This document shows, piece after piece, positions 1-64,000 of a stretch of 64,000 nt of DNA. The notes beneath the pieces were generated by a model, which searched no databases, was not told the DNA's origin, and worked only from the letters and a program-made list of their open reading frames with translations. The stretch comes from Candidatus Bandiella woodruffii (GTDB lineage: Bacteria > Pseudomonadota > Alphaproteobacteria > Rickettsiales > Midichloriaceae): positions 434,001 through 498,000 of the forward strand of contig NZ_CP110820.1 of the NCBI RefSeq assembly GCF_034359465.1, written 5' to 3'. The first letter of the stretch is position 1; every line of letters starts with the position of its first letter. The position numbers and the translations under genes were made by a program.

Positions 1-831
1 ATAGAGCTAAGTTCAGTAACTAATATGTTGGGGATGGTTAGCCTTGAGTATATTTATGACATTTTTAATGCAATCATCGATGGAGATGTGAAAAAACCCC
101 TGGGAATTGTAAAAAACTTATATGAAAAAGGTGCTGAGCCAAGCATGATACTGCAGGAGCTTATTGAGATTACACATAAGGCATCTTTATGCAAAATAGG
201 TGATATGAAAGAGTTGATATTATCTGACTATGAGCTTGCTAACTGTAAAAATTTATCTGAGAGGCTATCCGTAGTTACGTTATCAAGGCTGTGGCAGATG
301 TTTAATAAGTCCCTGGTTGAGATGAAATCAAGTCATAATGAGTTTTACACCCTTGAGATGACCATTATTAGAATTGTTTATGCCAACCTCTTAATCTCGC
401 CTGAAGATATTTTAAAAGACCTTGGAAAAAACAGCGATTATCAACCACAAGAAGAAGTAAAAAAAAAACGTGATTTTCAAACAATAGATGATTTGTTCGC
501 CATACTTGAGGAGAAAATGGAAATGATGTTGTGCCACACAATAAAACACGATCTTTTTATCGTGGAATTTAAAATGGGGTATATGAAGATTGATGCAAGT
601 AATAGCTTACAATATAATAAACAAGAGCTGTTAAAGAAATTAAAGGCTGCAACTGGAATTGACTGGGTTATAGAAAGTAATAATCTTGAACCTGGTATAA
701 ATTATGGGCAAGAGGAAGATAAGAGAATTAAAGCAAAAAAAGACCATATAAAAAACAATTCATTGGTGAAAGAAATACTTAAAAGCTTTCCAGAAACTGA
801 AATTAGTGATATTAGACTAACAAACGAATAG
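1..831 (+). CDS. dnaX: DNA polymerase III subunit gamma/tau, C-terminal part (cut by window edge)
   Basis: The frame is open to the first base, so the gene starts outside the window and only about 276 C-terminal residues are visible. They begin in the stretch that follows the AAA+ ATPase module (a VTNMLG-type motif as in other DnaX proteins), run through the helical collar domain III that makes the clamp-loader oligomer, and end in a lysine-rich tail like the tau region that contacts polymerase. Clamp-loader function is known for the family. The next gene, ybaB, starts 20 bases downstream, the usual dnaX-ybaB order in bacteria, which supports the call. The C-terminal domain is weakly conserved, so identification rests on the collar region plus synteny. 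Confidence 0.88.
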   Translation: MELSSVTNMLGMVSLEYIYDIFNAIIDGDVKKPLGIVKNLYEKGAEPSMILQELIEITHKASLCKIGDMKELILSDYELANCKNLSERLSVVTLSRLWQMFNKSLVEMKSSHNEFYTLEMTIIRIVYANLLISPEDILKDLGKNSDYQPQEEVKKKRDFQTIDDLFAILEEKMEMMLCHTIKHDLFIVEFKMGYMKIDASNSLQYNKQELLKKLKAATGIDWVIESNNLEPGINYGQEEDKRIKAKKDHIKNNSLVKEILKSFPETEISDIRLTNE

Positions 832-851
832 CAACAAATACCTGGTATTTT

Positions 852-1163
852 ATGAATATACAGCAAATGATGAAACAAGCCCAATCAATGCAAAAAAAGA
901 TGCAGGAACTGCAAAAAACTATGGAAGAAACAAATTTTACTGGAACTTCCGGTGGTGGAATGGTAACAATTACAGCCACCGGCAAAGGCGAAATTAAGAA
1001 AGTGCAAATTGATAAAAGTCTACTTGTTCCAGACGAGGTGGAAGTGCTTGAGGATTTGATTGTCGCAGCTTTTAATAACGCAAAACACAATTCTGATCAA
1101 TATAGTAATGACGCCATCAACAAACTTGGTATCTCACCAAATTTACTAAAGGGGATGATTTAG
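852..1163 (+). CDS. ybaB: YbaB/EbfC family nucleoid-associated protein
   Basis: A 103-residue protein of normal family length. It starts with a charged, Gln/Met-rich helix (NIQQMMKQAQSMQKKMQELQ), continues with the beta-strand core containing GGGMVTITATGKGEI, and ends with PNLLKGMI. YbaB proteins form dimers that bind DNA without strong sequence preference, and the gene is usually coupled to dnaX and recR in replication and repair operons. Here it follows dnaX by 20 bases and is probably cotranscribed; recR is not adjacent. The ATG is preceded by no strong Shine-Dalgarno, but the start matches the family. No gene follows for 250 bases. Confidence 0.93.
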   Translation: MNIQQMMKQAQSMQKKMQELQKTMEETNFTGTSGGGMVTITATGKGEIKKVQIDKSLLVPDEVEVLEDLIVAAFNNAKHNSDQYSNDAINKLGISPNLLKGMI

Positions 1164-1338
1164 TTGGGGAGATAACTTACAAAATAGCAACCTCACCACT
1201 CAAGGTTAAAGGAATGTTGAGTAAACTATGTCAAAGAATAAAATTTATATGGTCATAAAGATAAGATCACAGAAAAGTCAAAATTAATTTGCAAATTCAG
1301 GCAAACTAAATTGACGCTCCGCCTATCTAAAAGAACCT
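1164..1338. other. intergenic spacer between ybaB and corA
   Basis: No open frame with a credible start and no recognisable RNA or terminator is visible here. The corA promoter follows directly. Confidence 0.4.
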
Positions 1339-1367
1339 TTGACATAAAACACTATTAATAATATAAG
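1339..1367 (+). promoter_or_regulatory. sigma-70-type promoter for corA
   Basis: A consensus -35 TTGACA (1339-1344) is followed after exactly 17 bases by TATAAG (1362-1367). The corA start codon lies 47 bases further down, so corA seems to have its own promoter separate from dnaX-ybaB. Confidence 0.65.
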
Positions 1368-1414
1368 CTTAATGGTTCTGTGGTACCATCAGTAATGAAT
1401 TAAAATAAATTGGT

Positions 1415-2401
1415 ATGATTGTAGTATTATTTCAAAATAAATTTAAAGAGAATGAAAAGAGGGAGATAAGGTTAAATGATCCTTTACCCGAGAATACTAT
1501 ATGGATTGACCTCATAGAACATCAGCCTGAAGAAGAAAAGTACATTGAAAGAATATTAAATATTGAAGCACCTACTGAAGAAGAAATGGGTAAATTTGAG
1601 GTCATCAGCCCGTTTTATATGGAAAACGGAGTGCATTATATGACCGTGACAGTTTTGGATAAGGCAAGTGAAGATTATCCAGATAGTATCGCTGTAACTT
1701 TTATTTTGACGGACAAGCATTTGATCACTGCCAGGTATGACAAACCAAAATCATTCGATTATTTAAACTCCTGGATTTTAAGGAATAAGACGAAGTCATT
1801 TCAGCCAGAGTATGTGTTGACCACCACAGTCGACTTTATGGTCAGTTGCTGTGCTGATATTTTGGAAGAAGTTGGGAACGAGACTGACGCTTTGTTAAAA
1901 GTTGTGTTTGAAAAGCCTATCGATAGAAAGAAAAACTCGTCTGAATTTTACAACGACATAATCAGAAGAATCGGTTATGCTGGTAACATCATATCCAAAA
2001 ATCGTGAAAGTTTGGTTAGTCTGAATCGAATGATAATATATTTTAGCCAGATCGATGACGCAAAATATATGAATAAAAAAGATTCAAGGTTAAGAATAAA
2101 ACACCTTTCTAGGGAAATTGGTTCGTTAAGTGAATATGCTAATTTTCTTTCTCAAAGGACCAGTTTTCTGCTGGATGCAACACTTGGTATGATATCGGTT
2201 GAGCAAAACATCATAATCAAGGCATTTACAGTTGCTGCAGCAGTATTTATGCCCCCAACACTAATTGCAAGTGTATATGGAATGAACTTTAAATATATGC
2301 CTGAACTTAATTTTGCTTTTGGTTATCCATTATCCTTACTTTTTATACTTATCTCTGCGTTAATTCCATATTTTTATTTTAAGAGAAAAGGATGGCTGTA
2401 A
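1415..2401 (+). CDS. corA: CorA-family magnesium/divalent cation transporter
   Basis: A 328-residue inner-membrane protein of normal CorA length. A long acidic cytoplasmic N-terminal domain (roughly 1-260) is followed by two C-terminal membrane helices. The signature YGMN lies at 288-291 after the first helix (AAAVFMPPTLIASV), and the second helix ends in a basic tail, KRKGWL. CorA pentamers pass Mg2+, and some relatives Co2+ or Ni2+, driven by membrane potential; the GMN loop is the selectivity filter. A consensus promoter lies just upstream. The gene is convergent with the two tRNA genes on the other strand, with an interspersed repeat between them. Confidence 0.93.
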   Translation: MIVVLFQNKFKENEKREIRLNDPLPENTIWIDLIEHQPEEEKYIERILNIEAPTEEEMGKFEVISPFYMENGVHYMTVTVLDKASEDYPDSIAVTFILTDKHLITARYDKPKSFDYLNSWILRNKTKSFQPEYVLTTTVDFMVSCCADILEEVGNETDALLKVVFEKPIDRKKNSSEFYNDIIRRIGYAGNIISKNRESLVSLNRMIIYFSQIDDAKYMNKKDSRLRIKHLSREIGSLSEYANFLSQRTSFLLDATLGMISVEQNIIIKAFTVAAAVFMPPTLIASVYGMNFKYMPELNFAFGYPLSLLFILISALIPYFYFKRKGWL

Positions 2402-2409
2402 CAGATAAA

Positions 2410-2668
2410 ATACAGCTCTAGTGAATCAAAATGGGGAAATGCCTAGACAACAGATAACTTCGAAAAGAACTAGAAGTTACATACCGCATTAACTTGAAGA
2501 GTTGGCGTTGTCATACTTCAGACTTCGCATAAGGCCTCTGTATACTCCGATAACTTGAAAAATTGGCGTCGTCATACTTCGGATTTCGCATAACGTTTAG
2601 GTACATATGTATGCGCCTCATGCTCATCGCTTGTATTCCTAGCTCTTTTCCAAGTTATCGGAGTATAT
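2410..2668. repeat. interspersed palindromic repeat, one decayed and one better copy
   Basis: The better copy, about 2544-2668, is bounded by inverted ends: TATACTCCGATAACTTG at the left and CAAGTTATCGGAGTATA at the right. Its core matches the repeats near 39.3, 46.7 and 48.3 kb. A decayed copy precedes it (about 2410-2543, with AACTTGAAGAGTTGGCG and CATACTTCAGACTTCGCAT). It lies between convergent corA and tRNA-Ala and explains this 320-base gap. Confidence 0.75.
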
Positions 2669-2721
2669 AAAGGCGCTTGAAATTTAAAAGATTTTCTACT
2701 GGAAAAAGCTTGTTTAAGAAA

Positions 2722-2797
2722 TGGTGGAGGCAAACGGATTCGAACCGATGACCCTCTGCTTGCAAAGCAGATGCTCTACCAACTGAGCTATGCCCCC
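2722..2797 (-). tRNA. tRNA-Ala (anticodon TGC)
   Basis: On the minus strand, 76 nt including an encoded CCA end. The acceptor GGGGGCA pairs with TGCCTCC, the D-loop has AGCTCAGTTGGTAGAGC, the anticodon loop is TTTGCAA (TGC, Ala) and the T-arm contains GGTTCGAATCC. It lies 4 nt from tRNA-Gly, so the two are probably one transcript. Confidence 0.97.
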
Positions 2798-2801
2798 GCA
2801 T

Positions 2802-2876
2802 TGGAGCGGGCGAAGGGAGTCGAACCCTCGACCCCAACCTTGGCAAGGTTGTGCTCTACCACTGAGCTACGCCCGC
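2802..2876 (-). tRNA. tRNA-Gly (anticodon GCC)
   Basis: On the minus strand, 75 nt with encoded CCA. The acceptor GCGGGCG pairs with CGCCCGC, the D-arm has AGCTCAGTGGTAGAGC, the anticodon loop reads TTGCCAA (GCC, Gly) and the T-arm contains GGTTCGACTCC. It is transcribed just ahead of tRNA-Ala. Confidence 0.97.
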
Positions 2877-3043
2877 CCTTACCTGTGTAAACCCCAATAT
2901 ACTTAATTATTGATTAAATGCAACTTTATTATTACACCAATAGTATAATAAATTGGGAGTGTTGCCATAAGATAGATAAGATGCTAAAATGAATATAGCG
3001 AGCAACAAAGAAAATAGAGATATGAATACAGAGTGTAAAAAAT

Positions 3044-3875
3044 GGCTCTGTCGCATCTGTAATATGATGCAAAAACTTTCAAATTATTTGTATATTTTTC
3101 CATTAAGCAGTTAGTGAAAGAAATTTATCAAAGTCAGAATTATAATTGTCATTGTCAGCAAGTTGTCCTTTTTTAATCATGTGCAAGAGCTCTATTCCTG
3201 CAATAGTCCTGGCGGCACTTCTAAAGGATTTGAAACCAAGCATCGGTCTAGTTCGTTTCTTTACAAATCTGTGATCGCCTTCTATCCTATTGTTTAGATA
3301 TTTGTTATGCCTAATTTCTATTTGGTCTTCTTTAGATAATGGCTTATTGATCGAATTCAAAGCAGAAGTATTAGAGCCACTTTTATCTATATTAACCTTT
3401 ATAGGCTGGCCACTAGATTTAATTGCTTTCCTGAAAAACGCTTTAGCTGCCCTTTTATCTCTTTTTGCTCTTAGCATAAAATCTATGGTATCCCCGTATT
3501 TATCAACTGCTCTATACAAATAGACCCATTTACCTTTAACCTTGATATATGTCTCGTCCATTCTCCAGCTGCCGTTGACTGGCTTTTTTCTTTTTCTGAA
3601 TCTTCCTTCAAGTATTGGCATAAACTTTACTACCCATCTTTGTAGAGTGGCGTGATCTATGTTGAGTCCTCTCAACCCGCCTATCTCTTCTATCTCTCTG
3701 TAACTTAAAGAATATCTTCCTTTCATATACAGCGATACCATAATGATTTCTGCGCCATATTCATGGTTCTTAAAATACTTCATTAATTTTGGGTCTACTT
3801 TAAACATTATTACCAGCAACTATTTCTTTCAGAATATCAAAAATTCTTATGTGTTTCAACAGATGCGACAGAACC
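3044..3875 (-). mobile_element. IS6-family element, copy 1
   Basis: This is an 832-bp element with inverted ends GGCTCTGTCGCATCTGT and, at the far end, ACAGATGCGACAGAACC. It carries one full transposase gene. Its left flank TAAAAAAT (3036-3043) is not repeated at its own right edge (TGGGTGGT), but reappears at the right edge of the same-orientation copy at 33802-34633. Confidence 0.95.
3103..3819 (-). CDS. IS6-family transposase
   Basis: A single-frame DDE transposase of 238 residues (or 234 from MFKVDP). It has an N-terminal HTH-like region (YSLSYREIEEIGG) and catalytic residues in WRMDETYIKVKG, NIDKSGSN and NRIEGDHR. The translation is identical in all four copies in the window, so this looks functional. 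IS26-like relatives move replicatively and make cointegrates. Confidence 0.95.
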   Translation of the reverse strand: MLVIMFKVDPKLMKYFKNHEYGAEIIMVSLYMKGRYSLSYREIEEIGGLRGLNIDHATLQRWVVKFMPILEGRFRKRKKPVNGSWRMDETYIKVKGKWVYLYRAVDKYGDTIDFMLRAKRDKRAAKAFFRKAIKSSGQPIKVNIDKSGSNTSALNSINKPLSKEDQIEIRHNKYLNNRIEGDHRFVKKRTRPMLGFKSFRSAARTIAGIELLHMIKKGQLADNDNYNSDFDKFLSLTA

Positions 3876-4222
3876 TGGGTGGTTGGTAAGCGTAACGTTA
3901 CAACCTTTAGAAAATTGTGGAAAATCATAAGTAGAGATAATTGCACTTATTACACAGACGATTGGTCTGTTTATTCAGAGGTTATACCTCGCCATCAACA
4001 TGTTGTTGGCAAACAACATACACTCTCAATTGAGTCCAATAACTCAAACACAAGGCACAGAATTGCAAGAATGACCAGAAAAACAAAGGTAGTTTCAAAA
4101 TCTGAAGAAGTTGTCGATCTTACGATTAAGCTCTGGGTACATTTTGAGGATAACAATAATTTCCTAAGTGAGCAGGGCAATTTTATATCTATCTTTGGCT
4201 AACACTCTGATATGCTCTATTA

Positions 4223-4263
4223 CTTTATAACCTCAATTCTGGATTAGAGTTGAGGTTATAAAG
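4223..4263. terminator. inverted repeat over the murG stop codon
   Basis: A perfect 14-bp inverted repeat (CTTTATAACCTCAA at 4223-4236 and its complement at 4250-4263) with a 13-nt loop. It covers the murG stop codon. No T-tract follows on the minus strand, so intrinsic termination is uncertain; it may instead protect the mRNA 3' end. Confidence 0.4.
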
Positions 4264-5345
4264 TTGGTAATCATATCTGCGGCATTGATATGAATACTAG
4301 TATATTTCGCATTATATGATGTTTCTATATTCTTTATTTTTTGTTGATCATTTAAAAAATCTTTTAAACAATTACTAAGCCAATCAATACTAAAACCATT
4401 TTCTTCTTTGAATATAATTTTCGAATTATCGGATAAAAATTTGGCATTATGGTATTGATGATTATCTTTCGCTTTTGCAAATGGAACTACAATTGCTGCC
4501 TTTTGAAAGGACATTAATTCTGCTATGGAAGATGCACCTGCTCTTATAATTAACAAATCATGCTGTTGATATAATTCCGCAATATTTTTGAAAAAAGAGG
4601 CTACTTGATATCCACAAAGGGTTTTTTTATAGGTATTAATAGTGCCATCAATTAAATTATTTCTTGTTTGTTGGGTGATTTGAATTTTCTTTTGAAGAGA
4701 CTGATCTAAATTAAGTATCGCTTGTGGTATAACATCGCTAAATATTCTTGCACCTTGGCTTCCACCAATTACTAAAATCTTGAATAATTTTTTATTTTTC
4801 TCTGGTTTCTTAGAATTGATCAAAGTAATTATTTTACTCCGAAGTGGCAAACCTGCTAACACAACTTTTTTTATATATTTACTACTAATTTGTTTGGTGT
4901 TTGGAAAAGATATCAGTAAATTTTTGGCAAATGGTAAAAAAAGTTTGTTGATTTGCCCCAGAGAAGAATTTTGCTCATGCAATATCAAGGGAATACGAAA
5001 AATCACTGCGCTTAGCGCAGCTGGCAAAGTTGGGTATCCCCCAAAAGACATAATCAATTTGGGACGATTTAACAAAAAGGTGATTGAAATTTTGACAGTG
5101 CTAAAAAACAAAAGCAAAATGTTGATCAGCTTATTTATAATACCTGATCTAGGAGCAATAGACGTAATAATAAAAGTCTTCGTTTTTAGGAACGCTCCCT
5201 CTAAAAGTGATAAAACTCTTTTGTCACATACAAGCTGTATATCATATCCATTTTGCTTTAGTTTTTCTGCAATGGCTTCAGCAGGGAACAAATGGCCTCC
5301 TGTACCCCCTGCAGCCAAAACAATCAACCCCTTTCCTTTACTCAT
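4233..5345 (-). CDS. murG: UDP-N-acetylglucosamine transferase MurG (lipid II synthesis)
   Basis: A 370-residue GT-B fold glycosyltransferase. It adds GlcNAc from UDP-GlcNAc to undecaprenyl-PP-MurNAc-pentapeptide at the inner face of the cytoplasmic membrane, giving lipid II. The N-terminal G-loop GGTGGHLFPAEA (13-24) and C-domain motifs GGSQGAR, RAGASSIAELM and KDNHQYHNA (UDP-GlcNAc binding) are present, and length is normal. The 3' end of nrdR overlaps its start by 8 bases, so the two form one transcript. With the D,D-carboxypeptidase at 35.4 kb this indicates that peptidoglycan is still made, which is not universal in Rickettsiales. It ends at an IS1 scar 23 bases downstream. Confidence 0.96.
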   Translation of the reverse strand: MSKGKGLIVLAAGGTGGHLFPAEAIAEKLKQNGYDIQLVCDKRVLSLLEGAFLKTKTFIITSIAPRSGIINKLINILLLFFSTVKISITFLLNRPKLIMSFGGYPTLPAALSAVIFRIPLILHEQNSSLGQINKLFLPFAKNLLISFPNTKQISSKYIKKVVLAGLPLRSKIITLINSKKPEKNKKLFKILVIGGSQGARIFSDVIPQAILNLDQSLQKKIQITQQTRNNLIDGTINTYKKTLCGYQVASFFKNIAELYQQHDLLIIRAGASSIAELMSFQKAAIVVPFAKAKDNHQYHNAKFLSDNSKIIFKEENGFSIDWLSNCLKDFLNDQQKIKNIETSYNAKYTSIHINAADMITNFITSTLIQN

Positions 5346-5802
5346 CGTTTTTACTATGTCCCAAAGTTTGTATCAACTCCTTAAAATCTCGTACCTCTTT
5401 GAAATCCATGTATACTGATGCATACCTGACATATGCCACTTGATCTATTTCTATTAATTCTTTCATAACCAACTCTCCAATGATTTTTGAGGTTATTTCT
5501 CCTTCTCCATATTTTTGAATTTTTTTAATTATATTAGATACAATGTTTTCTAGGTCGTTATGATTAAGGCGTCTTTTTCTTGTGGCTATTTCAAGAGAGC
5601 GTAATAGTTTTTGTGCATCCAATGGTCTTTTTTCACCACTTCTTTTTATCACTTTGATCTCCCTTACTTCCACTGCTTCATAGGTTGTAAATCTGGCGCC
5701 ACAATTGTTGCAGAACCTTCTGCGTTTTATGTTTATATTGTCATCAGATGGTCTAGAATCCTTTACTTGCGTATCTAAAAAATCGCAAAACGGGCATTTC
5801 AT
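5338..5802 (-). CDS. nrdR: transcriptional repressor NrdR
   Basis: A 154-residue protein of standard NrdR length. The N-terminal zinc ribbon has CPFC (C3, C6) and CNNC (C31, C34), followed by an ATP-cone (about 49-139, VIKRSGEKRPLDAQKLLRSL). NrdR senses ATP/dATP and represses ribonucleotide reductase genes by binding paired 16-bp NrdR boxes. Two good NrdR boxes lie upstream of nrdA in this window (52758-52814), so regulator and target are both visible. It is the first gene of an nrdR-murG pair overlapping by 8 bases. Confidence 0.96.
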   Translation of the reverse strand: MKCPFCDFLDTQVKDSRPSDDNINIKRRRFCNNCGARFTTYEAVEVREIKVIKRSGEKRPLDAQKLLRSLEIATRKRRLNHNDLENIVSNIIKKIQKYGEGEITSKIIGELVMKELIEIDQVAYVRYASVYMDFKEVRDFKELIQTLGHSKNDE

Positions 5803-5914
5803 ACTTTAATCAAAAAACTAATAATTGGCTGAATTTTAGCATACATCAATGAATTAACTAGTCAAATAATGGATTTTTTATTATAATGGTGGAGTGATTT
5901 TATTAGGTGTGTTA

Positions 5915-6170
5915 GATAGTGTCGTCATGAGATTTGTGGTATAATATGAAAGAAAAGATAAATCAGGAGTAAAAATCGATTTAGGGCTACATAGGCATGA
6001 TATAACAGATAATATGTGGGATTTGATAAAGGATCATTTGCCAGGAAGGGAAGGTACGTGGGGAGGTTTGGCACATAATAACAGAAGATTCATTAACGCA
6101 GTATTTTGGATATTAAGAACAGGTTCTCCCTGGAGAGATTTGCCTTCAGAATATGGAGGATGGAAAAATA
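5915..6170 (+). mobile_element. IS427-type element, left 256 bp only
   Basis: It begins with the element end GATAGTGTCGTCATGAG and is cut after 256 bases by an IS6 copy. The rest of this element is nowhere to be found beyond that IS6, so an adjacent deletion is likely. Its transposase start codon is mutated (ATC for ATG) relative to complete copies. This is the outermost shell of the nest reaching to 9190. Confidence 0.93.
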
Positions 6171-7213
6171 GGTTCTGTCGCATCTGTTGAAACACATAAG
6201 AATTTTTGATATTCTGAAAGGGGAGTGTTGCCATAAGATAGATAAGATGCTAAAATGAATATAGCGAGCAACAAAGAAAATAGAAATATGAATACAGTAA
6301 AAAGATACCAAGACCAACAGTGCCGGAAGAATTGAGAGAAGTTGAAATAGATGAGATGTGGCATTTTGTAGATTCAAAAAAAACAAATTATGGATATGGA
6401 AAGCCTATAGTAGGGAGCTCAAGAGAGTTGTTGCCTGGGTGGTTGGTAAGCGTAACGTTACAACCTTTAGAAAATTGTGGAAAATCATAAGTAGAGATAA
6501 TTGCACTTATTACACAGACGATTGGTCTGTTTATTCAGAGGTTATACCTCGCCATCAACATGTTGTTGGCAAACAACATACACTCTCAATTGAGTCCAAT
6601 AACTCAAACACAAGGCACAGAATTGCAAGAATGACCAGAAAAACAAAGGTAGTTTCAAAATCTGAAGAAGTTGTCGATCTTACGATTAAGCTCTGGCTAC
6701 ATTTTGAGGATAACAATAATTTCCTAGATAGTGTCGTCATGAGATTTGTGGTATAATATGAAAGAAAAGATAAATCAGGAGTAAAAATGGATTTAGGGCT
6801 ACATAGGCATGATATAACAGATAATATGTGGGATTTGATAAAGGATCATTTGCCAGGAAGGGAAGGTACGTGGGGAGGTTTGGCACATAATAACAGAAGA
6901 TTCATTAACGCAGTATTTTGGATATTAAGAACAGGTTCTCCCTGGAGAGATTTGCCTTCAGAATATGGAGGATGGAAAAATACACATAAAAGATTTTGCA
7001 GATGGAGAGACAAAAGGATATGGGAGGCTTTATTGGAGATATTTGTGAAAGAACCTGATATGGAATGGTTAATGATAGACGCAAGTCATAGTAAAGTGCA
7101 TCCACATGCTTCAGGTGCAAAAGGCGGCAATCAAGATATGAGTCGTACAAAAGGGGGCTCAATACAAAGATTCACCTTGCCGTGGATTCACATGGTATGC
7201 CACTCAAAGTTAT

Positions 7214-8000
7214 GGGAGTGTTGCCATAAGATAGATAAGATGCTAAAATGAATATAGCGAGCAACAAAGAAAATAGAAATATGAATACAGAGTGTAAAAA
7301 ATGCAGTAGCAGTAAATACGTTAAGAATGGTAACATTAGGGGTATGCAAAGGTATAAATGCAAAGAGTGTGGATGTAATTTTACAAGCACTAAATTAAGA
7401 GGCTGTTCGCCAGAGATGAAGGCTCTGGCAGTGTTATTGTACAGCATGGGAAAAAGTAGCTTTAGATGGCTAGGGAAATTATTTAAAGTAGCTCATACTA
7501 GCGTATATAAGTGGATAATACTGTATGCTAAAAAGATACCAAGACCAACAGTGCCGGAAGAATTGAGAGAAGTTGAAATAGATGAGATGTGGCATTTTGT
7601 AGATTCAAAAAAAACAAATTATGGATATGGAAAGCCTATAGTAGGGAGCTCAAGAGAGTTGTTGCCTGGGTGGTTGGTAAGCGTAACGTTACAACCTTTA
7701 GAAAATTGTGGAAAATCATAAGTAGAGATAATTGCAGTTATTACACAGACGATTGGTCTGTTTATTCAGAGGTTATACCTCGCCATCAACATGTTGTTGG
7801 CAAACAACATACACTCTCAATTGAGTCCAATAACTCAAACACAAGGCACAGAATTGCAAGAATGACCAGAAAAACAAAGGTAGTTTCAAAATCTGAAGAA
7901 GTTGTCGATCTTACGATTAAGCTCTGGCTACATTTTGAGGATAACAATAATTTCCTAAGTGAGCAGGGCAATTTTATATCTATCTTTGGCTAACACTCTG
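7214..8000 (+). mobile_element. intact IS1-B element (787 bp), innermost of the nest
   Basis: Ends are GGGAGTGTTGCC and GGCTAACACTCTG, flanked by the 8-bp duplication AAAGTTAT (7206-7213 and 8001-8008). Both transposase frames are open. Confidence 0.97.
7248..7993 (+). CDS. IS1-family transposase, InsA/InsB-like, made by -1 frameshift
   Basis: The first frame (7248-7721) carries a zinc ribbon (CKKCSSSKYVKNG, CKECGCNF) and an HTH. The second frame is -1 relative to it and ends at 7993; it carries the IS1 catalytic signature DEMWHF, YTDDWSVY and the downstream Arg/Lys-rich stretch. An A8 run followed by C lies where the frames overlap (about 7606-7614), fitting -1 slippage as in IS1. Confidence 0.93.
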
Positions 8001-8414
8001 AAAGTTATTATCACAAAAGGCTCAGAAGCTGATTGCAAGCAGGCTGTTAATCTTATTGAAGAGATGAAAGCTGAGTACTTACTAGCCGACAGAGGGTACG
8101 ATGTTAATTACATAATTGACCATGCCCAAGAATTGGGCATGAGAGTTGTTATTCCTCCTAAAAAGAACAGAATCACCCAGAGAAAATACGATAAAGATTT
8201 ATACAAAATAAGGCATATTGTAGAAAACACCTTTCTTCATCTTAAAAGATGGAGGGGAATTGCAACCAGATATGCTAAAAATTCAGCTTCTTTCCTTGCC
8301 GCAATTCAGATTAGATGTTTATCTCTTTGGCTTAAAATCTCATGACGACATTATCTAAGTGAGCAGGGCAATTTTATATCTATCTTTGGCTAACACTCTG
8401 TCTGAAAGAAATAG

Positions 8415-9131
8415 TTGCTGGTAATAATGTTTAAAGTAGACCCAAAATTAATGAAGTATTTTAAGAACCATGAATATGGCGCAGAAATCATTATGGTATC
8501 GCTGTATATGAAAGGAAGATATTCTTTAAGTTACAGAGAGATAGAAGAGATAGGCGGGTTGAGAGGACTCAACATAGATCACGCCACTCTACAAAGATGG
8601 GTAGTAAAGTTTATGCCAATACTTGAAGGAAGATTCAGAAAAAGAAAAAAGCCAGTCAACGGCAGCTGGAGAATGGACGAGACATATATCAAGGTTAAAG
8701 GTAAATGGGTCTATTTGTATAGAGCAGTTGATAAATACGGGGATACCATAGATTTTATGCTAAGAGCAAAAAGAGATAAAAGGGCAGCTAAAGCGTTTTT
8801 CAGGAAAGCAATTAAATCTAGTGGCCAGCCTATAAAGGTTAATATAGATAAAAGTGGCTCTAATACTTCTGCTTTGAATTCGATCAATAAGCCATTATCT
8901 AAAGAAGACCAAATAGAAATTAGGCATAACAAATATCTAAACAATAGGATAGAAGGCGATCACAGATTTGTAAAGAAACGAACTAGACCGATGCTTGGTT
9001 TCAAATCCTTTAGAAGTGCCGCCAGGACTATTGCAGGAATAGAGCTCTTGCACATGATTAAAAAAGGACAACTTGCTGACAATGACAATTATAATTCTGA
9101 CTTTGATAAATTTCTTTCACTAACTGCTTAA
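8415..9131 (+). CDS. IS6-family transposase
   Basis: A 238-residue transposase identical to the other three IS6 copies, intact despite the nested insertion 5' of it. Confidence 0.95.
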   Translation: MLVIMFKVDPKLMKYFKNHEYGAEIIMVSLYMKGRYSLSYREIEEIGGLRGLNIDHATLQRWVVKFMPILEGRFRKRKKPVNGSWRMDETYIKVKGKWVYLYRAVDKYGDTIDFMLRAKRDKRAAKAFFRKAIKSSGQPIKVNIDKSGSNTSALNSINKPLSKEDQIEIRHNKYLNNRIEGDHRFVKKRTRPMLGFKSFRSAARTIAGIELLHMIKKGQLADNDNYNSDFDKFLSLTA

Positions 9132-9195
9132 TGGAAAAATATACAAATAATTTGAAAGTTTTTGCATCATATTACAGATGCGACAGAGCCAATTC

Positions 9196-9996
9196 TTATG
9201 CAGTGCTATCATAGTAAAACTGCTCTTTAAAAACCCGTTCATTCAAACTGTTATTCTTATCAAAAAGCAGTTGTTTTTCTAGGCTAAAATCAAGATATAT
9301 CTCAACGGACTTAATGTCTCTAACCTCCTTTGAATCTGCAACAGCACTAACAGGTCTTTTTGCCCATTCTAAAATTTCAAGTTGAACTCTGCTTTTTCGT
9401 AAAATCAGTGCCCCATCCCACCTTCTAGGCCTAAATGGGCTGATTGGCATAAGAGATAAAAGATTGGAATTCAATGGTATAATGGGCCCATGCGCTGCAA
9501 AATTATACGCCGTACTTCCAGCTGGGGTTGACAATAAAATTCCATCTGCATGTAACGCATTCATCCTTAACACGCCGTCAATTGTGATTTTGATTTTTGC
9601 TATTTGATTTGTTTCCCGTAAAAGCGAAACTTCATTGAATGCATGAGCTTCCACGGTTTCGTTGTGATTTGTTGTGGCGATCATTTTTAACGGATACAAT
9701 TTCACAATTTGAGCTGTGCCGACCTTTTCTATCAAATTATTTGGATCATATTTATTTAACAAAAACCCTAAAGAACCTCTGTTCATGCCGTATATTGGTG
9801 TTTTAGTGTGTTTTGACATATGCAATGCCCTTAACATTTCTCCATCTCCACCGAGTGTTATTATAGCACTAACCATTTGTAAGTTGGCATCTGATAATTC
9901 CACGAGATTATAGGTTTTTGATAATTTCTCAAAAGCGTCAACAGCATTTTTTGATTCCTTATTATATAGGCACCCTATTTGCAAATTGTTTATCAT
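9196..9996 (-). CDS. nadK: NAD kinase
   Basis: A 266-residue cytoplasmic enzyme that phosphorylates NAD+ to NADP+ with ATP. The diagnostic GGDGEML sits at 49-55, a conserved NE pair in AFNEVSLL, and the glycine-rich GSTAYNFAAHGP segment follows, in family order. The stop codon lies 5 bases from the edge of an IS6 copy, so the C-terminus (YYDSTA) may be slightly altered by that insertion; the catalytic core is complete. It is divergent from the Smr-domain gene with 53 bases between. Confidence 0.94.
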   Translation of the reverse strand: MINNLQIGCLYNKESKNAVDAFEKLSKTYNLVELSDANLQMVSAIITLGGDGEMLRALHMSKHTKTPIYGMNRGSLGFLLNKYDPNNLIEKVGTAQIVKLYPLKMIATTNHNETVEAHAFNEVSLLRETNQIAKIKITIDGVLRMNALHADGILLSTPAGSTAYNFAAHGPIIPLNSNLLSLMPISPFRPRRWDGALILRKSRVQLEILEWAKRPVSAVADSKEVRDIKSVEIYLDFSLEKQLLFDKNNSLNERVFKEQFYYDSTA

Positions 9997-10049
9997 TAAG
10001 ATTGTGTTATTATAACTTGCTTACACAATACTCTATATACACAAAAATA

Positions 10050-10577
10050 ATGAGTAAGAAAGGTTATATTTTCGCAAAAGAGGATGTAGATATTTGGAGT
10101 GAAGCTATAAAAGATGTCAAAAGGTTAAAAGAAAGGACGTTAGCAGTTAGCAATATAAAAGCTGATATTACAATCAATAATAGGCGGAATACAATACCTC
10201 AAGTTCCTGTGCTAAAAGGGCAACAAAATTATGTGTTAAAACTTGGAGATGCAACAAAAATTAACCACAGCATGCTAAGGACCATTAGCAAAGGTAATTA
10301 TAAAATCGACAGTTCAATAGATTTGCATGGTCATACCAAAGAGCTGGCTTATCATCAATTGATGACCTTTTTAGAAGATGGATGTGCGAGAAAATATAGG
10401 CTATTACTAGTCATTACGGGTAAAGGAAATAGTTCCCCTCAAAATTACTCCGTATTGAAAAATAGCATCATGGATTGGTTGACGATGTCCCGCTTTAACG
10501 AATATATTCTCTGCATTAGCTATGCTCACTATAAACACGGTGGGGACGGAGCATTTTATATAGTTTTAAAAAGATAG
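10050..10577 (+). CDS. Smr-domain protein
   Basis: A 175-residue protein. The basic N-terminal half (1-90) has no recognisable domain; the C-terminal half is a small MutS-related (Smr) domain with IDLHGHTKELAY, LLLVITGKGN and GGDGAFYIVLKR. Smr domains nick or cleave nucleic acid, and in other bacteria act on ribosome-associated mRNA; a role here is inference. The frame is open upstream to 9918, but the ATG at 10050 gives a start (MSKKGYIFAKED) like other stand-alone Smr proteins and avoids overlapping divergent nadK. Confidence 0.85.
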   Translation: MSKKGYIFAKEDVDIWSEAIKDVKRLKERTLAVSNIKADITINNRRNTIPQVPVLKGQQNYVLKLGDATKINHSMLRTISKGNYKIDSSIDLHGHTKELAYHQLMTFLEDGCARKYRLLLVITGKGNSSPQNYSVLKNSIMDWLTMSRFNEYILCISYAHYKHGGDGAFYIVLKR

Positions 10578-10768
10578 AATATCACTAATATTCCTGGCTC
10601 TTTTCGAAATTATCCATCGTCGATACATTTTCCAATTCTTAATTTGACTTGAGATATTTATAGATGTTGAAACACGGTAAAGTTCTAAAATTTTTGATTA
10701 TTGTATTTGCTTTACAGGAAATTTGGTGCAATAATCTATGATCAATATAAACTACATATTTTTTACGC
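10578..10768. repeat. spacer with repeat fragment upstream of the dsbA-like gene
   Basis: About 10598-10660 resembles the interspersed repeats (CTCTTTTCGAAATTATC; TTTTCCAATTCTTAATTTGACTTGAG). A 25-codon hydrophobic frame (10663-10740) follows; I cannot say whether it is translated. Confidence 0.45.
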
Positions 10769-11899
10769 ATGAAAACCAAAAACATTGCTATAGTATTGCT
10801 AACATTACTTGTGGTATTTGCTGGTTACCTTTACTACAAAAAATCCAAACAGGATGAAGTAAAGGTGGGAGCTGAGTTGTCGCAAGGTAATGTTGTTGGA
10901 GCAACTGCTACGGAATCTGGTGCTGAACCAAGCTCAGGTACTCCAGAAACAGCCAATACAGATGCGCCAGCAACTCCTGCTGAGTCTGATAGTTCTGCTG
11001 AACCAAGTTCGGGCGCTCCAGAAGCAACAAACACAGATGCGCCAGCAACTCCTGCTGCATCTGACAGTTCTGCTGAACCAAGCTCAGGTGCTCCAGAAGC
11101 AACAAACGCAGATACGCCAGCAACTCCTGCTGTATCTGATAGTTCTGCTGAGTCAAGCAATACTGAATCATCAGCTAATACAGGTGCAGCGCCAGCTGCG
11201 CCTGTATCTGAGACTGATGCATCGAATGTAAATACAGTTACAAAAAATGAAGTTGTTAATATTGTTAGAGATGAACTAAAAAATCATCCGGAAATTATTG
11301 TTGAGGCATTAAAAGATCACGCTAATGCTCAGCAGAAAGAGGAACAGAGATTGATGTCAAAAGCCGTGAAAGATAATAATGATGCGTTAGTTAATAACGA
11401 TAGCGATCCCAAGTACGGGAACTCATCTGCGAAAGGGATTATAGTTCATTATTACGATTATAATTGCTCCTATTGCAAAAAAATGTCTGAAGTAATCAAA
11501 AAGTTAATTGATGAAAAACATAATGTATACATTGTGTTCAAGGAGCTTCCAGTTTTAGGAGATTCTTCTGTCAAAGCTAGTAAGGCTGCTTTGGCTGTTA
11601 ATAAAATTGCTCCTAAGCAATATCTTGACTTCCATTTTGCTTTAATGGAGAGTAGAGACAATGGAAATATAGATCAAAAAATTGATAAAATAGCTAAATC
11701 TTTAAAAATAAATATAGTTCAATTGCATAAAGCGATGGAAAATAAAGAGTTAGATGAAATATTAGAAAATAATATAAAATTGGCAACAACAATCGGCATT
11801 AGAGGCGTGCCTGATATAATTATCAACGGTGACCTATACCCGGGAGCTATTAGCTATGAAGAGGCGCTAAAAGCTTTGGGAGAAGATAATAAAAACTAG
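10769..11899 (+). CDS. DsbA-family thiol oxidoreductase with a repetitive linker
   Basis: A 376-residue protein, long for the family because of a linker. Residues 7-23 form a signal anchor, so the rest should be periplasmic. Residues about 48-157 are a Ser/Pro/Ala/Thr-rich, acidic linker containing three 25-residue repeats (51-75, 76-100, 101-125). Then come an amphipathic helix (VNIVRDELKNHPEIIVEAL) and a thioredoxin fold with active site CSYC (233-236) and a cis-proline in GVPDII (P348). DsbA/BdbD-type proteins oxidise cysteines of exported proteins; Rickettsiales often carry this anchored type. Likely clients here include LptD, which keeps a CSVC pair. Confidence 0.9.
   Translation: MKTKNIAIVLLTLLVVFAGYLYYKKSKQDEVKVGAELSQGNVVGATATESGAEPSSGTPETANTDAPATPAESDSSAEPSSGAPEATNTDAPATPAASDSSAEPSSGAPEATNADTPATPAVSDSSAESSNTESSANTGAAPAAPVSETDASNVNTVTKNEVVNIVRDELKNHPEIIVEALKDHANAQQKEEQRLMSKAVKDNNDALVNNDSDPKYGNSSAKGIIVHYYDYNCSYCKKMSEVIKKLIDEKHNVYIVFKELPVLGDSSVKASKAALAVNKIAPKQYLDFHFALMESRDNGNIDQKIDKIAKSLKINIVQLHKAMENKELDEILENNIKLATTIGIRGVPDIIINGDLYPGAISYEEALKALGEDNKN
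10919..11143 (+). repeat. three 75-bp tandem repeats inside the dsbA-like gene
   Basis: Each unit encodes 25 residues of the form AEPSSGAPEATNTDAPATPA plus AASDS. Units 2 and 3 are nearly identical and unit 1 has diverged, as expected for slippage-driven repeat number change. Confidence 0.9.
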
Positions 11900-11938
11900 T
11901 ATATATACTCTGCCAATTTCAAAAAAACGTGGAGTAAT

Positions 11939-12598
11939 TCAGTCTATTTTTAGTATCTTATGAAGTTGTAAAGATAATATTGCGCAGTGTTTTTTAGCAA
12001 CCTGTTGCGCTAAGAGAAGGTTGTTTTGGTTTAAAAATTCGTCGTATTCATCCATGGGTTGAACATATACAGGAATGTTATATCTGCTCTGCCCTACTTC
12101 TGAAATATCACAATATTCTTTATTTTGTTTTGAAATAAGGAATTTTAAAGCCACTGTTTGTTCTAAAATATCTTTTCTGATACTATGGTATTTGCCGTTG
12201 GATGCCTTTGGAGAACATACCAGCTTTACCGCCTTTGGAATTTCGGTGTGGATTGTACCATTTGTTTCTACCTGGACCGTAAAATTGCGAAACAATAGAT
12301 TGTCACACAACAATTTAATTTTTTGGCGCATTGGTTCCCCACCTGTGATGACGACTAAGTTTGCTCCATCCCTAATTGACATAACCACCTTTACAATTTC
12401 TTCAACGCTAAGAAGCTTGTAGCTATCAAACTCAGTATCACAGAAATCGCATGCAAGGTTACACCCGCTTAGTCTAATGAAAACTGCTTGATGACCAACA
12501 TAAGGACCTTCTCCTTGTATTGTCAGAAATATCGATGTTACTTTTAGTTCGCCCCCATCTCCTTTTTCTGGGGCTAGCTTAGGGTTTTTGCCAAACAT
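11939..12598 (-). CDS. queE: 7-carboxy-7-deazaguanine synthase (queuosine precursor)
   Basis: A 219-residue radical SAM enzyme that turns 6-carboxytetrahydropterin into 7-carboxy-7-deazaguanine, an early step to preQ0 and tRNA queuosine. The CX3CX2C cluster motif is at C46, C50 and C53 (SGCNLACDFCD), followed by VITGGEP (SAM binding). The early FLTIQGEGPYVG motif is typical of QueE. No other que gene is in the window. It lies 9 bases after dut and is probably cotranscribed. A short stretch (11900-11930) of the interspersed repeat separates it from the convergent dsbA-like gene. Confidence 0.92.
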   Translation of the reverse strand: MFGKNPKLAPEKGDGGELKVTSIFLTIQGEGPYVGHQAVFIRLSGCNLACDFCDTEFDSYKLLSVEEIVKVVMSIRDGANLVVITGGEPMRQKIKLLCDNLLFRNFTVQVETNGTIHTEIPKAVKLVCSPKASNGKYHSIRKDILEQTVALKFLISKQNKEYCDISEVGQSRYNIPVYVQPMDEYDEFLNQNNLLLAQQVAKKHCAILSLQLHKILKID

Positions 12599-12607
12599 AC
12601 AGATTGT

Positions 12608-13069
12608 TTAAATTGAGTTATACCCTGTTGATCCAAATCCTGCATTTCCCCTTGTGGTACTTTCTGGAAGAGTATCAGTAACATGCCAATTGATTGAAAA
12701 ATATTGTGAGATAACCATCTGTGCTATTCGCATACCTTTTTCGATCACAAAATCTTCATGTCCTAAGTTAATTATTGGCACTTTGATTTCACCTCTGTAG
12801 TCCGAATCAATTGTGCCAGGAGCATTTATGACGGTGATACCATGCTTGATAGCAAGACCAGAACGTGGCCTAACTTGGGCCTCAAACCCTGTTGGCACTG
12901 CAATTGCTATACCTGTTGGAACCAAAACTCTTGCCATAGGTTTTAATAATATATCTTCCTCTATTGCAGCAACCAAATCTACCCCTGCGCTATATTGCGT
13001 TGCATGCTGTGGTGGAGACAGGTCTTTTAGACTGCTTAATTTTATAATGCTGATTTTAATTTCGTTCAT
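12608..13069 (-). CDS. dut: dUTP diphosphatase
   Basis: A 153-residue trimeric dUTPase that hydrolyses dUTP to dUMP and PPi, keeping uracil out of DNA and feeding dTMP synthesis. Family motifs appear in order: SAGVDL (27-32), RPRSGLA (67-73), [19 protein letters not shown] (77-95) and the glycine-rich C-terminal arm [10 protein letters not shown] (140-149). Length is normal. queE follows after 9 bases; upstream lies the broken thioredoxin gene in the same direction, 30 bases away. Confidence 0.96.
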
Positions 13070-13322
13070 ATTTAATTTATATTAAAGTTTTAATTCTTAC
13101 TACCTGTCCTTAATCTCCAGTATATATTCAAGAATAGAAGGGTCTTGCCAATTATATACCTCGCCTATTTTGGCGAAAGCCTCACCCTGTTTGTTGATGA
13201 AAACTGTGGTGGGTGGAGAGTTAACATTAAAATAATCCATCAATTTACGATTAGGATCATGATATATGGTTAAATTTTCAATCCCCAACTCGCTATAAAG
13301 CCTTTTTATTTTTTCAAGCTTA

Positions 13323-14156
13323 GATAATGTCGTCATGAGATTTTAAGCCAAAGAGATAAACATCTAATCTGAATTGCGGCAAGGAAAGAAGCTGAATTTT
13401 TAGCATATCTGGTTGCAATTCCCCTCCATCTTTTAAGATGAAGAAAGGTGTTTTCTACAATATGCCTTATTTTATATAAATCTTTATTGTATTTTCTCTG
13501 GGTGATTCTGTTCTTTTTAGGAGGAATAACAACTCTCATGCCCAATTCTTGGGCATGGTCAATTATGTAATTAACATCGTACCCTCTGTCGGCTAGTAAG
13601 TACTCAGCTTTCATCTCTTCAATAAGATTAACAGCCTGCTTGCAATCAGCTTCTGAGCCTTTTGTGATAATAACTTTGAGTGGCATACCATGTGAATCCA
13701 CGGCAAGGTGAATCTTTGTATTGAGCCCCCTTTTGTACGACTCATATCTTGATTGCCGCCTTTTGCACCTGAAGCATGTGGATGCACTTTACTATGACTT
13801 GCGTCTATCATTAACCATTCCATATCAGGTTCTTTCACAAATATCTCCAATAAAGCCTCCCATATCCTTTTGTCTCTCCATCTGCAAAATCTTTTATGTG
13901 TATTTTTCCATCCTCCATATTCTGAAGGCAAATCTCTCCAGGGAGAACCTGTTCTTAATATCCAAAATACTGCGTTAATGAATCTTCTGTTATTATGTGC
14001 CAAACCTCCCCACGTACCTTCCCTTCCTGGCAAATGATCCTTTATCAAATCCCACATATTATCTGTTATATCATGCCTATGTAGCCCTAAATCCATTTTT
14101 ACTCCTGATTTATCTTTTCTTTCATATTATACCACAAATCTCATGACGACACTATC
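13323..14156 (-). mobile_element. complete IS427-type element (834 bp)
   Basis: The ends GATAATGTCGTCATGAG and CTCATGACGACACTATC are flanked by TA on both sides (13321-13322 and 14157-14158). It is inserted in the thioredoxin gene. Confidence 0.97.
13333..14096 (-). CDS. IS5-family (IS427 group) transposase, two frames
   Basis: The first frame starts at 14096 (MDLGLHRHDITDNMWDLI) with the first Asp in MIDASHSKVH. The second ends at 13333 and holds LADRGYD and the Glu in ENTFLHLKRW. Frames join by -1 slippage at AAAAGGGGG near 13725, giving a LNTKIHLAVDSHG continuation. Both frames are open. Confidence 0.92.
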
Positions 14157-14538
14157 TAATGGAACCGTCAGATATTGCTATTATCGCAACATCATCAACT
14201 TTATCTCTGTTTAATTCTTGCTGTAATTTGTCTAGTGATTTTAGTTCATTCGTGCATTCAATGCACCAGTTTGACCAAAAATTTAAAATAACAAACTTGT
14301 CTTTGAAATCTTTAAAACGTATCTCCTTAGAATTTTCATCAAGAAACTTGATGTTGGCCACCTTTTTAGGAACGGCATAGTAGTTGCTCTCTATAGCACT
14401 TATATACTCTTGCTGCATGCTATACATATCAGTTGAATTGGCAATTGTAATTGGGGCAAGAAGCAACAATACATTGACAAGTAAGACTAAACTATTCATT
14501 TTATATAATCATCTGGTAACATCCTTCTGTGGATTATA

Positions 14539-14658
14539 ATGTTAAATTATAAAAAGTATATTATCTTTTTGCTCGTGATTCTTTTAAGCGGCTGTGGAGT
14601 TAAAGGAAAACTATATAGAGCTGATTCTAATAACGCACAAAAATCAGAAGAACAGTAA
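14539..14658 (+). CDS. lptM: LptM-like small lipoprotein (LPS transport accessory)
   Basis: A 39-codon gene: a short basic start, the hydrophobic segment YIIFLLVILLSGC, and a lipobox LLSGC with the lipidated Cys followed by GVKGKLY. This matches the LptM/YifL family, whose core is a lipobox Cys followed by G-x-KGPLY; here Pro is replaced by Lys. LptM helps LptD form its native disulfides in the outer membrane; lptD, surA and a DsbA-like gene are also in this window. It ends 1 base before the likely GTG start of recG. Too short for most gene finders. Confidence 0.8.
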   Translation: MLNYKKYIIFLLVILLSGCGVKGKLYRADSNNAQKSEEQ

Positions 14659-14659
14659 A

Positions 14660-16732
14660 GTGGAACAAGCTTTTATTACGTATTTGAATAGGAATCTCAA
14701 TGAGTTGATGAAGGTTGGTGATGGCCGTGTGAAATTATTCGCAAAGATAGGTATACGAACATTCAAAGACCTGTTGTTTCACTTGCCGTATGATTACGTA
14801 AACAGGAGTTATTCTCCGTTAATTCATGAAATGCAGAAAGATGATCTGGTAACACTTGAGCTTACAGTTACAGAGGTGAGCTTCAACAACAGCATTCGCT
14901 CAAAAGCGCCAAGTAAAATTTTTTGTGAGAATGAAAGTGGCTTTGTAACACTAATATACTTTAATAAAATCCCCCCATATATTAAACAAAACTTTTTGAT
15001 TAACAGTAAAATTATAGTAAGCGGCAAGATAGACATCCAGAGCGAGGGGTTTGTGATAATTCATCCAGATATCGTGGTTAAATCCAATGAACGGTATAAA
15101 ATCCCTGTTATAGAGCCAATTTACCTGAAAGTTGAGGGTCTAACATCAAAGTTAATATGGAGTTTAGCGCAAAAGATATTGCCTTTGATTCCAACCATCA
15201 ACGAATGGCTACCACAAGAACTGATTGCAAAAAAAGGTTGGAAAAGCTTTGTTGAATCGCTGAAAATTTTGCATAAGCCATCAAATCTCAATATCAACAA
15301 TTTAAAAATAGCTAGAGATAGGCTGGCATTTGATGAGGTTTTGGCACATCAAATTTGCCTTAAGCTTCTCAGGAAAAAATTGCAGCAAGGTGCAAAAAAT
15401 ACTGTGCAGTTCTCTGGTCAATTAGTGAACGATTTATTAAAGAATTTGGGATTTCAATTGACCAAAGAACAACAAATGGCTGTCAAAGCAATAGAACAAG
15501 ACCAGCTTTCGGATAAAAAAATGTTACGGCTTTTGATGGGGGATGTAGGATGTGGTAAAACTTTGGTTGCGTTGTGCGCAGCACTCAATGCTATTGAGAG
15601 CAAAAAACAAGTCGCGTTTATGGTGCCAACTGAAATACTTGCTAATCAACATTATAAGAACATCACAAGATATGTAGAGAAGTTGGGCATCAATTTGTGC
15701 CTATTGCTTGGCAATACCAAAGCGGAGGAAAGACGTCAGATATTGGAAAAACTACAAAATGGAGAGATTGATACAATAATTGGGACACATGCTTTGTTTC
15801 AAGATAAAGTAACATTTGCAAACCTTGGATTGGTGATTATAGACGAGCAGCATAGGTTTGGGGTGAAGCAGAGAATGTCTCTATTGCAAAAAGGGGAAAA
15901 TGCAGATTTGTTGATGTTATCCGCCACGCCAATTCCAAGAACAATCAGCATGTTAAGCTATGGGGATATGGATGTTAGTATTATTAAAAATAAGCCCGTT
16001 TCTAATAAGGCAATTGTTACAACAATTCTGTCTAAATCTAAGATTGCTGCTTTGCTTGATAGAATTAAAGCGATAATCCAAAAGGGAGAGAGAGTTTACT
16101 GGGTATGTCCATTGATCGAGGAATCAGAAAAATTACAATTATCGTATGTTGAAAATAGCTTTGCCGTTTTGATTCAATCATTAGGGGATAATGTTGCAAT
16201 GCTACATGGTAAAATGAAACCAGAGGAACGCGAAAAAGTGATGCAAGAATTTAAAGAGGGAAAAAAAACGGTTATCGTTGCAACCACTGTAATTGAAGTG
16301 GGGATTGACGTGCCAGAAGCAACAATAATGGTAATTGAAAACGCAGAGCGATTTGGTTTATCCCAGCTGCATCAATTAAGGGGTAGAGTTGGAAGGGGAA
16401 GTGCAGCATCATACTGCGTATTGCTTCATGGCCACAAGGTAAGTTTGGTTTCTAAAAAGCGGCTTAATATTTTAAAGAATTTTAGCGATGGTTTTAGAAT
16501 TGCAGAAAAAGACCTTGAAATTAGAGGAAGTGGTGATTATCTAGGTTTTAGACAAAGTGGAGAGTCTGGGTTTAAGTTTTTCGATCCCCTAAAAAATGGT
16601 CAAATGGTGGATTTTGCAGATAATTATGCCAGCTCCATTGTAACAAAATACCCAAATCCAATCATCAAAATTTTACTACAGCTTTTTGACAAAGACATGT
16701 ACTTCGCACAACATGATGTAACCTTAACTTAG
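14660..16732 (+). CDS. recG: ATP-dependent DNA helicase RecG
   Basis: An SF2 helicase that remodels stalled forks and branched DNA. From the GTG at 14660 it has 690 residues, normal for RecG. An N-terminal wedge domain (AKIGIRTFKDLLFHLPYDYVNR, then an OB fold) is followed by helicase motifs: GDVGCGKT (about 293-300), DEQHRFG (about 395), SATPIPRT, IIVATTVIEVGIDVP and QLRGRVGRG. An in-frame ATG at 14594 exists but would overlap lptM by 65 bases; the GTG directly after the lptM stop is preferred, with ATG 14708 as an alternative. It ends against an interspersed repeat. Confidence 0.95.
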   Translation: MEQAFITYLNRNLNELMKVGDGRVKLFAKIGIRTFKDLLFHLPYDYVNRSYSPLIHEMQKDDLVTLELTVTEVSFNNSIRSKAPSKIFCENESGFVTLIYFNKIPPYIKQNFLINSKIIVSGKIDIQSEGFVIIHPDIVVKSNERYKIPVIEPIYLKVEGLTSKLIWSLAQKILPLIPTINEWLPQELIAKKGWKSFVESLKILHKPSNLNINNLKIARDRLAFDEVLAHQICLKLLRKKLQQGAKNTVQFSGQLVNDLLKNLGFQLTKEQQMAVKAIEQDQLSDKKMLRLLMGDVGCGKTLVALCAALNAIESKKQVAFMVPTEILANQHYKNITRYVEKLGINLCLLLGNTKAEERRQILEKLQNGEIDTIIGTHALFQDKVTFANLGLVIIDEQHRFGVKQRMSLLQKGENADLLMLSATPIPRTISMLSYGDMDVSIIKNKPVSNKAIVTTILSKSKIAALLDRIKAIIQKGERVYWVCPLIEESEKLQLSYVENSFAVLIQSLGDNVAMLHGKMKPEEREKVMQEFKEGKKTVIVATTVIEVGIDVPEATIMVIENAERFGLSQLHQLRGRVGRGSAASYCVLLHGHKVSLVSKKRLNILKNFSDGFRIAEKDLEIRGSGDYLGFRQSGESGFKFFDPLKNGQMVDFADNYASSIVTKYPNPIIKILLQLFDKDMYFAQHDVTLT

Positions 16733-16850
16733 TATACTCAAATTGGCCTCAAAATATTTCGGCTTTCGCATTTCGTCACGCATTCTTACACTCCTTCATG
16801 CTCATCGCTCATATTTCTGACTCTTTTCGAATTATCAGAGGTATATAACT
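16733..16850. repeat. interspersed repeat between convergent recG and symporter genes
   Basis: It starts TATACTCAAATTGGCC directly after the recG stop and ends near ATTATCAGAGGTATATA, matching the repeat family in minus orientation. It covers the last codons of the symporter gene. Confidence 0.75.
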
Positions 16851-18069
16851 TTACGTCCATCGTTTTTTCCGAATGGTCGATAAGAACTGTAGCACATGCA
16901 CAACCAGTTACGTTTATTACTGTTGTCATCATATCCAAAAACCGATCAACGCTCGCAATTAAAAGCACTCCTTCTATAGGCAATCCAACTGAATTTAATA
17001 CCATCCCAAGAAATAATAATACCCCTCCTGGAATTCCAGCCCCTCCAATTGAAGCAAGTGTACACATAACAAATAAAATAACATACTGACTTAACGAAAA
17101 ATCCACTCCAAGCATCTGTGCAAAAAACACAGCACATGCACTTTGGTAAATTGCACCACCATCCATATTTAAAGCAGCAGACAACGGCAGTATGAAACGG
17201 CTACTTTGTTTTGAAACACCAAGCTTGGTTTCAACCACATCCATCAATGGCACCAAAGTAGCTTTAGAACTACTTGTCGCAAAAGCAAGTAACTGTGGTT
17301 CTATTATCTTACGGTAAAATGGGATCGGAGAGACTCCAGAAACAAATAGAATTAAAACCCCAAACAACAGATACTGAATTAAACATCCAATTCCTATGGT
17401 TGCAACAAGTTTACCCAAAGCAACTAAAATTCCAATACCTTCTGTAGCAACTATGGCTGCTATATATCCGAATACTCCAATTGGTGCTAGGCGCATTATT
17501 GATCTAATCACCTTAAAAAACAGTATAGCACTTTGTTGACAAACTTTTATCACCTCAGAGCACTCACTTCTTGCCGTATTTAAAATTGCCCCTATAAATA
17601 AGGCAAACATAACAACTTGTAATATATGTCCAGAAACCATTGCAGAGAATATATTGGTTGGTATTATGTCTATTAGCGTTTCGTATATAGACATTGAACC
17701 TACCTTAGGGACACTTTGAGAACCTTTAAATTGATCTAAAATGGTCTTTGATATACCAACACCCGGTTTTAATACCATGCTAACAATTATACCAACAGAA
17801 ACTGCCAAGAATGAAGTAAACGTAAAGGTAATGATCGACTTGATACTAAGACGTCGCAAACCCTGTGTAGTTTCAATGTTTGTTATGCCGTAAATGATTG
17901 TGAAGAAAATCATCGGGATGGTTATCATTTTGATTAGATTTAAAAAGACAACCCCAAAGCAACTGAAGTACTGAGAATCCTCCCCCAACAACACACCAAC
18001 TATTGCCCCTAATACTAGGGCAAGCAAAATCTTCTGCCATGGGGACAACCTTAAAAAACTCAGTTTCAT
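16786..18069 (-). CDS. dicarboxylate/amino acid:cation symporter (DAACS family)
   Basis: A 427-residue inner-membrane carrier with about eight helices plus re-entrant loops. It has the helix-1 pattern LSPWQKILLALVLGAIVGVLLG, the serine-rich hairpin TSSSKATLVPL, the cation/substrate motif ALNMDGGAIYQ and VTGCACATVLID. The family (GltP, DctA, SdcS) imports glutamate, aspartate or C4-dicarboxylates with H+ or Na+; the substrate cannot be told from sequence alone. The ATG at 18069 is chosen over 18105 because AAAGGAG lies 8 bases before it. The last ~19 residues (after DVKL) are encoded by an interspersed repeat. Confidence 0.92.
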   Translation of the reverse strand: MKLSFLRLSPWQKILLALVLGAIVGVLLGEDSQYFSCFGVVFLNLIKMITIPMIFFTIIYGITNIETTQGLRRLSIKSIITFTFTSFLAVSVGIIVSMVLKPGVGISKTILDQFKGSQSVPKVGSMSIYETLIDIIPTNIFSAMVSGHILQVVMFALFIGAILNTARSECSEVIKVCQQSAILFFKVIRSIMRLAPIGVFGYIAAIVATEGIGILVALGKLVATIGIGCLIQYLLFGVLILFVSGVSPIPFYRKIIEPQLLAFATSSSKATLVPLMDVVETKLGVSKQSSRFILPLSAALNMDGGAIYQSACAVFFAQMLGVDFSLSQYVILFVMCTLASIGGAGIPGGVLLFLGMVLNSVGLPIEGVLLIASVDRFLDMMTTVINVTGCACATVLIDHSEKTMDVKLYTSDNSKRVRNMSDEHEGV

Positions 18070-18334
18070 GATATAAACTCCTTTTCTATTTTTACGACGA
18101 TACAATCAAAACACCCTGCCATTCTTACACTAAAGACATAACGCACGCCAATACGTTTTATATCTTTTAAGCATTGGAAACGCTAAAATTTAGCATTACA
18201 ATTTGCATAGAATACTATTATTCACATTGCCAAAGAAACTATAGGGTAAAGCTTATAAATGCAACATAAAAAAATATTTATAGATCCGATAAATATAAAG
18301 TATCCCTCAAGTCAGATTGAGAATTGGAAAATAG
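18070..18334. other. spacer upstream of the symporter gene
   Basis: No gene is seen. A 13-bp palindrome GCTAAAATTTAGC (18182-18194) could be a regulatory site, and the stretch CTCAAGTCAGATTGAGAATTGG (about 18308-18329) resembles the interspersed repeat ends. Confidence 0.35.
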
Positions 18335-18466
18335 TTACCTGAATAGATTTTGTTCATACGTTATGTTTGTCAGAATGCATTTTTTAATCTCATCTTTACA
18401 CTCTTTGGTATATAGCTTATTATCATTGATCTGCACCCCACCACTGGCTATCATACCAACTTTAGT
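18335..18466 (-). pseudogene. 3' part of an unknown 69-codon frame split by an IS5 element and inverted
   Basis: This piece encodes VGMIASGGVQINDNKLYT and on to YEQNLFR. It joins in frame to 20010-20092 (plus strand, starting MIKEHGAVKLEREHSL) when the IS5-subgroup element, one ACTAA copy and the local inversion are removed. Total 69 residues. I do not recognise it, and it might be an incidental frame overlapping the end of the large pentapeptide gene. Confidence 0.45.
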
Positions 18467-19202
18467 GGGAGCGTTGAAAGATAAAATAAGGATAAATGTG
18501 ATGGTTTGATTTAAGGAAGTTTGGACCATGGTCTAAAAAAATTAACAAAAAACTGGTTTCCCCAAGAATTCAAAAGATTTCTTTGAGGTGGGATATGGTA
18601 ATTTTTAGCTTTTTATTGATTCTGCGAAGCGTGATTTTATGAGCTTAGGCAGTAAGAACCGTTAAACGTTTTAAATTAAAGCAGATAGCATTCATAAATT
18701 CAGCAAACTGATTTTTGGCAATTCCTATGTATCGCAATCGTTTATTATCTTGAGAAAACACCCTCTCAAACGGAGCCCTTATGGAAGTATAGTATCGATC
18801 AAGGTCAAAATTCTTTTGCTTCATATTGTTTTTCTTGATGGCGCAAAAATGAATACCTCTGCTTTTAGCTGCATTCTTTGCTGGTGCAACACAATACCCT
18901 TTGTCAGCATAAACTGCTCCACTATTTGGTAAAACATGCGCAACTCCCTTTGCATCGGTAACATTAGCAGGCGTTATAGCAACCTTGTTGATCATTCCGG
19001 ATTGAATATCTACGCTTACATGTTTTTCTTATAGCCATACCAAAATTTACTACCACCCTTGCACCCTATTTTGGCTTGTTTATCATGTGCGACTTTAGGC
19101 AAGACTTCGTTGTTAAGTTTTTCATATTTTTGTTTTCTGGCTTCATCCCGCTCTTCCCATAAATTAGCTTTGGAGATCAAGTGACTTGCATCAACAAAAG
19201 TA
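18467..19202 (-). mobile_element. IS5-subgroup element, 3' half
   Basis: It ends in GGGAGCGTTGAAAG at 18467, the imperfect match of the other end GGGAGTGTTGCAAG at 20093. It encodes the C-terminal half of the transposase (VDASHLISKANL, YADKGY, FERVF). A single extra A in the run before the codon for His (near 19021) breaks the frame: removal restores KKHVSVDIQSG. The CAAAAGTA flank at 19195-19202 is the reverse complement of TACTTTTG at the end of the 5' half. Confidence 0.92.
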
Positions 19203-19989
19203 GGGAGTGTTGCCATAAGATAGATAAGATGCTAAAATGAATATAGCGAGCAACAAAGAAAATAGAAATATGAATACAGAGTGTAAAAAATGCAGTAGCA
19301 GTAAATACGTTAAGAATGGTAACATTAGGGGTATGCAAAGGTATAAATGCAAAGAGTGTGGATGTAATTTTACAAGCACTAAATTAAGAGGCTGTTCGCC
19401 AGAGATGAAGGCTCTGGCAGTGTTATTGTACAGCATGGGGAAAAGTAGCTTTAGATGGCTAGGGAAATTATTTAAAGTAGCTCATACTAGCGTATATAAG
19501 TGGATAATACTGTATGCTAAAAAGATACCAAGACCAACAGTGCCGGAAGAATTGAGAGAAGTTGAAATAGATGAGATGTGGCATTTTGTAGATTCAAAAA
19601 AAACAAATTATGGATATGGAAAGCCTATAGTAGGGAGCTCAAGAGAGTTGTTGCCTGGGTGGTTGGTAAGCGTAACGTTACAACCTTTAGAAAATTGTGG
19701 AAAATCATAAGTAGAGATAATTGCAGTTATTACACAGACGATTGGTCTGTTTATTCAGAGGTTATACCTCGCCATCAACATGTTGTTGGCAAACAACATA
19801 CACTCTCAATTGAGTCCAATAACTCAAACACAAGGCACAGAATTGCAAGAATGACCAGAAAAACAAAGGTAGTTTCAAAATCTGAAGAAGTTGTCGATCT
19901 TACGATTAAGCTCTGGCTACATTTTGAGGATAACAATAATTTCCTAAGTGAGCAGGGCAATTTTATATCTATCTTTGGCTAACACTCTG
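19203..19989 (+). mobile_element. intact IS1-B element (787 bp) at one inversion boundary
   Basis: Canonical ends are present. Its two flanks do not match each other: CAAAAGTA (19195-19202) belongs to the split IS5 element and TGCAAGGT (19990-19997) to the large pentapeptide gene. Each matches, in inverted sense, the flank of the IS1-B at 20565-22164. Confidence 0.97.
19237..19982 (+). CDS. IS1-family transposase, InsA/InsB-like, by -1 frameshift
   Basis: Same architecture and A8C slippery run as the copy at 7248-7993, with an almost identical sequence (NCSYYTDDW, LWLHF variants). Frames: 19237-19710, then -1 to 19982. Appears intact. Confidence 0.93.
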
Positions 19990-20074
19990 TGCAAGGTTAA
20001 TTGGTGATTATGATAAAAGAGCATGGGGCGGTCAAATTAGAGAGAGAACACAGTTTGGCGCAGGTGATATATAA
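19990..20074 (+). pseudogene. inverted 3' end of the large pentapeptide-repeat gene
   Basis: After the shared TGCAAGGT, this segment encodes LIGDYDKRAWGGQIRERTQF and GAGDI, then a TAA at 20072. It continues in frame from position 22165 on the other strand (DDNLIAR). It is the true C-terminus of the gene at 22165-26295, moved and flipped by recombination between IS1-B copies. Confidence 0.9.
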
Positions 20075-20092
20075 TAGCACTTCGTATACTAA

Positions 20093-20564
20093 GGGAGTGT
20101 TGCAAGATGGAATAAAGAAAGGTATAGTGGAGTGGATTACAGAATAAAGAAGAGAAAAATGTCATCAGCGCATCAAATAATAATGGTATGTTTGGATCAA
20201 TTGGTTGGTAGTGAGCATCAATATCGCAAATTTAAGGAGCTGTTTAATTTTGGGGCAGTAGAGCAAGAGCTGAAGGGAATTGAATCTCCTGCTAATTATA
20301 AGGGATATGGTGTTTTACGTTTATTTAAATGCTTGTTGTTACAGTTTATGGAAGATTTGTCAGATCGTGAACTAGAAAGATATTTGAGTGACAGTGTTGC
20401 AGCCAAGTGGTTTTGTGATTTTGATTTAACCGAAGCCACACCTGATTATAGCGTTTTTAGTAGAATCCGCTCAAAGATAGGAACAAATTTGTTATCAAAA
20501 ATCTTTGCCATTTTTAGAGATCAACTAAAATCTCAAGGATATATGAGCGAGGTATTTACTTTTG
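20093..20564 (+). mobile_element. IS5-subgroup element, 5' half
   Basis: It begins GGGAGTGTTGCAAG after the duplication ACTAA (20088-20092; CTAA fits the YTAR target of the IS5 subgroup). It encodes the N-terminal half of an IS5 transposase (from 20132 or the ATG at 20159; LSDRELERYLSDSVAAKWF, TPDYSVFSRIRSKIG). It ends TACTTTTG at IS1-B. With the 3' half it rebuilds an element of 1,200 bp. Confidence 0.92.
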
Positions 20565-20854
20565 CAGAGTGTTAGCCAAAGATAGATATAAAATTGCCCT
20601 GCTCACTTAGGAAATTATTGTTATCCTCAAAATGTACCCAGAGCTTAATCGTAAGATCGACAACTTCTTCAGATTTTGAAACTACCTTTGTTTTTCTGGT
20701 CATTCTTGCAATTCTGTGCCTTGTGTTTGAGTTATTGGACTCAATTGAGAGTGTATGTTGTTTGCCAACAACATGTTGATGGCGAGGTATAACCTCTGAA
20801 TAAACAGACCAATCGTCTGTGTAATAAGTGCAATTATCTCTACTTATGATTTTC

Positions 20855-21659
20855 GGGAGTGTTTTAAAAGGGATAGGAAAGAAGAAAAGAATGTGATATA
20901 AGGAGAGGGAAGGAAAAAAAAGAAAGGGAAAAATGGAGAAAATAGAATGTAAATATTGCAAAGGGAAAGGGGTATCAAAAAATGGATATGCAAGGAAAAA
21001 GCAGAGATACAAATGTAAGAGTTGTAATAAAAACTTTACAGAAGGAGATGGTAGGAAGAATTGGAAATATGGTAATAAAGAGAGGAGCATGGTGATAAAG
21101 ATGTATCTAAATAACTGCGGAATTAGGAGGATAGCTCACATATTAAATATCCCGTTAAGTACAGTATTTTATTGGATCAAACAAGCAGGGAAAGTAGTAG
21201 ATGAGATGGTGACGAATCAAAAGATAGAGGGAGATAAGAGGCGTATAGAGATATTAGAGATGGATGAGCTATATACATACGTCAAAAAAAAGAGAATAAA
21301 ACAAGAATATGGACTGCTGTCGATAGGGACAGATTCAAAACTGTTGCGTTTAAAGTAGGTTCAGGTGATAAAGAAAATTACGTAGATTTAGCTCGTGAGC
21401 TAGGAGAAAAATACCAAATTCGTTATATGTGTACAGATGGGTATGAGGTCTATTGTCATTATAAAATTGCTCAAATACATCTGCAGACAAAGTCTGAAAC
21501 TTGTTTGGTTGAGAGCTTCAATTCCTCCTTAAGGGATATGCTTGCTAGATTAAATCGCAAGACTAAACGCTTTAGCAAGTGTTCTGAAATGCTAAGATTA
21601 TCCCTTGTTTTATTTTTTAACAAAGCTTTAGCTCTTTCTATCTATTTATGAACACTCCC
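20855..21659 (+). mobile_element. IS1-D element (805 bp), copy 1
   Basis: The ends GGGAGTGTTTTAAAAGG and TATTTATGAACACTCCC are flanked by the 8-bp duplication TGATTTTC (20847-20854 and 21660-21667). It is inserted in an IS1-B copy. Confidence 0.96.
20933..21651 (+). CDS. IS1-family transposase of the IS1-D type, by -1 frameshift
   Basis: The first frame (20933-21358) has a zinc ribbon (CKYCKGKGVSKNG, CKSCNKNF), an HTH (GIRRIAHILNIPLSTVFYWI) and the first Asp in EMDELYTYV. Slippage on an A8G run (about 21286-21294) leads to the -1 frame, with FKVGSGDKENYVDLA, CTDGYEVY and CLVESFNSSLRD, ending at 21651. It is clearly diverged from IS1-B. Confidence 0.9.
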
Positions 21660-23375
21660 TGATTTTCCACAATTTTCTAAAGGTTGTAACGTTACGCTTA
21701 CCAACCACCCAGGCAACAACTCTCTTGAGCTCCCTACTATAGGCTTTCCATATCCATAATTTGTTTTTTTTGAATCTACAAAATGCCACATCTCATCTAT
21801 TTCAACTTCTCTCAATTCTTCCGGCACTGTTGGTCTTGGTATCTTTTTAGCATACAGTATTATCCACTTATATACGCTAGTATGAGCTACTTTAAATAAT
21901 TTCCCTAGCCATCTAAAGCTACTTTTTCCCATGCTGTACAATAACACTGCCAGAGCCTTCATCTCTGGCGAACAGCCTCTTAATTTAGTGTTTGTAAAAT
22001 TACATCCACACTCTTTGCATTTATACCTTTGCATACCCCTAATATTACCATTCTTAACGTATTTACTGCTACTGCATTTTTTACACTCTGTATTCATATC
22101 TCTATTTTCTTTGTTGCTCGCTATATTCATTTTAGCATCTTATCTATCTTATGGCAACACTCCCACCTTGCAATTAAATTGTCATCCACATGTGACATAC
22201 TATGTTCCTTAGCTATTTCTGGCAATATCTCGTCTTTTAAAAGCTGTATTATCTTATACATATCTTTTTTTCTGGACTCTGACATATTATTCCCAAATAT
22301 TTTTTTCGCCACTCCACTGCCAATTTCTTCTGCAATATGGTTGATCAATTGCAATTTTTCTACCTTCTGCATTCCCCCAATGCCATCAAAATTAGCTCCT
22401 TTAACTACCAAGTCCAAAGTTGTTAATGCATCTGTACTTAAATTACCAACTATCCTTGCGTCCTTAAGTACTAAAGCATCTTTTAATTCTGGATTTTTTT
22501 TCACAGCTTTTGCAAGGGAATCCAAAGTAACACCATCTAAAGTTGCATCAGTAAAATCAATTTTGCCAGACGACACATGTTCTCCTGGATTAAAAAATAA
22601 ACTGATGTTCTCAAAGTTAACATTTGTCAGTACTGAATTGCGGAAACTTATTTGATTTGGAAACTGAGCACTATCAAAACTAACATTGGAAAGATTTGCA
22701 TTGTTAACACTCAAACTTTTATCAAATTTAGCTCGGATAAAAGAACTAAGTTCAATTTTGGAGTTGTTAAAGTTTAAATTGATAAAATAAGCATCGGTAA
22801 AGCTAAATCCATCGATTGTAATTCCATCAAAACCATTACCAAGCTTCGCATTATCTAGGGTAATTCCATTAAAAGATCTCAATTGGGTGGCATTTTCAAG
22901 GCTGTTTAACCAATAAAAATCTTCATAGTGGCTTAATATATCGCTGAGCAATATATTTGTATCTTCCACTCCATTTGCACGTATAGCATTCTCCACATCG
23001 GCCCCGATTTCTAACTTTGGTTTCGAAAGGTATTGCCACACAGGGAAAGTTGTTAAAATGGGTAAAACAAATTGGTTAGACTTTAGGATAGCTTCTGTCC
23101 AGTTTAGAATCCCACCATTATACAATGTTTTTGTTAATGCTTTGACCGCTTCTTCACTGATTAAAACATCAATTATTAAGTTTTTAACTAACTCATTAAC
23201 TTTTACTTCCCCAAGGTACTTGTGCTTTAAGTCCCTTAACATTGGAATACGTTCCGTAAGAAACTGGGTAAAATCGCCTATCGCTGTAGAATTACTAGTT
23301 AAAAATCTTTTGAACTTCGCGTTATTTAAAAGTGTATCAATCAATACAGCATAATTTTTATCTTGAGAATAATTA

Positions 23376-24209
23376 GATAGTGTCGTCATGAGATTTGTGG
23401 TATAATATGAAAGAAAAGATAAATCAGGAGTAAAAATGGATTTAGGGCTACATAGGCATGATATAACAGATAATATGTGGGATTTGATAAAGGATCATTT
23501 GCCAGGAAGGGAAGGTACGTGGGGAGGTTTGGCACATAATAACAGAAGATTCATTAACGCAGTATTTTGGATATTAAGAACAGGTTCTCCCTGGAGAGAT
23601 TTGCCTTCAGAATATGGAGGATGGAAAAATACACATAAAAGATTTTGCAGATGGAGAGACAAAAGGATATGGGAGGCTTTATTGGAGATATTTGTGAAAG
23701 AACCTGATATGGAATGGTTAATGATAGACGCAAGTCATAGTAAAGTGCATCCACATGCTTCAGGTGCAAAAGGCGGCAATCAAGATATGAGTCGTACAAA
23801 AGGGGGCTCAATACAAAGATTCACCTTGCCTTGGATTCACATGGTATGCCACTCAAAGTTATTATCACAAAAGGCTCAGAAGCTGATTGCAAGCAGGCTG
23901 TTAATCTTATTGAAGAGATGAAAGCTGAGTACTTACTAGCCGACAGAGGGTACGATGCTAATTACATAATTGACCATGCCCAAGAATTGGGCATGAGCGT
24001 TGTTATTCCTCCTAAAAAGAACAGAATCACCCAGAGAAAATACGATAAAGATTTATACAAAATAAGGCATATTGTAGAAAACACCTTTCTTCATCTTAAA
24101 AGATGGAGGGGAATTGCAACCAGATATGCTAAAAATTCAGCTTCTTTTCTTGCCGCAATTCAGATTAGATGTTTATCTCTTTGGCTTAAAATCTCATGAC
24201 GACATTATC
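23376..24209 (+). mobile_element. complete IS427-type element (834 bp) in the pentapeptide gene
   Basis: Its ends match the other copies and it is flanked by TA on both sides (23374-23375 and 24210-24211). The element supplies a false start (MTTLS) to the downstream gene piece and a false final Arg codon to the upstream piece. Confidence 0.97.
23436..24199 (+). CDS. IS5-family (IS427 group) transposase, two frames
   Basis: The first frame starts at 23436 and the second ends at 24199; -1 slippage occurs at AAAAGGGGG near 23800. It differs from other copies by two substitutions (DANYI and MSVVI). Appears intact. Confidence 0.92.
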
Positions 24210-26379
24210 TAGTAAGTGCTTCTTGCATATCTTTATTCTCGCCAATAAATTTAACTAACCTAAAAATCAACGTAGCATTTTCGCTACCCAGCATATCAAC
24301 CAAAGCTGATTTTAACTGTGCCGCCTCTTCATTTCCAACATCTTTTAAAAGAGCTGCTGCCAATTTCCCTATATCAATTTTGGTATTGCTCAAGTATTTA
24401 TCAACATTATCTTTAATAGATGGCGTGCTTTGAATCACCCTATTCACAAGAGAGCTAATAGCATCAGCGTTACCATTTAAATAATTTTTCAGCCCCAAAT
24501 TTGTTCCAGCAAGCTCATTTATTTCACGCAATATTTCAAATGGCCTATCTCTTAATGCATAAATGTCGCCCAACCCCTTAGCATCACCCAAAAGATATGG
24601 TATAATCCCTGTTATTAAGTTTACTTCCTCATCTTTTAAATTCAACCGTTGCAATACCTCAAGCTTTTTAAACATAGCACTAACAAGCGAGGCATATGCT
24701 TGACCGTTATTTTTAAGATATTCCTGTAAATCTTGGTTTTCACCGATCAACGTAATCACCTTGTTGATTAACAATTCTGTTTTCCCATCGTTCATGCATT
24801 CTAAAATATCTTTTGCCTTCTCTGGGGTCTTTACAAGTTCTTTTATTATATTTAGAACTGCTTCGCCACAACCGAAATCCTCACACATGTTTTTTAACAT
24901 GGGAACATTGTTGATCACCCCTATTGCAATCTCTGAAGCAATTTCTGGATTTTGTGCGAAAGCTTCTTTCAAGTCCTTATTTGCACTCAAAACTCCCATT
25001 AAACCCTCAGCCCACTGAAACAATGCCTGGTTCCTTATTGAATTAATAGTGCTTTCCAACTTCGCAGGCTCTTTGAGAAGAATCGGTACAGCATCTAAGA
25101 GTTCATCCGTGACACCAAAATTTTTCAGCGTTTGGTCTATTGGTTGTCCATTTTTAACTTCTTTAAAATACTCAATAAGATTACTCCCCTCCCCTCTTAA
25201 TACGCCCTTCAAATTATCATTTTGGCCATCAGGCTGGTCAGCTATAATTCCAACAACATTTTCCGCCAATCTCATATAATCCGGGGAATTCCTTAAAAAC
25301 GCTGTGACTGCTTCCTTGGTAAGCTCTTCATCGCTCTTTTGATTTTGCATTTTGGCTTTCTCAAATCTTAAGTAGTCACTAATAAATCTGTCAAGAGCTT
25401 GGTTCTCTTGATCTAATTTCCTTTGAGCGTCTCCCTCTAAAGCATTGATTTTAACCTCGTACCGCTTTATTAATATATCCTGAGCAGTAGAGATGTCAAT
25501 TTTCTCTGGTAATAAGGAATTTATTTTAGTTTTGGGAAAACCAGTCTTCACCATTTCTTCTATGAGTTGTTTCCTGAGGGCGACAGGATCATTATAAACA
25601 TTTGCGATATTTTGTAACCAGTTCCTCAGTCCCTTTTCAAGCTGTCCATTTTCATATATAACATAATTTTGAATAAATTTCTCTCTATCTAAAGGGGTTA
25701 TGTTAAATTTGAAATAATTGTTCAATAACTCTTCTCTCAACACTTCGCGGCTTTTTTTATCACCCAAAAGCTCCAAACCAGCATTCGCAACATTTCTTAA
25801 CAACTTGCTATTTTTATCGTCTGCAGGTAATGCAAATAACTTTACCAATCCTTTAACTATCTCTTTATTTTTCCCAATTTGTTCCAGTAGCTGCGTTTTC
25901 TCCACCAAAAGCTTTTGCATTTCCGGTTCTTTGATGACAGAAGCAAGTTTATACAGCGGGTATGAGAATGGTTGGAATGACACCAGTGTAACACCAAACA
26001 GGCGTAAAGGCGATGTTATCAGCGCCAGTCCAAACTTAGTAGCTTCAACAGCAACCAAACCAGCCGCAGCTGGAATTCCAAGCACAAGTGCAACTGGTGT
26101 ACCCAGCATCACTTTACCCCAGGTTGGCAGAGATAAAAAAGCCTTAACTGGGGTTTTTATAGAATCGATAATTTTAAAAACAGGTACGGTTCGTAAAAAT
26201 CCATCAAAACTTCGGGCATATTCGTCATATTCCATAAATTTTTTCGATTTCTCTTCTTTGTCTTTTTGTACCAAATTATTAACCAGATCACTCATAAAAA
26301 TCCATTATTTGAAAAATAAATTATACAGTGAATCTTATGATTACCCCTTTAAAACCCACCACAGATTCTAAAGCCTAAT

Positions 26380-27465
26380 TTAGTTTTTACGAAACATCAA
26401 GTATGAAATTAACGTGTTAAATGTGATAACTGGAAATAAAACAGCCAAAATTACTGATATTTGCCCGGAAGAACCTAGTGCATGAACAAAGTTAGTGGAA
26501 AAATATATAGTAAAGCCTGTTACTAAACAAAACAATGGAGATAAGTCTAATTTTTTTCTATGAGAAACGTTGTAGCAATAAAAATAACTTACCATAGCCA
26601 TGCTTATAAGAAAAATTGGCGAAAAAACTTCTTTCAAGAACTGCATTATATATTTTGTTGAAGATAGTCCTGAATCATCCGCTATTTTTATAAACTCTAA
26701 CAGTTGAAAGAAAGATATAGTTTCTATAGAAGTTAGATTTTCAAAAATTTGTGATATGGAAATTTGAATCGGCAAGGTTATTGTTGGCATAGACTGTATT
26801 TCAAAATCCCGATCAATTAAAGTTGCATCTTCTGCAATGATTTCATCTTGCATAAGTAAAATTTTCTTAGCGGAGACTTGTTTTTGTAATGCACCGGTTT
26901 TATCGATGATGAATATGTTCGTGTCGTGCATAGTTTTAAATGCCTGCGAAACCCTTAAGGCATTGATAATGACATCATCCTCTCCAAGTTTATTTTTAAG
27001 CCATATCCCAGATTTTGAAACAGCAATCAAACTTACTTGCTTTTTAAACTTATGAGCCTCATAATTTTGATACTTACGTAGAAACATAGTGCCGACTGGG
27101 TTGATAAGAACCACATTGATAATTCCAAATACCAAAACGGCTGATAATACGGGGATTATTATATTAAAGCTGGACATACCAACGCTTTTTGCTGCAATAA
27201 TTTCATTATTTTTATTTTTTATATAAAAGAATATTAGTGATGAAACCAAAACAATCATTGGTACCACCTGGCGGAGACTGCTATAATTTTTCATCAAAGC
27301 AAGCTTTATTAATACTGGTAATTTTAGCGAATATTTGGAGGTGATACGTAGTATTTCCAATAAATCAAACAACAGTATAATAAGAAAAAAAGCAGCTAAG
27401 GTAAAAAACAACGTCTTAAAGTAATCTACGAAGTTTCTTTTAAAATACGTTTTAGAACTAACCAT
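26380..27465 (-). CDS. lptG: LptF/LptG-family LPS export permease, probably LptG
   Basis: A 361-residue inner-membrane protein with an N-terminal membrane helix (FFTLAAFFLIILLFDLLEILR), two more before about residue 125, a periplasmic beta-jellyroll domain (about 135-265) and three C-terminal helices: the YjgP/YjgQ layout. LptF and LptG form the membrane part of the ABC extractor that passes LPS to LptC and onward to LptD. The DLLEILR pattern near the first helix favours LptG, but F and G are hard to separate. Its start overlaps the waaA end by 8 bases. Confidence 0.88.
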   Translation of the reverse strand: MVSSKTYFKRNFVDYFKTLFFTLAAFFLIILLFDLLEILRITSKYSLKLPVLIKLALMKNYSSLRQVVPMIVLVSSLIFFYIKNKNNEIIAAKSVGMSSFNIIIPVLSAVLVFGIINVVLINPVGTMFLRKYQNYEAHKFKKQVSLIAVSKSGIWLKNKLGEDDVIINALRVSQAFKTMHDTNIFIIDKTGALQKQVSAKKILLMQDEIIAEDATLIDRDFEIQSMPTITLPIQISISQIFENLTSIETISFFQLLEFIKIADDSGLSSTKYIMQFLKEVFSPIFLISMAMVSYFYCYNVSHRKKLDLSPLFCLVTGFTIYFSTNFVHALGSSGQISVILAVLFPVITFNTLISYLMFRKN

Positions 27466-28708
27466 CTATGTAACTATAAATTGTTTCAATTGCCTTTTTT
27501 GAAACATCTTCGTTGCTTTTAGAAAGCGCTTTTGCATTGAGCATCAGCTGATTCCTATATTTAGAATCCTGAAAAAGACTAAACAGCTCCTTCTGAAGCT
27601 CATCTATATCATTTACTATGCATATAGCTTTGTGTTGTTGAAATTCATCCACCGTTTCTTTAAAATTTGAAGTATATGGCCCAACTATTATCGCAGTCTG
27701 AAGTTTTGCTGGCTCTAAAATATTGTGTCCTCCTAAATTCTTGAGCAAAGAACCTCCAATAAATGCAATTTCAACAGCTTTGAAATAGTTTCCCAACACT
27801 CCAAATGCACCGATCAGCAACATCTCACTATCATCTTGAAAATTATTGATATCTGTAATAAAGCTCATACCATAATTTTGGGCTATGGTCTTTACCTTTT
27901 CTATCCTATTTGGATGGCGTGGAATGATGATTGTAAACAAATTAGGCACCTGCTTTTTCAGCTTTTGATGCATTTTAATAAGCATTTCTTCTTCACCATT
28001 ATGGGTGCTGACTGCCAAAAAAACATTGTTATCCTTTAGTTTTTCCTTAAGAACAGCAACAAGCTCTTTGGAGTAACCAAGTGGTGGAGATGAATACTTA
28101 AAATGGCCTATAAGTTCAAGGTTGTCAGGGGTAAAATGAGAAAACCTATTGTAGTCCAACTGACTGGCTGGAAATATAACAGAAAATTTTTTCAGCAGTC
28201 GAGCGATAGATTTTTCGAATAGCTTCCAATTTTTAAACGATCTATCAGAGAGCCTACCGTTCAATAACAACAGCGGTATATTTTTTGTTGTTTCATTAAT
28301 AATATTTGGCCACAATTCGGATTCAATAAATACTGCAACCTTAGGATTCCAATAGTTCAAAAAATTTCTGATAATAAAAGCAAAATCCAGTGGAAGAAAT
28401 TGATGGACTGCACCTAAAATTCCGTGGGATTTGAAAATTTTTGCGGATGTTTGGGTGGCAGTCGTAACTAAGCACGTGATGTCATTTCTCTCAGCCAATA
28501 TCTTTTTGACTAATGGTATAGCAAGATTAACTTCCCCAACGCTTACAGCATGAAACCACACCACCTGCTTGCCTGACCGCTTGTTTTGGCAGATTGTGAA
28601 TCTCTGCAGTATGCTTGTGATGCTTTCTGTTCTTTTAAACAACCTAAACATCATGCATAACAAAACAAATGGAAGAAGTAGAACAGATAAGATTTTATAT
28701 ATTCTCAT
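27458..28708 (-). CDS. waaA: 3-deoxy-D-manno-octulosonic acid (Kdo) transferase
   Basis: A 416-residue GT30 glycosyltransferase of normal length, attached to the inner membrane by an N-terminal hydrophobic segment (LLPFVLLCMMFRLF). It transfers Kdo from CMP-Kdo to lipid A precursor. Visible motifs are HAVSVGEVNLAIPLV with its essential Glu, LLLNGRLSDRSF, AVSTHNGEEE and FIGGSLLKNLGGHNILEPA. It lies 12 bases after the acyltransferase gene and overlaps lptG, forming an LPS operon. Confidence 0.95.
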   Translation of the reverse strand: MRIYKILSVLLLPFVLLCMMFRLFKRTESITSILQRFTICQNKRSGKQVVWFHAVSVGEVNLAIPLVKKILAERNDITCLVTTATQTSAKIFKSHGILGAVHQFLPLDFAFIIRNFLNYWNPKVAVFIESELWPNIINETTKNIPLLLLNGRLSDRSFKNWKLFEKSIARLLKKFSVIFPASQLDYNRFSHFTPDNLELIGHFKYSSPPLGYSKELVAVLKEKLKDNNVFLAVSTHNGEEEMLIKMHQKLKKQVPNLFTIIIPRHPNRIEKVKTIAQNYGMSFITDINNFQDDSEMLLIGAFGVLGNYFKAVEIAFIGGSLLKNLGGHNILEPAKLQTAIIVGPYTSNFKETVDEFQQHKAICIVNDIDELQKELFSLFQDSKYRNQLMLNAKALSKSNEDVSKKAIETIYSYIDG

Positions 28709-28720
28709 AACAATTGCTAA

Positions 28721-29368
28721 TCAGACTTGTATTTCACATATGGAATCTAATGCTTGCATTTGCTCTAACATTAAATTTTCCAATTTTTGTTCGTTTCTCT
28801 CTTTAAAATATACTGGTAGCGAGATATTTACAAAAATTTTTGAAAAAGGTAAAGGTATCATGAATTTATCCCAAGTGTTTAATATTTTCACTTTAGTTGA
28901 AGAAAACGATACATGGATGATTGGGATGTTAAACTTTGCAGCTATATTTGTAATGGCGCTATTAACCTTATATCTAGGGCCTCTTGGGCCATCTGGTATT
29001 ATAACTATCCTTTTATTATTGGATATATCTTTGACAATTTGTTTGGTAGCTGACATTCCGCCTTTATAGGTTGACCCTCTAATTGTTTTATGTCCGTATA
29101 GATTTATGAATTTATCTATATACTTTCCATCATTATGTATGGATGTTAAAACCTTAAAAAAGCCATATTCCTGCATAATTTTAGGAAATATCAATATTCT
29201 TCCATGCCATAACGCCACGAAACACGTTTTTTGTGATTCTAATACAGCTTTTGCACCATCATCAATTTCCACTTGAATTTTTGATGTTAAAAATAGCACT
29301 TTTAGGTATAAATGCACCGTCCTTGCCACGCAAGATATAAAAAAATCTAAACGTAACAAGCCTTTCAA
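28721..29368 (-). CDS. DUF374 family lysophospholipid/lipid A-type acyltransferase
   Basis: A 215-residue protein of the LPLAT superfamily, DUF374 branch. ALWHGRILIF holds the conserved His and IIPDGPRGPRY the conserved DGPRGP; an N-terminal hydrophobic stretch suggests membrane association. DUF374 genes are commonly found beside waaA in alphaproteobacteria, as here, and a role in acylating lipid A or its precursor is inferred from that link, not demonstrated. It is first of the three-gene operon with waaA and lptG. Confidence 0.85.
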   Translation of the reverse strand: MKGLLRLDFFISCVARTVHLYLKVLFLTSKIQVEIDDGAKAVLESQKTCFVALWHGRILIFPKIMQEYGFFKVLTSIHNDGKYIDKFINLYGHKTIRGSTYKGGMSATKQIVKDISNNKRIVIIPDGPRGPRYKVNSAITNIAAKFNIPIIHVSFSSTKVKILNTWDKFMIPLPFSKIFVNISLPVYFKERNEQKLENLMLEQMQALDSICEIQV

Positions 29369-29487
29369 AAGCTGCTTTATGTATTTTTTTTGCTTGGCCA
29401 GATGCTTGTATCATTATATCTGAATAATATCTTGTATCATTAACCCAAATGAAAAACTTATGTCAAGCCCTATTTTACAGATGACTG

Positions 29488-30292
29488 GGGAGTGTTTTAA
29501 AAGGGATAGGAAAGAAGAAAAGAATGTGATATAAGGAGAGGGAAGGAAAAAAAAGAAAGGGAAAAATGGAGAAAATAGAATGTAAATATTGCAAAGGGAA
29601 AGGGGTATCAAAAAATGGATATGCAAGGAAAAAGCAGAGATACAAATGTAAGAGTTGTAATAAAAACTTTACAGAAGGAGATGGTAGGAAGAATTGGAAA
29701 TATGGTAATAAAGAGAGGAGCATGGTGATAAAGATGTATCTAAATAACTGCGGAATTAGGAGGATAGCTCACATATTAAATATCCCGTTAAGTACAGTAT
29801 TTTATTGGATCAAACAAGCAGGGAAAGTAGTAGATGAGATGGTGACGAATCAAAAGATAGAGGGAGATAAGAGGCGTATAGAGATATTAGAGATGGATGA
29901 GCTATATACATACGTCAAAAAAAAGAGAATAAAACAAGAATATGGACTGCTGTCGATAGGGACAGATTCAAAACTGTTGCGTTTAAAGTAGGTTCAGGTG
30001 ATAAAGAAAATTACGTAGATTTAGCTCGTGAGCTAGGAGAAAAATACCAAATTCGTTATATGTGTACAGATGGGTATGAGGTCTATTGTCATTATAAAAT
30101 TGCTCAAATACATCTGCAGACAAAGTCTGAAACTTGTTTGGTTGAGAGCTTCAATTCCTCCTTAAGGGATATGCTTGCTAGATTAAATCGCAAGACTAAA
30201 CGCTTTAGCAAGTGTTCTGAAATGCTAAGATTATCCCTTGTTTTATTTTTTAACAAAGCTTTAGCTCTTTCTATCTATTTATGAACACTCCC
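29488..30292 (+). mobile_element. IS1-D element (805 bp), copy 2
   Basis: Same ends and length as copy 1, flanked by the perfect duplication GATGACTG (29480-29487 and 30293-30300). Confidence 0.97.
29566..30284 (+). CDS. IS1-family transposase of the IS1-D type, by -1 frameshift
   Basis: The first frame is 29566-29991 and the -1 frame ends at 30284, with the A8G slippery run between. The translation is identical to copy 1, suggesting recent movement. Confidence 0.92.
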
Positions 30293-30329
30293 GATGACTG
30301 CTATTACGCTGCCTGCAAAATTACTTATA

Positions 30330-30371
30330 TACCAAGATTTACTACTTTCCCCTGTTTTCTAGGATGGGGGA
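30330..30371. other. GC-rich hairpin downstream of nuoI
   Basis: TTTCCCC and GGGGGAAA form a stem with a loop of about 14 nt. No T-run follows on the minus strand, so it is only a possible nuoI terminator. Confidence 0.3.
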
Positions 30372-30420
30372 AACATAAAACTCTCGGATAACAGTATACT
30401 GTCCAATGAGCCCATTATTA

Positions 30421-30927
30421 TCAAGGTTTAACACACGACTTAATGTTGTTAGAAATCACATCTTCCCATACTTTTCCATTATCCAACAATTTTTCTTTAC
30501 TGCATAACAATTCAGCATGGCTTTCTGTTGCGTACTCAAAGTTTGGCCCTTCAACAATTGCATCAACTGGACAAGCCTCCTGACATAAACCACAATAAAT
30601 GCACTTAGTCATATCAATATCATACTTTGTAGTTCGCCTACTTCCATCATTCCTTGCTTGGGCTTCTATTGTGATGGCTTGAGCAGGACAAATTGCTTCG
30701 CATAACTTGCAAGCAATACAACGCTCCTCACCGTTTTTATACTTCCTTAAAGCATGTTCTCCCCTAAATCTTGGGCTTATGTAACCTTTTTCAAATGGGT
30801 AATTCAAAGTAACCTTTCTCTTAAAAAGATATGTCAAGGTAACCCACATACCTTTGAGAATCTCAAATAACAAGAAGGACTTTATATATAATTTTAATGG
30901 ACGAATCATTCTATTTACAATGCTCAT
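30421..30927 (-). CDS. nuoI: NADH-quinone oxidoreductase subunit I
   Basis: A 168-residue ferredoxin-like subunit of respiratory complex I, bound to the membrane-facing side of the peripheral arm. It carries two [4Fe-4S] motifs, [12 protein letters not shown] and [12 protein letters not shown] (clusters N6a and N6b), typical also of mitochondrial TYKY. Length is normal for Rickettsiales. In most alphaproteobacteria nuoI lies within a nuo cluster; here no other nuo gene is nearby, and IS elements lie on both sides, which fits a scattered nuo set or one split by rearrangement. Confidence 0.96.
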
Positions 30928-31059
30928 GGCATATGTCAGATAGTAGACAAAACTCTAACAAAGTAAAGAATTTAGTATCATTAAAAAAAATTTTTTTGGC
31001 TAAGTGGACTTATAACTAAAATTATAGTACCCTTGCGGTGGATTTAGTGTGGATAAAGT

Positions 31060-31212
31060 ATGAAAAAAGACAAAGCTCCAAATTTAAAAAACATGCTGGA
31101 TGAAGTGCAAAATCTAAAGTCAGAGATGTGCGCGCAAAGAATTATTGATCTGTGGGATTACAAAAACTTATGCCAAAGAGAAAATTTTATAATAGATTTA
31201 ATTAAAGAATTT
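31060..31212 (+). pseudogene. 5' end of an unidentified gene cut by IS1-B
   Basis: An ATG at 31060 opens 51 codons (MKKDKAPNLKNMLDEVQNLK and on to IIDLIKEFQ) running directly into the right end of an IS1-B. The continuation is not in the window. The peptide is hydrophilic and probably helical; I do not recognise it. Confidence 0.5.
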
Positions 31213-31770
31213 CAGAGTGTTAGCCAAAGATAGATATAAAATTGCCCTGCTCACTTAGGAAATTATTGTTATCCTCAAAATGTACCCAGAGCTTAATCGT
31301 AAGATCGACAACTTCTTCAGATTTTGAAACTACCTTTGTTTTTCTGGTCATTCTTGCAATTCTGTGCCTTGTGTTTGAGTTATTGGACTCAATTGAGAGT
31401 GTATGTTGTTTGCCAACAACATGTTGATGGCGAGGTATAACCTCTGAATAAACAGACCAATCGTCTGTGTAATAAGTGCAATTATCTCTACTTATGATTT
31501 TCCACAATTTTCTAAAGGTTGTAACGTTACGCTTACCAACCACCCAGGCAACAACTCTCTTGAGCTCCCTACTATAGGCTTTCCATATCCATAATTTGTT
31601 TTTTTTGAATCTACAAAATGCCACATCTCATCTATTTCAACTTCTCTCAATTCTTCCGGCACTGTTGGTCTTGGTATCTTTTTAGCATACAGTATTATCC
31701 ACTTATATACGCTAGTATGAGCTACTTTAAATAATTTCCCTAGCCATCTAAAGCTACTTTTTCCCATGAT
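31213..31770 (-). mobile_element. truncated IS1-B element
   Basis: It has the right end CAGAGTGTTAGCC but stops after about 558 bases at CCCATGAT, where an IS5-subgroup end begins. The first 229 bases, encoding the zinc ribbon, are gone. The flank AAGAATTT has no partner in the window. Confidence 0.92.
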
Positions 31771-31846
31771 GGGAGCGTTGAAAGATAAAATAAGGATAAA
31801 TGTGATGGTTTGATTTAAGGAAGTTTGGACCATGGTCTAAAAAAAT
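31771..31846 (+). mobile_element. terminal fragment of the IS5-subgroup element
   Basis: These 76 bases are the same as 18467-18541, from GGGAGCGTTGAAAG up to GGTCTAAAAAAA. The fragment is cut by IS6 copy 3. A second genomic copy of the IS5-subgroup element therefore once existed here. Confidence 0.88.
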
Positions 31847-32678
31847 GGTTCTGTCGCATCTGTTGAAACACATAAGAATTTTTGATATTCTGAAAGAAAT
31901 AGTTGCTGGTAATAATGTTTAAAGTAGACCCAAAATTAATGAAGTATTTTAAGAACCATGAATATGGCGCAGAAATCATTATGGTATCGCTGTATATGAA
32001 AGGAAGATATTCTTTAAGTTACAGAGAGATAGAAGAGATAGGCGGGTTGAGAGGACTCAACATAGATCACGCCACTCTACAAAGATGGGTAGTAAAGTTT
32101 ATGCCAATACTTGAAGGAAGATTCAGAAAAAGAAAAAAGCCAGTCAACGGCAGCTGGAGAATGGACGAGACATATATCAAGGTTAAAGGTAAATGGGTCT
32201 ATTTGTATAGAGCAGTTGATAAATACGGGGATACCATAGATTTTATGCTAAGAGCAAAAAGAGATAAAAGGGCAGCTAAAGCGTTTTTCAGGAAAGCAAT
32301 TAAATCTAGTGGCCAGCCTATAAAGGTTAATATAGATAAAAGTGGCTCTAATACTTCTGCTTTGAATTCGATCAATAAGCCATTATCTAAAGAAGACCAA
32401 ATAGAAATTAGGCATAACAAATATCTAAACAATAGGATAGAAGGCGATCACAGATTTGTAAAGAAACGAACTAGACCGATGCTTGGTTTCAAATCCTTTA
32501 GAAGTGCCGCCAGGACTATTGCAGGAATAGAGCTCTTGCACATGATTAAAAAAGGACAACTTGCTGACAATGACAATTATAATTCTGACTTTGATAAATT
32601 TCTTTCACTAACTGCTTAATGGAAAAATATACAAATAATTTGAAAGTTTTTGCATCATATTACAGATGCGACAGAGCC
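31847..32678 (+). mobile_element. IS6-family element, copy 3 (832 bp)
   Basis: Ends are GGTTCTGTCGCATCTGT and ATGCGACAGAGCC. The flanks AAAAAAAT and AAAATGAC do not match. Confidence 0.96.
31903..32619 (+). CDS. IS6-family transposase
   Basis: Intact 238-residue DDE transposase, identical to the other copies. Confidence 0.95.
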   Translation: MLVIMFKVDPKLMKYFKNHEYGAEIIMVSLYMKGRYSLSYREIEEIGGLRGLNIDHATLQRWVVKFMPILEGRFRKRKKPVNGSWRMDETYIKVKGKWVYLYRAVDKYGDTIDFMLRAKRDKRAAKAFFRKAIKSSGQPIKVNIDKSGSNTSALNSINKPLSKEDQIEIRHNKYLNNRIEGDHRFVKKRTRPMLGFKSFRSAARTIAGIELLHMIKKGQLADNDNYNSDFDKFLSLTA

Positions 32679-32737
32679 AAAATGACGATGCCAACTTTTA
32701 AAAGACGCGAGCAATCTAATTTCTTAAAATCTTATGA

Positions 32738-33712
32738 TTACCTATCCACCTGTAACAAATCTATCAGGCTTTTTATTTTTCTATCTATGGGGATTTCAAA
32801 AATCATCGGTTTTTGTGTTTTTGGATGATAAAACATTAATTGATGAGCATGAAGGGCTTGTCTTCCTAACAATCTAATTTCCTCTACTACTTGCGAAGAT
32901 ACAATTCCCACATTAAAGTTATAGTAAATTGCGTATTTTTGATCGCCCACTATTGGATTATTTTTATATTTCATGTGCACTCTAATTTGATGAGTTCTTC
33001 CAGTTTCAAGCTCGCATTCAACCAAACTAAACATTCTATTTTCAAAAACCTTAAGCACCCTATAATTTGTGACAGCAATTTTGCCAACAGCGCCACCCAC
33101 AACCCGCATTTTTGTTGGATCTTTTTTACATGGAGCGATGTTGGTAGCTATCTGCCCCATCACCGGATTAGGAACGCCATAAGTTAGAGCCAAATATTTT
33201 CTTTTGACTTTTCTTTCCATAATCTGGCCACACAGATATAAATGCGTTTCATTATTCTTTGCAACCAACATTAATCCAGATGTATTTTTGTCTAATCGGT
33301 GAACAATCCCAGGCCTTGTCTCTCCACTTGCGGATGATAAGTTTTCAAACTGCGCAATCAGTGCGTTGGCCAATGTGTCATTTTGAGTATTGGCACCAGG
33401 ATGCACTGTAAGGCCAGCAGGCTTGTTTATTACAAGTAGGTCCTCATCTTCATACACCACATCAAGATTAATATGATATGGCTTTAATGTTGTTGGCTTT
33501 GAATGAATAGTTAAATTTATTCTATCACCGCATTTTATTTTTTTACCACAATTTTTTTCTACGTTATTGTTTAAATAAACGCTAGAATTAAGAATTAAAA
33601 ATTGGATTTGTGATCTGGTTCTTCCCCCTAACTGAGAGGTGATGTATTTATCAATCCTTTCACCCCCCTCCCCTTCCTTCACTTCAAAACTATATATTTC
33701 TCCTTCCGCCAT
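32738..33712 (-). CDS. rluD: RluA-family 23S rRNA pseudouridine synthase, RluD-like
   Basis: A 324-residue enzyme with an N-terminal S4 RNA-binding domain (RIDKYITSQLGGRTRSQIQFLI, about 19-80) followed by the RluA catalytic domain. The motif HRLDKNTSG carries the catalytic Asp141, and ELETGRTHQIRVH follows. RluD makes three pseudouridines in helix 69 of 23S rRNA; RluC is the close alternative, but domain order and the motif set fit RluD well. It is flanked by IS6 copy 3 downstream and an IS427 remnant 23 bases upstream, so its own promoter may have been lost or replaced. Confidence 0.9.
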   Translation of the reverse strand: MAEGEIYSFEVKEGEGGERIDKYITSQLGGRTRSQIQFLILNSSVYLNNNVEKNCGKKIKCGDRINLTIHSKPTTLKPYHINLDVVYEDEDLLVINKPAGLTVHPGANTQNDTLANALIAQFENLSSASGETRPGIVHRLDKNTSGLMLVAKNNETHLYLCGQIMERKVKRKYLALTYGVPNPVMGQIATNIAPCKKDPTKMRVVGGAVGKIAVTNYRVLKVFENRMFSLVECELETGRTHQIRVHMKYKNNPIVGDQKYAIYYNFNVGIVSSQVVEEIRLLGRQALHAHQLMFYHPKTQKPMIFEIPIDRKIKSLIDLLQVDR

Positions 33713-33735
33713 AATCAGATTATAAATAACAACTA

Positions 33736-33801
33736 GATAATGTCGTCATGAGATTTTAAGCCAAAGAGATAAACATCTAATCTGAATTGCGGCAAGGAAA
33801 G
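33736..33801 (-). mobile_element. IS427-type element, 66-bp right-end remnant
   Basis: It begins GATAATGTCGTCATGAG after a TA and is cut by IS6 copy 4 within the 3' end of the transposase. The rest is absent, indicating an IS6-adjacent deletion or flank exchange. Confidence 0.9.
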
Positions 33802-34633
33802 GGCTCTGTCGCATCTGTAATATGATGCAAAAACTTTCAAATTATTTGTATATTTTTCCATTAAGCAGTTAGTGAAAGAAATTTATCAAAGTCAGAATTA
33901 TAATTGTCATTGTCAGCAAGTTGTCCTTTTTTAATCATGTGCAAGAGCTCTATTCCTGCAATAGTCCTGGCGGCACTTCTAAAGGATTTGAAACCAAGCA
34001 TCGGTCTAGTTCGTTTCTTTACAAATCTGTGATCGCCTTCTATCCTATTGTTTAGATATTTGTTATGCCTAATTTCTATTTGGTCTTCTTTAGATAATGG
34101 CTTATTGATCGAATTCAAAGCAGAAGTATTAGAGCCACTTTTATCTATATTAACCTTTATAGGCTGGCCACTAGATTTAATTGCTTTCCTGAAAAACGCT
34201 TTAGCTGCCCTTTTATCTCTTTTTGCTCTTAGCATAAAATCTATGGTATCCCCGTATTTATCAACTGCTCTATACAAATAGACCCATTTACCTTTAACCT
34301 TGATATATGTCTCGTCCATTCTCCAGCTGCCGTTGACTGGCTTTTTTCTTTTTCTGAATCTTCCTTCAAGTATTGGCATAAACTTTACTACCCATCTTTG
34401 TAGAGTGGCGTGATCTATGTTGAGTCCTCTCAACCCGCCTATCTCTTCTATCTCTCTGTAACTTAAAGAATATCTTCCTTTCATATACAGCGATACCATA
34501 ATGATTTCTGCGCCATATTCATGGTTCTTAAAATACTTCATTAATTTTGGGTCTACTTTAAACATTATTACCAGCAACTATTTCTTTCAGAATATCAAAA
34601 ATTCTTATGTGTTTCAACAGATGCGACAGAACC
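33802..34633 (-). mobile_element. IS6-family element, copy 4 (832 bp)
   Basis: Same orientation as copy 1. The right flank TAAAAAAT (34634-34641) matches the left flank of copy 1 at 3036-3043, and the IS1 sequence is continuous across the two. Confidence 0.96.
33861..34577 (-). CDS. IS6-family transposase
   Basis: Intact 238-residue DDE transposase, identical to the other copies. Confidence 0.95.
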   Translation of the reverse strand: MLVIMFKVDPKLMKYFKNHEYGAEIIMVSLYMKGRYSLSYREIEEIGGLRGLNIDHATLQRWVVKFMPILEGRFRKRKKPVNGSWRMDETYIKVKGKWVYLYRAVDKYGDTIDFMLRAKRDKRAAKAFFRKAIKSSGQPIKVNIDKSGSNTSALNSINKPLSKEDQIEIRHNKYLNNRIEGDHRFVKKRTRPMLGFKSFRSAARTIAGIELLHMIKKGQLADNDNYNSDFDKFLSLTA

Positions 34634-34675
34634 TAAAAAATACAGTAGCAGTAAATACGTTAAGAATGGTAATAT
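34634..34675 (+). mobile_element. 42-bp IS1-B fragment
   Basis: It corresponds to bases 82-123 of the element with two mismatches. It lies between IS6 copy 4 and the 549-bp derivative. Confidence 0.85.
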
Positions 34676-35224
34676 GGAAGTGTTGCCATAAGATAGATAA
34701 GATGCTAAAATGAATATAGCGAGCAACAAAGAAAATAGAAATATGAATACAGTAAAAAGATACCAAGACCAACAGTGCCGGAAGAATTGAGAGAAGTTGA
34801 AACAGATGAGATGTGGCATTTTGTAGATTCAAAAAAAACAAATTATGGATATGGAAAGCCTATAGTAGGGAGCTCAAGAGAGTTGTTGCCTGGGTGGTTG
34901 GTAAGCGTAACGTTACAACCTTTAGAAAATTGTGGAAAATCATAAGTAGAGATAATTGCACTTATTACACAGACGATTGGTCTGTTTATTCAGAGGTTAT
35001 ACCTCGCCATCAACATGTTGTTGGCAAACAACATACACTCTCAATTGAGTCCAATAACTCAAACACAAGGCACAGAATTGCAAGAATGACCAGAAAAACA
35101 AAGGTAGTTTCAAAATCTGAAGAAGTTGTCGATCTTACGATTAAGCTCTGGGTACATTTTGAGGATAACAATAATTTCCTAAGTGAGCAGGGCAATTTTA
35201 TATCTATCTTTGGCTAACACTCTG
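34676..35224 (+). mobile_element. 549-bp IS1-B deletion derivative, second copy
   Basis: Identical length and deletion breakpoints to the element at 6221-8400. One substitution lies in the left end (GGAAGTG for GGGAGTG). It retains the catalytic frame (34813-35217) without a proper start. The flanks GGTAATAT and TTATAGAA do not match. Confidence 0.92.
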
Positions 35225-35282
35225 TTATAGAAAAGATGAAAACATCTCATGGATAGACACCCAAGTCTCAATAAAAGGATAG
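35225..35282 (+). pseudogene. 3' remnant of an unidentified gene
   Basis: Directly after the IS1 derivative, one frame reads YRKDENISWIDTQVSIKG and stops at TAG (about 35280). It resembles the tail of a real protein truncated by the IS, but I cannot name it. A further short frame starts at 35288 (MSDRHWELIKAMHKSEI, 26 codons), of unknown reality. Confidence 0.35.
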
Positions 35283-35378
35283 GATATATGAGTGATAGGC
35301 ACTGGGAGCTTATAAAAGCTATGCATAAAAGTGAAATTGTAACCCCCCATAACAACTTCTTGACATAAATGGCTTGCT

Positions 35379-35405
35379 TTGATAGATATTTTGGTATGCT
35401 ATAAT
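35379..35405 (+). promoter_or_regulatory. extended -10 promoter for dacA operon
   Basis: TATGCTATAAT contains the extended -10 TGCTATAAT (35397-35405). A -35-like TTGATA lies 15 bases before it (35379-35384). The dacA start is about 20 bases downstream. Confidence 0.5.
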
Positions 35406-35424
35406 TCTAGAGAATGAAATACCA

Positions 35425-36366
35425 TTGAGAAAGTTCATAATACATTGTCTGTTTTTTGCACTTTTCTGTTTTAATGCTATATTATGCTATTCAGGCTCTT
35501 CAATACAAAGTTCATCTAAATATGCAAGCATAGTTTTAAATGCAGATACCGGGGAGGTGATGTATTCGAAAAATGCACATCATAAAAGATACCCTGCTTC
35601 GCTCACAAAGATGATGACGCTATACTTAGCATTTGAAGCTTTGCAAAAAAAGAAGCTAAATCTTGGACAGAGCGTGACTGTGTCACAAAAGGCAGCTAGT
35701 ATGCCAAAAAGTAACATAGCTTTAAAAGTAGGACAAAAAATTACGATTCGTCAGGCTGTTTATGCGCTTATCGTAAAGTCTGCAAATGACGCAGCTGTTG
35801 TGTTGAGTGAGGCAACTGCAGGTAACGAAGCAAAATTTGTAGCCCTTATGAATAAAAAGGCTAAAGAACTAAATATGCATAATACAAACTTCCAAAATTC
35901 CCACGGCTGGCATAATGATAGGCAATACACAACCGCACATGACCTGTCATTGTTGGCTTCTGCCTTGAGAAAAGACTTTCCCAATTACTATCATTTGTTT
36001 GCGATGAAGTCTTTTATGTATAAGGGAAAAAGAATAGAAGGGCACAATAGAGTGTTAAGTAGGTATAAATGGGCTGACGGATTAAAAACGGGCTATGTCG
36101 CTGCCTCTGGTTTTAATTTAGCAACTTCAACAAAGCGCCCAGAGGGTAAGCTTATTGCAATTGTGATGGGGGGACAAACTGCCAAAGCAAGAGATGATCA
36201 CATGATACATTTGCTCAATAGTGTATACAGCAAAATACAACCTAATAAAAGGCATAAAAAACAGCATATTATAGCTAAAAAAAGGCAATACATCTTCATG
36301 TATGCTACCAACTCACATAAAAAAACAAGCTCTGCAAAAATCAAAGCTACACGTCGAAACAAATGA
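35425..36366 (+). CDS. dacA: D-alanyl-D-alanine carboxypeptidase (peptidase S11, DacA-like)
   Basis: A 313-residue penicillin-binding protein with an N-terminal signal sequence (about 1-24). The serine acyl-enzyme motifs appear in order: SLTK (59-62, nucleophile S59), SAN (119-121) and KTG (about 220). It removes the terminal D-Ala from pentapeptide stems in the periplasm. The basic C-terminal tail (about 270-313) is rich in Lys, Arg and His, and lacks the usual DacA C-terminal beta domain. The start codon is TTG; no in-frame ATG precedes the signal peptide. Its stop overlaps the rsmE start (ATGA). Confidence 0.92.
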   Translation: MRKFIIHCLFFALFCFNAILCYSGSSIQSSSKYASIVLNADTGEVMYSKNAHHKRYPASLTKMMTLYLAFEALQKKKLNLGQSVTVSQKAASMPKSNIALKVGQKITIRQAVYALIVKSANDAAVVLSEATAGNEAKFVALMNKKAKELNMHNTNFQNSHGWHNDRQYTTAHDLSLLASALRKDFPNYYHLFAMKSFMYKGKRIEGHNRVLSRYKWADGLKTGYVAASGFNLATSTKRPEGKLIAIVMGGQTAKARDDHMIHLLNSVYSKIQPNKRHKKQHIIAKKRQYIFMYATNSHKKTSSAKIKATRRNK

Positions 36367-37088
36367 GTGCTCTTAGGTTGTTTTTAGCGCCATCAATTGT
36401 CAAAGACCAGCAAATTAGGTTGGAAAGGGAAAACATTCATTATCTGCTAAACGTAATGAAAGTCAAGAACCAGGAAGATGTTTATATATTTAACGATAAG
36501 GATGGGGAATGGCTGAGTAAGGTGGATATAATATCTAAAAATAATGTATTCCTGATTCCCACTATAAATATAAGGATGCCATCCAATCTTTCGAAAATAA
36601 TCCTAGCCTTTTCATTATTGAAAAGACAAAACAACAGTTTAGTCGTACAAAAAGCCACAGAATTAAATGTGCGCGAAATATACCCTATTGTTACTAAGAG
36701 GTCGATTGTACGTGATATTAATATTGAAAAATTTTATTTAGTTGCAAAAGAAGCGGCTGAACAATGCAATAGACTTGATATTCCAAAAATTCATAATATC
36801 TTAAGCATAGGTGAGCTTATTACGAAAGCTGAAAATGCCAACCTAATATTATGCGATAACAAGCAAACGTCAGAGGCGGTTCTGAAATTGGAAAAAAAAT
36901 TAAATTACCAAAATGACTCAGCGATCTTAATCGGTCCTGAGGGTGGTTTTTCCTCACAAGAAGTGGAGCAACTTAACTGTTTGGCAAACTGTTATAATGT
37001 AAGTTTAGGTGAATTAACTTTAAGGGCAGAAACTGCAGCTATAAGTGCTATGTTCGCAGTACAAGCAATGTATGATTTACATAAGTAA
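36363..37088 (+). CDS. rsmE: 16S rRNA (uracil(1498)-N(3))-methyltransferase
   Basis: A 241-residue SPOUT methyltransferase acting on U1498 of 16S rRNA with SAM. An N-terminal PUA-like domain (LRLFLAPSIVKDQQIRL) is followed by the knotted domain with ATELNVREIYPIVTKRS, EAAEQCNR and IGPEGGFSSQEV, and the C-terminal LRAETAAISAM that forms the knot. All family marks and the length are normal. It overlaps dacA by 4 bases, and gshA starts 2 bases after its stop, so the genes from dacA to pgeF form an operon. Confidence 0.94.
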   Translation: MSALRLFLAPSIVKDQQIRLERENIHYLLNVMKVKNQEDVYIFNDKDGEWLSKVDIISKNNVFLIPTINIRMPSNLSKIILAFSLLKRQNNSLVVQKATELNVREIYPIVTKRSIVRDINIEKFYLVAKEAAEQCNRLDIPKIHNILSIGELITKAENANLILCDNKQTSEAVLKLEKKLNYQNDSAILIGPEGGFSSQEVEQLNCLANCYNVSLGELTLRAETAAISAMFAVQAMYDLHK

Positions 37089-37090
37089 AT

Positions 37091-38287
37091 ATGAATAAAG
37101 AAAGTAATAACGCTGTTTTAGAACTGAATAATTTTCTTTCTCAAAACAACAAAAAAGTCAATGATTGGTTGGACAGCAAAACATTAGAAACCACCCCAGT
37201 CTACTCGTCAGTGGACATCAGAAATGCCGGCTTTAAAATTGCCCCGGTGGATACTAATCTGTTCCCTTCTGGGTTTAATAACCTGGGTGTGGATTCAATA
37301 GGGCTTGCAATACAGTACTTCAACGTTTTTTTTAAGAAACACTTTCCCGAAGTTAAGAGATTGGCTGTAGTGGTGGAAGCTTTTACTAGAAACGCAAATT
37401 ACCTCGATCATCTAAAAGTTCTTTTAAAAATTTTAAATAATACTGGTTTAGAGATAAAGTTCGTCTCGCTTCATGGTGAATCGTCAGATTATGCAAAAGA
37501 TATGGGAGTTGAAATTTTTCAGGCTAAACGAAGTGGAAGAACTTTAACGGTTAGTAAGAATTGGATTCCAGAGCTGGTACTTTTAAACAATGACCTCACA
37601 GAGGAGGTGCCAAATGAGTTAATGGACTTAACGATTCCCGTATTACCTGATATAAAATATGGTTGGCATAGCAGAAAAAAATCCTGTCATTATTATGAAT
37701 ACAATGAATTGGTTAAGCAATTTTGCCAAGAGTTTTCCATTGATCCATGGATTATCTCCACCTATTTTACGCAATGCGAAAACGTGAGCTTTAAAATGAA
37801 GGAGGGACTGGAATGTATTGCACACAATGTGGATAAGCTTGTGGTAAAAATTCAGCAGAAGTACAACGAGTACCACATCAAAGAAGAGCCGGTTGTTTTT
37901 ATAAAAGCCAATAACGGGACTTTTGGCAGGGGAATTATTTCTGTAAGAAATGGGGAGGAAATATTAAACATTAATAAAAAGCTGCGGAACAGTCTTGACG
38001 TGATAAAGGGCAGTGTCACAAACTCTCAAGTAGTGATTCAAGAAAGCATCAGTACTATAGAGATGATTGAAAATTACCACGCTGAAAATATAATCTATAT
38101 GGTGGATAGGAAAGCAGTGGGAAAATTTGCCAGATATAACATACACAAAGGTGTAAGCCACAACTTGAATTCCAGAGGCATGTTTTTCGCCCCAAGTTCA
38201 ATGGCAATGATGCCATCGGAAGTTTTTACAAGCACCCTTGCGACTATTGCCGTTGCGTACGAAAATATTGAATATACACATGAGTGA
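37091..38287 (+). CDS. gshA: glutamate-cysteine ligase, divergent proteobacterial type
   Basis: A 398-residue protein resembling the GshA family first defined in Acidithiobacillus ferrooxidans (PF08886 type), distinct from the E. coli and plant-type enzymes. It shows SVDIRNAGFKIAPVDTNLFP near the N-terminus, VFIKANNGTFGRG and VVIQESI in the ATP-grasp-like half. It would join Glu and Cys, the first step to glutathione. No gshB lies in the window. Its end overlaps the pgeF start by 8 bases (CACATGAGTGA), suggesting translational coupling. The assignment relies on motif memory, not a search. Confidence 0.82.
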   Translation: MNKESNNAVLELNNFLSQNNKKVNDWLDSKTLETTPVYSSVDIRNAGFKIAPVDTNLFPSGFNNLGVDSIGLAIQYFNVFFKKHFPEVKRLAVVVEAFTRNANYLDHLKVLLKILNNTGLEIKFVSLHGESSDYAKDMGVEIFQAKRSGRTLTVSKNWIPELVLLNNDLTEEVPNELMDLTIPVLPDIKYGWHSRKKSCHYYEYNELVKQFCQEFSIDPWIISTYFTQCENVSFKMKEGLECIAHNVDKLVVKIQQKYNEYHIKEEPVVFIKANNGTFGRGIISVRNGEEILNINKKLRNSLDVIKGSVTNSQVVIQESISTIEMIENYHAENIIYMVDRKAVGKFARYNIHKGVSHNLNSRGMFFAPSSMAMMPSEVFTSTLATIAVAYENIEYTHE

Positions 38288-39143
38288 AATATGTATAAAA
38301 TCTGTTTTATTGGATGGTCTCGGGGTACAGCATGGTTTTTTTACAAGAAAAGGAGGCTATAGTAAAGGACCATATAGTAGTCTCAATTGTAAATTTGATG
38401 TTGGTGATCTGAACCAAAATCTGGAACGAAATTTGCAAGTGGTTGCCGATTCCTTAGATATCGATCTGGCCAACATCACGTTGTTAAAACAGATACACTC
38501 CAGTACGGTTGTGCAGGCAGATAATAGTATTAATCAATTGACGGGAGATGCTGTTTTTACAAAACGCGCTAAAAGCGCGGTTGCTGTTGTAACAGCGGAC
38601 TGTGTGCCCATATTGATTTGGGATGATAAAAATAAAATTGCCATGGTTGTGCATGCTGGGTGGAGAGGAGCATATGGCGGTGTTATACAAAATGCCATTA
38701 GTAAAATAAAAGAATTCAAGGAACCGAAAATCTATGCTGCAATAGGGCCATGCATAAGGCAAGTGCATTATGAAGTGGAAGAAAATTTCCGCCAATTATT
38801 CATCAAACAAAATCAGTACAATGAAAAATATTTCGTCAGTTCAATCAATGGATTTCCATCAAAAGTTGGGGCTGATTTGACGACACGATTCACAATAAAA
38901 ACTTGTTTACACATGGAGTCTAACGAAAAAAAGTTTTTATTCAATTTACCAAAATATTGCTATGACATATTGCTTGAGAGTGGAGTTCAAAATATAGACG
39001 ATTTAGGCATCGACACATATTCAAATGAGGAGCATTTTTTCAGCTGCAGAAGAGCGCAGCATAAAAATGAGGTAAGCTTTGGGTGTCAAATCTCTATTAT
39101 GGTTGCCCCTCAGGCAGTTCGTAATATCTTGGTTAGAAGTTAG
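38280..39143 (+). CDS. pgeF: PgeF/YfiH laccase-domain protein
   Basis: A 287-residue protein of the multicopper-oxidase-like YfiH family, described as peptidoglycan editing factor or purine nucleoside phosphorylase/adenosine deaminase. The metal-binding motifs are LLKQIHSSTV, VTADCVPIL and VVHAGWRGAYGG, with the final CRRAQHKNEVSFGCQIS. The frame is open to 38238, but the ATG at 38280 overlaps the gshA stop and gives the expected N-terminus. Its genomic partner is often murC or rluD; here it sits with dacA and gshA, again a cell-wall/redox setting. A strong inverted repeat follows. Confidence 0.9.
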   Translation: MSEICIKSVLLDGLGVQHGFFTRKGGYSKGPYSSLNCKFDVGDLNQNLERNLQVVADSLDIDLANITLLKQIHSSTVVQADNSINQLTGDAVFTKRAKSAVAVVTADCVPILIWDDKNKIAMVVHAGWRGAYGGVIQNAISKIKEFKEPKIYAAIGPCIRQVHYEVEENFRQLFIKQNQYNEKYFVSSINGFPSKVGADLTTRFTIKTCLHMESNEKKFLFNLPKYCYDILLESGVQNIDDLGIDTYSNEEHFFSCRRAQHKNEVSFGCQISIMVAPQAVRNILVRS

Positions 39144-39150
39144 ACAATCC

Positions 39151-39189
39151 CTCCGTCAAAAGTTGAATTTCAAGCATATTTTGACGGAG
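39151..39189. terminator. inverted repeat after pgeF
   Basis: A perfect 11-bp inverted repeat (CTCCGTCAAAA at 39151-39161, TTTTGACGGAG at 39179-39189) with a 17-nt loop lies 8 bases after the pgeF stop. No strong T-tract follows; it may act as a terminator or 3' end stabiliser. Confidence 0.45.
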
Positions 39190-39317
39190 GAGCTATTATA
39201 TTCTGCGTCTTTTAAAAGTTGGCATCGTCATTTTTACGCTCTCGCATTTCATCACGTACTTTTATAAGCTCCTCATGCTCGGCACTCAATTCCTTGGCAA
39301 TTCTTAAAATACTTTGA
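39190..39317. repeat. interspersed repeat, decayed copy
   Basis: It matches the family in minus orientation (AAAGTTGGCATCGTCA, CGCATTTCATCACGTAC, CTCCTCATGCTCGGCACTC) and abuts the next copy in opposite sense. Confidence 0.65.
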
Positions 39318-39476
39318 GTATACCTCTAGTAAATCAAGAGTTGATGAAATTTATAGACGACAGAGAACTTGGAAAAGAGCGAGGAATACGAGTGATAAGC
39401 ATGAGGAGCGTACAAAAGTACGTGACGAAATGCGAAGTCCGAAGTATTTTGACGCCAATTTTTCAAGTTATCGGAG
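39318..39476 (+). repeat. interspersed repeat, full ~158-bp copy
   Basis: It runs from GTATACCTCTAGTAAATC to CAAGTTATCGGAGTATC. Nearly identical to the copies at 48.25-48.41 and 49.26-49.41 kb. It lies between convergent pgeF and uvrA and, with the preceding copy, fills the gap. Confidence 0.85.
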
Positions 39477-39498
39477 TATCTATAGCGGTCTTTGATTA

Positions 39499-42357
39499 CT
39501 ACCTGAGCTTATCAGCTAAGTACTTCCCTGTTAAACTTCCCTTGCTCTTGGCCACTTCTTCAGGCGTACCTTTTGCCACTACCTCTCCGCCTTTTTCACC
39601 ACCGTGAGGACCGATATCTATAATGTAATCCGCTGTTTTTATAACATCGAGGTTATGTTCTATTACAACAATTGTATTCCCCATATTAACCAGTTCATGC
39701 AGAACTTTTAATAGATTTTGTATATCATGGCTATGCAACCCTGTTGTGGGTTCATCTAATATGTATAATGTTCTTCCTGTGGACTTTTTTGAAAGCTCTT
39801 TTGCAAGTTTTATTCTTTGAGCTTCACCACCCGAAAGTGTTGTTGCAGATTGTCCAATGCTTATGTAACCCAATCCAACTTCATGCAACGCTCTAAGCTT
39901 TTCATTGATGAGGGGCAGGTTTTCAAAAAACTTAAGCCCTTCATCGACTGTCATCTCAAGGACATCAGATATAGTTTTGTCATTGTACTTAATCTGCAAA
40001 GTCTCCTTATTATACCGCTTTCCATCACATTCTTCACACTTGACGTACACATCAGGTAAAAAATGCATCTCTATCTTTAGCAACCCATCTCCCTCACACA
40101 CCTCGCATCTTCCACCCTTTACATTGAAAGAGAATCTTCCCGGCAAATAACCACGCAGTTTTGATTCTTTTAATCCTGCAAACCAGTCTCTGATTGGTGA
40201 AAAAACACCGGTATACGTTGCTGGGTTAGACCTTGGAGTTCTTCCAATTGGCTGCTGATCAATTTCAATGACTTTATCTATATTTTCCAGCCCACGTATC
40301 TCACTATACTCACCGCATTCTATATTGCTATGATGCAATTTTTTCATAACCACACCATATAAAGTTTGCAATACTAAACTGGATTTGCCACTACCAGAAA
40401 CACCAGTGACCGCAACAAAATTCCCAATAGGAATATCCACATCAACGTTTTTTAGGTTGTTAGTAGTGACATTTTTTATATGTATCACCTTGTTCTTATT
40501 GTACCCCCTTCTTTCTTTTGGTACCGGGATAAAATATTCCCCCGACAAATATTTTCCGGTTAGACTTTCAGGATTTTTAGCCACCTCCTCAGGAGTGCCT
40601 TGAGCCATAATCTCCCCACCATTCACTCCTGCATATCTTCCAATGTCAATTAAGTAATCAGCTTGCCTCATCGTATCTTCATCATGTTCCACAACTAAAA
40701 CAGAGTTTCCCAAGTCTCTAAGCTCCTTCAAGCTATCTATCAACTTGTCGTTATCAGCTTGATGTAAACCTATGGATGGTTCATCCAGTACATAAAGCAC
40801 TCCAGTTAAGCTTGAACCTATCTGAGAAGCTAACCTGATTCTTTGACTTTCTCCACCAGAGAGCGTTGAGGATGGCCGATTGAGGGTTAAGTAATCCAAT
40901 CCCACATTGATCAAAAATTTCAATCTTCTCTCGATTTCTTTTAAAATCAATTTTGAAATTTTCACTTGCATGGAATCAAGCTCCTTATTTAGCTTCTTAA
41001 ACCATTCATGTGCCTGATCTATTGTCAGCTCTGAAACTTCGCCTATATGCTTGTTATTGATTTTCACGCATAACGAGTCTTTTTTCACCCTATAACCTGA
41101 GCATTCACGGCAATTAACTTGAACTTGATATTTGGAAAGTTCTTCAATCATATAGCTACTTTCCGTTTTTTGGGCTTTCTCTTCCAGGAGCGGGATGGCT
41201 CCTTTATATGCTTTGCTCACAGTTGACATTCTGTACCCGTCTTGATAAGAAAATTTTATGATTTCCTCACCACTTCCATATAGTATCACTTTCTGTATGT
41301 CAGTTGGTAAACTTTCAAATGGTATTTCCGGGTTAAAGTCATAATGCTTGGACAAAGCATCTATCAGACTTTCATAAAACTTGTCTTGGGCATTAGAGTA
41401 TCTGGAATTTTTCTTTTGCCAAGGAGCAATTGCTCCTTCAACTAAAGAGAGGGTTGGTTTTGGTATTACTAATTTTTCGTCAAAACTCATTATTTTACCA
41501 AACCCATTGCACATACTGCATGCCCCATAAGGGCTGTTGAATGAAAAAATTCTGGGCTCAATTTCAGGCAAAGAGAACCCAGAGACAGGACAAGAAAACT
41601 TTTCAGAAAAGATAATTATCTCCACCTTATCACTTTTTGTATGCTGAACTTCTGCATATAGCTGCCCTTTTGATATTTTTAGAACACTCTCAACACCATC
41701 AACCAACCTGTCCCTTGAATCGCCCTCAATCTTTATCCTATCAACCACAAGTTCAATATCGTGCTTTTTATTTTTGTCGATATGCGGCAGCTCATCAAAA
41801 TCGTAATACTTACCATCCAACTTAAGTTTTTCATACCCCAATCGACGATATTGTAACAAATCTTTTTTGTGTTCACCTTTCTGACCACGCACCACAGGAG
41901 CAAGCAATATCACATTACTTCCCTTTGGTAACCTCATAAGCGCATCCACCATTTGCGTTGCACTTTGTTTCTTGATGGGCAGTCCAGTGGCAGGAGAATA
42001 CGGTACGCCAATACGTGCAAATAATACCCTTAGGTAGTCATAAATTTCTGTAGCAGTTGCAACTGTTGATCTAGGGTTTTTTGAAGCAGCCTTTTGATCT
42101 ATGGCAATCGCAGGAGACAACCCATCTATCGATTCAACATCTGGCTTGCCATGCATTTCCAAAAATTGTCTTGCATATGAAGAAAGGCTTTCCACATATC
42201 GCCTCTGACCTTCAGCATAAATTGTATCAAAAGCCAAAGATGACTTGCCCGAACCACTTACCCCCGTAATTACCACCAAACTATTTTTTGGTATGTCAAT
42301 ATCAAGATTTTTTAAATTGTGCTCCTTCGCACCACGTACTAGAATATAATTATGCAT
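39499..42357 (-). CDS. uvrA: excinuclease ABC subunit A
   Basis: A 952-residue nucleotide-excision-repair damage sensor, standard length. It has two ABC ATPase modules: Walker A GVSGSGKSS near 33-41 and again near 650, signatures LSGGESQRIRLA and LSGGEAQRIKLA, and Walker B YVLDEPSIGLH and YILDEPTTGLH. Zinc-binding cysteine sets are seen in CPVSGFSLPE, CSMCNGFG, CEVCEGDG and CEECDGKRY. UvrA dimers load UvrB at lesions. uvrB and uvrC are not in the window. It is convergent with pgeF. The end of mdh lies 22 bases upstream, so uvrA may be cotranscribed behind mdh. Confidence 0.97.
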   Translation of the reverse strand: MHNYILVRGAKEHNLKNLDIDIPKNSLVVITGVSGSGKSSLAFDTIYAEGQRRYVESLSSYARQFLEMHGKPDVESIDGLSPAIAIDQKAASKNPRSTVATATEIYDYLRVLFARIGVPYSPATGLPIKKQSATQMVDALMRLPKGSNVILLAPVVRGQKGEHKKDLLQYRRLGYEKLKLDGKYYDFDELPHIDKNKKHDIELVVDRIKIEGDSRDRLVDGVESVLKISKGQLYAEVQHTKSDKVEIIIFSEKFSCPVSGFSLPEIEPRIFSFNSPYGACSMCNGFGKIMSFDEKLVIPKPTLSLVEGAIAPWQKKNSRYSNAQDKFYESLIDALSKHYDFNPEIPFESLPTDIQKVILYGSGEEIIKFSYQDGYRMSTVSKAYKGAIPLLEEKAQKTESSYMIEELSKYQVQVNCRECSGYRVKKDSLCVKINNKHIGEVSELTIDQAHEWFKKLNKELDSMQVKISKLILKEIERRLKFLINVGLDYLTLNRPSSTLSGGESQRIRLASQIGSSLTGVLYVLDEPSIGLHQADNDKLIDSLKELRDLGNSVLVVEHDEDTMRQADYLIDIGRYAGVNGGEIMAQGTPEEVAKNPESLTGKYLSGEYFIPVPKERRGYNKNKVIHIKNVTTNNLKNVDVDIPIGNFVAVTGVSGSGKSSLVLQTLYGVVMKKLHHSNIECGEYSEIRGLENIDKVIEIDQQPIGRTPRSNPATYTGVFSPIRDWFAGLKESKLRGYLPGRFSFNVKGGRCEVCEGDGLLKIEMHFLPDVYVKCEECDGKRYNKETLQIKYNDKTISDVLEMTVDEGLKFFENLPLINEKLRALHEVGLGYISIGQSATTLSGGEAQRIKLAKELSKKSTGRTLYILDEPTTGLHSHDIQNLLKVLHELVNMGNTIVVIEHNLDVIKTADYIIDIGPHGGEKGGEVVAKGTPEEVAKSKGSLTGKYLADKLR

Positions 42358-42379
42358 TTAATTTTTAATTGAGTGTTTG

Positions 42380-43330
42380 TTAATTCAAAATTCTCTTCAT
42401 GGCAGCAACAAGATCTCCTACAGCCTCTGCAGATTTTTGAAAAACAACTTTTTCATCATCATTAAACCCAATTTCTATGATTTTTTCCACACCCTTATTT
42501 CCTATAAACGCAGGAACCCCCATACAAATATCGTTTAGGCCATATTCTCCCTCAAGAAAGATAGAACACGGTATAAGCCGTTTCTCATCATTGAGATAAG
42601 ATTCTGCCATTTCTACCGCCGATGTAGCAGGTGCATAAAACGCAGAACCCGTTTTAAGCAACTTTACAACTTCTTCCCCCCCTTTTCTTGTTCTTTCGAT
42701 AATTGACTCCACTTTTTCAGTCGAGATAACATTCTGTTTTATTAAGTCTTCTAGTGGCACTCCACCAACATTAGTATATCTTATTAATGGCACCATCGTG
42801 TCTCCGTGTCCACCAAGTACAAAAGTCGTGATATCTTGGACTGAAGCGCCTAATTCCCTCGCCAAAAACAGTCTAAACCTTGCTGAATCAAGAACTCCAG
42901 CCATACCAACCACTTTGTGTCTAGAAAATCCAGAGTATCTCAAAAATGCATAGACCATGGCATCCAAAGGATTGGTAACAACAATAACAAAAGCGTTGGA
43001 AGCATATTTTTTAACACCTTCTGCAACAGATTTAGTTACTTCTGCATTGATACTTAGCAGATCATCGCGACTCATCCCTGGTTTTCTCGCCACCCCAGCC
43101 GTGATTATAACCAAGTCAGCCCCCGCTATGTCTTCATAGCTATCCGTACCTATCAATGACAAATCTTTTTTCATTATGGGCAGGCTTTCCTCTATGTCCA
43201 AAGCTTTACCCGCCGCGAATTCTCTTGTTCTATCCAGAATCACAACATCCCCAAGCTCTTTAGAAGCTATGATATATGCCAATGTTCCGCCTATGTTGCC
43301 ACCACCTATTAACGCTATTTTTTTTCTCAT
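42380..43330 (-). CDS. mdh: malate dehydrogenase (NAD-dependent)
   Basis: A 316-residue TCA-cycle enzyme of the LDH-like MDH group. The NAD-binding loop is GGGNIGGT (9-16) and Asp33 in ILDRT selects [13 protein letters not shown] places Arg82 and Arg88 in the mobile substrate loop, which favours malate over lactate (LDH has Gln there). Catalytic Asp148, Arg151 and His175 (GGHGDTMV) are present. It is the cytoplasmic malate-oxaloacetate step. An interspersed repeat separates it from argR upstream. Confidence 0.96.
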
Positions 43331-43410
43331 ACGAGTTTTTGATGTTTTATTTGATATCAGATATTAGACTTATCCTAGTAAAATAACAGTTTATTGTCTA
43401 TCAAAAAAAT

Positions 43411-43568
43411 ATATATACTGCTTCAACTTGAAAAATTGGAAACGTTGTGGAATGAATGCTCAGGCTGCGAGAGGATCCGTTTCACAGCGCGAGTCACGCA
43501 TTCATAAAGCCTTACGGCTTGGCTTTTTATGCCTAATTACTCCAATTCTTAATTCAACTTGAGGTATA
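43411..43568. repeat. interspersed repeat with a variant core
   Basis: The ends resemble the family (TATACTGCTTCAACTTGAAAAATTGG at left, reduced to its first part; CCAATTCTTAATTCAAC and TTGAGGTATAC at right). The core is different and contains a stem-loop AAGCCTTACGGCTT (about 43509-43522) followed by GGCTTTTTATG. It reaches into the last codons of argR and could terminate argR transcription. Confidence 0.6.
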
Positions 43569-44030
43569 CAACGGTTTTAAATAAGAAAATTCAACATAGA
43601 GCATGTTTAACACCGAATCCAAACAGCTTCTGTTCTTTATTATGAGCAGTACCGTATCGTCGCCGGCGATTGTTCCAAGTATCCAATTATCATGGGTGGT
43701 TTTTTGCGAATAGTTAACATATTTCTGATCAAAGAAATATGCCAGACTGCTTGCTTGTCCTGGATGTGTTTGCAGCACTATTAATCCAAATTCAGAAACT
43801 TGCAAGTTTAATATTAATGGGAGGTGAGGTTGGTTGAATCTCATAACTTTATACACACCATCAATTTTGGCAATTTCAAGCTTTTTAAGCCGTCTTGACA
43901 AAGTGGCCTGTGGGATGTTATACCCCCTGCCTGCAAGCATTTGCTGCAAATTGCTCTGTTCAACAATCTTATGATTTTGGACAATGTTAAAAATATGCCC
44001 GTCTAACACATTGGCTTTCATTTTTCGCAT
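43554..44030 (-). CDS. argR: arginine repressor ArgR
   Basis: A 158-residue regulator (155 from the second Met at 44021). The N-terminal winged HTH has LQQMLAGRGYNIPQATLSRRLKKL; the C-terminal hexamerisation and arginine-binding domain has GTIAGDDTVLLI, the family signature. ArgR binds ARG boxes when arginine is present. No arginine biosynthesis gene is in the window; the only adjacent target is the divergent artJ-artQ-artP transporter, so it may control uptake. A perfect palindrome covers its first start codon, consistent with autorepression. The last residues (YTSS) come from an interspersed repeat. Confidence 0.92.
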   Translation of the reverse strand: MRKMKANVLDGHIFNIVQNHKIVEQSNLQQMLAGRGYNIPQATLSRRLKKLEIAKIDGVYKVMRFNQPHLPLILNLQVSEFGLIVLQTHPGQASSLAYFFDQKYVNYSQKTTHDNWILGTIAGDDTVLLIIKNRSCLDSVLNMLYVEFSYLKPLYTSS

Positions 44031-44049
44031 ATATATTCAATATATATGC
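44027..44049. promoter_or_regulatory. candidate ArgR operator between argR and artJ
   Basis: A perfect 23-bp palindrome: GCATATATAT, TCA, ATATATATGC. On either reading it contains a 14-mer close to the ARG-box pattern TGAATwwwwATTCA, with one intact ATTCA half-site. It covers the upstream argR ATG, lies 11 bases below a minus-strand TATAAT (44060-44065) and 18 bases above the artJ -35. Confidence 0.65.
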
Positions 44050-44067
44050 AACCATATCCATTATAGC

Positions 44068-44096
44068 TTGACAATGCAATATTAAATTAATACAAT
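44068..44096 (+). promoter_or_regulatory. sigma-70 promoter for the art operon
   Basis: TTGACA (44068-44073), a 17-base spacer and TACAAT (44091-44096) give a near-consensus promoter. The artJ start is 32 bases downstream with AGGA in between. Confidence 0.75.
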
Positions 44097-44128
44097 TGGT
44101 TAGGTTAAGAAATAAAGTAGGAACCCAT

Positions 44129-44860
44129 ATGAACAAGGTTATTTATAGCGCTTTAATTGCAACGTGCATGTTGTTTTTAGGGTGTAAAGAAGATAAAGTA
44201 CAGAATGTAATTAAATTTGGAACATCTGCAGATTATCCACCATTTGAATATTACGACAGTGGAAAGATTGAAGGTTTCGATATTGAGCTTGCTAGACTAG
44301 TGGCAAAAGAACTAGGTAAAGAAGCAATATTTGAAGACATGCAGTTTACCAGCATATTGGCGGCGCTTCAGAGTGGTTCAATAGATGCGGCTATTTCTAC
44401 CATCACAATCACACAAGAGCGCAAGCAAAGCTTTGATTTTTCAGAAAGTTATCACAAAGAAAATTTAGCTGTGGTTTATTTAAAAGAGCAGCCTATCATT
44501 GAAAAATCGCAATTATCTGAAAAAAAAATCGCTTGTCAGTTAGGAACAATAATGGAGATTTGGCTGAAGAAAAATGTTCCTGCTGCTACAGTTATTGCGG
44601 TAGATAACAATAACCAAGCAATAGAGTCGTTAAAAGCTGGGCATGCTGAAGGCGTATTTATTGATGGCGTGCAAGCAAAAGCTTTTAGCGCAAACAATCC
44701 TGGACTGGCATATCAGATAATTGCTCAAGCTGATGAAGGATATGGGATTGCAGTGAAAAAAGAATCTCCACTTTTAAATGATATAAATACGGCATTGAAG
44801 TCCTTAGCAGATAAAGGCGAACTGCAAAAACTGAAACAAAAATGGTTTAAGGATAATTAA
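44129..44860 (+). CDS. artJ: ABC transporter substrate-binding lipoprotein, arginine/polar amino acid type
   Basis: A 243-residue SBP_bac_3 protein. From the ATG at 44129 it has a lipoprotein signal (VIYSALIATCMLFLGC) with lipobox LFLGC; AGGA lies 8 bases upstream, so this start is preferred to 44096. The fold is marked by FGTSADYPPFEYYDSGKIEG, GFDIELARLVAKELGK, DAAISTITITQERKQSFDFS and GYGIAVKKESPLL. The family binds Arg, His, Lys or Gln; the link to argR suggests arginine. It is first in a tight three-gene operon. Confidence 0.9.
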   Translation: MNKVIYSALIATCMLFLGCKEDKVQNVIKFGTSADYPPFEYYDSGKIEGFDIELARLVAKELGKEAIFEDMQFTSILAALQSGSIDAAISTITITQERKQSFDFSESYHKENLAVVYLKEQPIIEKSQLSEKKIACQLGTIMEIWLKKNVPAATVIAVDNNNQAIESLKAGHAEGVFIDGVQAKAFSANNPGLAYQIIAQADEGYGIAVKKESPLLNDINTALKSLADKGELQKLKQKWFKDN

Positions 44861-45573
44861 TGGAAGCCTTCATTTTACATATACTTCTGCAACTTCAAGA
44901 GTTGTTGGTTCATTTGCAAGCACAATTTGCTAAATATTTCGGGTATGTTGCATTTATCGGAACGGGAATTGCCTTCACCCTAAAATTGCTGATGGGCGGT
45001 CTTTGTTTAGGCATTGTTATCGGACTGGTTCTTTCTATCCTAAGATATAACAAAGTGGGTTGTACGTTCATCAATAGGCTAATATCAATCTTGAGAGGAA
45101 CCCCCCTTATACTCCAATTAAGTTTTGTATATTTCATAGCTCCTGGTCTTATAGGTATGAAGCTTAGCATTATCACAGCTGGTATTCTTACGTTTGGCTT
45201 AAACAGCTCTGCATATGTTGCAGAAATTTTAAGGTCTGGTATTGAGAGTTTGCCCAAAGGCCAATGCGAAGCGGCAAGAACTTTGGAGATACCTGGTTTT
45301 TATATGTGGAAAGATATCATTCTACCCCAGGTTATTAAAAATATTCTGCCAGCAATGGTAAGTGAAGTGATTACACTTCTTAAAGAAACAGCGCTTATAA
45401 CCACAATTGGTGGGGTTGATATAATGCGTACAGCACAGATTTTAGCTGCAGAAAAGTTCACTTATTTTATGCCACTTTGTATTGCGGGGGTTTATTATTA
45501 CAGCCTTGTGTTGCTGGTTGAGTATCTTGGTAAAAAAATAGAAAAAAGCGGTTGGTATGCTCAAAATATCTAA
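44860..45573 (+). CDS. artQ: amino-acid ABC transporter permease (HisM/GlnP type)
   Basis: A 237-residue inner-membrane permease. Five hydrophobic segments and the permease signature with EAARTLEIPGFYMWKDIILPQVIKNILP (the EAA loop that docks the ATPase) are visible, as is the early STLRGTPL-like ILRGTPLILQLSF. Its ATG shares one base with the artJ stop. Only one permease gene is present, so the channel is probably a homodimer, unlike E. coli ArtQM. Confidence 0.93.
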   Translation: MEAFILHILLQLQELLVHLQAQFAKYFGYVAFIGTGIAFTLKLLMGGLCLGIVIGLVLSILRYNKVGCTFINRLISILRGTPLILQLSFVYFIAPGLIGMKLSIITAGILTFGLNSSAYVAEILRSGIESLPKGQCEAARTLEIPGFYMWKDIILPQVIKNILPAMVSEVITLLKETALITTIGGVDIMRTAQILAAEKFTYFMPLCIAGVYYYSLVLLVEYLGKKIEKSGWYAQNI

Positions 45574-46186
45574 TGTTAATAAATTTTTTGGCGATGTGCA
45601 AATACTTGACAATATCAGTCTTTCAATAGAAAAATCCACTATTATTGGCCTTGCAGGACCATCTGGTAGTGGGAAGTCAACTTTGCTTCGGTGTATACAA
45701 AAACTGGAATTGCCAGATTCAGGTACCATAGAGTGCAGTGGTAGAGTTGGGTTTATGTTTCAGGACTTTCAGCTCTTCCCCCATATGACTGTTTTACAAA
45801 ATTTGGTATATGCGCCAAAACTTAAGGATAAAACACATGATCATTATGAAAGAGCCAAAATAATGCTTAGAGATTTGGGTATTGCAGGCAAGGCTAATGA
45901 ATATCCCTCCAGTTTATCCGGTGGTCAAAAACAGCGTGTGGCATTAGCAAGAAGTCTGATGATGCAACCGGAAGTTTTGTTATGCGATGAACCAACGTCA
46001 GGTTTGGATGCTGCAGCCACACTTGATGTCGCATCGCTATTAAAGTCGGTCAGAGAGAAGATGAATGTTACAATGGTGATTGCATCGCACGATTTAGATT
46101 TTTTAGACAAGATATCAGACCAGATTTTTCTTTTAAAAGATGGAAAATTAGTTGATAAAAATGGTAAGTTGGCATTAACGTCTTGA
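45557..46186 (+). CDS. artP: amino-acid ABC transporter ATP-binding protein
   Basis: A 209-residue ATPase, slightly short for the family (about 240). Walker A GPSGSGKS (34-41), Q-loop MFQDFQLFPHMTV, signature LSGGQKQRVALAR, Walker B VLLCDEPTSGLD and switch His in IASHDLDF are all present. It overlaps the permease gene by 17 bases. The shorter length comes from trimmed loops and C-terminus, not from loss of motifs. Confidence 0.94.
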   Translation: MLKISNVNKFFGDVQILDNISLSIEKSTIIGLAGPSGSGKSTLLRCIQKLELPDSGTIECSGRVGFMFQDFQLFPHMTVLQNLVYAPKLKDKTHDHYERAKIMLRDLGIAGKANEYPSSLSGGQKQRVALARSLMMQPEVLLCDEPTSGLDAAATLDVASLLKSVREKMNVTMVIASHDLDFLDKISDQIFLLKDGKLVDKNGKLALTS

Positions 46187-46230
46187 AAGACGTTAAGTGT
46201 GATGATATACGAATAATTATATTCTGATTT

Positions 46231-46653
46231 ATGTGGGTGTGTGCAATGAAACTTGATGAGACATATGTAAAAGAAATTTTTACTTTATTGGAAAATAGCA
46301 AGAACCAGGAATTTTTTAAGTACGTAGATGACAATGTCATCTGGCAAGTGATGGGGACCCATCCGCTGGCTGGAACATATCATAACAAAGCATCTTTTAT
46401 TACAAGTACGTTTGGACGTTTGGCAACTGTATTACAAGAAGGTGGTGTGATATTAAAAGTTGAAAACCTCCTAATAATTGGTCCTTTCGCCATTGTGGAG
46501 ATGAGGTCTTTATCTCATACAAAATCCGGCAAACCTTTTGATAACACTTATTGTTGGATAGCGAAATTTGACGGAGGGAAGATTGCCAAAGTCAAGGCTT
46601 ATGTGGACTCTGCTCTGGTGGCTGATGTGATCAATTCCAATTCTAATTTATAA
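46231..46653 (+). CDS. SnoaL-like (NTF2-fold) protein
   Basis: A 140-residue protein (135 from the Met at 46246). The pattern is that of the SnoaL/NTF2-like fold: an N-terminal helix (ETYVKEIFTLLENSKNQEFFKYV), DDNVIWQVMGTHPLAGTYHNKASF, and curved strands ending IAKFDGGKIAKVKAYVDSALVADVI. The fold is used for small-molecule enzymes and binding proteins; the role here is unknown. It follows the art operon by 44 bases and ends just before an interspersed repeat. Confidence 0.78.
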   Translation: MWVCAMKLDETYVKEIFTLLENSKNQEFFKYVDDNVIWQVMGTHPLAGTYHNKASFITSTFGRLATVLQEGGVILKVENLLIIGPFAIVEMRSLSHTKSGKPFDNTYCWIAKFDGGKIAKVKAYVDSALVADVINSNSNL

Positions 46654-46657
46654 ATAT

Positions 46658-46822
46658 ATATATACCTCTAGTAAATCAAGGATTGGCGAATTTATAGACG
46701 ATAGATAACTTCAAAAAGAGCTAGGGATATGAGAAATGAGCGTGAGGAACATATAAAAGTACGTGACAAAATGCGAATTCCGAAATATTTTGAGGCCAAT
46801 TTTTGAAGTTATAGGAGTATAC
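46658..46822 (+). repeat. interspersed repeat between convergent SnoaL-like and tadA genes
   Basis: It runs from TATACCTCTAGTAAATCAAG to GAAGTTATAGGAGTATAC. A more diverged copy of the ~158-bp family. It includes the last five codons and stop of tadA. Confidence 0.8.
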
Positions 46823-47279
46823 CCGCCCTCCCCCTTTTATTACTAAAGAACGTCTGGATTATTTCTGTTGTTTTTTCTTGTTCTATTCCGCCATAAATTT
46901 CTGGCTTATGATTAGAGATGGGAGCATTGAATAATCTCACACCGTTTTCGATTGCTCCAAATTTCTCATCGTATGCCCCAAAATACAGGCGCTTAATCTT
47001 GCTAAATGCTATGGCCTGAGCGCACATGGCACAGGGTTCGAGAGTAACATATATATCACATTCATCTAAGTAATAAGAACTCAGCTTTTGCGATGCTGCT
47101 CTTATACATAAAACTTCAGCATGTGCCGTGGGGTCCATGTTCTTTCTTACTAAGTTGTGGGATTGAGATATAATCGCACCATTATATGTTATAACTGCCC
47201 CTACTGGGACTTCATCATTTTGCCCAGCTTTCATTGCCTCCTCTAAAGCAGCAACCATAAAAGCGTTGCCTTTATACAT
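46809..47279 (-). CDS. tadA: tRNA adenosine(34) deaminase
   Basis: A 156-residue zinc deaminase that makes inosine at the wobble position of tRNA-Arg(ACG). Zinc and catalytic residues are in HAEVLCIRAA (H53, E55) and EPCAMCAQAI (C83, C86). Length is normal. Its start overlaps suhB by 8 bases, giving a suhB-tadA operon. The last residues, GILL, are encoded by repeat sequence. Confidence 0.95.
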   Translation of the reverse strand: MYKGNAFMVAALEEAMKAGQNDEVPVGAVITYNGAIISQSHNLVRKNMDPTAHAEVLCIRAASQKLSSYYLDECDIYVTLEPCAMCAQAIAFSKIKRLYFGAYDEKFGAIENGVRLFNAPISNHKPEIYGGIEQEKTTEIIQTFFSNKRGRAGILL

Positions 47280-48102
47280 TCTTGTAGCCCTTTTCTATCT
47301 CTTCAATCATATCCTGATTACCTGCCATAATCCCACTGTCCACATTGAACTCAAAGTCTTTTCCATTTAAATCTCGCACAACACCGCCAGCTTCCCTTAT
47401 AATCAACAAACCTGCAGCATAGTCCCATACATTAAGCTTACCTTGTATTAATAAGTTAATTCTCCCATCAGCTAAATATGCCATTTCTAATGCAGATGCA
47501 CCAAAAATTCTCGTTCTACAATGCTTCTTTTGAACATAATCAATATACTCATTAAGCCTGCCTGTTGGGTGTGGATTGTCATGAACAGCGCAAACCACAC
47601 GTTCAAAATCTTTGTGGTGTGGAATCCTCATTTTTCTATGCGTTCCTAAGTGATCAATAAGATGCGCCCCCATATTGCGCCCTGCATAGAAGATTTCGTT
47701 ATTACTCGGGTTACATATCACGCCCAACAGCACTGATGTTTTGTTATTCTCAATTTTCACTAACGCAACTGATATGCAAAAAAATGGGATACCATGCATA
47801 AAATTGAATGTACCATCTATTGGATCTATAACCCATCTATATTCAAATCCAAGATTTTTAGTACCATTTAAGCTTGGTAACTCACCACTTTCTTCTGTTA
47901 AAAAGCCATAGTCTGCTCTTGCTTTTTGCAGATGAGTGACTAAAGTTTTCTCTGTTTTTAAATCTGTGTTGGTTACAAAATCTGTGACCCCTTTTTTAGA
48001 TATTTGCAATTTTTCTACTTCATAGAAGTCTCTAGATATCCTAGGTAAAGCTTTTCTGATTGCATCTAATACAACATTTAAATCAGCGTTGAAATTTTTC
48101 AT
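47272..48102 (-). CDS. suhB: inositol monophosphatase family protein (SuhB-like)
   Basis: A 276-residue Mg2+-dependent phosphatase. Metal-binding motifs are FLTEESGE, WVIDPIDGTFNFMHGIPFF and the C-terminal WDYAAGLLIIREAGG, in the usual order. Family members hydrolyse inositol-1-phosphate, 3'-phosphoadenosine phosphates or fructose-1,6-bisphosphate; SuhB in E. coli also joins rRNA antitermination complexes. The exact substrate cannot be told. It overlaps tadA by 8 bases. Confidence 0.9.
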   Translation of the reverse strand: MKNFNADLNVVLDAIRKALPRISRDFYEVEKLQISKKGVTDFVTNTDLKTEKTLVTHLQKARADYGFLTEESGELPSLNGTKNLGFEYRWVIDPIDGTFNFMHGIPFFCISVALVKIENNKTSVLLGVICNPSNNEIFYAGRNMGAHLIDHLGTHRKMRIPHHKDFERVVCAVHDNPHPTGRLNEYIDYVQKKHCRTRIFGASALEMAYLADGRINLLIQGKLNVWDYAAGLLIIREAGGVVRDLNGKDFEFNVDSGIMAGNQDMIEEIEKGYKNV

Positions 48103-48227
48103 ATATATTATTTATGTACTTTCACGCTCATTATGCTGAAAAAAACTTATATTTCAATCTATACTATAGGCAACTTGATCACCTAATTGCATTTATAAAA
48201 TTGAAAAGGCCCCGATCCGAAATATGA

Positions 48228-48421
48228 CTGCGCCAATTTTGAAGTTATCGGAGTATACCTCTCGTAAATCAAGAGTTGATGAAATTTATAGACGACAGAG
48301 AACTTGGAAAAGAGCGAGGAATACGAGTGATGAGCATGAGGAGCGTACAAAAGTACGTGACGAAATGCGAAGTCCGAAGTATTTTGACGCCAATTTTTCA
48401 AATTATCGGAGTATACCTCTA
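48228..48421 (+). repeat. interspersed repeats in direct tandem
   Basis: The tail of one copy (48228-48252), a full copy (48253-48410) and the first bases of a third (48411-48421) lie head to tail with a 158-bp period. The third is split by an IS427-type element and resumes at 49256. Confidence 0.85.
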
Positions 48422-49255
48422 GATAGTGTCGTCATGAGATTTGTGATATAATATGAAAGAAAAGATAAATCAGGAGTAAAAATGGATTTAGGGCTACATA
48501 GGCATGATATAACAGATAATATGTGGGATTTGATAAAGGATCATTTGCCAGGAAGGGAAGGTACGTGGGGAGGTTTGGCACATAATAACAGAAGATTCAT
48601 TAACGCAGTATTTTGGATATTAAGAACAGGTTCTCCCTGGAGAGATTTGCCTTCAGAATATGGAGGATGGAAAAATACACATAAAAGATTTTGCAGATGG
48701 AGAGACAAAAGGATATGGGAGGCTTTATTGGAGATATTTGTGAAAGAACCTGATATGGAATGGTTAATGATAGACGCAAGTCATAGTAAAGTGCATCCAC
48801 ATGCTTCAGGTGCAAAAGGCGGCAATCAAGATATGAGTCGTACAAAAGGGGGCTCAATACAAAGATTCACCTTGCCTTGGATTCACATGGTATGCCACTC
48901 AAAGTTATTATCACAAAAGGCTCAGAAGCTGATTGCAAGCAGGCTGTTAATCTTATTGAAGAGATGAAAGCTGAGTACTTACTAGCCGACAGAGGGTACG
49001 ATGTTAATTACATAATTGACCATGCCCAAGAATTGGGCATGAGAGTTGTTATTCCTCCTAAAAAGAACAGAATCACCCAGAGAAAATACGATAAAGATTT
49101 ATACAAAATAAGGCATATTGTAGAAAACACCTTTCTTCATCTTAAAAGATGGAGGGGAATTGCAACCAGATATGCTAAAAATTCAGCTTCTTTTCTTGCC
49201 GCAATTCAGATTAGATGCTTATCTCTTTGGCTTAAAATCTCATGACGACATTATC
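48422..49255 (+). mobile_element. complete IS427-type element (834 bp) inside a repeat
   Basis: Same ends as the other copies, flanked by TA (48420-48421 and 49256-49257). The repeat reads through once the element is removed. Confidence 0.97.
48482..49245 (+). CDS. IS5-family (IS427 group) transposase, two frames
   Basis: The first frame starts at 48482 and the second ends at 49245, with -1 slippage at AAAAGGGGG near 48846. Appears intact. Confidence 0.92.
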
Positions 49256-49410
49256 TAGTAAATCAAGAGTTGATGAAATTTATAGACGACAGAGAACTTG
49301 GAAAAGAGCGAGGAATGCGAGTGATGAGCATGAGGAGCGTACAAAAGTACGTGACGAAATGCAAAGTCCGAAGTATTTTGACGCCAATTTTTCAAGTTAT
49401 CGGAGTATAT
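49256..49410 (+). repeat. interspersed repeat, rest of the copy split by IS427
   Basis: It continues from GTAAATCAAGAGTTGATG to TTCAAGTTATCGGAGTATA. With 48411-48421 it makes one further 158-bp copy. Confidence 0.85.
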
Positions 49411-49483
49411 AACTCACATTGTATGTTGAAAAATGTACTACAAAATTATACACTTGCAGTATAGCGAGTGATAAGCGTAATTT

Positions 49484-50855
49484 ATGGAAATGTTTTTTAA
49501 GAAGAATCGGGATTGGATATGTCTTAATATGCCAGGTGTTTTTATGTTTATAGCGGCAAATTTTGTTCCAAGTATGCGTTCTTTTATGCAGAGTGTTAGC
49601 CAAAGATAGATATAAAATTGCCCTGCTCACTTAGGAAATTATTGTTATCCTCAAAATGTACCCAGAGCTTAATCGTAAGATCGACAACTTCTTCAGATTT
49701 TGAAACTACCTTTGTTTTTCTGGTCATTCTTGCAATTCTGGGTTCTGTGCCTTGTGTTTGAGTTATTGGACTCAATTGAGAGTGTATGTTGTTTGCCAAC
49801 AACATGTTGATGGCGAGGTATAACCTCTGAATAAACAGACCAATCGTCTGTGTAATAAGTGCAATTATCTCTACTTATGATTTTCCACAATTTTCTAAAG
49901 GTTGTAACGTTACGCTTACCAACCACCCAGGCAACAACTCTCTTGAGCTCCCTACTATAGGCTTTCCATATCCATAATTTGTTTTTTTTGAATCTACAAA
50001 ATGCCACATCTCATCTATTTCAACTTCTCTCAATTCTTCCGGCACTGTTGGTCTTGGTATCTTTTTAGCATACAGTATTATCCACTTATATACGCTAGTA
50101 TGAGCTACTTTAAATAATTTCCCTAGCCATCTAAAGCTACTTTTCCCCATGCTGTACAATAACACTGCCAGAGCCTTCATCTCTGGCGAACAGCCTCTTA
50201 ATTTAGTGCTTGTAAAATTACATCCACACTCTTTGCATTTATACCTTTGCATACCCCTAATATTACCATTCTTAACGTATTTACTGCTACTGCATTTTTT
50301 ACACTCTGTATTCATATCTCTATTTTCTTTGTTGCTCGCTATATTCATTTTAGCATCTTATCTATCTTATGGCAACACTCCCCTTTTATGTTCTCGTCGC
50401 TTGGGTATAGTGCTCTTTTCTTTTTAGTGAGCGTGCTGCTTTTAAACCCTTTGGTTACCGTTGCTTCAAAATTTTCACTCCCAAGAAAAATTAACCGCCA
50501 TCGCCGTATCATAGGAGTGGCAAGCTTTGTTTATGCTTTTTTTCATGCGTTTTTGTATATAGAAAAAAAAGGGGGCTCTTTTTTCTCTAAATGGCTTTTT
50601 CATCCCGTGATTTTACCTGGGGTTATTGTGGTTATTATATTATTTTTCCTCGCCCTTACGAGTAACCAATTTTCCATCAAAAGAATGGGAGTTATAGCGT
50701 GGAAGAAGCTGCATCGCTTAGTATACATTGCACAATTTTTAATATTTTGCCACTTATTTTTACAAGGAGGAACATCACGCTGGATCGCTCTATTAGTCTT
50801 CCCCGTTTTATACGCATTGCAACATCTACGAAATAAAAAGCGGCGTGCTAAGTAA
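49484..50855 (+). pseudogene. MsrQ/YedZ-like heme membrane protein gene split by IS1-B
   Basis: Pieces 49484-49588 and 50391-50855 give one 190-codon frame when the IS and one CTTTTATG are removed (junction MRSFM-FSSLGYS). The restored 189-residue protein has about six membrane helices of the ferric-reductase-like type with conserved histidines (FHAFLYI, WKKLHRLVYIAQ, CHLFLQ). MsrQ passes electrons to the periplasmic methionine sulfoxide reductase MsrP; no msrP is in the window. The downstream part could start at an internal Met but lacks the first helix. Confidence 0.88.
49589..50382 (-). mobile_element. IS1-B element with a 7-bp internal insertion (794 bp)
   Basis: Perfect 8-bp flanks CTTTTATG (49581-49588 and 50383-50390). 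GGTTCTG is added near 49740, shifting the catalytic frame, so this copy should be inactive. First frame: 50348 to 49875 on the minus strand. Confidence 0.96.
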
Positions 50856-50908
50856 GCACGCTTAGATTCATTACCCTTTTTATTAGCAGATTCACACCTT
50901 AGTTTTTA

Positions 50909-52726
50909 TCACTGGCAGGCCAGACACTCATCATACTTATCATCTTCTTCTTTGGGAGTAAGCTTAATCTCAAGTTGTTGCTGCACATCGTTTACCGCTA
51001 ATGAGACTTTGTCTGCACGTTGTAATGATTTCGATCTTAAATAATATAAGCTTTTTAGACCTTTTTTCCATGCTAAGTAGTGCAACTTGTTTAGTTCCTT
51101 CTTATTGATATCAGCCGGAAGGAATAAATTCACAGACTGAGCTTGGCAAATATATGGTGTTCTGTCAGCAGCGAACTCAATCAACCAGTATTGATCAACT
51201 TCAAAAGCTGTTTTAAACACATCTTTTTCATGTTGATTTAAAAAATCTAAGTGTCTAACAGAACCTTCGTGGTTCATGATGGAAGACCAAACATCCTCAT
51301 TATCCATGCCTTTTTCCTGAAGCAGTTTTTTCAAGAACTTATTCCGTATGTTAAATGACCCGCTCAGGCTTTTTTGCGTGTATGCGTTTGAGTTGAATGG
51401 CTCAATCCCAGGTGAGGTAGAACCAGCTATTACAGAAATGGAAGCAGTTGGTGCAATGGCAGTTTTATGCGTGAATCTTTCCATAATTCCAAGTTCAGCA
51501 GCATCAGGACAAGCCCCTTTTTCCTCTGCAATCAGCTTGGAAGCCAGATTAACCTGCTCATGAATATATTTAAAGATTTTTAAATTCCATGACTTAGCCA
51601 CAGCTGATTCAATTGGCACCATTTTGGATTGTAAAAATGAGTGAAACCCCATAACTCCAAGCCCCACACTTCTTTCTCTATAAGCTGAATACCGAGCTTT
51701 GCTCATGTCATCTTGTGCATTATCGATAAAATCCTGAATAACATTATCCAAAAACCTCATAACATCAATAATAAACAACTCATTATCACACCACTCATCA
51801 TACTTCTCAAGATTAAGTGAAGATAAACAGCATACAGCAGTTCTCTCTTCATCGCGGTGGTCTTTACCAGTTGTTAAGGTGATCTCACTACATAAGTTCG
51901 AAGTTTTAACTTCCAGGCCGTGTTTTTTATATATTGCCGGGGCATTTTTATTCACACTGTCAGCAAAAATTATATATGGTTCGCCGGTTTCGATTCTTGC
52001 AATCAATATTCTAATCCATATATCCCTAGCTTTGACAATAGATACCACTGAATTACCCTTAGGACTTAATAACTCCCATGGCAAATCCTTTTCAACCGCA
52101 TGCATGAACTTATCAGTTACTACGACTGCATGGTGCAAATTTAAAGTCTTACGGTTTGGATCTCCGCCAGTTGGCCTTCTTAACTCAATAAACTCTTCAA
52201 TCTCGGGGTGAGAGACTGGCAGGTATACAGCAGCACTCCCCCTCCTTAAACTGCCCTGGGAGATTGCTAGTGTTAACCTATCCTGTACCCCTAAAAATGG
52301 TATTATACCAGATGTTCTGCCACTATTGGCAACTTTTTCACCAATTGAGCGAATATTACCCCAATAAGTACCAATACCACCTCCCCTTGAAGCGAGCCAT
52401 ACATTTTCATTCCAAATCTCTACTATGTGCTTAAGACTATCCCCAACCTCATTCAAAAAACATGAGATAGGTAGCCCTCTTTTTGCACCTCCATTGCTTA
52501 ACACTGGAGTTGCTGGCATAAACCAAAATTTGCTCATATAATCATAAAGCCTTTGAGCGTGCTGTTGGTCGTCCGAGTAATGAGTTGCAACTCTTGCGAA
52601 AAGATCTTGATAAACTTCCCCCTCTAACAAATAGCGATCTAAAAGCATTGCTTTCCCAGATTCGCTTAAATTATCATCACGGGAATGGTCAAGTTGTACT
52701 TTGTATTTTATCTTGCTTTCAAACAT
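50909..52726 (-). CDS. nrdA: ribonucleoside-diphosphate reductase, alpha subunit (class I)
   Basis: A 605-residue large subunit that reduces NDPs to dNDPs using a radical from NrdB. Recognisable are the substrate-site segment FMPATPVLSNGGAKRGLPISC, SRGGGIGTYWGNIRS, TSNLCSEITL with catalytic residues, ERSVGLGVMGFHSFLQ, TASISVIAGSTSPGIEP, and the C-terminal redox pair ECLAC. It lacks an obvious N-terminal ATP-cone: the protein starts close to the ten-helix domain. Control may then rest largely on NrdR, whose boxes lie upstream. nrdB is not adjacent. Confidence 0.95.
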   Translation of the reverse strand: MFESKIKYKVQLDHSRDDNLSESGKAMLLDRYLLEGEVYQDLFARVATHYSDDQQHAQRLYDYMSKFWFMPATPVLSNGGAKRGLPISCFLNEVGDSLKHIVEIWNENVWLASRGGGIGTYWGNIRSIGEKVANSGRTSGIIPFLGVQDRLTLAISQGSLRRGSAAVYLPVSHPEIEEFIELRRPTGGDPNRKTLNLHHAVVVTDKFMHAVEKDLPWELLSPKGNSVVSIVKARDIWIRILIARIETGEPYIIFADSVNKNAPAIYKKHGLEVKTSNLCSEITLTTGKDHRDEERTAVCCLSSLNLEKYDEWCDNELFIIDVMRFLDNVIQDFIDNAQDDMSKARYSAYRERSVGLGVMGFHSFLQSKMVPIESAVAKSWNLKIFKYIHEQVNLASKLIAEEKGACPDAAELGIMERFTHKTAIAPTASISVIAGSTSPGIEPFNSNAYTQKSLSGSFNIRNKFLKKLLQEKGMDNEDVWSSIMNHEGSVRHLDFLNQHEKDVFKTAFEVDQYWLIEFAADRTPYICQAQSVNLFLPADINKKELNKLHYLAWKKGLKSLYYLRSKSLQRADKVSLAVNDVQQQLEIKLTPKEEDDKYDECLACQ

Positions 52727-52757
52727 ATATTTATGAGCTTCTCGGGTTTTGCAACTA

Positions 52758-52773
52758 CTACTATATATAGTGC
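52758..52773. promoter_or_regulatory. NrdR box, proximal to nrdA
   Basis: The 16-mer contains the perfect 12-bp palindrome ACTATATATAGT (52760-52771), close to the NrdR consensus acaCwAtATaTwGtgt. It lies 32 bases upstream of nrdA. Confidence 0.75.
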
Positions 52774-52798
52774 AATATGCGCTATATCACTTTGAATC

Positions 52799-52814
52799 AC
52801 ACTATATATTGTTT
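52799..52814. promoter_or_regulatory. NrdR box, distal to nrdA
   Basis: acACTATATATTGTtt matches the NrdR consensus. Its centre is 41 bases from that of the proximal box, about four helical turns, placing both on the same face. Confidence 0.75.
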
Positions 52815-52840
52815 ACAACAAAATGTCCATAGACGAAGTT

Positions 52841-53434
52841 TTATTTAACTTTATTTTTTAGTTTCTTAATTAAAGAGTCAATCCCATCAGTGGATATAAC
52901 AGAGTTAAAATCAGACCTCTGGCCCAAAATCAAACTGACACCCTCTGCGATGATGTCACGAATTTTAAACCCTGTGTCCAAATATTTAATTCTATAAGCT
53001 ATGGTAAATTGACCATTAGTGTTTTGAGAGTCGTTTACTTTTGTTGCCACTATATACTGCGATTCCGAAACTGTTTTGATGGAGTCTATATAAAAGTTTT
53101 GCCCGTTATATTCCGTAAATTTAGACACATATACGTTGGTCAAAAATTCTCTATAAGCAGTTAAATATTCCTCTATTTTATCTTGATCTAATTGGCGAAG
53201 GTATTTTCCTAAAGAAAACCTACCCATCCAATCTATATCTACAGATTGATGAAAAATGTTCTTTAGGTTTTCTTGTTTTTGTTGTTGCGTTTCTTTGGAT
53301 TCAATTATTTTTATTACCTCACTAGCAGTATCATTAATAAAATCAGCAACTTTCTTATTACTTTCTGCCAAGCTATTGTAAACAATCGCTATAGCAAGAA
53401 ACACAGTCACAAAAACTATTTTCGGCATGGTCAT
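52841..53434 (-). CDS. mlaC: MlaC/Ttg2D-type periplasmic phospholipid-binding protein
   Basis: A 197-residue protein with an N-terminal signal (VFVTVFLAIAIVYNSLAES) and the Tol_Tol_Ttg2 fold: FINDTASEVIKII, DWMGRFSLGKYLRQL, YLTAYREFLTNVYVSKF, GFKIRDIIAEGVSLILGQRSDF. MlaC ferries phospholipid between the outer-membrane MlaA complex and the inner-membrane MlaFEDB transporter. It follows mlaA by 10 bases. mlaFEDB is not in the window. Confidence 0.93.
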   Translation of the reverse strand: MTMPKIVFVTVFLAIAIVYNSLAESNKKVADFINDTASEVIKIIESKETQQQKQENLKNIFHQSVDIDWMGRFSLGKYLRQLDQDKIEEYLTAYREFLTNVYVSKFTEYNGQNFYIDSIKTVSESQYIVATKVNDSQNTNGQFTIAYRIKYLDTGFKIRDIIAEGVSLILGQRSDFNSVISTDGIDSLIKKLKNKVK

Positions 53435-53444
53435 AAATTTATTC

Positions 53445-54233
53445 CTATTCGTATTTATTTGTCTTTTTTAGTTTACTAGCAAGATTTTGATAATAAAAGC
53501 TGCGCAGAGTTGCATATTCATCAAAGGATCCTTTAGAAATCATATCCCCTATGCCTATCACACTTTCTCGTCCGATAACAATCCTTGTTCCGTAATAATA
53601 GTTTCTGAATTTAATATGATTCTTGAATTTTAACATTGCGACTGGGTCCAAAACCATATCTATACCAGTTCCAACCGCCCTTCTCATGGTGGATGGTCCT
53701 ATGATTGGTAGGATTAAATACGGCCCCTCATTTGCGCTGTAGTACTTTAAAACGCTCCCAAAAGAAACATCCTGCTTTTTCAAACCAGCCAAAGTTGCAA
53801 CGTCAAATATTCCAAACACCCCAAAGATACTATTCATAAAAAACCTAAAACCAGAATCAAATGCAACTTTTGGCTTTAGCTGAACAACTCCACAAATTAC
53901 TTTCAGCGGCTCAGATAAGTTACTGACAAATGAGCTGACCCTTCTTTTGACAGGAGATGGAAAGGCATAATGATAAAACTTAGCTGGAGGTTCTATGATG
54001 AATCTATCAATTACCCTATTAAAACGATACACAGAACGGTTAAATTTTTCATAGGGATCGTAAATTTTTATCTGTTCAAAGCTCTGGTAAAAATCATCGT
54101 CAATTGAGAAATCTTCATAATCAGCGCCAACCTCTTTTTCATCGTTACCTAAAACAACATGCGCATGACACAAAAAAAAGGCTACGGCCAGTATAAAAAT
54201 CCTATTCACTTTTAGATTCCGCATAATGTTCAT
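53445..54233 (-). CDS. mlaA: MlaA/VacJ outer-membrane lipid asymmetry protein
   Basis: A 262-residue protein with the VacJ core: IYDPYEKFNRSVYRFNRVIDR, FVSNLSEPLKVICG, FFMNSIFGVFGIFDVATLAGL, YLILPIIGPSTMRRAVG. The N-terminal signal (FILAVAFFLCHAHVVLG) ends in an Ala-rich signal-peptidase-I-like site; its Cys has no clear lipobox, so it may not be a lipoprotein. MlaA removes phospholipids from the outer leaflet. Its first codons overlap the upstream methyltransferase gene by 32 bases; the Met at 54224 is an alternative start. Operon with mlaC. Confidence 0.93.
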   Translation of the reverse strand: MNIMRNLKVNRIFILAVAFFLCHAHVVLGNDEKEVGADYEDFSIDDDFYQSFEQIKIYDPYEKFNRSVYRFNRVIDRFIIEPPAKFYHYAFPSPVKRRVSSFVSNLSEPLKVICGVVQLKPKVAFDSGFRFFMNSIFGVFGIFDVATLAGLKKQDVSFGSVLKYYSANEGPYLILPIIGPSTMRRAVGTGIDMVLDPVAMLKFKNHIKFRNYYYGTRIVIGRESVIGIGDMISKGSFDEYATLRSFYYQNLASKLKKTNKYE

Positions 54234-54966
54234 TTAGTTTTAAAATCATGATCATCTCAGAAGGTTTTTTGCGTTTTCTTGCTATGTTACTTTGTTTTAC
54301 AATTTGCCAACCATGTTTTGTCGCTGTTTCTGCAATATAATTTTGATTATAGAGGAAAACCTCTAACTTAATGTCAAAAATATAATCATGAATCTCTTCT
54401 TTAGAGAAAAAGGTTAAAATTACAAGACCATCTTTATTTATATATGTTTTCAACTTAGTTAGGAAGAACTCAGGATTGATTGAATAATTTACACAACCCA
54501 ATGCCATTATTATATCAAACTTCATATTTGTTTGAGCCTTAGAATCTAAGAAAAGCTTGCCATCCTGATTGATGACATTATTATACACATGCTCCGGTCC
54601 AATTGATAATTTTCTGCAATAATCAGCCAGATTTTTATTAGCCTCAACTCCCAAAACAAAATGTAGCAGTTGATCTTTCCTCATTTTTAAAGCAATCGCT
54701 CCAGAACAACATCCCAAGTCTAGCATGTTGTAATTAAACACCTTCTCGTTAATTTCCAAAGCTTCCTTCAGACTATCATATACAGCATTACAATCTTGCT
54801 TAGGCTGTTTGGGATCTGTGCGAAGCTCAAATGTTTGGTTAAGTTTATGTGTCACAATCCCAATTGGTACAAACTGCAGTCCACAGGTATCATTATTAAT
54901 TACCCTTACACAATATGTTGCCTCTTCCTTAAATTTTGGCCTATTAGCTAACAAATAACTTTCCAA
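54202..54966 (-). CDS. class I SAM-dependent methyltransferase (C-terminal part of a probable TPR fusion)
   Basis: A 254-residue frame. MLDLGCCSGAIALKMRK is the SAM-binding glycine loop, LGVEANKNLADYCRK the acidic ribose contact, and FDIIMALGCVNYSI motif IV, so it is a Rossmann-fold methyltransferase; the substrate is unknown. Its first residues (MESYLLANRPKFKEEATYCV) read as the end of a TPR helix pair, and one more base in a T7 run would fuse it to the upstream TPR frame. Downstream it overlaps mlaA. Confidence 0.75.
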   Translation of the reverse strand: MESYLLANRPKFKEEATYCVRVINNDTCGLQFVPIGIVTHKLNQTFELRTDPKQPKQDCNAVYDSLKEALEINEKVFNYNMLDLGCCSGAIALKMRKDQLLHFVLGVEANKNLADYCRKLSIGPEHVYNNVINQDGKLFLDSKAQTNMKFDIIMALGCVNYSINPEFFLTKLKTYINKDGLVILTFFSKEEIHDYIFDIKLEVFLYNQNYIAETATKHGWQIVKQSNIARKRKKPSEMIMILKLNEHYAESKSE

Positions 54967-55265
54967 AAAAACTTTGCCTTATCATACTTAGACTTTTCAA
55001 AATAGCACCTACCCAGCAGATAATCTAAGTCCTCGTATTTATCGTCAAAACGTTTCAGTATTTTAAATCTGAAAATTGCATCGTTGATATTGCCTTTGTT
55101 GAAGTGATATAAACCTAGATCAAAATTTGTTTTTGACAGATTATCCAATTTCTTTTTTGTTTCATGAATGAAATTTTTTGATCTGCGAATCAGCGTTTTT
55201 ATGTCTTGTAGTCTTAATGTTGGCCAAGAACAAAAAAAAGCTTTTAACTTATTAAAATTGAACAT
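54948..55265 (-). CDS. TPR-like protein (N-terminal part of the same probable gene)
   Basis: A 105-residue frame with TPR-type helices: NFDLGLYHFNKGNINDAIFRF, YEDLDYLLGRCYFEKSKYDKA. It runs into AKFFWKVIC and stops within the next gene. A single added T in the run at 54965-54971 would continue the frame as AKFFLESYLLANRPKF, a regular TPR ending, into the methyltransferase. Six bases separate it from qmcA upstream. Either a true frameshift, slippage on the homopolymer, or a sequencing error. Confidence 0.65.
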   Translation of the reverse strand: MFNFNKLKAFFCSWPTLRLQDIKTLIRRSKNFIHETKKKLDNLSKTNFDLGLYHFNKGNINDAIFRFKILKRFDDKYEDLDYLLGRCYFEKSKYDKAKFFWKVIC

Positions 55266-55271
55266 CTTTTA

Positions 55272-56222
55272 CTACTTTAAATCTGGTTTCAATTCCTTGG
55301 TTTTTACATGCTCAAATATAGTCATTGCCTGTGTAACCATGGAGCTGATATTACCTATTTCAGATGGAATAATCACAGTATTACTATTCTTTGCAATATT
55401 TTGAAAAGCTTCTATGTATTGCTGGGCAATTTTCATTGAAACCGCGTCTTTTCCACCAGTCTCAATCATTGCTTCTGCAATTTTTCTAATCCCAACAGCT
55501 GTAGCCTGTGCAACTAGCTGTATTGCTTCTGCTTCCCCTTTAGCCTTGTTTATTTTGTCTGCCATTTCGGCTTCAGAGTTCAGTACCACTCCTTTTTTAT
55601 GGCCCTCAGCTATATTGATCATAGATTGCATCTTCCCTTCGGATTCCAAAATCTCAGCTCTTTTCTGCCTTTCAGATGACACCTGCGCTTCCATGGCTTT
55701 CAGTATAGTTGCTGGGGGAGTAATATCACGAATTTCATACCTCATGCATTGAATACCCCAAGTTGACGCAGCTTCATTAATTGCAGAGACGATCTGGGTA
55801 TTCAAATAGTCTCTCTCTTCAAAGCTTTTATCCATAACTAACTTGCCAATGGCCGACCTCATTGAAGTTTGAGCTAACTGAGTAACTGCGTAATACGGAT
55901 TCTCCACACCATAAGAAGCATCAACCGGGTTGATAATTCTCACATAAATTATGCCATCGAGTGCTAAAGTTACATTATCCTTTGTAATTGCCGATTGCTG
56001 CATCACATCTATAGCTTTTTCTTTTAGAGTATGTTTATAAGCTACTCTGTCTATAAAAGGAACAATAAACGTCAATCCAGGCTGCAGCGTTTTGTTATAC
56101 TTCCCCAATCTCTCAACAATCCACGCCTGTTGCTGAGGTACAATCTTAATCGCCAACCAACAAAAAGCGCCAGCAACAATTAGAAGAAATGCTCCACCAG
56201 AGTTATAATCTAAAAGGTCCAT
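55272..56222 (-). CDS. qmcA: SPFH/stomatin-like protein (QmcA type)
   Basis: A 316-residue inner-membrane protein: one N-terminal membrane segment (AFLLIVAGAFCWLAIKIVP), then an SPFH/Band-7 domain (VPQQQAWIVERLGKYNKTLQPG, ERDYLNTQIVSAINEAASTWGIQCMRYEIRDITPP), then a coiled coil rich in Ala and Glu (about 175-260). Family members build large ring scaffolds that often restrain membrane proteases such as FtsH. It is preceded by nfeD, its usual partner, 84 bases upstream. Confidence 0.92.
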   Translation of the reverse strand: MDLLDYNSGGAFLLIVAGAFCWLAIKIVPQQQAWIVERLGKYNKTLQPGLTFIVPFIDRVAYKHTLKEKAIDVMQQSAITKDNVTLALDGIIYVRIINPVDASYGVENPYYAVTQLAQTSMRSAIGKLVMDKSFEERDYLNTQIVSAINEAASTWGIQCMRYEIRDITPPATILKAMEAQVSSERQKRAEILESEGKMQSMINIAEGHKKGVVLNSEAEMADKINKAKGEAEAIQLVAQATAVGIRKIAEAMIETGGKDAVSMKIAQQYIEAFQNIAKNSNTVIIPSEIGNISSMVTQAMTIFEHVKTKELKPDLK

Positions 56223-56306
56223 AAATGCCTCAATATAAAAAATAAATTGTGCTATCCTTCATCTTACTTATTTTGCAACAAACTATCAACGATGAAAATA
56301 AACAAC

Positions 56307-56777
56307 TTACACATTCTCTACTAAAAAGACATTATTTTCAACCGAGATAATTTTTACATTATCGCCTTTTCGAACTGGTGCCACGCCGTTAACAGCTGTC
56401 AACTTAGCTTTACAAACCGCGCCAGACCACTTTATCTCTCCAACTTTCTTGTTGTCCAATTCGTCGCTGTACACCACAGCTACGCTTCCCTCAAAATTAT
56501 TATAATCCTTAGCTGGCTTATTCAAGTTAACTATGTATCTTGCCGGTTTCCATAAACTTATAGACCAAAAGCATAAGAATGCGCAAAACATTCCAACTTG
56601 GCTTATTATTGAATTTAATGTAACAACATCAAACCTTATAACAAAAGCAACGCTAAATGCTGCAATCCCCGCAAAAAACATGATTATAGTGCCACCCATT
56701 AGCATTTCCATAATCAACAACAATGCACCCAATAAATACCAAAAATCCAACTGGTTATCAAAAAAATAATTCATCAT
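56307..56777 (-). CDS. NfeD-family membrane protein
   Basis: A 156-residue short NfeD: two or three membrane helices (FWYLLGALLLIMEMLMGGTIIMFF, then VGMFCAFLCFWSISLW) followed by an OB-fold tail (GSVAVVYSDELDNKKVGEIKWSGAVCKAKL). Short NfeD proteins occur next to SPFH proteins and are thought to work with them in membrane quality control, as here with qmcA. Confidence 0.9.
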   Translation of the reverse strand: MMNYFFDNQLDFWYLLGALLLIMEMLMGGTIIMFFAGIAAFSVAFVIRFDVVTLNSIISQVGMFCAFLCFWSISLWKPARYIVNLNKPAKDYNNFEGSVAVVYSDELDNKKVGEIKWSGAVCKAKLTAVNGVAPVRKGDNVKIISVENNVFLVENV

Positions 56778-56802
56778 AGAAATTACACCCCTACTCTTTT
56801 TC

Positions 56803-57618
56803 TTACATTATATACGATATTTTATCAAATTCATCTACAGTTAATTCTTCCGCTCTTTTATTGAAATCTATACCTATTTTCATCAACTCTTCTTCTGGGT
56901 TTGAGAGAATGGGTTTGAGGCTTGTTTTTATTTTTTTGCGCCTTAGGTTGAATGCCGCCTTACATGCTTTTTCTATATTTTCTATTCTGGCAAGTTCTAT
57001 CTTAGGTGTTTTTGGCACCAGCTTTATCACAGAAGAATATACTTTGGGAGCTGGGAAAAAATTTTCTGGTTCGACGTCAAATAATTTTTCACAATGGCAA
57101 ATATACTGAGCCAAAACGCTGAGCCTACCATATTCTGCTGTTGCTACTTCGGCTAAAACTCTGTCTGCCACCTCTTTTTGTAGCATGATTATGATCTCAT
57201 CAACAAAATCCATTTTTTTCAACCATTTCACAAGCAATAAACTTCCAATGTTATAGGGAAGGTTTGAAACTATTGTGTAATTCCCACTAATGATCTCTTC
57301 CTCAACAACTTTAAGCGCATCTGCATTTACGAGATGGAAAGCTTTGCTGGTATTTGCTTTTATCTCCTCTAATATTGGGATAAATTTTCTGTCAACCTCA
57401 ACAACCGTTAAAGAGTTGATGTCTTTTTGGAGTAGAGAAATTGTCAAGACGCCAAGCCCTGGTCCGATTTCTAAAATGTTTCGATTAGTTGTGTTGCCCA
57501 ATGATCTTGCAATTTTACCCACAATATTGGCATTGATTAAAAAATTCTGACCAAACCTCTTGGTTGGAGATATTTGATGGGCCTTTAGCAACTTGTTTAA
57601 CTCTGTTATTTCAAACAT
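56803..57618 (-). CDS. ksgA: 16S rRNA (adenine(1518)-N(6)/adenine(1519)-N(6))-dimethyltransferase
   Basis: A 271-residue enzyme (RsmA/KsgA) that dimethylates two adenines in helix 45 of 16S rRNA with SAM. It has GQNFLINANIVGKIA, EIGPGLGVLTISL, the catalytic NLPYNIGS and the C-terminal helical domain FNLRRKKIKTSL. Length is normal. It is divergent from lptD with 138 bases between; in many proteobacteria lptD, surA, pdxA and ksgA are clustered, and that old neighbourhood is partly preserved. Confidence 0.96.
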   Translation of the reverse strand: MFEITELNKLLKAHQISPTKRFGQNFLINANIVGKIARSLGNTTNRNILEIGPGLGVLTISLLQKDINSLTVVEVDRKFIPILEEIKANTSKAFHLVNADALKVVEEEIISGNYTIVSNLPYNIGSLLLVKWLKKMDFVDEIIIMLQKEVADRVLAEVATAEYGRLSVLAQYICHCEKLFDVEPENFFPAPKVYSSVIKLVPKTPKIELARIENIEKACKAAFNLRRKKIKTSLKPILSNPEEELMKIGIDFNKRAEELTVDEFDKISYIM

Positions 57619-57756
57619 TTGGTAAGCAATGATTTACAAATTGATAGTTTTTAGTTAATTAGGTATATAGCTGGCGAAAACAACTTCTAAAGAATATGGA
57701 GTATACACTGTTTCTTTTTTAAGAATAACTTAATTTTATAAAAAGCATAAAATTTA

Positions 57757-59958
57757 ATGATATACCCTTATAAATATGTTCTATCGATGGTTTTGGTATT
57801 GCTCTATTGCATAACTTTGTGCATAGCGCAAGATCAAAACAAGGAACAAAAAGAAATCGAAATTGAAGCAGATGAGCTAGTATACAATAAAGCTGAAGAA
57901 TCAATCATTGCGAATGGAAATGTACACATCAAACAAGATGATTTGCAATTAATGACTGGAAAAGTTGTGTACAATAAAAAAACCAATTATCTGTATGCAT
58001 TTGGTAACGTTGCTTTTAGTAACGATAGTAGGAACTTTTTTTTTGGCAAAGAAGCATTTTTGGACCGAAACAAGAATTCTGGTGTAATCGTGAAGTTTAA
58101 GGCACGTTTGTCGAAAAAGGGCTTGTTATCCTCAGACTTTGCAAAAATGTTGGATAGAAATAGATTTTTAGTTCATGGGCTGGTTTTTTCAACTTGCAGT
58201 GTTTGCGATGAAAATCTGAAACCTCGGACTCCAATATGGCAAATTAAAGCGAAAGAAGCTTTAGTGGACAAGAAAGAGGAAACAATAAAGTACAGGCATA
58301 GTAAGGTGGAGATTTTTGGCGTTCCTGTTTTTTACCTTCCATATTTTTCTATGCCAACCCCGCAAGCACATAATAGGAGTGGGTTTTTAGCTCCAAAATT
58401 TAAAAACTCAAATATCCTGGGTTTTCAGACATCAATTCCCTATTATTTTAGTATTTTACCACAAATGGACTTAACATATACGCCTACTTTTAGCACAAAA
58501 GAGAATGCTATCCACAACCTTAGTTTTCGTCATTTGACCAATTATGGTCTTTATGAGATAGAAACCTATTTCACTCATAGGGATGCAATTGATGAGAAAA
58601 AATCTTTTAAAGGATTGTTCCAAACCTCGGGGAATTTTAAGTTAAAAAATAATTATTTTTTCGACTATGATTCAAAAAGGGTATTGGATAATTCAAAAAA
58701 ATTCATCCAGAAATATAATATTTCTAAGGATGATGTGTTTACAAGCAAGTTTTCTCTAAGAAAAGAAAAGAAAGATAATATGTTGTTGATGTTTGATACA
58801 ATTTTCTTTCAAGACCTAAGAAAAGGCGAGATTAATAATAAGAAAGATACCCCATCAGTTTTACCATGGGTCAGAACTTACAATAAAGTTCCAGTGAAGT
58901 TGCCATTTGGTTATGAGCTTATTTTTTCTACAGACTTGCTCAATTTAACTAGGGAGGAAGGAACGAATTATAAAAGAGCAACTTTCCAACTGGATATGTT
59001 AAATAACACCTATCTTCCACTTGGTCAAGTATTGGGCATCTCTCCATCAATTAGATATGATTACTACAACATTCATTATACCGCCGATAAATCCACAAGT
59101 AAAAGTAGAGTGTTAGGAAAACTGCTTATGAACTGGAGGTGGCCTTTTATAAAGCATCAGGGGCATAAAAATATCATTTTAGAACCAATTGTAAATTTCA
59201 GTTACAACTCATCAGCTACCGGGAATTTTTTGAAAGAAGACGGCCAAGAACAACTCATAAACGCTTCAAATGTTTTTGCCTCAAATTTTTTCACCGGTAA
59301 AGATATTATCGATTTTGGTTCCAGTATAAACTATGGTTTAAGAGCAAATTATTATACTGAGGGCAATACTTATGGAGCCGTTTTAGGCCAGAGTTATAAA
59401 TTAAACAGGCCAAAAGAATTGGAGCATAACATCTCTTATAGTTGGAACGACAAAATAATTGGGCAAAAGTCTGAAATAGTGGCAAAACTTTATACCCAGA
59501 TTGGTAGCGATCTCTCATTTGTTAACAATATAAGTTTGTCCCCGAATCGTTTTGATTTAATTAAAAATGAGCTAGATGCCAATATGAAATACAGAAAGTT
59601 GGTATTTGGTCTGGGGCATGTATTTATTAAAGAGCAATACATCAATAAATGTTATAACGATTACAATCAGGAGATAAGCGGAAAACTGCAATATAATTTT
59701 TATCAGAAATGGTGGCTGGAGGCAAAAGCGAAACGAAAAATTGGACATCTAACCAAAGAAGAAAAAATCGACCAGTATGACTTAAATGCCAAAGAAAAAA
59801 ATAAAAATATTAGTAAATGGGTTAGCAATGAGATAAGTTTGTTGTATAAAGGAGATTGTTTAAAAATCAATTTTGGTATAGAAAGAGATTACTCTATGCC
59901 CAAAGGTTTAAAGCCTTCCTTCACAACGTATATGAAGATTGAACCTATTTTTAACTAG
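57757..59958 (+). CDS. lptD: LPS-assembly protein LptD
   Basis: A 733-residue outer-membrane protein with a signal peptide (LSMVLVLLYCITLCIAQ), an N-terminal beta-jellyroll of OstA type (EIEADELVYNKAEESIIANGNVHI, about 30-140), then a large beta-barrel with many aromatic strands and a C-terminal Phe-containing strand. The cysteine pair in FSTCSVCDEN is conserved in alphaproteobacterial LptD. LptD inserts LPS into the outer leaflet with LptE. surA follows 13 bases later, fitting its role as LptD chaperone. Confidence 0.95.
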   Translation: MIYPYKYVLSMVLVLLYCITLCIAQDQNKEQKEIEIEADELVYNKAEESIIANGNVHIKQDDLQLMTGKVVYNKKTNYLYAFGNVAFSNDSRNFFFGKEAFLDRNKNSGVIVKFKARLSKKGLLSSDFAKMLDRNRFLVHGLVFSTCSVCDENLKPRTPIWQIKAKEALVDKKEETIKYRHSKVEIFGVPVFYLPYFSMPTPQAHNRSGFLAPKFKNSNILGFQTSIPYYFSILPQMDLTYTPTFSTKENAIHNLSFRHLTNYGLYEIETYFTHRDAIDEKKSFKGLFQTSGNFKLKNNYFFDYDSKRVLDNSKKFIQKYNISKDDVFTSKFSLRKEKKDNMLLMFDTIFFQDLRKGEINNKKDTPSVLPWVRTYNKVPVKLPFGYELIFSTDLLNLTREEGTNYKRATFQLDMLNNTYLPLGQVLGISPSIRYDYYNIHYTADKSTSKSRVLGKLLMNWRWPFIKHQGHKNIILEPIVNFSYNSSATGNFLKEDGQEQLINASNVFASNFFTGKDIIDFGSSINYGLRANYYTEGNTYGAVLGQSYKLNRPKELEHNISYSWNDKIIGQKSEIVAKLYTQIGSDLSFVNNISLSPNRFDLIKNELDANMKYRKLVFGLGHVFIKEQYINKCYNDYNQEISGKLQYNFYQKWWLEAKAKRKIGHLTKEEKIDQYDLNAKEKNKNISKWVSNEISLLYKGDCLKINFGIERDYSMPKGLKPSFTTYMKIEPIFN

Positions 59959-59971
59959 AAAATAAATTTAT

Positions 59972-60943
59972 ATGACAAACTTATTTAGATCAATAAAATT
60001 GCTTATAGCTGCAGCATTAATAGTATCTTCATCCACAGAAGTCTTAGCAGAGCAGGATTACATAGTTGCATATGTTAATAACGAGATTATCACATCTTAT
60101 GACTTGAAGAAAAGGGTGGAGTTGGCTGAGTCGATAAACAAGGTAAAAATCTCAAGCAAGGAGGCTAAACAATCTATTCTTCAAACACTAATCGACGAAA
60201 AATTGATTGCTCAAATAGCAAGAAGAAACAATATTTCTGTGCCAAAAGAACAAGTGATGTCTTACATAGGTTTGATAGCTAAAGATAATGGGGTCAGCAA
60301 TCTGGAGCAATTGGCTAAACGTTATAAGATAAGTCCTGCTGAATTTATGAAACAAATTGAGGGACAACTTTTGTTAAAAAAACTGGTACAAATACAAATT
60401 GCGCCAGATACTAAAGTTTCTCAGCAAGAAACGCATGACAATTTAAATAATATATCTGCGAATGTTGTTCAATCCTCCAATGTTGAAGCAAGTAGTGATG
60501 TGAAGATCTCAGAAATCGTGTTGTACAAACAATCTTTGAAGCAGGCAGATATGCAAAAACTTTTAAACAATCTATATTTGCAACTTAAGCAAGGCATTGC
60601 CTTTGAAGACCTTGCAAGACAATTCTCTGAAAGCCCATCTGCTTCATCGGGAGGATCGATTGGTTGGGTAAAACTGGGGCAATTGGCTAAACCAATAGCA
60701 GATGCAATAGAACAAGATTTAGTCCACTTTAAGACAGGTAGGGTCACTGCTCACCCAATTGATATAGATGACCGTGTTATATTGGTGAAATTAGTGGATA
60801 CGAGAGCAGGAAAAAAAGTAATAAAAAAAGTGAGTGAAGAAGAGGTTCAGGATGTACTCTTTAACCAGAAGTTGTCCATAAATGTCCGTAATTTTATAAA
60901 CAATCTGAGGAAGAATTCTTATATTCATATTAAAAACTCATGA
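59972..60943 (+). CDS. surA: SurA-type periplasmic chaperone/peptidyl-prolyl isomerase
   Basis: A 323-residue exported protein with a signal peptide cut near VLA-EQ (residue 26). The SurA N-domain (IVAYVNNEIITSYDLKKRVEL, TLIDEKLIAQIARRN) is followed by a single parvulin domain (about 180-285; FSESPSASSGGSIGWVKLGQL) where E. coli SurA has two. One-parvulin SurA proteins are common in alphaproteobacteria. It helps outer-membrane proteins fold. Cotranscribed with lptD; convergent with acpS, 24 bases apart. Confidence 0.93.
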   Translation: MTNLFRSIKLLIAAALIVSSSTEVLAEQDYIVAYVNNEIITSYDLKKRVELAESINKVKISSKEAKQSILQTLIDEKLIAQIARRNNISVPKEQVMSYIGLIAKDNGVSNLEQLAKRYKISPAEFMKQIEGQLLLKKLVQIQIAPDTKVSQQETHDNLNNISANVVQSSNVEASSDVKISEIVLYKQSLKQADMQKLLNNLYLQLKQGIAFEDLARQFSESPSASSGGSIGWVKLGQLAKPIADAIEQDLVHFKTGRVTAHPIDIDDRVILVKLVDTRAGKKVIKKVSEEEVQDVLFNQKLSINVRNFINNLRKNSYIHIKNS

Positions 60944-60967
60944 TATTTTGATGGAGGAACTTTCCCC

Positions 60968-61342
60968 TTAGCTTTTGCTTAAGGTTTCCAAAATAACGTA
61001 AGCAATTGTGTATGGATATTCGTCCGCAATTGATAAAAAAGCTTTAACCCCTTGGTTGGACATTGGATGTTTGTTAAAAAAAGGAGCATTTTTGGCATCG
61101 TTAAAAATTTCTATAGCCTGGAAAGCAACCTCTCCCCTAATACCATGCCCAGTTGCTTTAGCATAAGCTTCCTTTGCTGCAAATCTTTTGGCAAAATATG
61201 AGTAATGTTCAGGATTATTAGCAAGTTTAATTTCGTTTTCGGTAAAGATTCTTGATAAAAACTTATATTTATATTTTTTTATCAACCTCTCCACTCTTCT
61301 GATATCAACAATATCACAACCAATACCCACAATCATCTTCAC
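60968..61342 (-). CDS. acpS: holo-[acyl-carrier-protein] synthase
   Basis: A 124-residue enzyme that moves 4'-phosphopantetheine from CoA to acyl carrier protein. Both signatures are present: IVGIGCDIVDIRRVERL with the metal-binding Asp, and FAKRFAAKEAYAKATG with the metal-binding Glu. The frame opens with GTG directly after the aspS stop; the ATG two codons later (61336) is equally possible. Last gene of a tal-aspS-acpS run. Confidence 0.95.
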   Translation of the reverse strand: MKMIVGIGCDIVDIRRVERLIKKYKYKFLSRIFTENEIKLANNPEHYSYFAKRFAAKEAYAKATGHGIRGEVAFQAIEIFNDAKNAPFFNKHPMSNQGVKAFLSIADEYPYTIAYVILETLSKS

Positions 61343-63163
61343 TTAATTTCGATCAGGTTTTGGTGCCATCATGATGTTCAATTCACGAAGCGCTTTTTGG
61401 TCAACATTTGTCGGTGCCCCCATCAATAAATCTTGCGCATTTTGATTAAGCGGGAAAGCTATAATCTCCCTAATATTAGGCTCATTCGCCAAAAGCATAA
61501 TCATTCTATCAACACCTGGTGCGATACCGCCATGTGGAGGTGCACCATACTTTAATGCTTTAACCATAGCGGGAAAATTTTCATCAACTTGTGTGTTGCT
61601 ATAACCAACGTTTGCAAAGGCCTGGTACATTATGGGAAGTTTATGGTTTCTGATCGCACCACTTGAAAGCTCTACCCCATTACATATGATGTCATACTGG
61701 AATGCTTTTATCATCAATTTCTCCTCCAGTGTTTTAGCATTTTGTAATGCTTCTAAACCACCTTGCGGCATGGAGAATGGATTGTGGAAAAAATCCAGCT
61801 TCTTCTCTTCAGCATTCCACTCGTAAAACGGATAATCCACTATCCAGCAGAACCTAAATTCTTTTTCTGCAACAAGATTAAGCTCTTGCCCAAGTTTTTC
61901 TCTAACTTTACCTGCATTTTTAGCTGCGATTTCTTCAACATCACATGTAAAAAAGACTGAATCATCTTGCTTTAAATCGCAAATTTCTTTTAGCAGTTTA
62001 AATTTATCCGGGCTTAAAAATTTTGCGATCGGACCTTTGCCCTCACCATTTTCGTCTATGGCGATATATGCCAGCCCCTTTGCTTTAAGTTCAGCCTGGG
62101 CAAAAGCTATCATTTTATCATAAAACCCTCTACTGAGCCCCTTGCAATTATGCACTGGTATAGCACGAACTACGCTGCCGTTTTCAATTCCAGCATTAAA
62201 TATGGAGAAGTCTGAGTGTCTAAACACCTCTGTCGCATCTCGGATAACTATTGGGTTTCTTAAATCTGGTTTATCTGAACCATATTTTAGCATAGCGTCG
62301 TGATAAGTTATTTGAGGGAATGGATAATCCGTCACCTTCCAATCCGAAAATGTTTTGAAAGTATTAGCAAGTACCGGTCCAATTGCCTCAAAGACGTCTT
62401 CTTGCGTCACAAATGACATCTCTATGTCCAACTGATAAAACTCCCCTGGCGCTCTATCAGCTCTTGCGTCCTCATCTCTGAAACATGGGGCAATTTGAAA
62501 GTACCTATCAAACCCTGCAATCATAAAAAGCTGCTTGAATTGCTGAGGCGCCTGAGGGAGGGCATAAAACTTCCCTGGATGCAATCTACTTGGTACCAAG
62601 AAGTCTCTTGCTCCTTCAGGTGAACTTGCAGTTAATATTGGGGTTTGAAATTCAGTAAAACCTCTCTTGTACATTTCATCTCTTAAGAATCTGGCAACCT
62701 TGCTTCTTAAGGCAATATTGTTGTGCATATTCTCCCTTCTTAAATCTAAAAAACGATACCTCAGTCTTAAATCTTCTGGAAATGGTTGGTCAGAGTTCAC
62801 GTTAATTGGCAAAACTTCAGCTTCTGATTCAATGTTGAATTGTTCTATAACAATTTCTACCTCACCTGTTGGCAACTCTTTATTGATGGTTTCTTCTGAC
62901 CTCTTTACCACTTTGCCAACCACGGTTATTACACTTTCATAACTCAGTGATGTAAGTGTGTTAAAGTCCTCCTTTGGCAGTGGATAAAGCCTATCATCCT
63001 GATTGGATGTTACCAATTGAACAATGCCAAAATGGTCTCTTAAATCTATGAAATAAACCCCTCCGTGATCTCTTTTTCTGTGGATCCATCCTGAAACTTT
63101 TACAGTACTGCCGATATCTTGGGTGGACAGTTGTCCACATTTATGAGTTCTGAATTTATGCAT
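61343..63163 (-). CDS. aspS: aspartyl-tRNA synthetase
   Basis: A 606-residue class IIb synthetase of bacterial type. It has the N-terminal OB-fold anticodon domain ([23 protein letters not shown]), motif 1 region, motif 2 [22 protein letters not shown], the GAD insertion domain (about 290-420) and motif 3 GVDRMIMLL. Bacteria without a full tRNA-Asn route often use a non-discriminating AspRS with GatCAB; I cannot tell which type this is. It is followed at once by acpS and preceded by tal 11 bases away. Confidence 0.97.
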
Positions 63164-63174
63164 ATGTATTTTGG

Positions 63175-63822
63175 TTATGTTTTGACTGTACTCCAGTCGT
63201 TAAGAAAAATTTCAATACCTTTTTCTGTCAAAGGATTATTTATCATAGCAGAGATAAGGCTTGGTGGTAAGGTTATAACATCCACCCCAAGCTTAGCCAC
63301 CTCTATTATATGTATTGGGTTTCTTATTGACGCAGCTAAAATTTGAGTTGAGATATCTGGATAATTTTGGTATATGGCGCAAATATCTGCTATCAGTGCG
63401 ATGCCATCGCGCCCCATATCATCAAGCCTACCTATAAATGGGGATACATAAGTGGCACCAGCTTTTGCAGCAAGCAATGCTTGTGTTGGAGAAAAGCATA
63501 AGGTCATGTTGACAGCAATAGACTTTTCAGCCAATACTTTACAAGCTTTCAGGCCATCTTGGGTGATTGGTAATTTTATTGTAATTTGAGGCGCTATCTC
63601 AGAGAGCCTTTCCGCCTCGCGCAACATGTTATCATAATCAGTTGCTATCACCTCAACACTTACAGATGTATCTATAATTTCACATATCTCGCGTATTACA
63701 GTTCCAAAGTCCTGTTTTGACTTGGCGATGATGGACGGGTTTGTTGTAACTCCATCAACAACACCCAATTCTTTATATTTTTTTATGGCTGCAACATCGC
63801 AACTATCAAGGTACACCTTCAT
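63175..63822 (-). CDS. tal: transaldolase-like aldolase (TalC/fructose-6-phosphate aldolase group)
   Basis: A 215-residue small TIM-barrel aldolase. [10 protein letters not shown] lies at 26-35, the Schiff-base Lys83 in [26 protein letters not shown] and [12 protein letters not shown] follow, as in MipB/TalC proteins. In rickettsiae-like genomes a lone short transaldolase links fructose-6-phosphate and sedoheptulose-7-phosphate for pentose supply. Transaldolase and F6P-aldolase activities cannot be separated by eye. Confidence 0.93.
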
Positions 63823-63904
63823 GTTTAAGTAGTGAAGCTCAGTTTGACTAATTATCCAAGGTAGGATATATTTTTTTTAACTTAATGCAAGAGAAATAAA
63901 AGGC

Positions 63905-64000
63905 ATGTTCAGTGGCATTATAGTCGACATTGGTACTATTTCACACATCAATAAGGAATCTAGAGATTGGAAAATATTGATACGTACTTCTTTAAATTTG
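63905..64000 (+). CDS. ribE: riboflavin synthase alpha subunit, 5' end only (cut by window edge)
   Basis: An ATG at 63905, 3 bases after AAAGG, opens 32 codons to the window end. They begin MFSGIIVDIGTISHI, matching the invariant MFTGII(x)xxG start of riboflavin synthase, which dismutates two 6,7-dimethyl-8-ribityllumazine molecules. Only the first part of barrel 1 is visible. It is divergent from tal. Confidence 0.85.
   Translation, partial: MFSGIIVDIGTISHINKESRDWKILIRTSLNL

Follow-up and report, generated by a model that had tools for sequence, protein, structure and literature searches.

A putative ArgR-controlled arginine-import cassette in Candidatus Bandiella woodruffii

The window analysed here, a 64,000-nucleotide stretch of the Candidatus Bandiella woodruffii genome (G000:C1:434001-498000; a 1.225-Mb assembly in three contigs, 99.97% complete), carries an arginine repressor gene, argR, that is divergent from three overlapping importer genes on the plus strand and separated from them by a predicted two-box ARG operator. 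We suggest that these elements form a self-contained arginine-import cassette that would be shut by ArgR together with arginine and opened on starvation, a reading to which we assign a probability of roughly 0.8. In the proposed mechanism, arginine-charged ArgR hexamers would bind the operator (44026-44060) that separates argR from the importer genes, turning down the importer promoter (44068-44096) and probably argR itself, and a shortage of arginine would release ArgR and let import rise.

Cassette genes, arginine metabolism and substrate

The argR gene (43554..44021, minus strand) lies in an open frame that runs from 44030, and in an alignment with relatives the ATG at 44021 is a better candidate for its start than the one at 44030. 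Its product matches both Pfam ArgR domains, the N-terminal winged-helix domain (PF01316, 41.2 bits, cut-off 27) and the C-terminal arginine-binding domain (PF02863, 45.5 bits, cut-off 25), and scores below cut-off against the NCBIfam equivalog argR_whole (78.3 bits, cut-off 130.45); it has no PHROGs match. The recognition-helix region and the GTIAGDDT motif align with 16 relatives. This motif of the C-terminal domain, which has a role in arginine binding, is intact in 15 of the 17 aligned ArgR proteins, the window's included, and reads ATIAGDDT in G006 and GTLAGDDT in G473. Between mdh and argR, we observed a stretch (43450-43533) with a terminator-like hairpin that is by eye GC-richer than its surroundings, that has no Rfam match, and whose 3' part is single copy within the window.

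The plus-strand genes encode an ArtJ-like binding protein of a polar amino-acid ABC importer (44129-44860; PF00497, 135 bits), in which LFLGC near the N terminus resembles a lipobox by eye, a single ArtQ/GlnP-like permease (44860-45573; HEQRo_perm_3TM, over cut-off) whose ATG overlaps the binding-protein stop, and an ArtP/GlnQ-like ATPase (45557-46186) whose gene overlaps that of the permease. Such an adjacent set of SBP_bac_3 binding protein, HEQRo_perm_3TM permease and ATPase is that of an Art/Gln/His-type importer. The sequence-only reading had drawn attention to a single-permease transporter beside argR, and the window does have one permease, but this is not a special trait, as we found one permease match in each of 17 cassettes (the window's, 11 fetched within the order, L002 and four outside the order). 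Binding protein and permease share one open frame in four of the 17 (G074, G079b, G078 and G493). Directly after the importer genes, 46231-46653 encodes a 140-aa protein for which Pfam, NCBIfam and PHROGs gave no hit at 0.001. Elsewhere in the genome, a second, distant binding protein (G000:C1:256048-256773, 30% identity) sits by eye amid housekeeping genes, with no adjoining permease or ATPase frame.

That no arginine biosynthesis genes were seen in the window had been noted, and the observation extends genome-wide for the genes searched: ArgG, ArgH, ornithine carbamoyltransferase (OTC), ArgJ and arginine deiminase are all absent or below cut-off in this genome (ArgA, ArgB, ArgC, ArgD, ArgE, arginase and arginine decarboxylase lay outside the search). 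Matches to ArgG (25.2 bits, cut-off 27) and ArgH (65.7 bits, cut-off 279.5) were detected, which we read as other enzymes of the same superfamilies. As controls, 14 known genomes were searched: ArgG, ArgH and OTC matched in all 14 (ArgH and OTC over cut-off in 13), ArgJ matched in 10 and the deiminase in 3. To judge from these gene searches, the bacterium apparently cannot make arginine, and a full arginine pathway with ARG boxes elsewhere was not found in the genes tested and the operator hits examined. Across 33 genomes (25 with an ArgR match and eight family members without one), ArgG was over cut-off in nine (above 200 bits in only four), ArgH in seven and OTC in four. ArgH was over cut-off without ArgG over cut-off in G134, G135, G136 and G139, where the ArgH-type lyase may have another role.

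One relative combines the cassette with biosynthesis. In G079 (L049 8397-11754, contig 12), the importer genes, divergent from argR, continue in the same orientation into argG, argH and argF, which begin 12 bp past the ATPase gene, in an apparent import-plus-biosynthesis operon, and this direct succession links the cassette with arginine. In that operon, the argH frame ends near position 422 of 455 and may be short. No full-length argG was found in the other cassette genomes searched, a set that left out L002 and the four outside the order.

The importer likely carries arginine, as suggested by its linkage to argR. The alternative is that it carries other or broader amino acids (ornithine, lysine, glutamine, histidine or cystine) and that the link to arginine through ArgR is indirect. 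Binding-protein models lend this some support: ArtJ_Ecoli (123.8 bits, cut-off 510) is outscored by the cystine model (143.2) and the lysine/arginine/ornithine (LAO) model (141.8), both under cut-off, the glutamine-binding GlnH model also matches below cut-off, and among solved structures the closest chain is AncQR. Uptake of ornithine or citrulline would likewise fit G079 with its argF, argG and argH. However, argR adjoins the importer in all 17 cassettes, and in G000 none of OTC, ArgG and ArgH, which would convert ornithine or citrulline to arginine, is over cut-off. We regard a different substrate as unlikely.

The operator and the direction of control

We scored pairs of ARG boxes with their spacing fixed at 21 bp, taking as the score the number of mismatches to the consensus TGAAT-N4-ATTCA at the ten positions of each box. 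In the window, box A (CGCATATATATTCA, 44026-44039, plus strand) differs from the consensus at two of ten positions and box B (TGCAACCATATCCA, 44047-44060, plus strand), 21 bp after box A and 7 bp before the -35, at three. The pair total of five mismatches was reached in only 3 of 500 shuffles of the intergenic segment, and the four half-site centres are 9, 12 and 9 bp apart, as in the standard pair. The stretch 44026-44060 is thus a predicted operator of two near-consensus boxes, 21 bp apart at a promoter, with box B being weak. The importer promoter itself (44068-44096, plus strand) is of the sigma-70 type, TTGACA-17-TACAAT, with 11 of 12 consensus positions, and is the only plus-strand promoter-like site in 43330-44200; the scan of this region returned three sites on both strands compared to 3.9 expected from shuffles, and found no promoter for argR.

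Two-box pairs were also detected in relatives. Five of seven argR-linked relatives have best pairs with two or three mismatches in total (two in L046, L048 and L049; three in L002 and L044), each reached in 0 of 500 shuffles, with L046 and L048 being near-identical members of one genus. L042 has seven mismatches at the fixed spacing, with its boxes 22 bp apart, and L051 has nine at the fixed 21-bp spacing. As a control, we scored the regions preceding 11 binding-protein genes whose fetched flanks contain no argR, a set in which G124 has argR elsewhere and L064, L070 and L072 have no permease or ATPase match, and these gave six to nine mismatches. The four argR-linked loci outside the order had totals of 5, 8, 6 and 6, overlapping this unlinked range; three of them, L105 (8), L106 (6) and L107 (6), were, like L042 and L051, no better than unlinked loci. 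In nine of ten related cassettes, a box with no more than two mismatches occupies the slot 7-8 bp before the -35, compared to three mismatches in the window's own (the count covers 10 of 16 related cassettes, with the -35 picked by eye, and leaves out L050-L055, which have other arrangements). A slot box is present in three of the four cassettes outside the order, and none was found in this slot in G473 (L106). Diverged cassettes carry exact TGCAT-N4-ATGCA boxes in L050, L052 and L055 (equalled in 0, 0 and 1 of 300 shuffles) and one with a single mismatch in L054 (10 of 300), and those of L053 and L051 were no better than chance (115 and 60 of 300 shuffles).

Further boxes downstream of the -35 were found in five of ten relatives and are missing in the window. 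Because of this absence, and because the window's operator lies upstream of the -35, the sign of control is the weakest step of the proposed mechanism. ArgR with arginine may instead activate the importer from upstream, such that import would rise when arginine is plentiful and serves as food. The operator does lie immediately ahead of the -35, a common position for activators, and ArgR is able to repress or activate (PMC4766238). We nonetheless consider activation distinctly improbable: no arginine deiminase was found in the genome (arginase and arginine decarboxylase being outside the search), protein bound at the downstream boxes of the five relatives would more likely hinder polymerase, and E. 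coli artPIQM is repressed by ArgR (PMC6640053). Repression by arginine-charged ArgR is the more likely reading.

As an independent test, we built a sequence-only profile of 41 positions from six relatives, with the window left out. Its best of 10 hits in the genome was 44029-44062 (14.8 bits, E 0.044, with 150 of 756 candidates scored), and within the window, with filters off, the operator scored 14.8 bits versus 7.1 for the next site. Best hits in five comparison genomes ranged from 12.3 to 15.8 bits, and four of these genomes (G119, G126, G136 and G139) showed no ArgR; since the best hit in G126, at 15.8 bits, exceeds the window site, score alone is no proof of an operator. With a modest E-value of 0.044 and similar or higher scores in genomes without a found ArgR, it is the rank and position of the window site that carry weight. 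Beyond it, we looked at the next three of the 10 profile hits; with 150 of 756 candidates scored, a weak site could be missed. We rejected C1:184614 (13.2 bits), at the overlap of two holA- and map-like genes, and C1:729342 (12.6 bits), inside a 636-aa frame that is rpoD-like by eye; C1:767930 (12.1 bits) is intergenic, 60 nt before a frame that is aroK-like by eye, and may be a weak ArgR site. A genome count of TGAAT-N4-ATTCA with at most one mismatch gave 83 places per strand versus 45 in a reversed-pattern control, which is uninformative as operator evidence, many being one repeated 14-mer (TGAAGGAAGATTCA); among the matches listed, three exact-match places lie inside open frames of 381, 106 and 87 aa. 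The genome had been proposed as the place to look for further ARG boxes, and no other convincing ArgR operator emerged among the hits examined from the consensus count and from the profile with 150 of 756 candidates scored. The 14-mer, also present as TGAATCTTCCTTCA, recurs genome-wide, including window positions 3597, 8624, 32112 and 34355, and probably belongs to an insertion sequence. The window also contains, in eight copies, a near-palindrome beginning GCCAWCAACATGTT (3991, 6551, 7782, 19771, 20764, 31412, 35006 and 49795), perhaps derived from repeated transposase genes.

A 23-bp palindrome (GCATATATATTCAATATATATGC, 44027-44049), with 11-bp arms and perfect save for its central base, had been pointed out in the sequence-only reading, and it is indeed present between argR and the importer genes and rare in shuffles. 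It is the only palindrome in the window with arms of at least 11 bp and a centre of 0-1 nt; one of such size arose once in 60 dinucleotide shuffles of the window and in 14 of 20,000 shuffles of 44016-44128. Its placement over the upstream argR ATG holds in that the ATG at 44030 lies inside it, but with the favoured start at 44021 the palindrome is just upstream of the gene. It spans box A except the first base plus the first three bases of box B, covering the first two half-sites of the operator and extending into the third. The ARG-box-like core noted within it belongs to the two-box pair, but single boxes with two mismatches are common by chance (41 in the window versus a mean of 90 in its shuffles; 117 of 300 shuffles equalled the intergenic segment's best single box), so the core alone is no evidence, and pair, place and conservation are what count. 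The palindrome was not seen in the 13 related loci compared, whereas ARG boxes recur in relatives, and we rejected it as the operator unit: what is conserved is the boxes beneath it, and the lack of palindrome conservation, which the sequence-only reading had named as refuting its proposal, holds for the palindrome as such but not for these boxes. Among the relatives, L049 carries a different perfect palindrome close to its -10, and in L055 an imperfect inverted repeat overlies the locus's own boxes. That the palindrome is a chance AT-rich repeat or another protein's site, and no ArgR operator is present, would accord with its absence from relatives, the frequency of single boxes and the equally high profile score in a genome without a found ArgR, but is very improbable given that the window-excluded profile ranks the overlapping two-box site first in G000 and that position and 21-bp spacing agree with relatives.

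Spread and descent of the cassette

ArgR-domain matches were detected in 28 of 343 genomes of the order, 24 of them over cut-off. We fetched 25 of the 30 places listed, setting apart the own genome and omitting four sub-cut-off places, and by tblastn with the window's proteins (1e-3) found the importer beside argR in 11 and not in 14, 12 of the latter in family f24. Among 385 genomes of the class, there were seven ArgR matches outside the own genome. Of the six followed up for neighbouring genes (all but G359), four, all outside the order, had the whole cassette, and G448 and G460 did not. The same four-gene cassette is thus found in several families and outside the order. A second cassette type, with ArgR 29-37% identical, was present in G134, G135, G078 and G111, and G079 has it as an additional copy.

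As a check on vertical inheritance in the family, a tree constrained to hold the window, G134 and G135 as one clade was rejected (p-AU 0.00017), although the window UvrA is 65% identical to that of G134/G135 and 62% to that of G068. Seven of 14 inner branches are unresolved, and old duplication and loss of cassettes is possible because G079 carries both types. These comparisons suggest that the cassette has been retained or handed on as a whole. We put forward as a tentative idea, with the odds somewhat against it, that argR, operator and importer form a portable cassette moved among intracellular Alphaproteobacteria in which the ArgR regulon has shrunk to a single operator, and in which, in G079, a single operon under the same operator unites import with the last three biosynthetic steps.

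Relation to known ArgR-importer systems

The arrangement of argR with an importer is already known from other intracellular bacteria, and our finding is confirmatory rather than surprising. In Chlamydia, ArgR and artJ-glnPQ were reportedly the subject of work by Schaumburg and Tan in 2006. New here are the spread of the cassette across families and outside the order, set against family lines, and the argG-argH-argF operon of G079; we found no account of Midichloriaceae ArgR in the open-licence literature, nor a description there of the cassette spread as seen here, and the accessible portion of PMC5343134 has no word beginning 'Rickettsi'. The window offers a clean case of a regulator left with apparently one target after a pathway was lost or was never present, with an operator that is traceable across relatives. 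It had been proposed that ArgR was rewired to control import only, and the operator between argR and importer, the absence of the biosynthesis genes searched and the lack of another convincing operator among the hits examined are consistent with import-only control. 'Rewired' is too strong, because argR beside or controlling arginine-importer genes has been published for Wolbachia, Legionella, Coxiella and Chlamydia and because the cassette looks kept or passed on whole.

Chlamydia, of another phylum, has no arginine biosynthesis genes, an ArgR-controlled importer in some species and a need for arginine for growth (PMC2720952), and shares with the window's genome both the lack of such genes, as far as searched, and an ABC importer with ArgR. 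Wolbachia of supergroup A has argR co-located with arginine ABC transporter genes, like Legionella, and the authors infer that expression occurs at low arginine and that the cluster is closely tied to Legionella (PMC3616963, PMC9894559). As in the window, argR adjoins arginine importer genes in an intracellular alphaproteobacterium, but the published Wolbachia accounts give argR and three transporter genes (artM, artQ and artP in PMC9894559) with no binding protein detected, whereas the cassette described here has a divergent argR, a binding protein, one permease, an ATPase and a described operator. In Coxiella, argR directly precedes artPIQ (PMC4766238). Legionella, an arginine auxotroph that has ArgR (PMC12341379), carries argR together with importer genes (PMC3616963); its ArgR regulon is described as complex and includes secretion-system genes (PMC12341379, PMC3616963), in contrast to the one convincing operator found here among the hits examined. 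E. coli ArgR works at artJ, artP and hisJ via two 18-bp ARG boxes 3 bp apart, which overlap the -35 at artJ and artP and lie slightly more upstream at hisJ (PMC6640053). Two 18-bp ARG boxes with a 3-bp gap at an importer promoter are thus common to E. coli artJ and artPIQM and the window, but the window's boxes end 7 bp before the -35, and E. coli ArgR also controls arginine biosynthesis and serves an importer with two permeases, ArtQ and ArtM.
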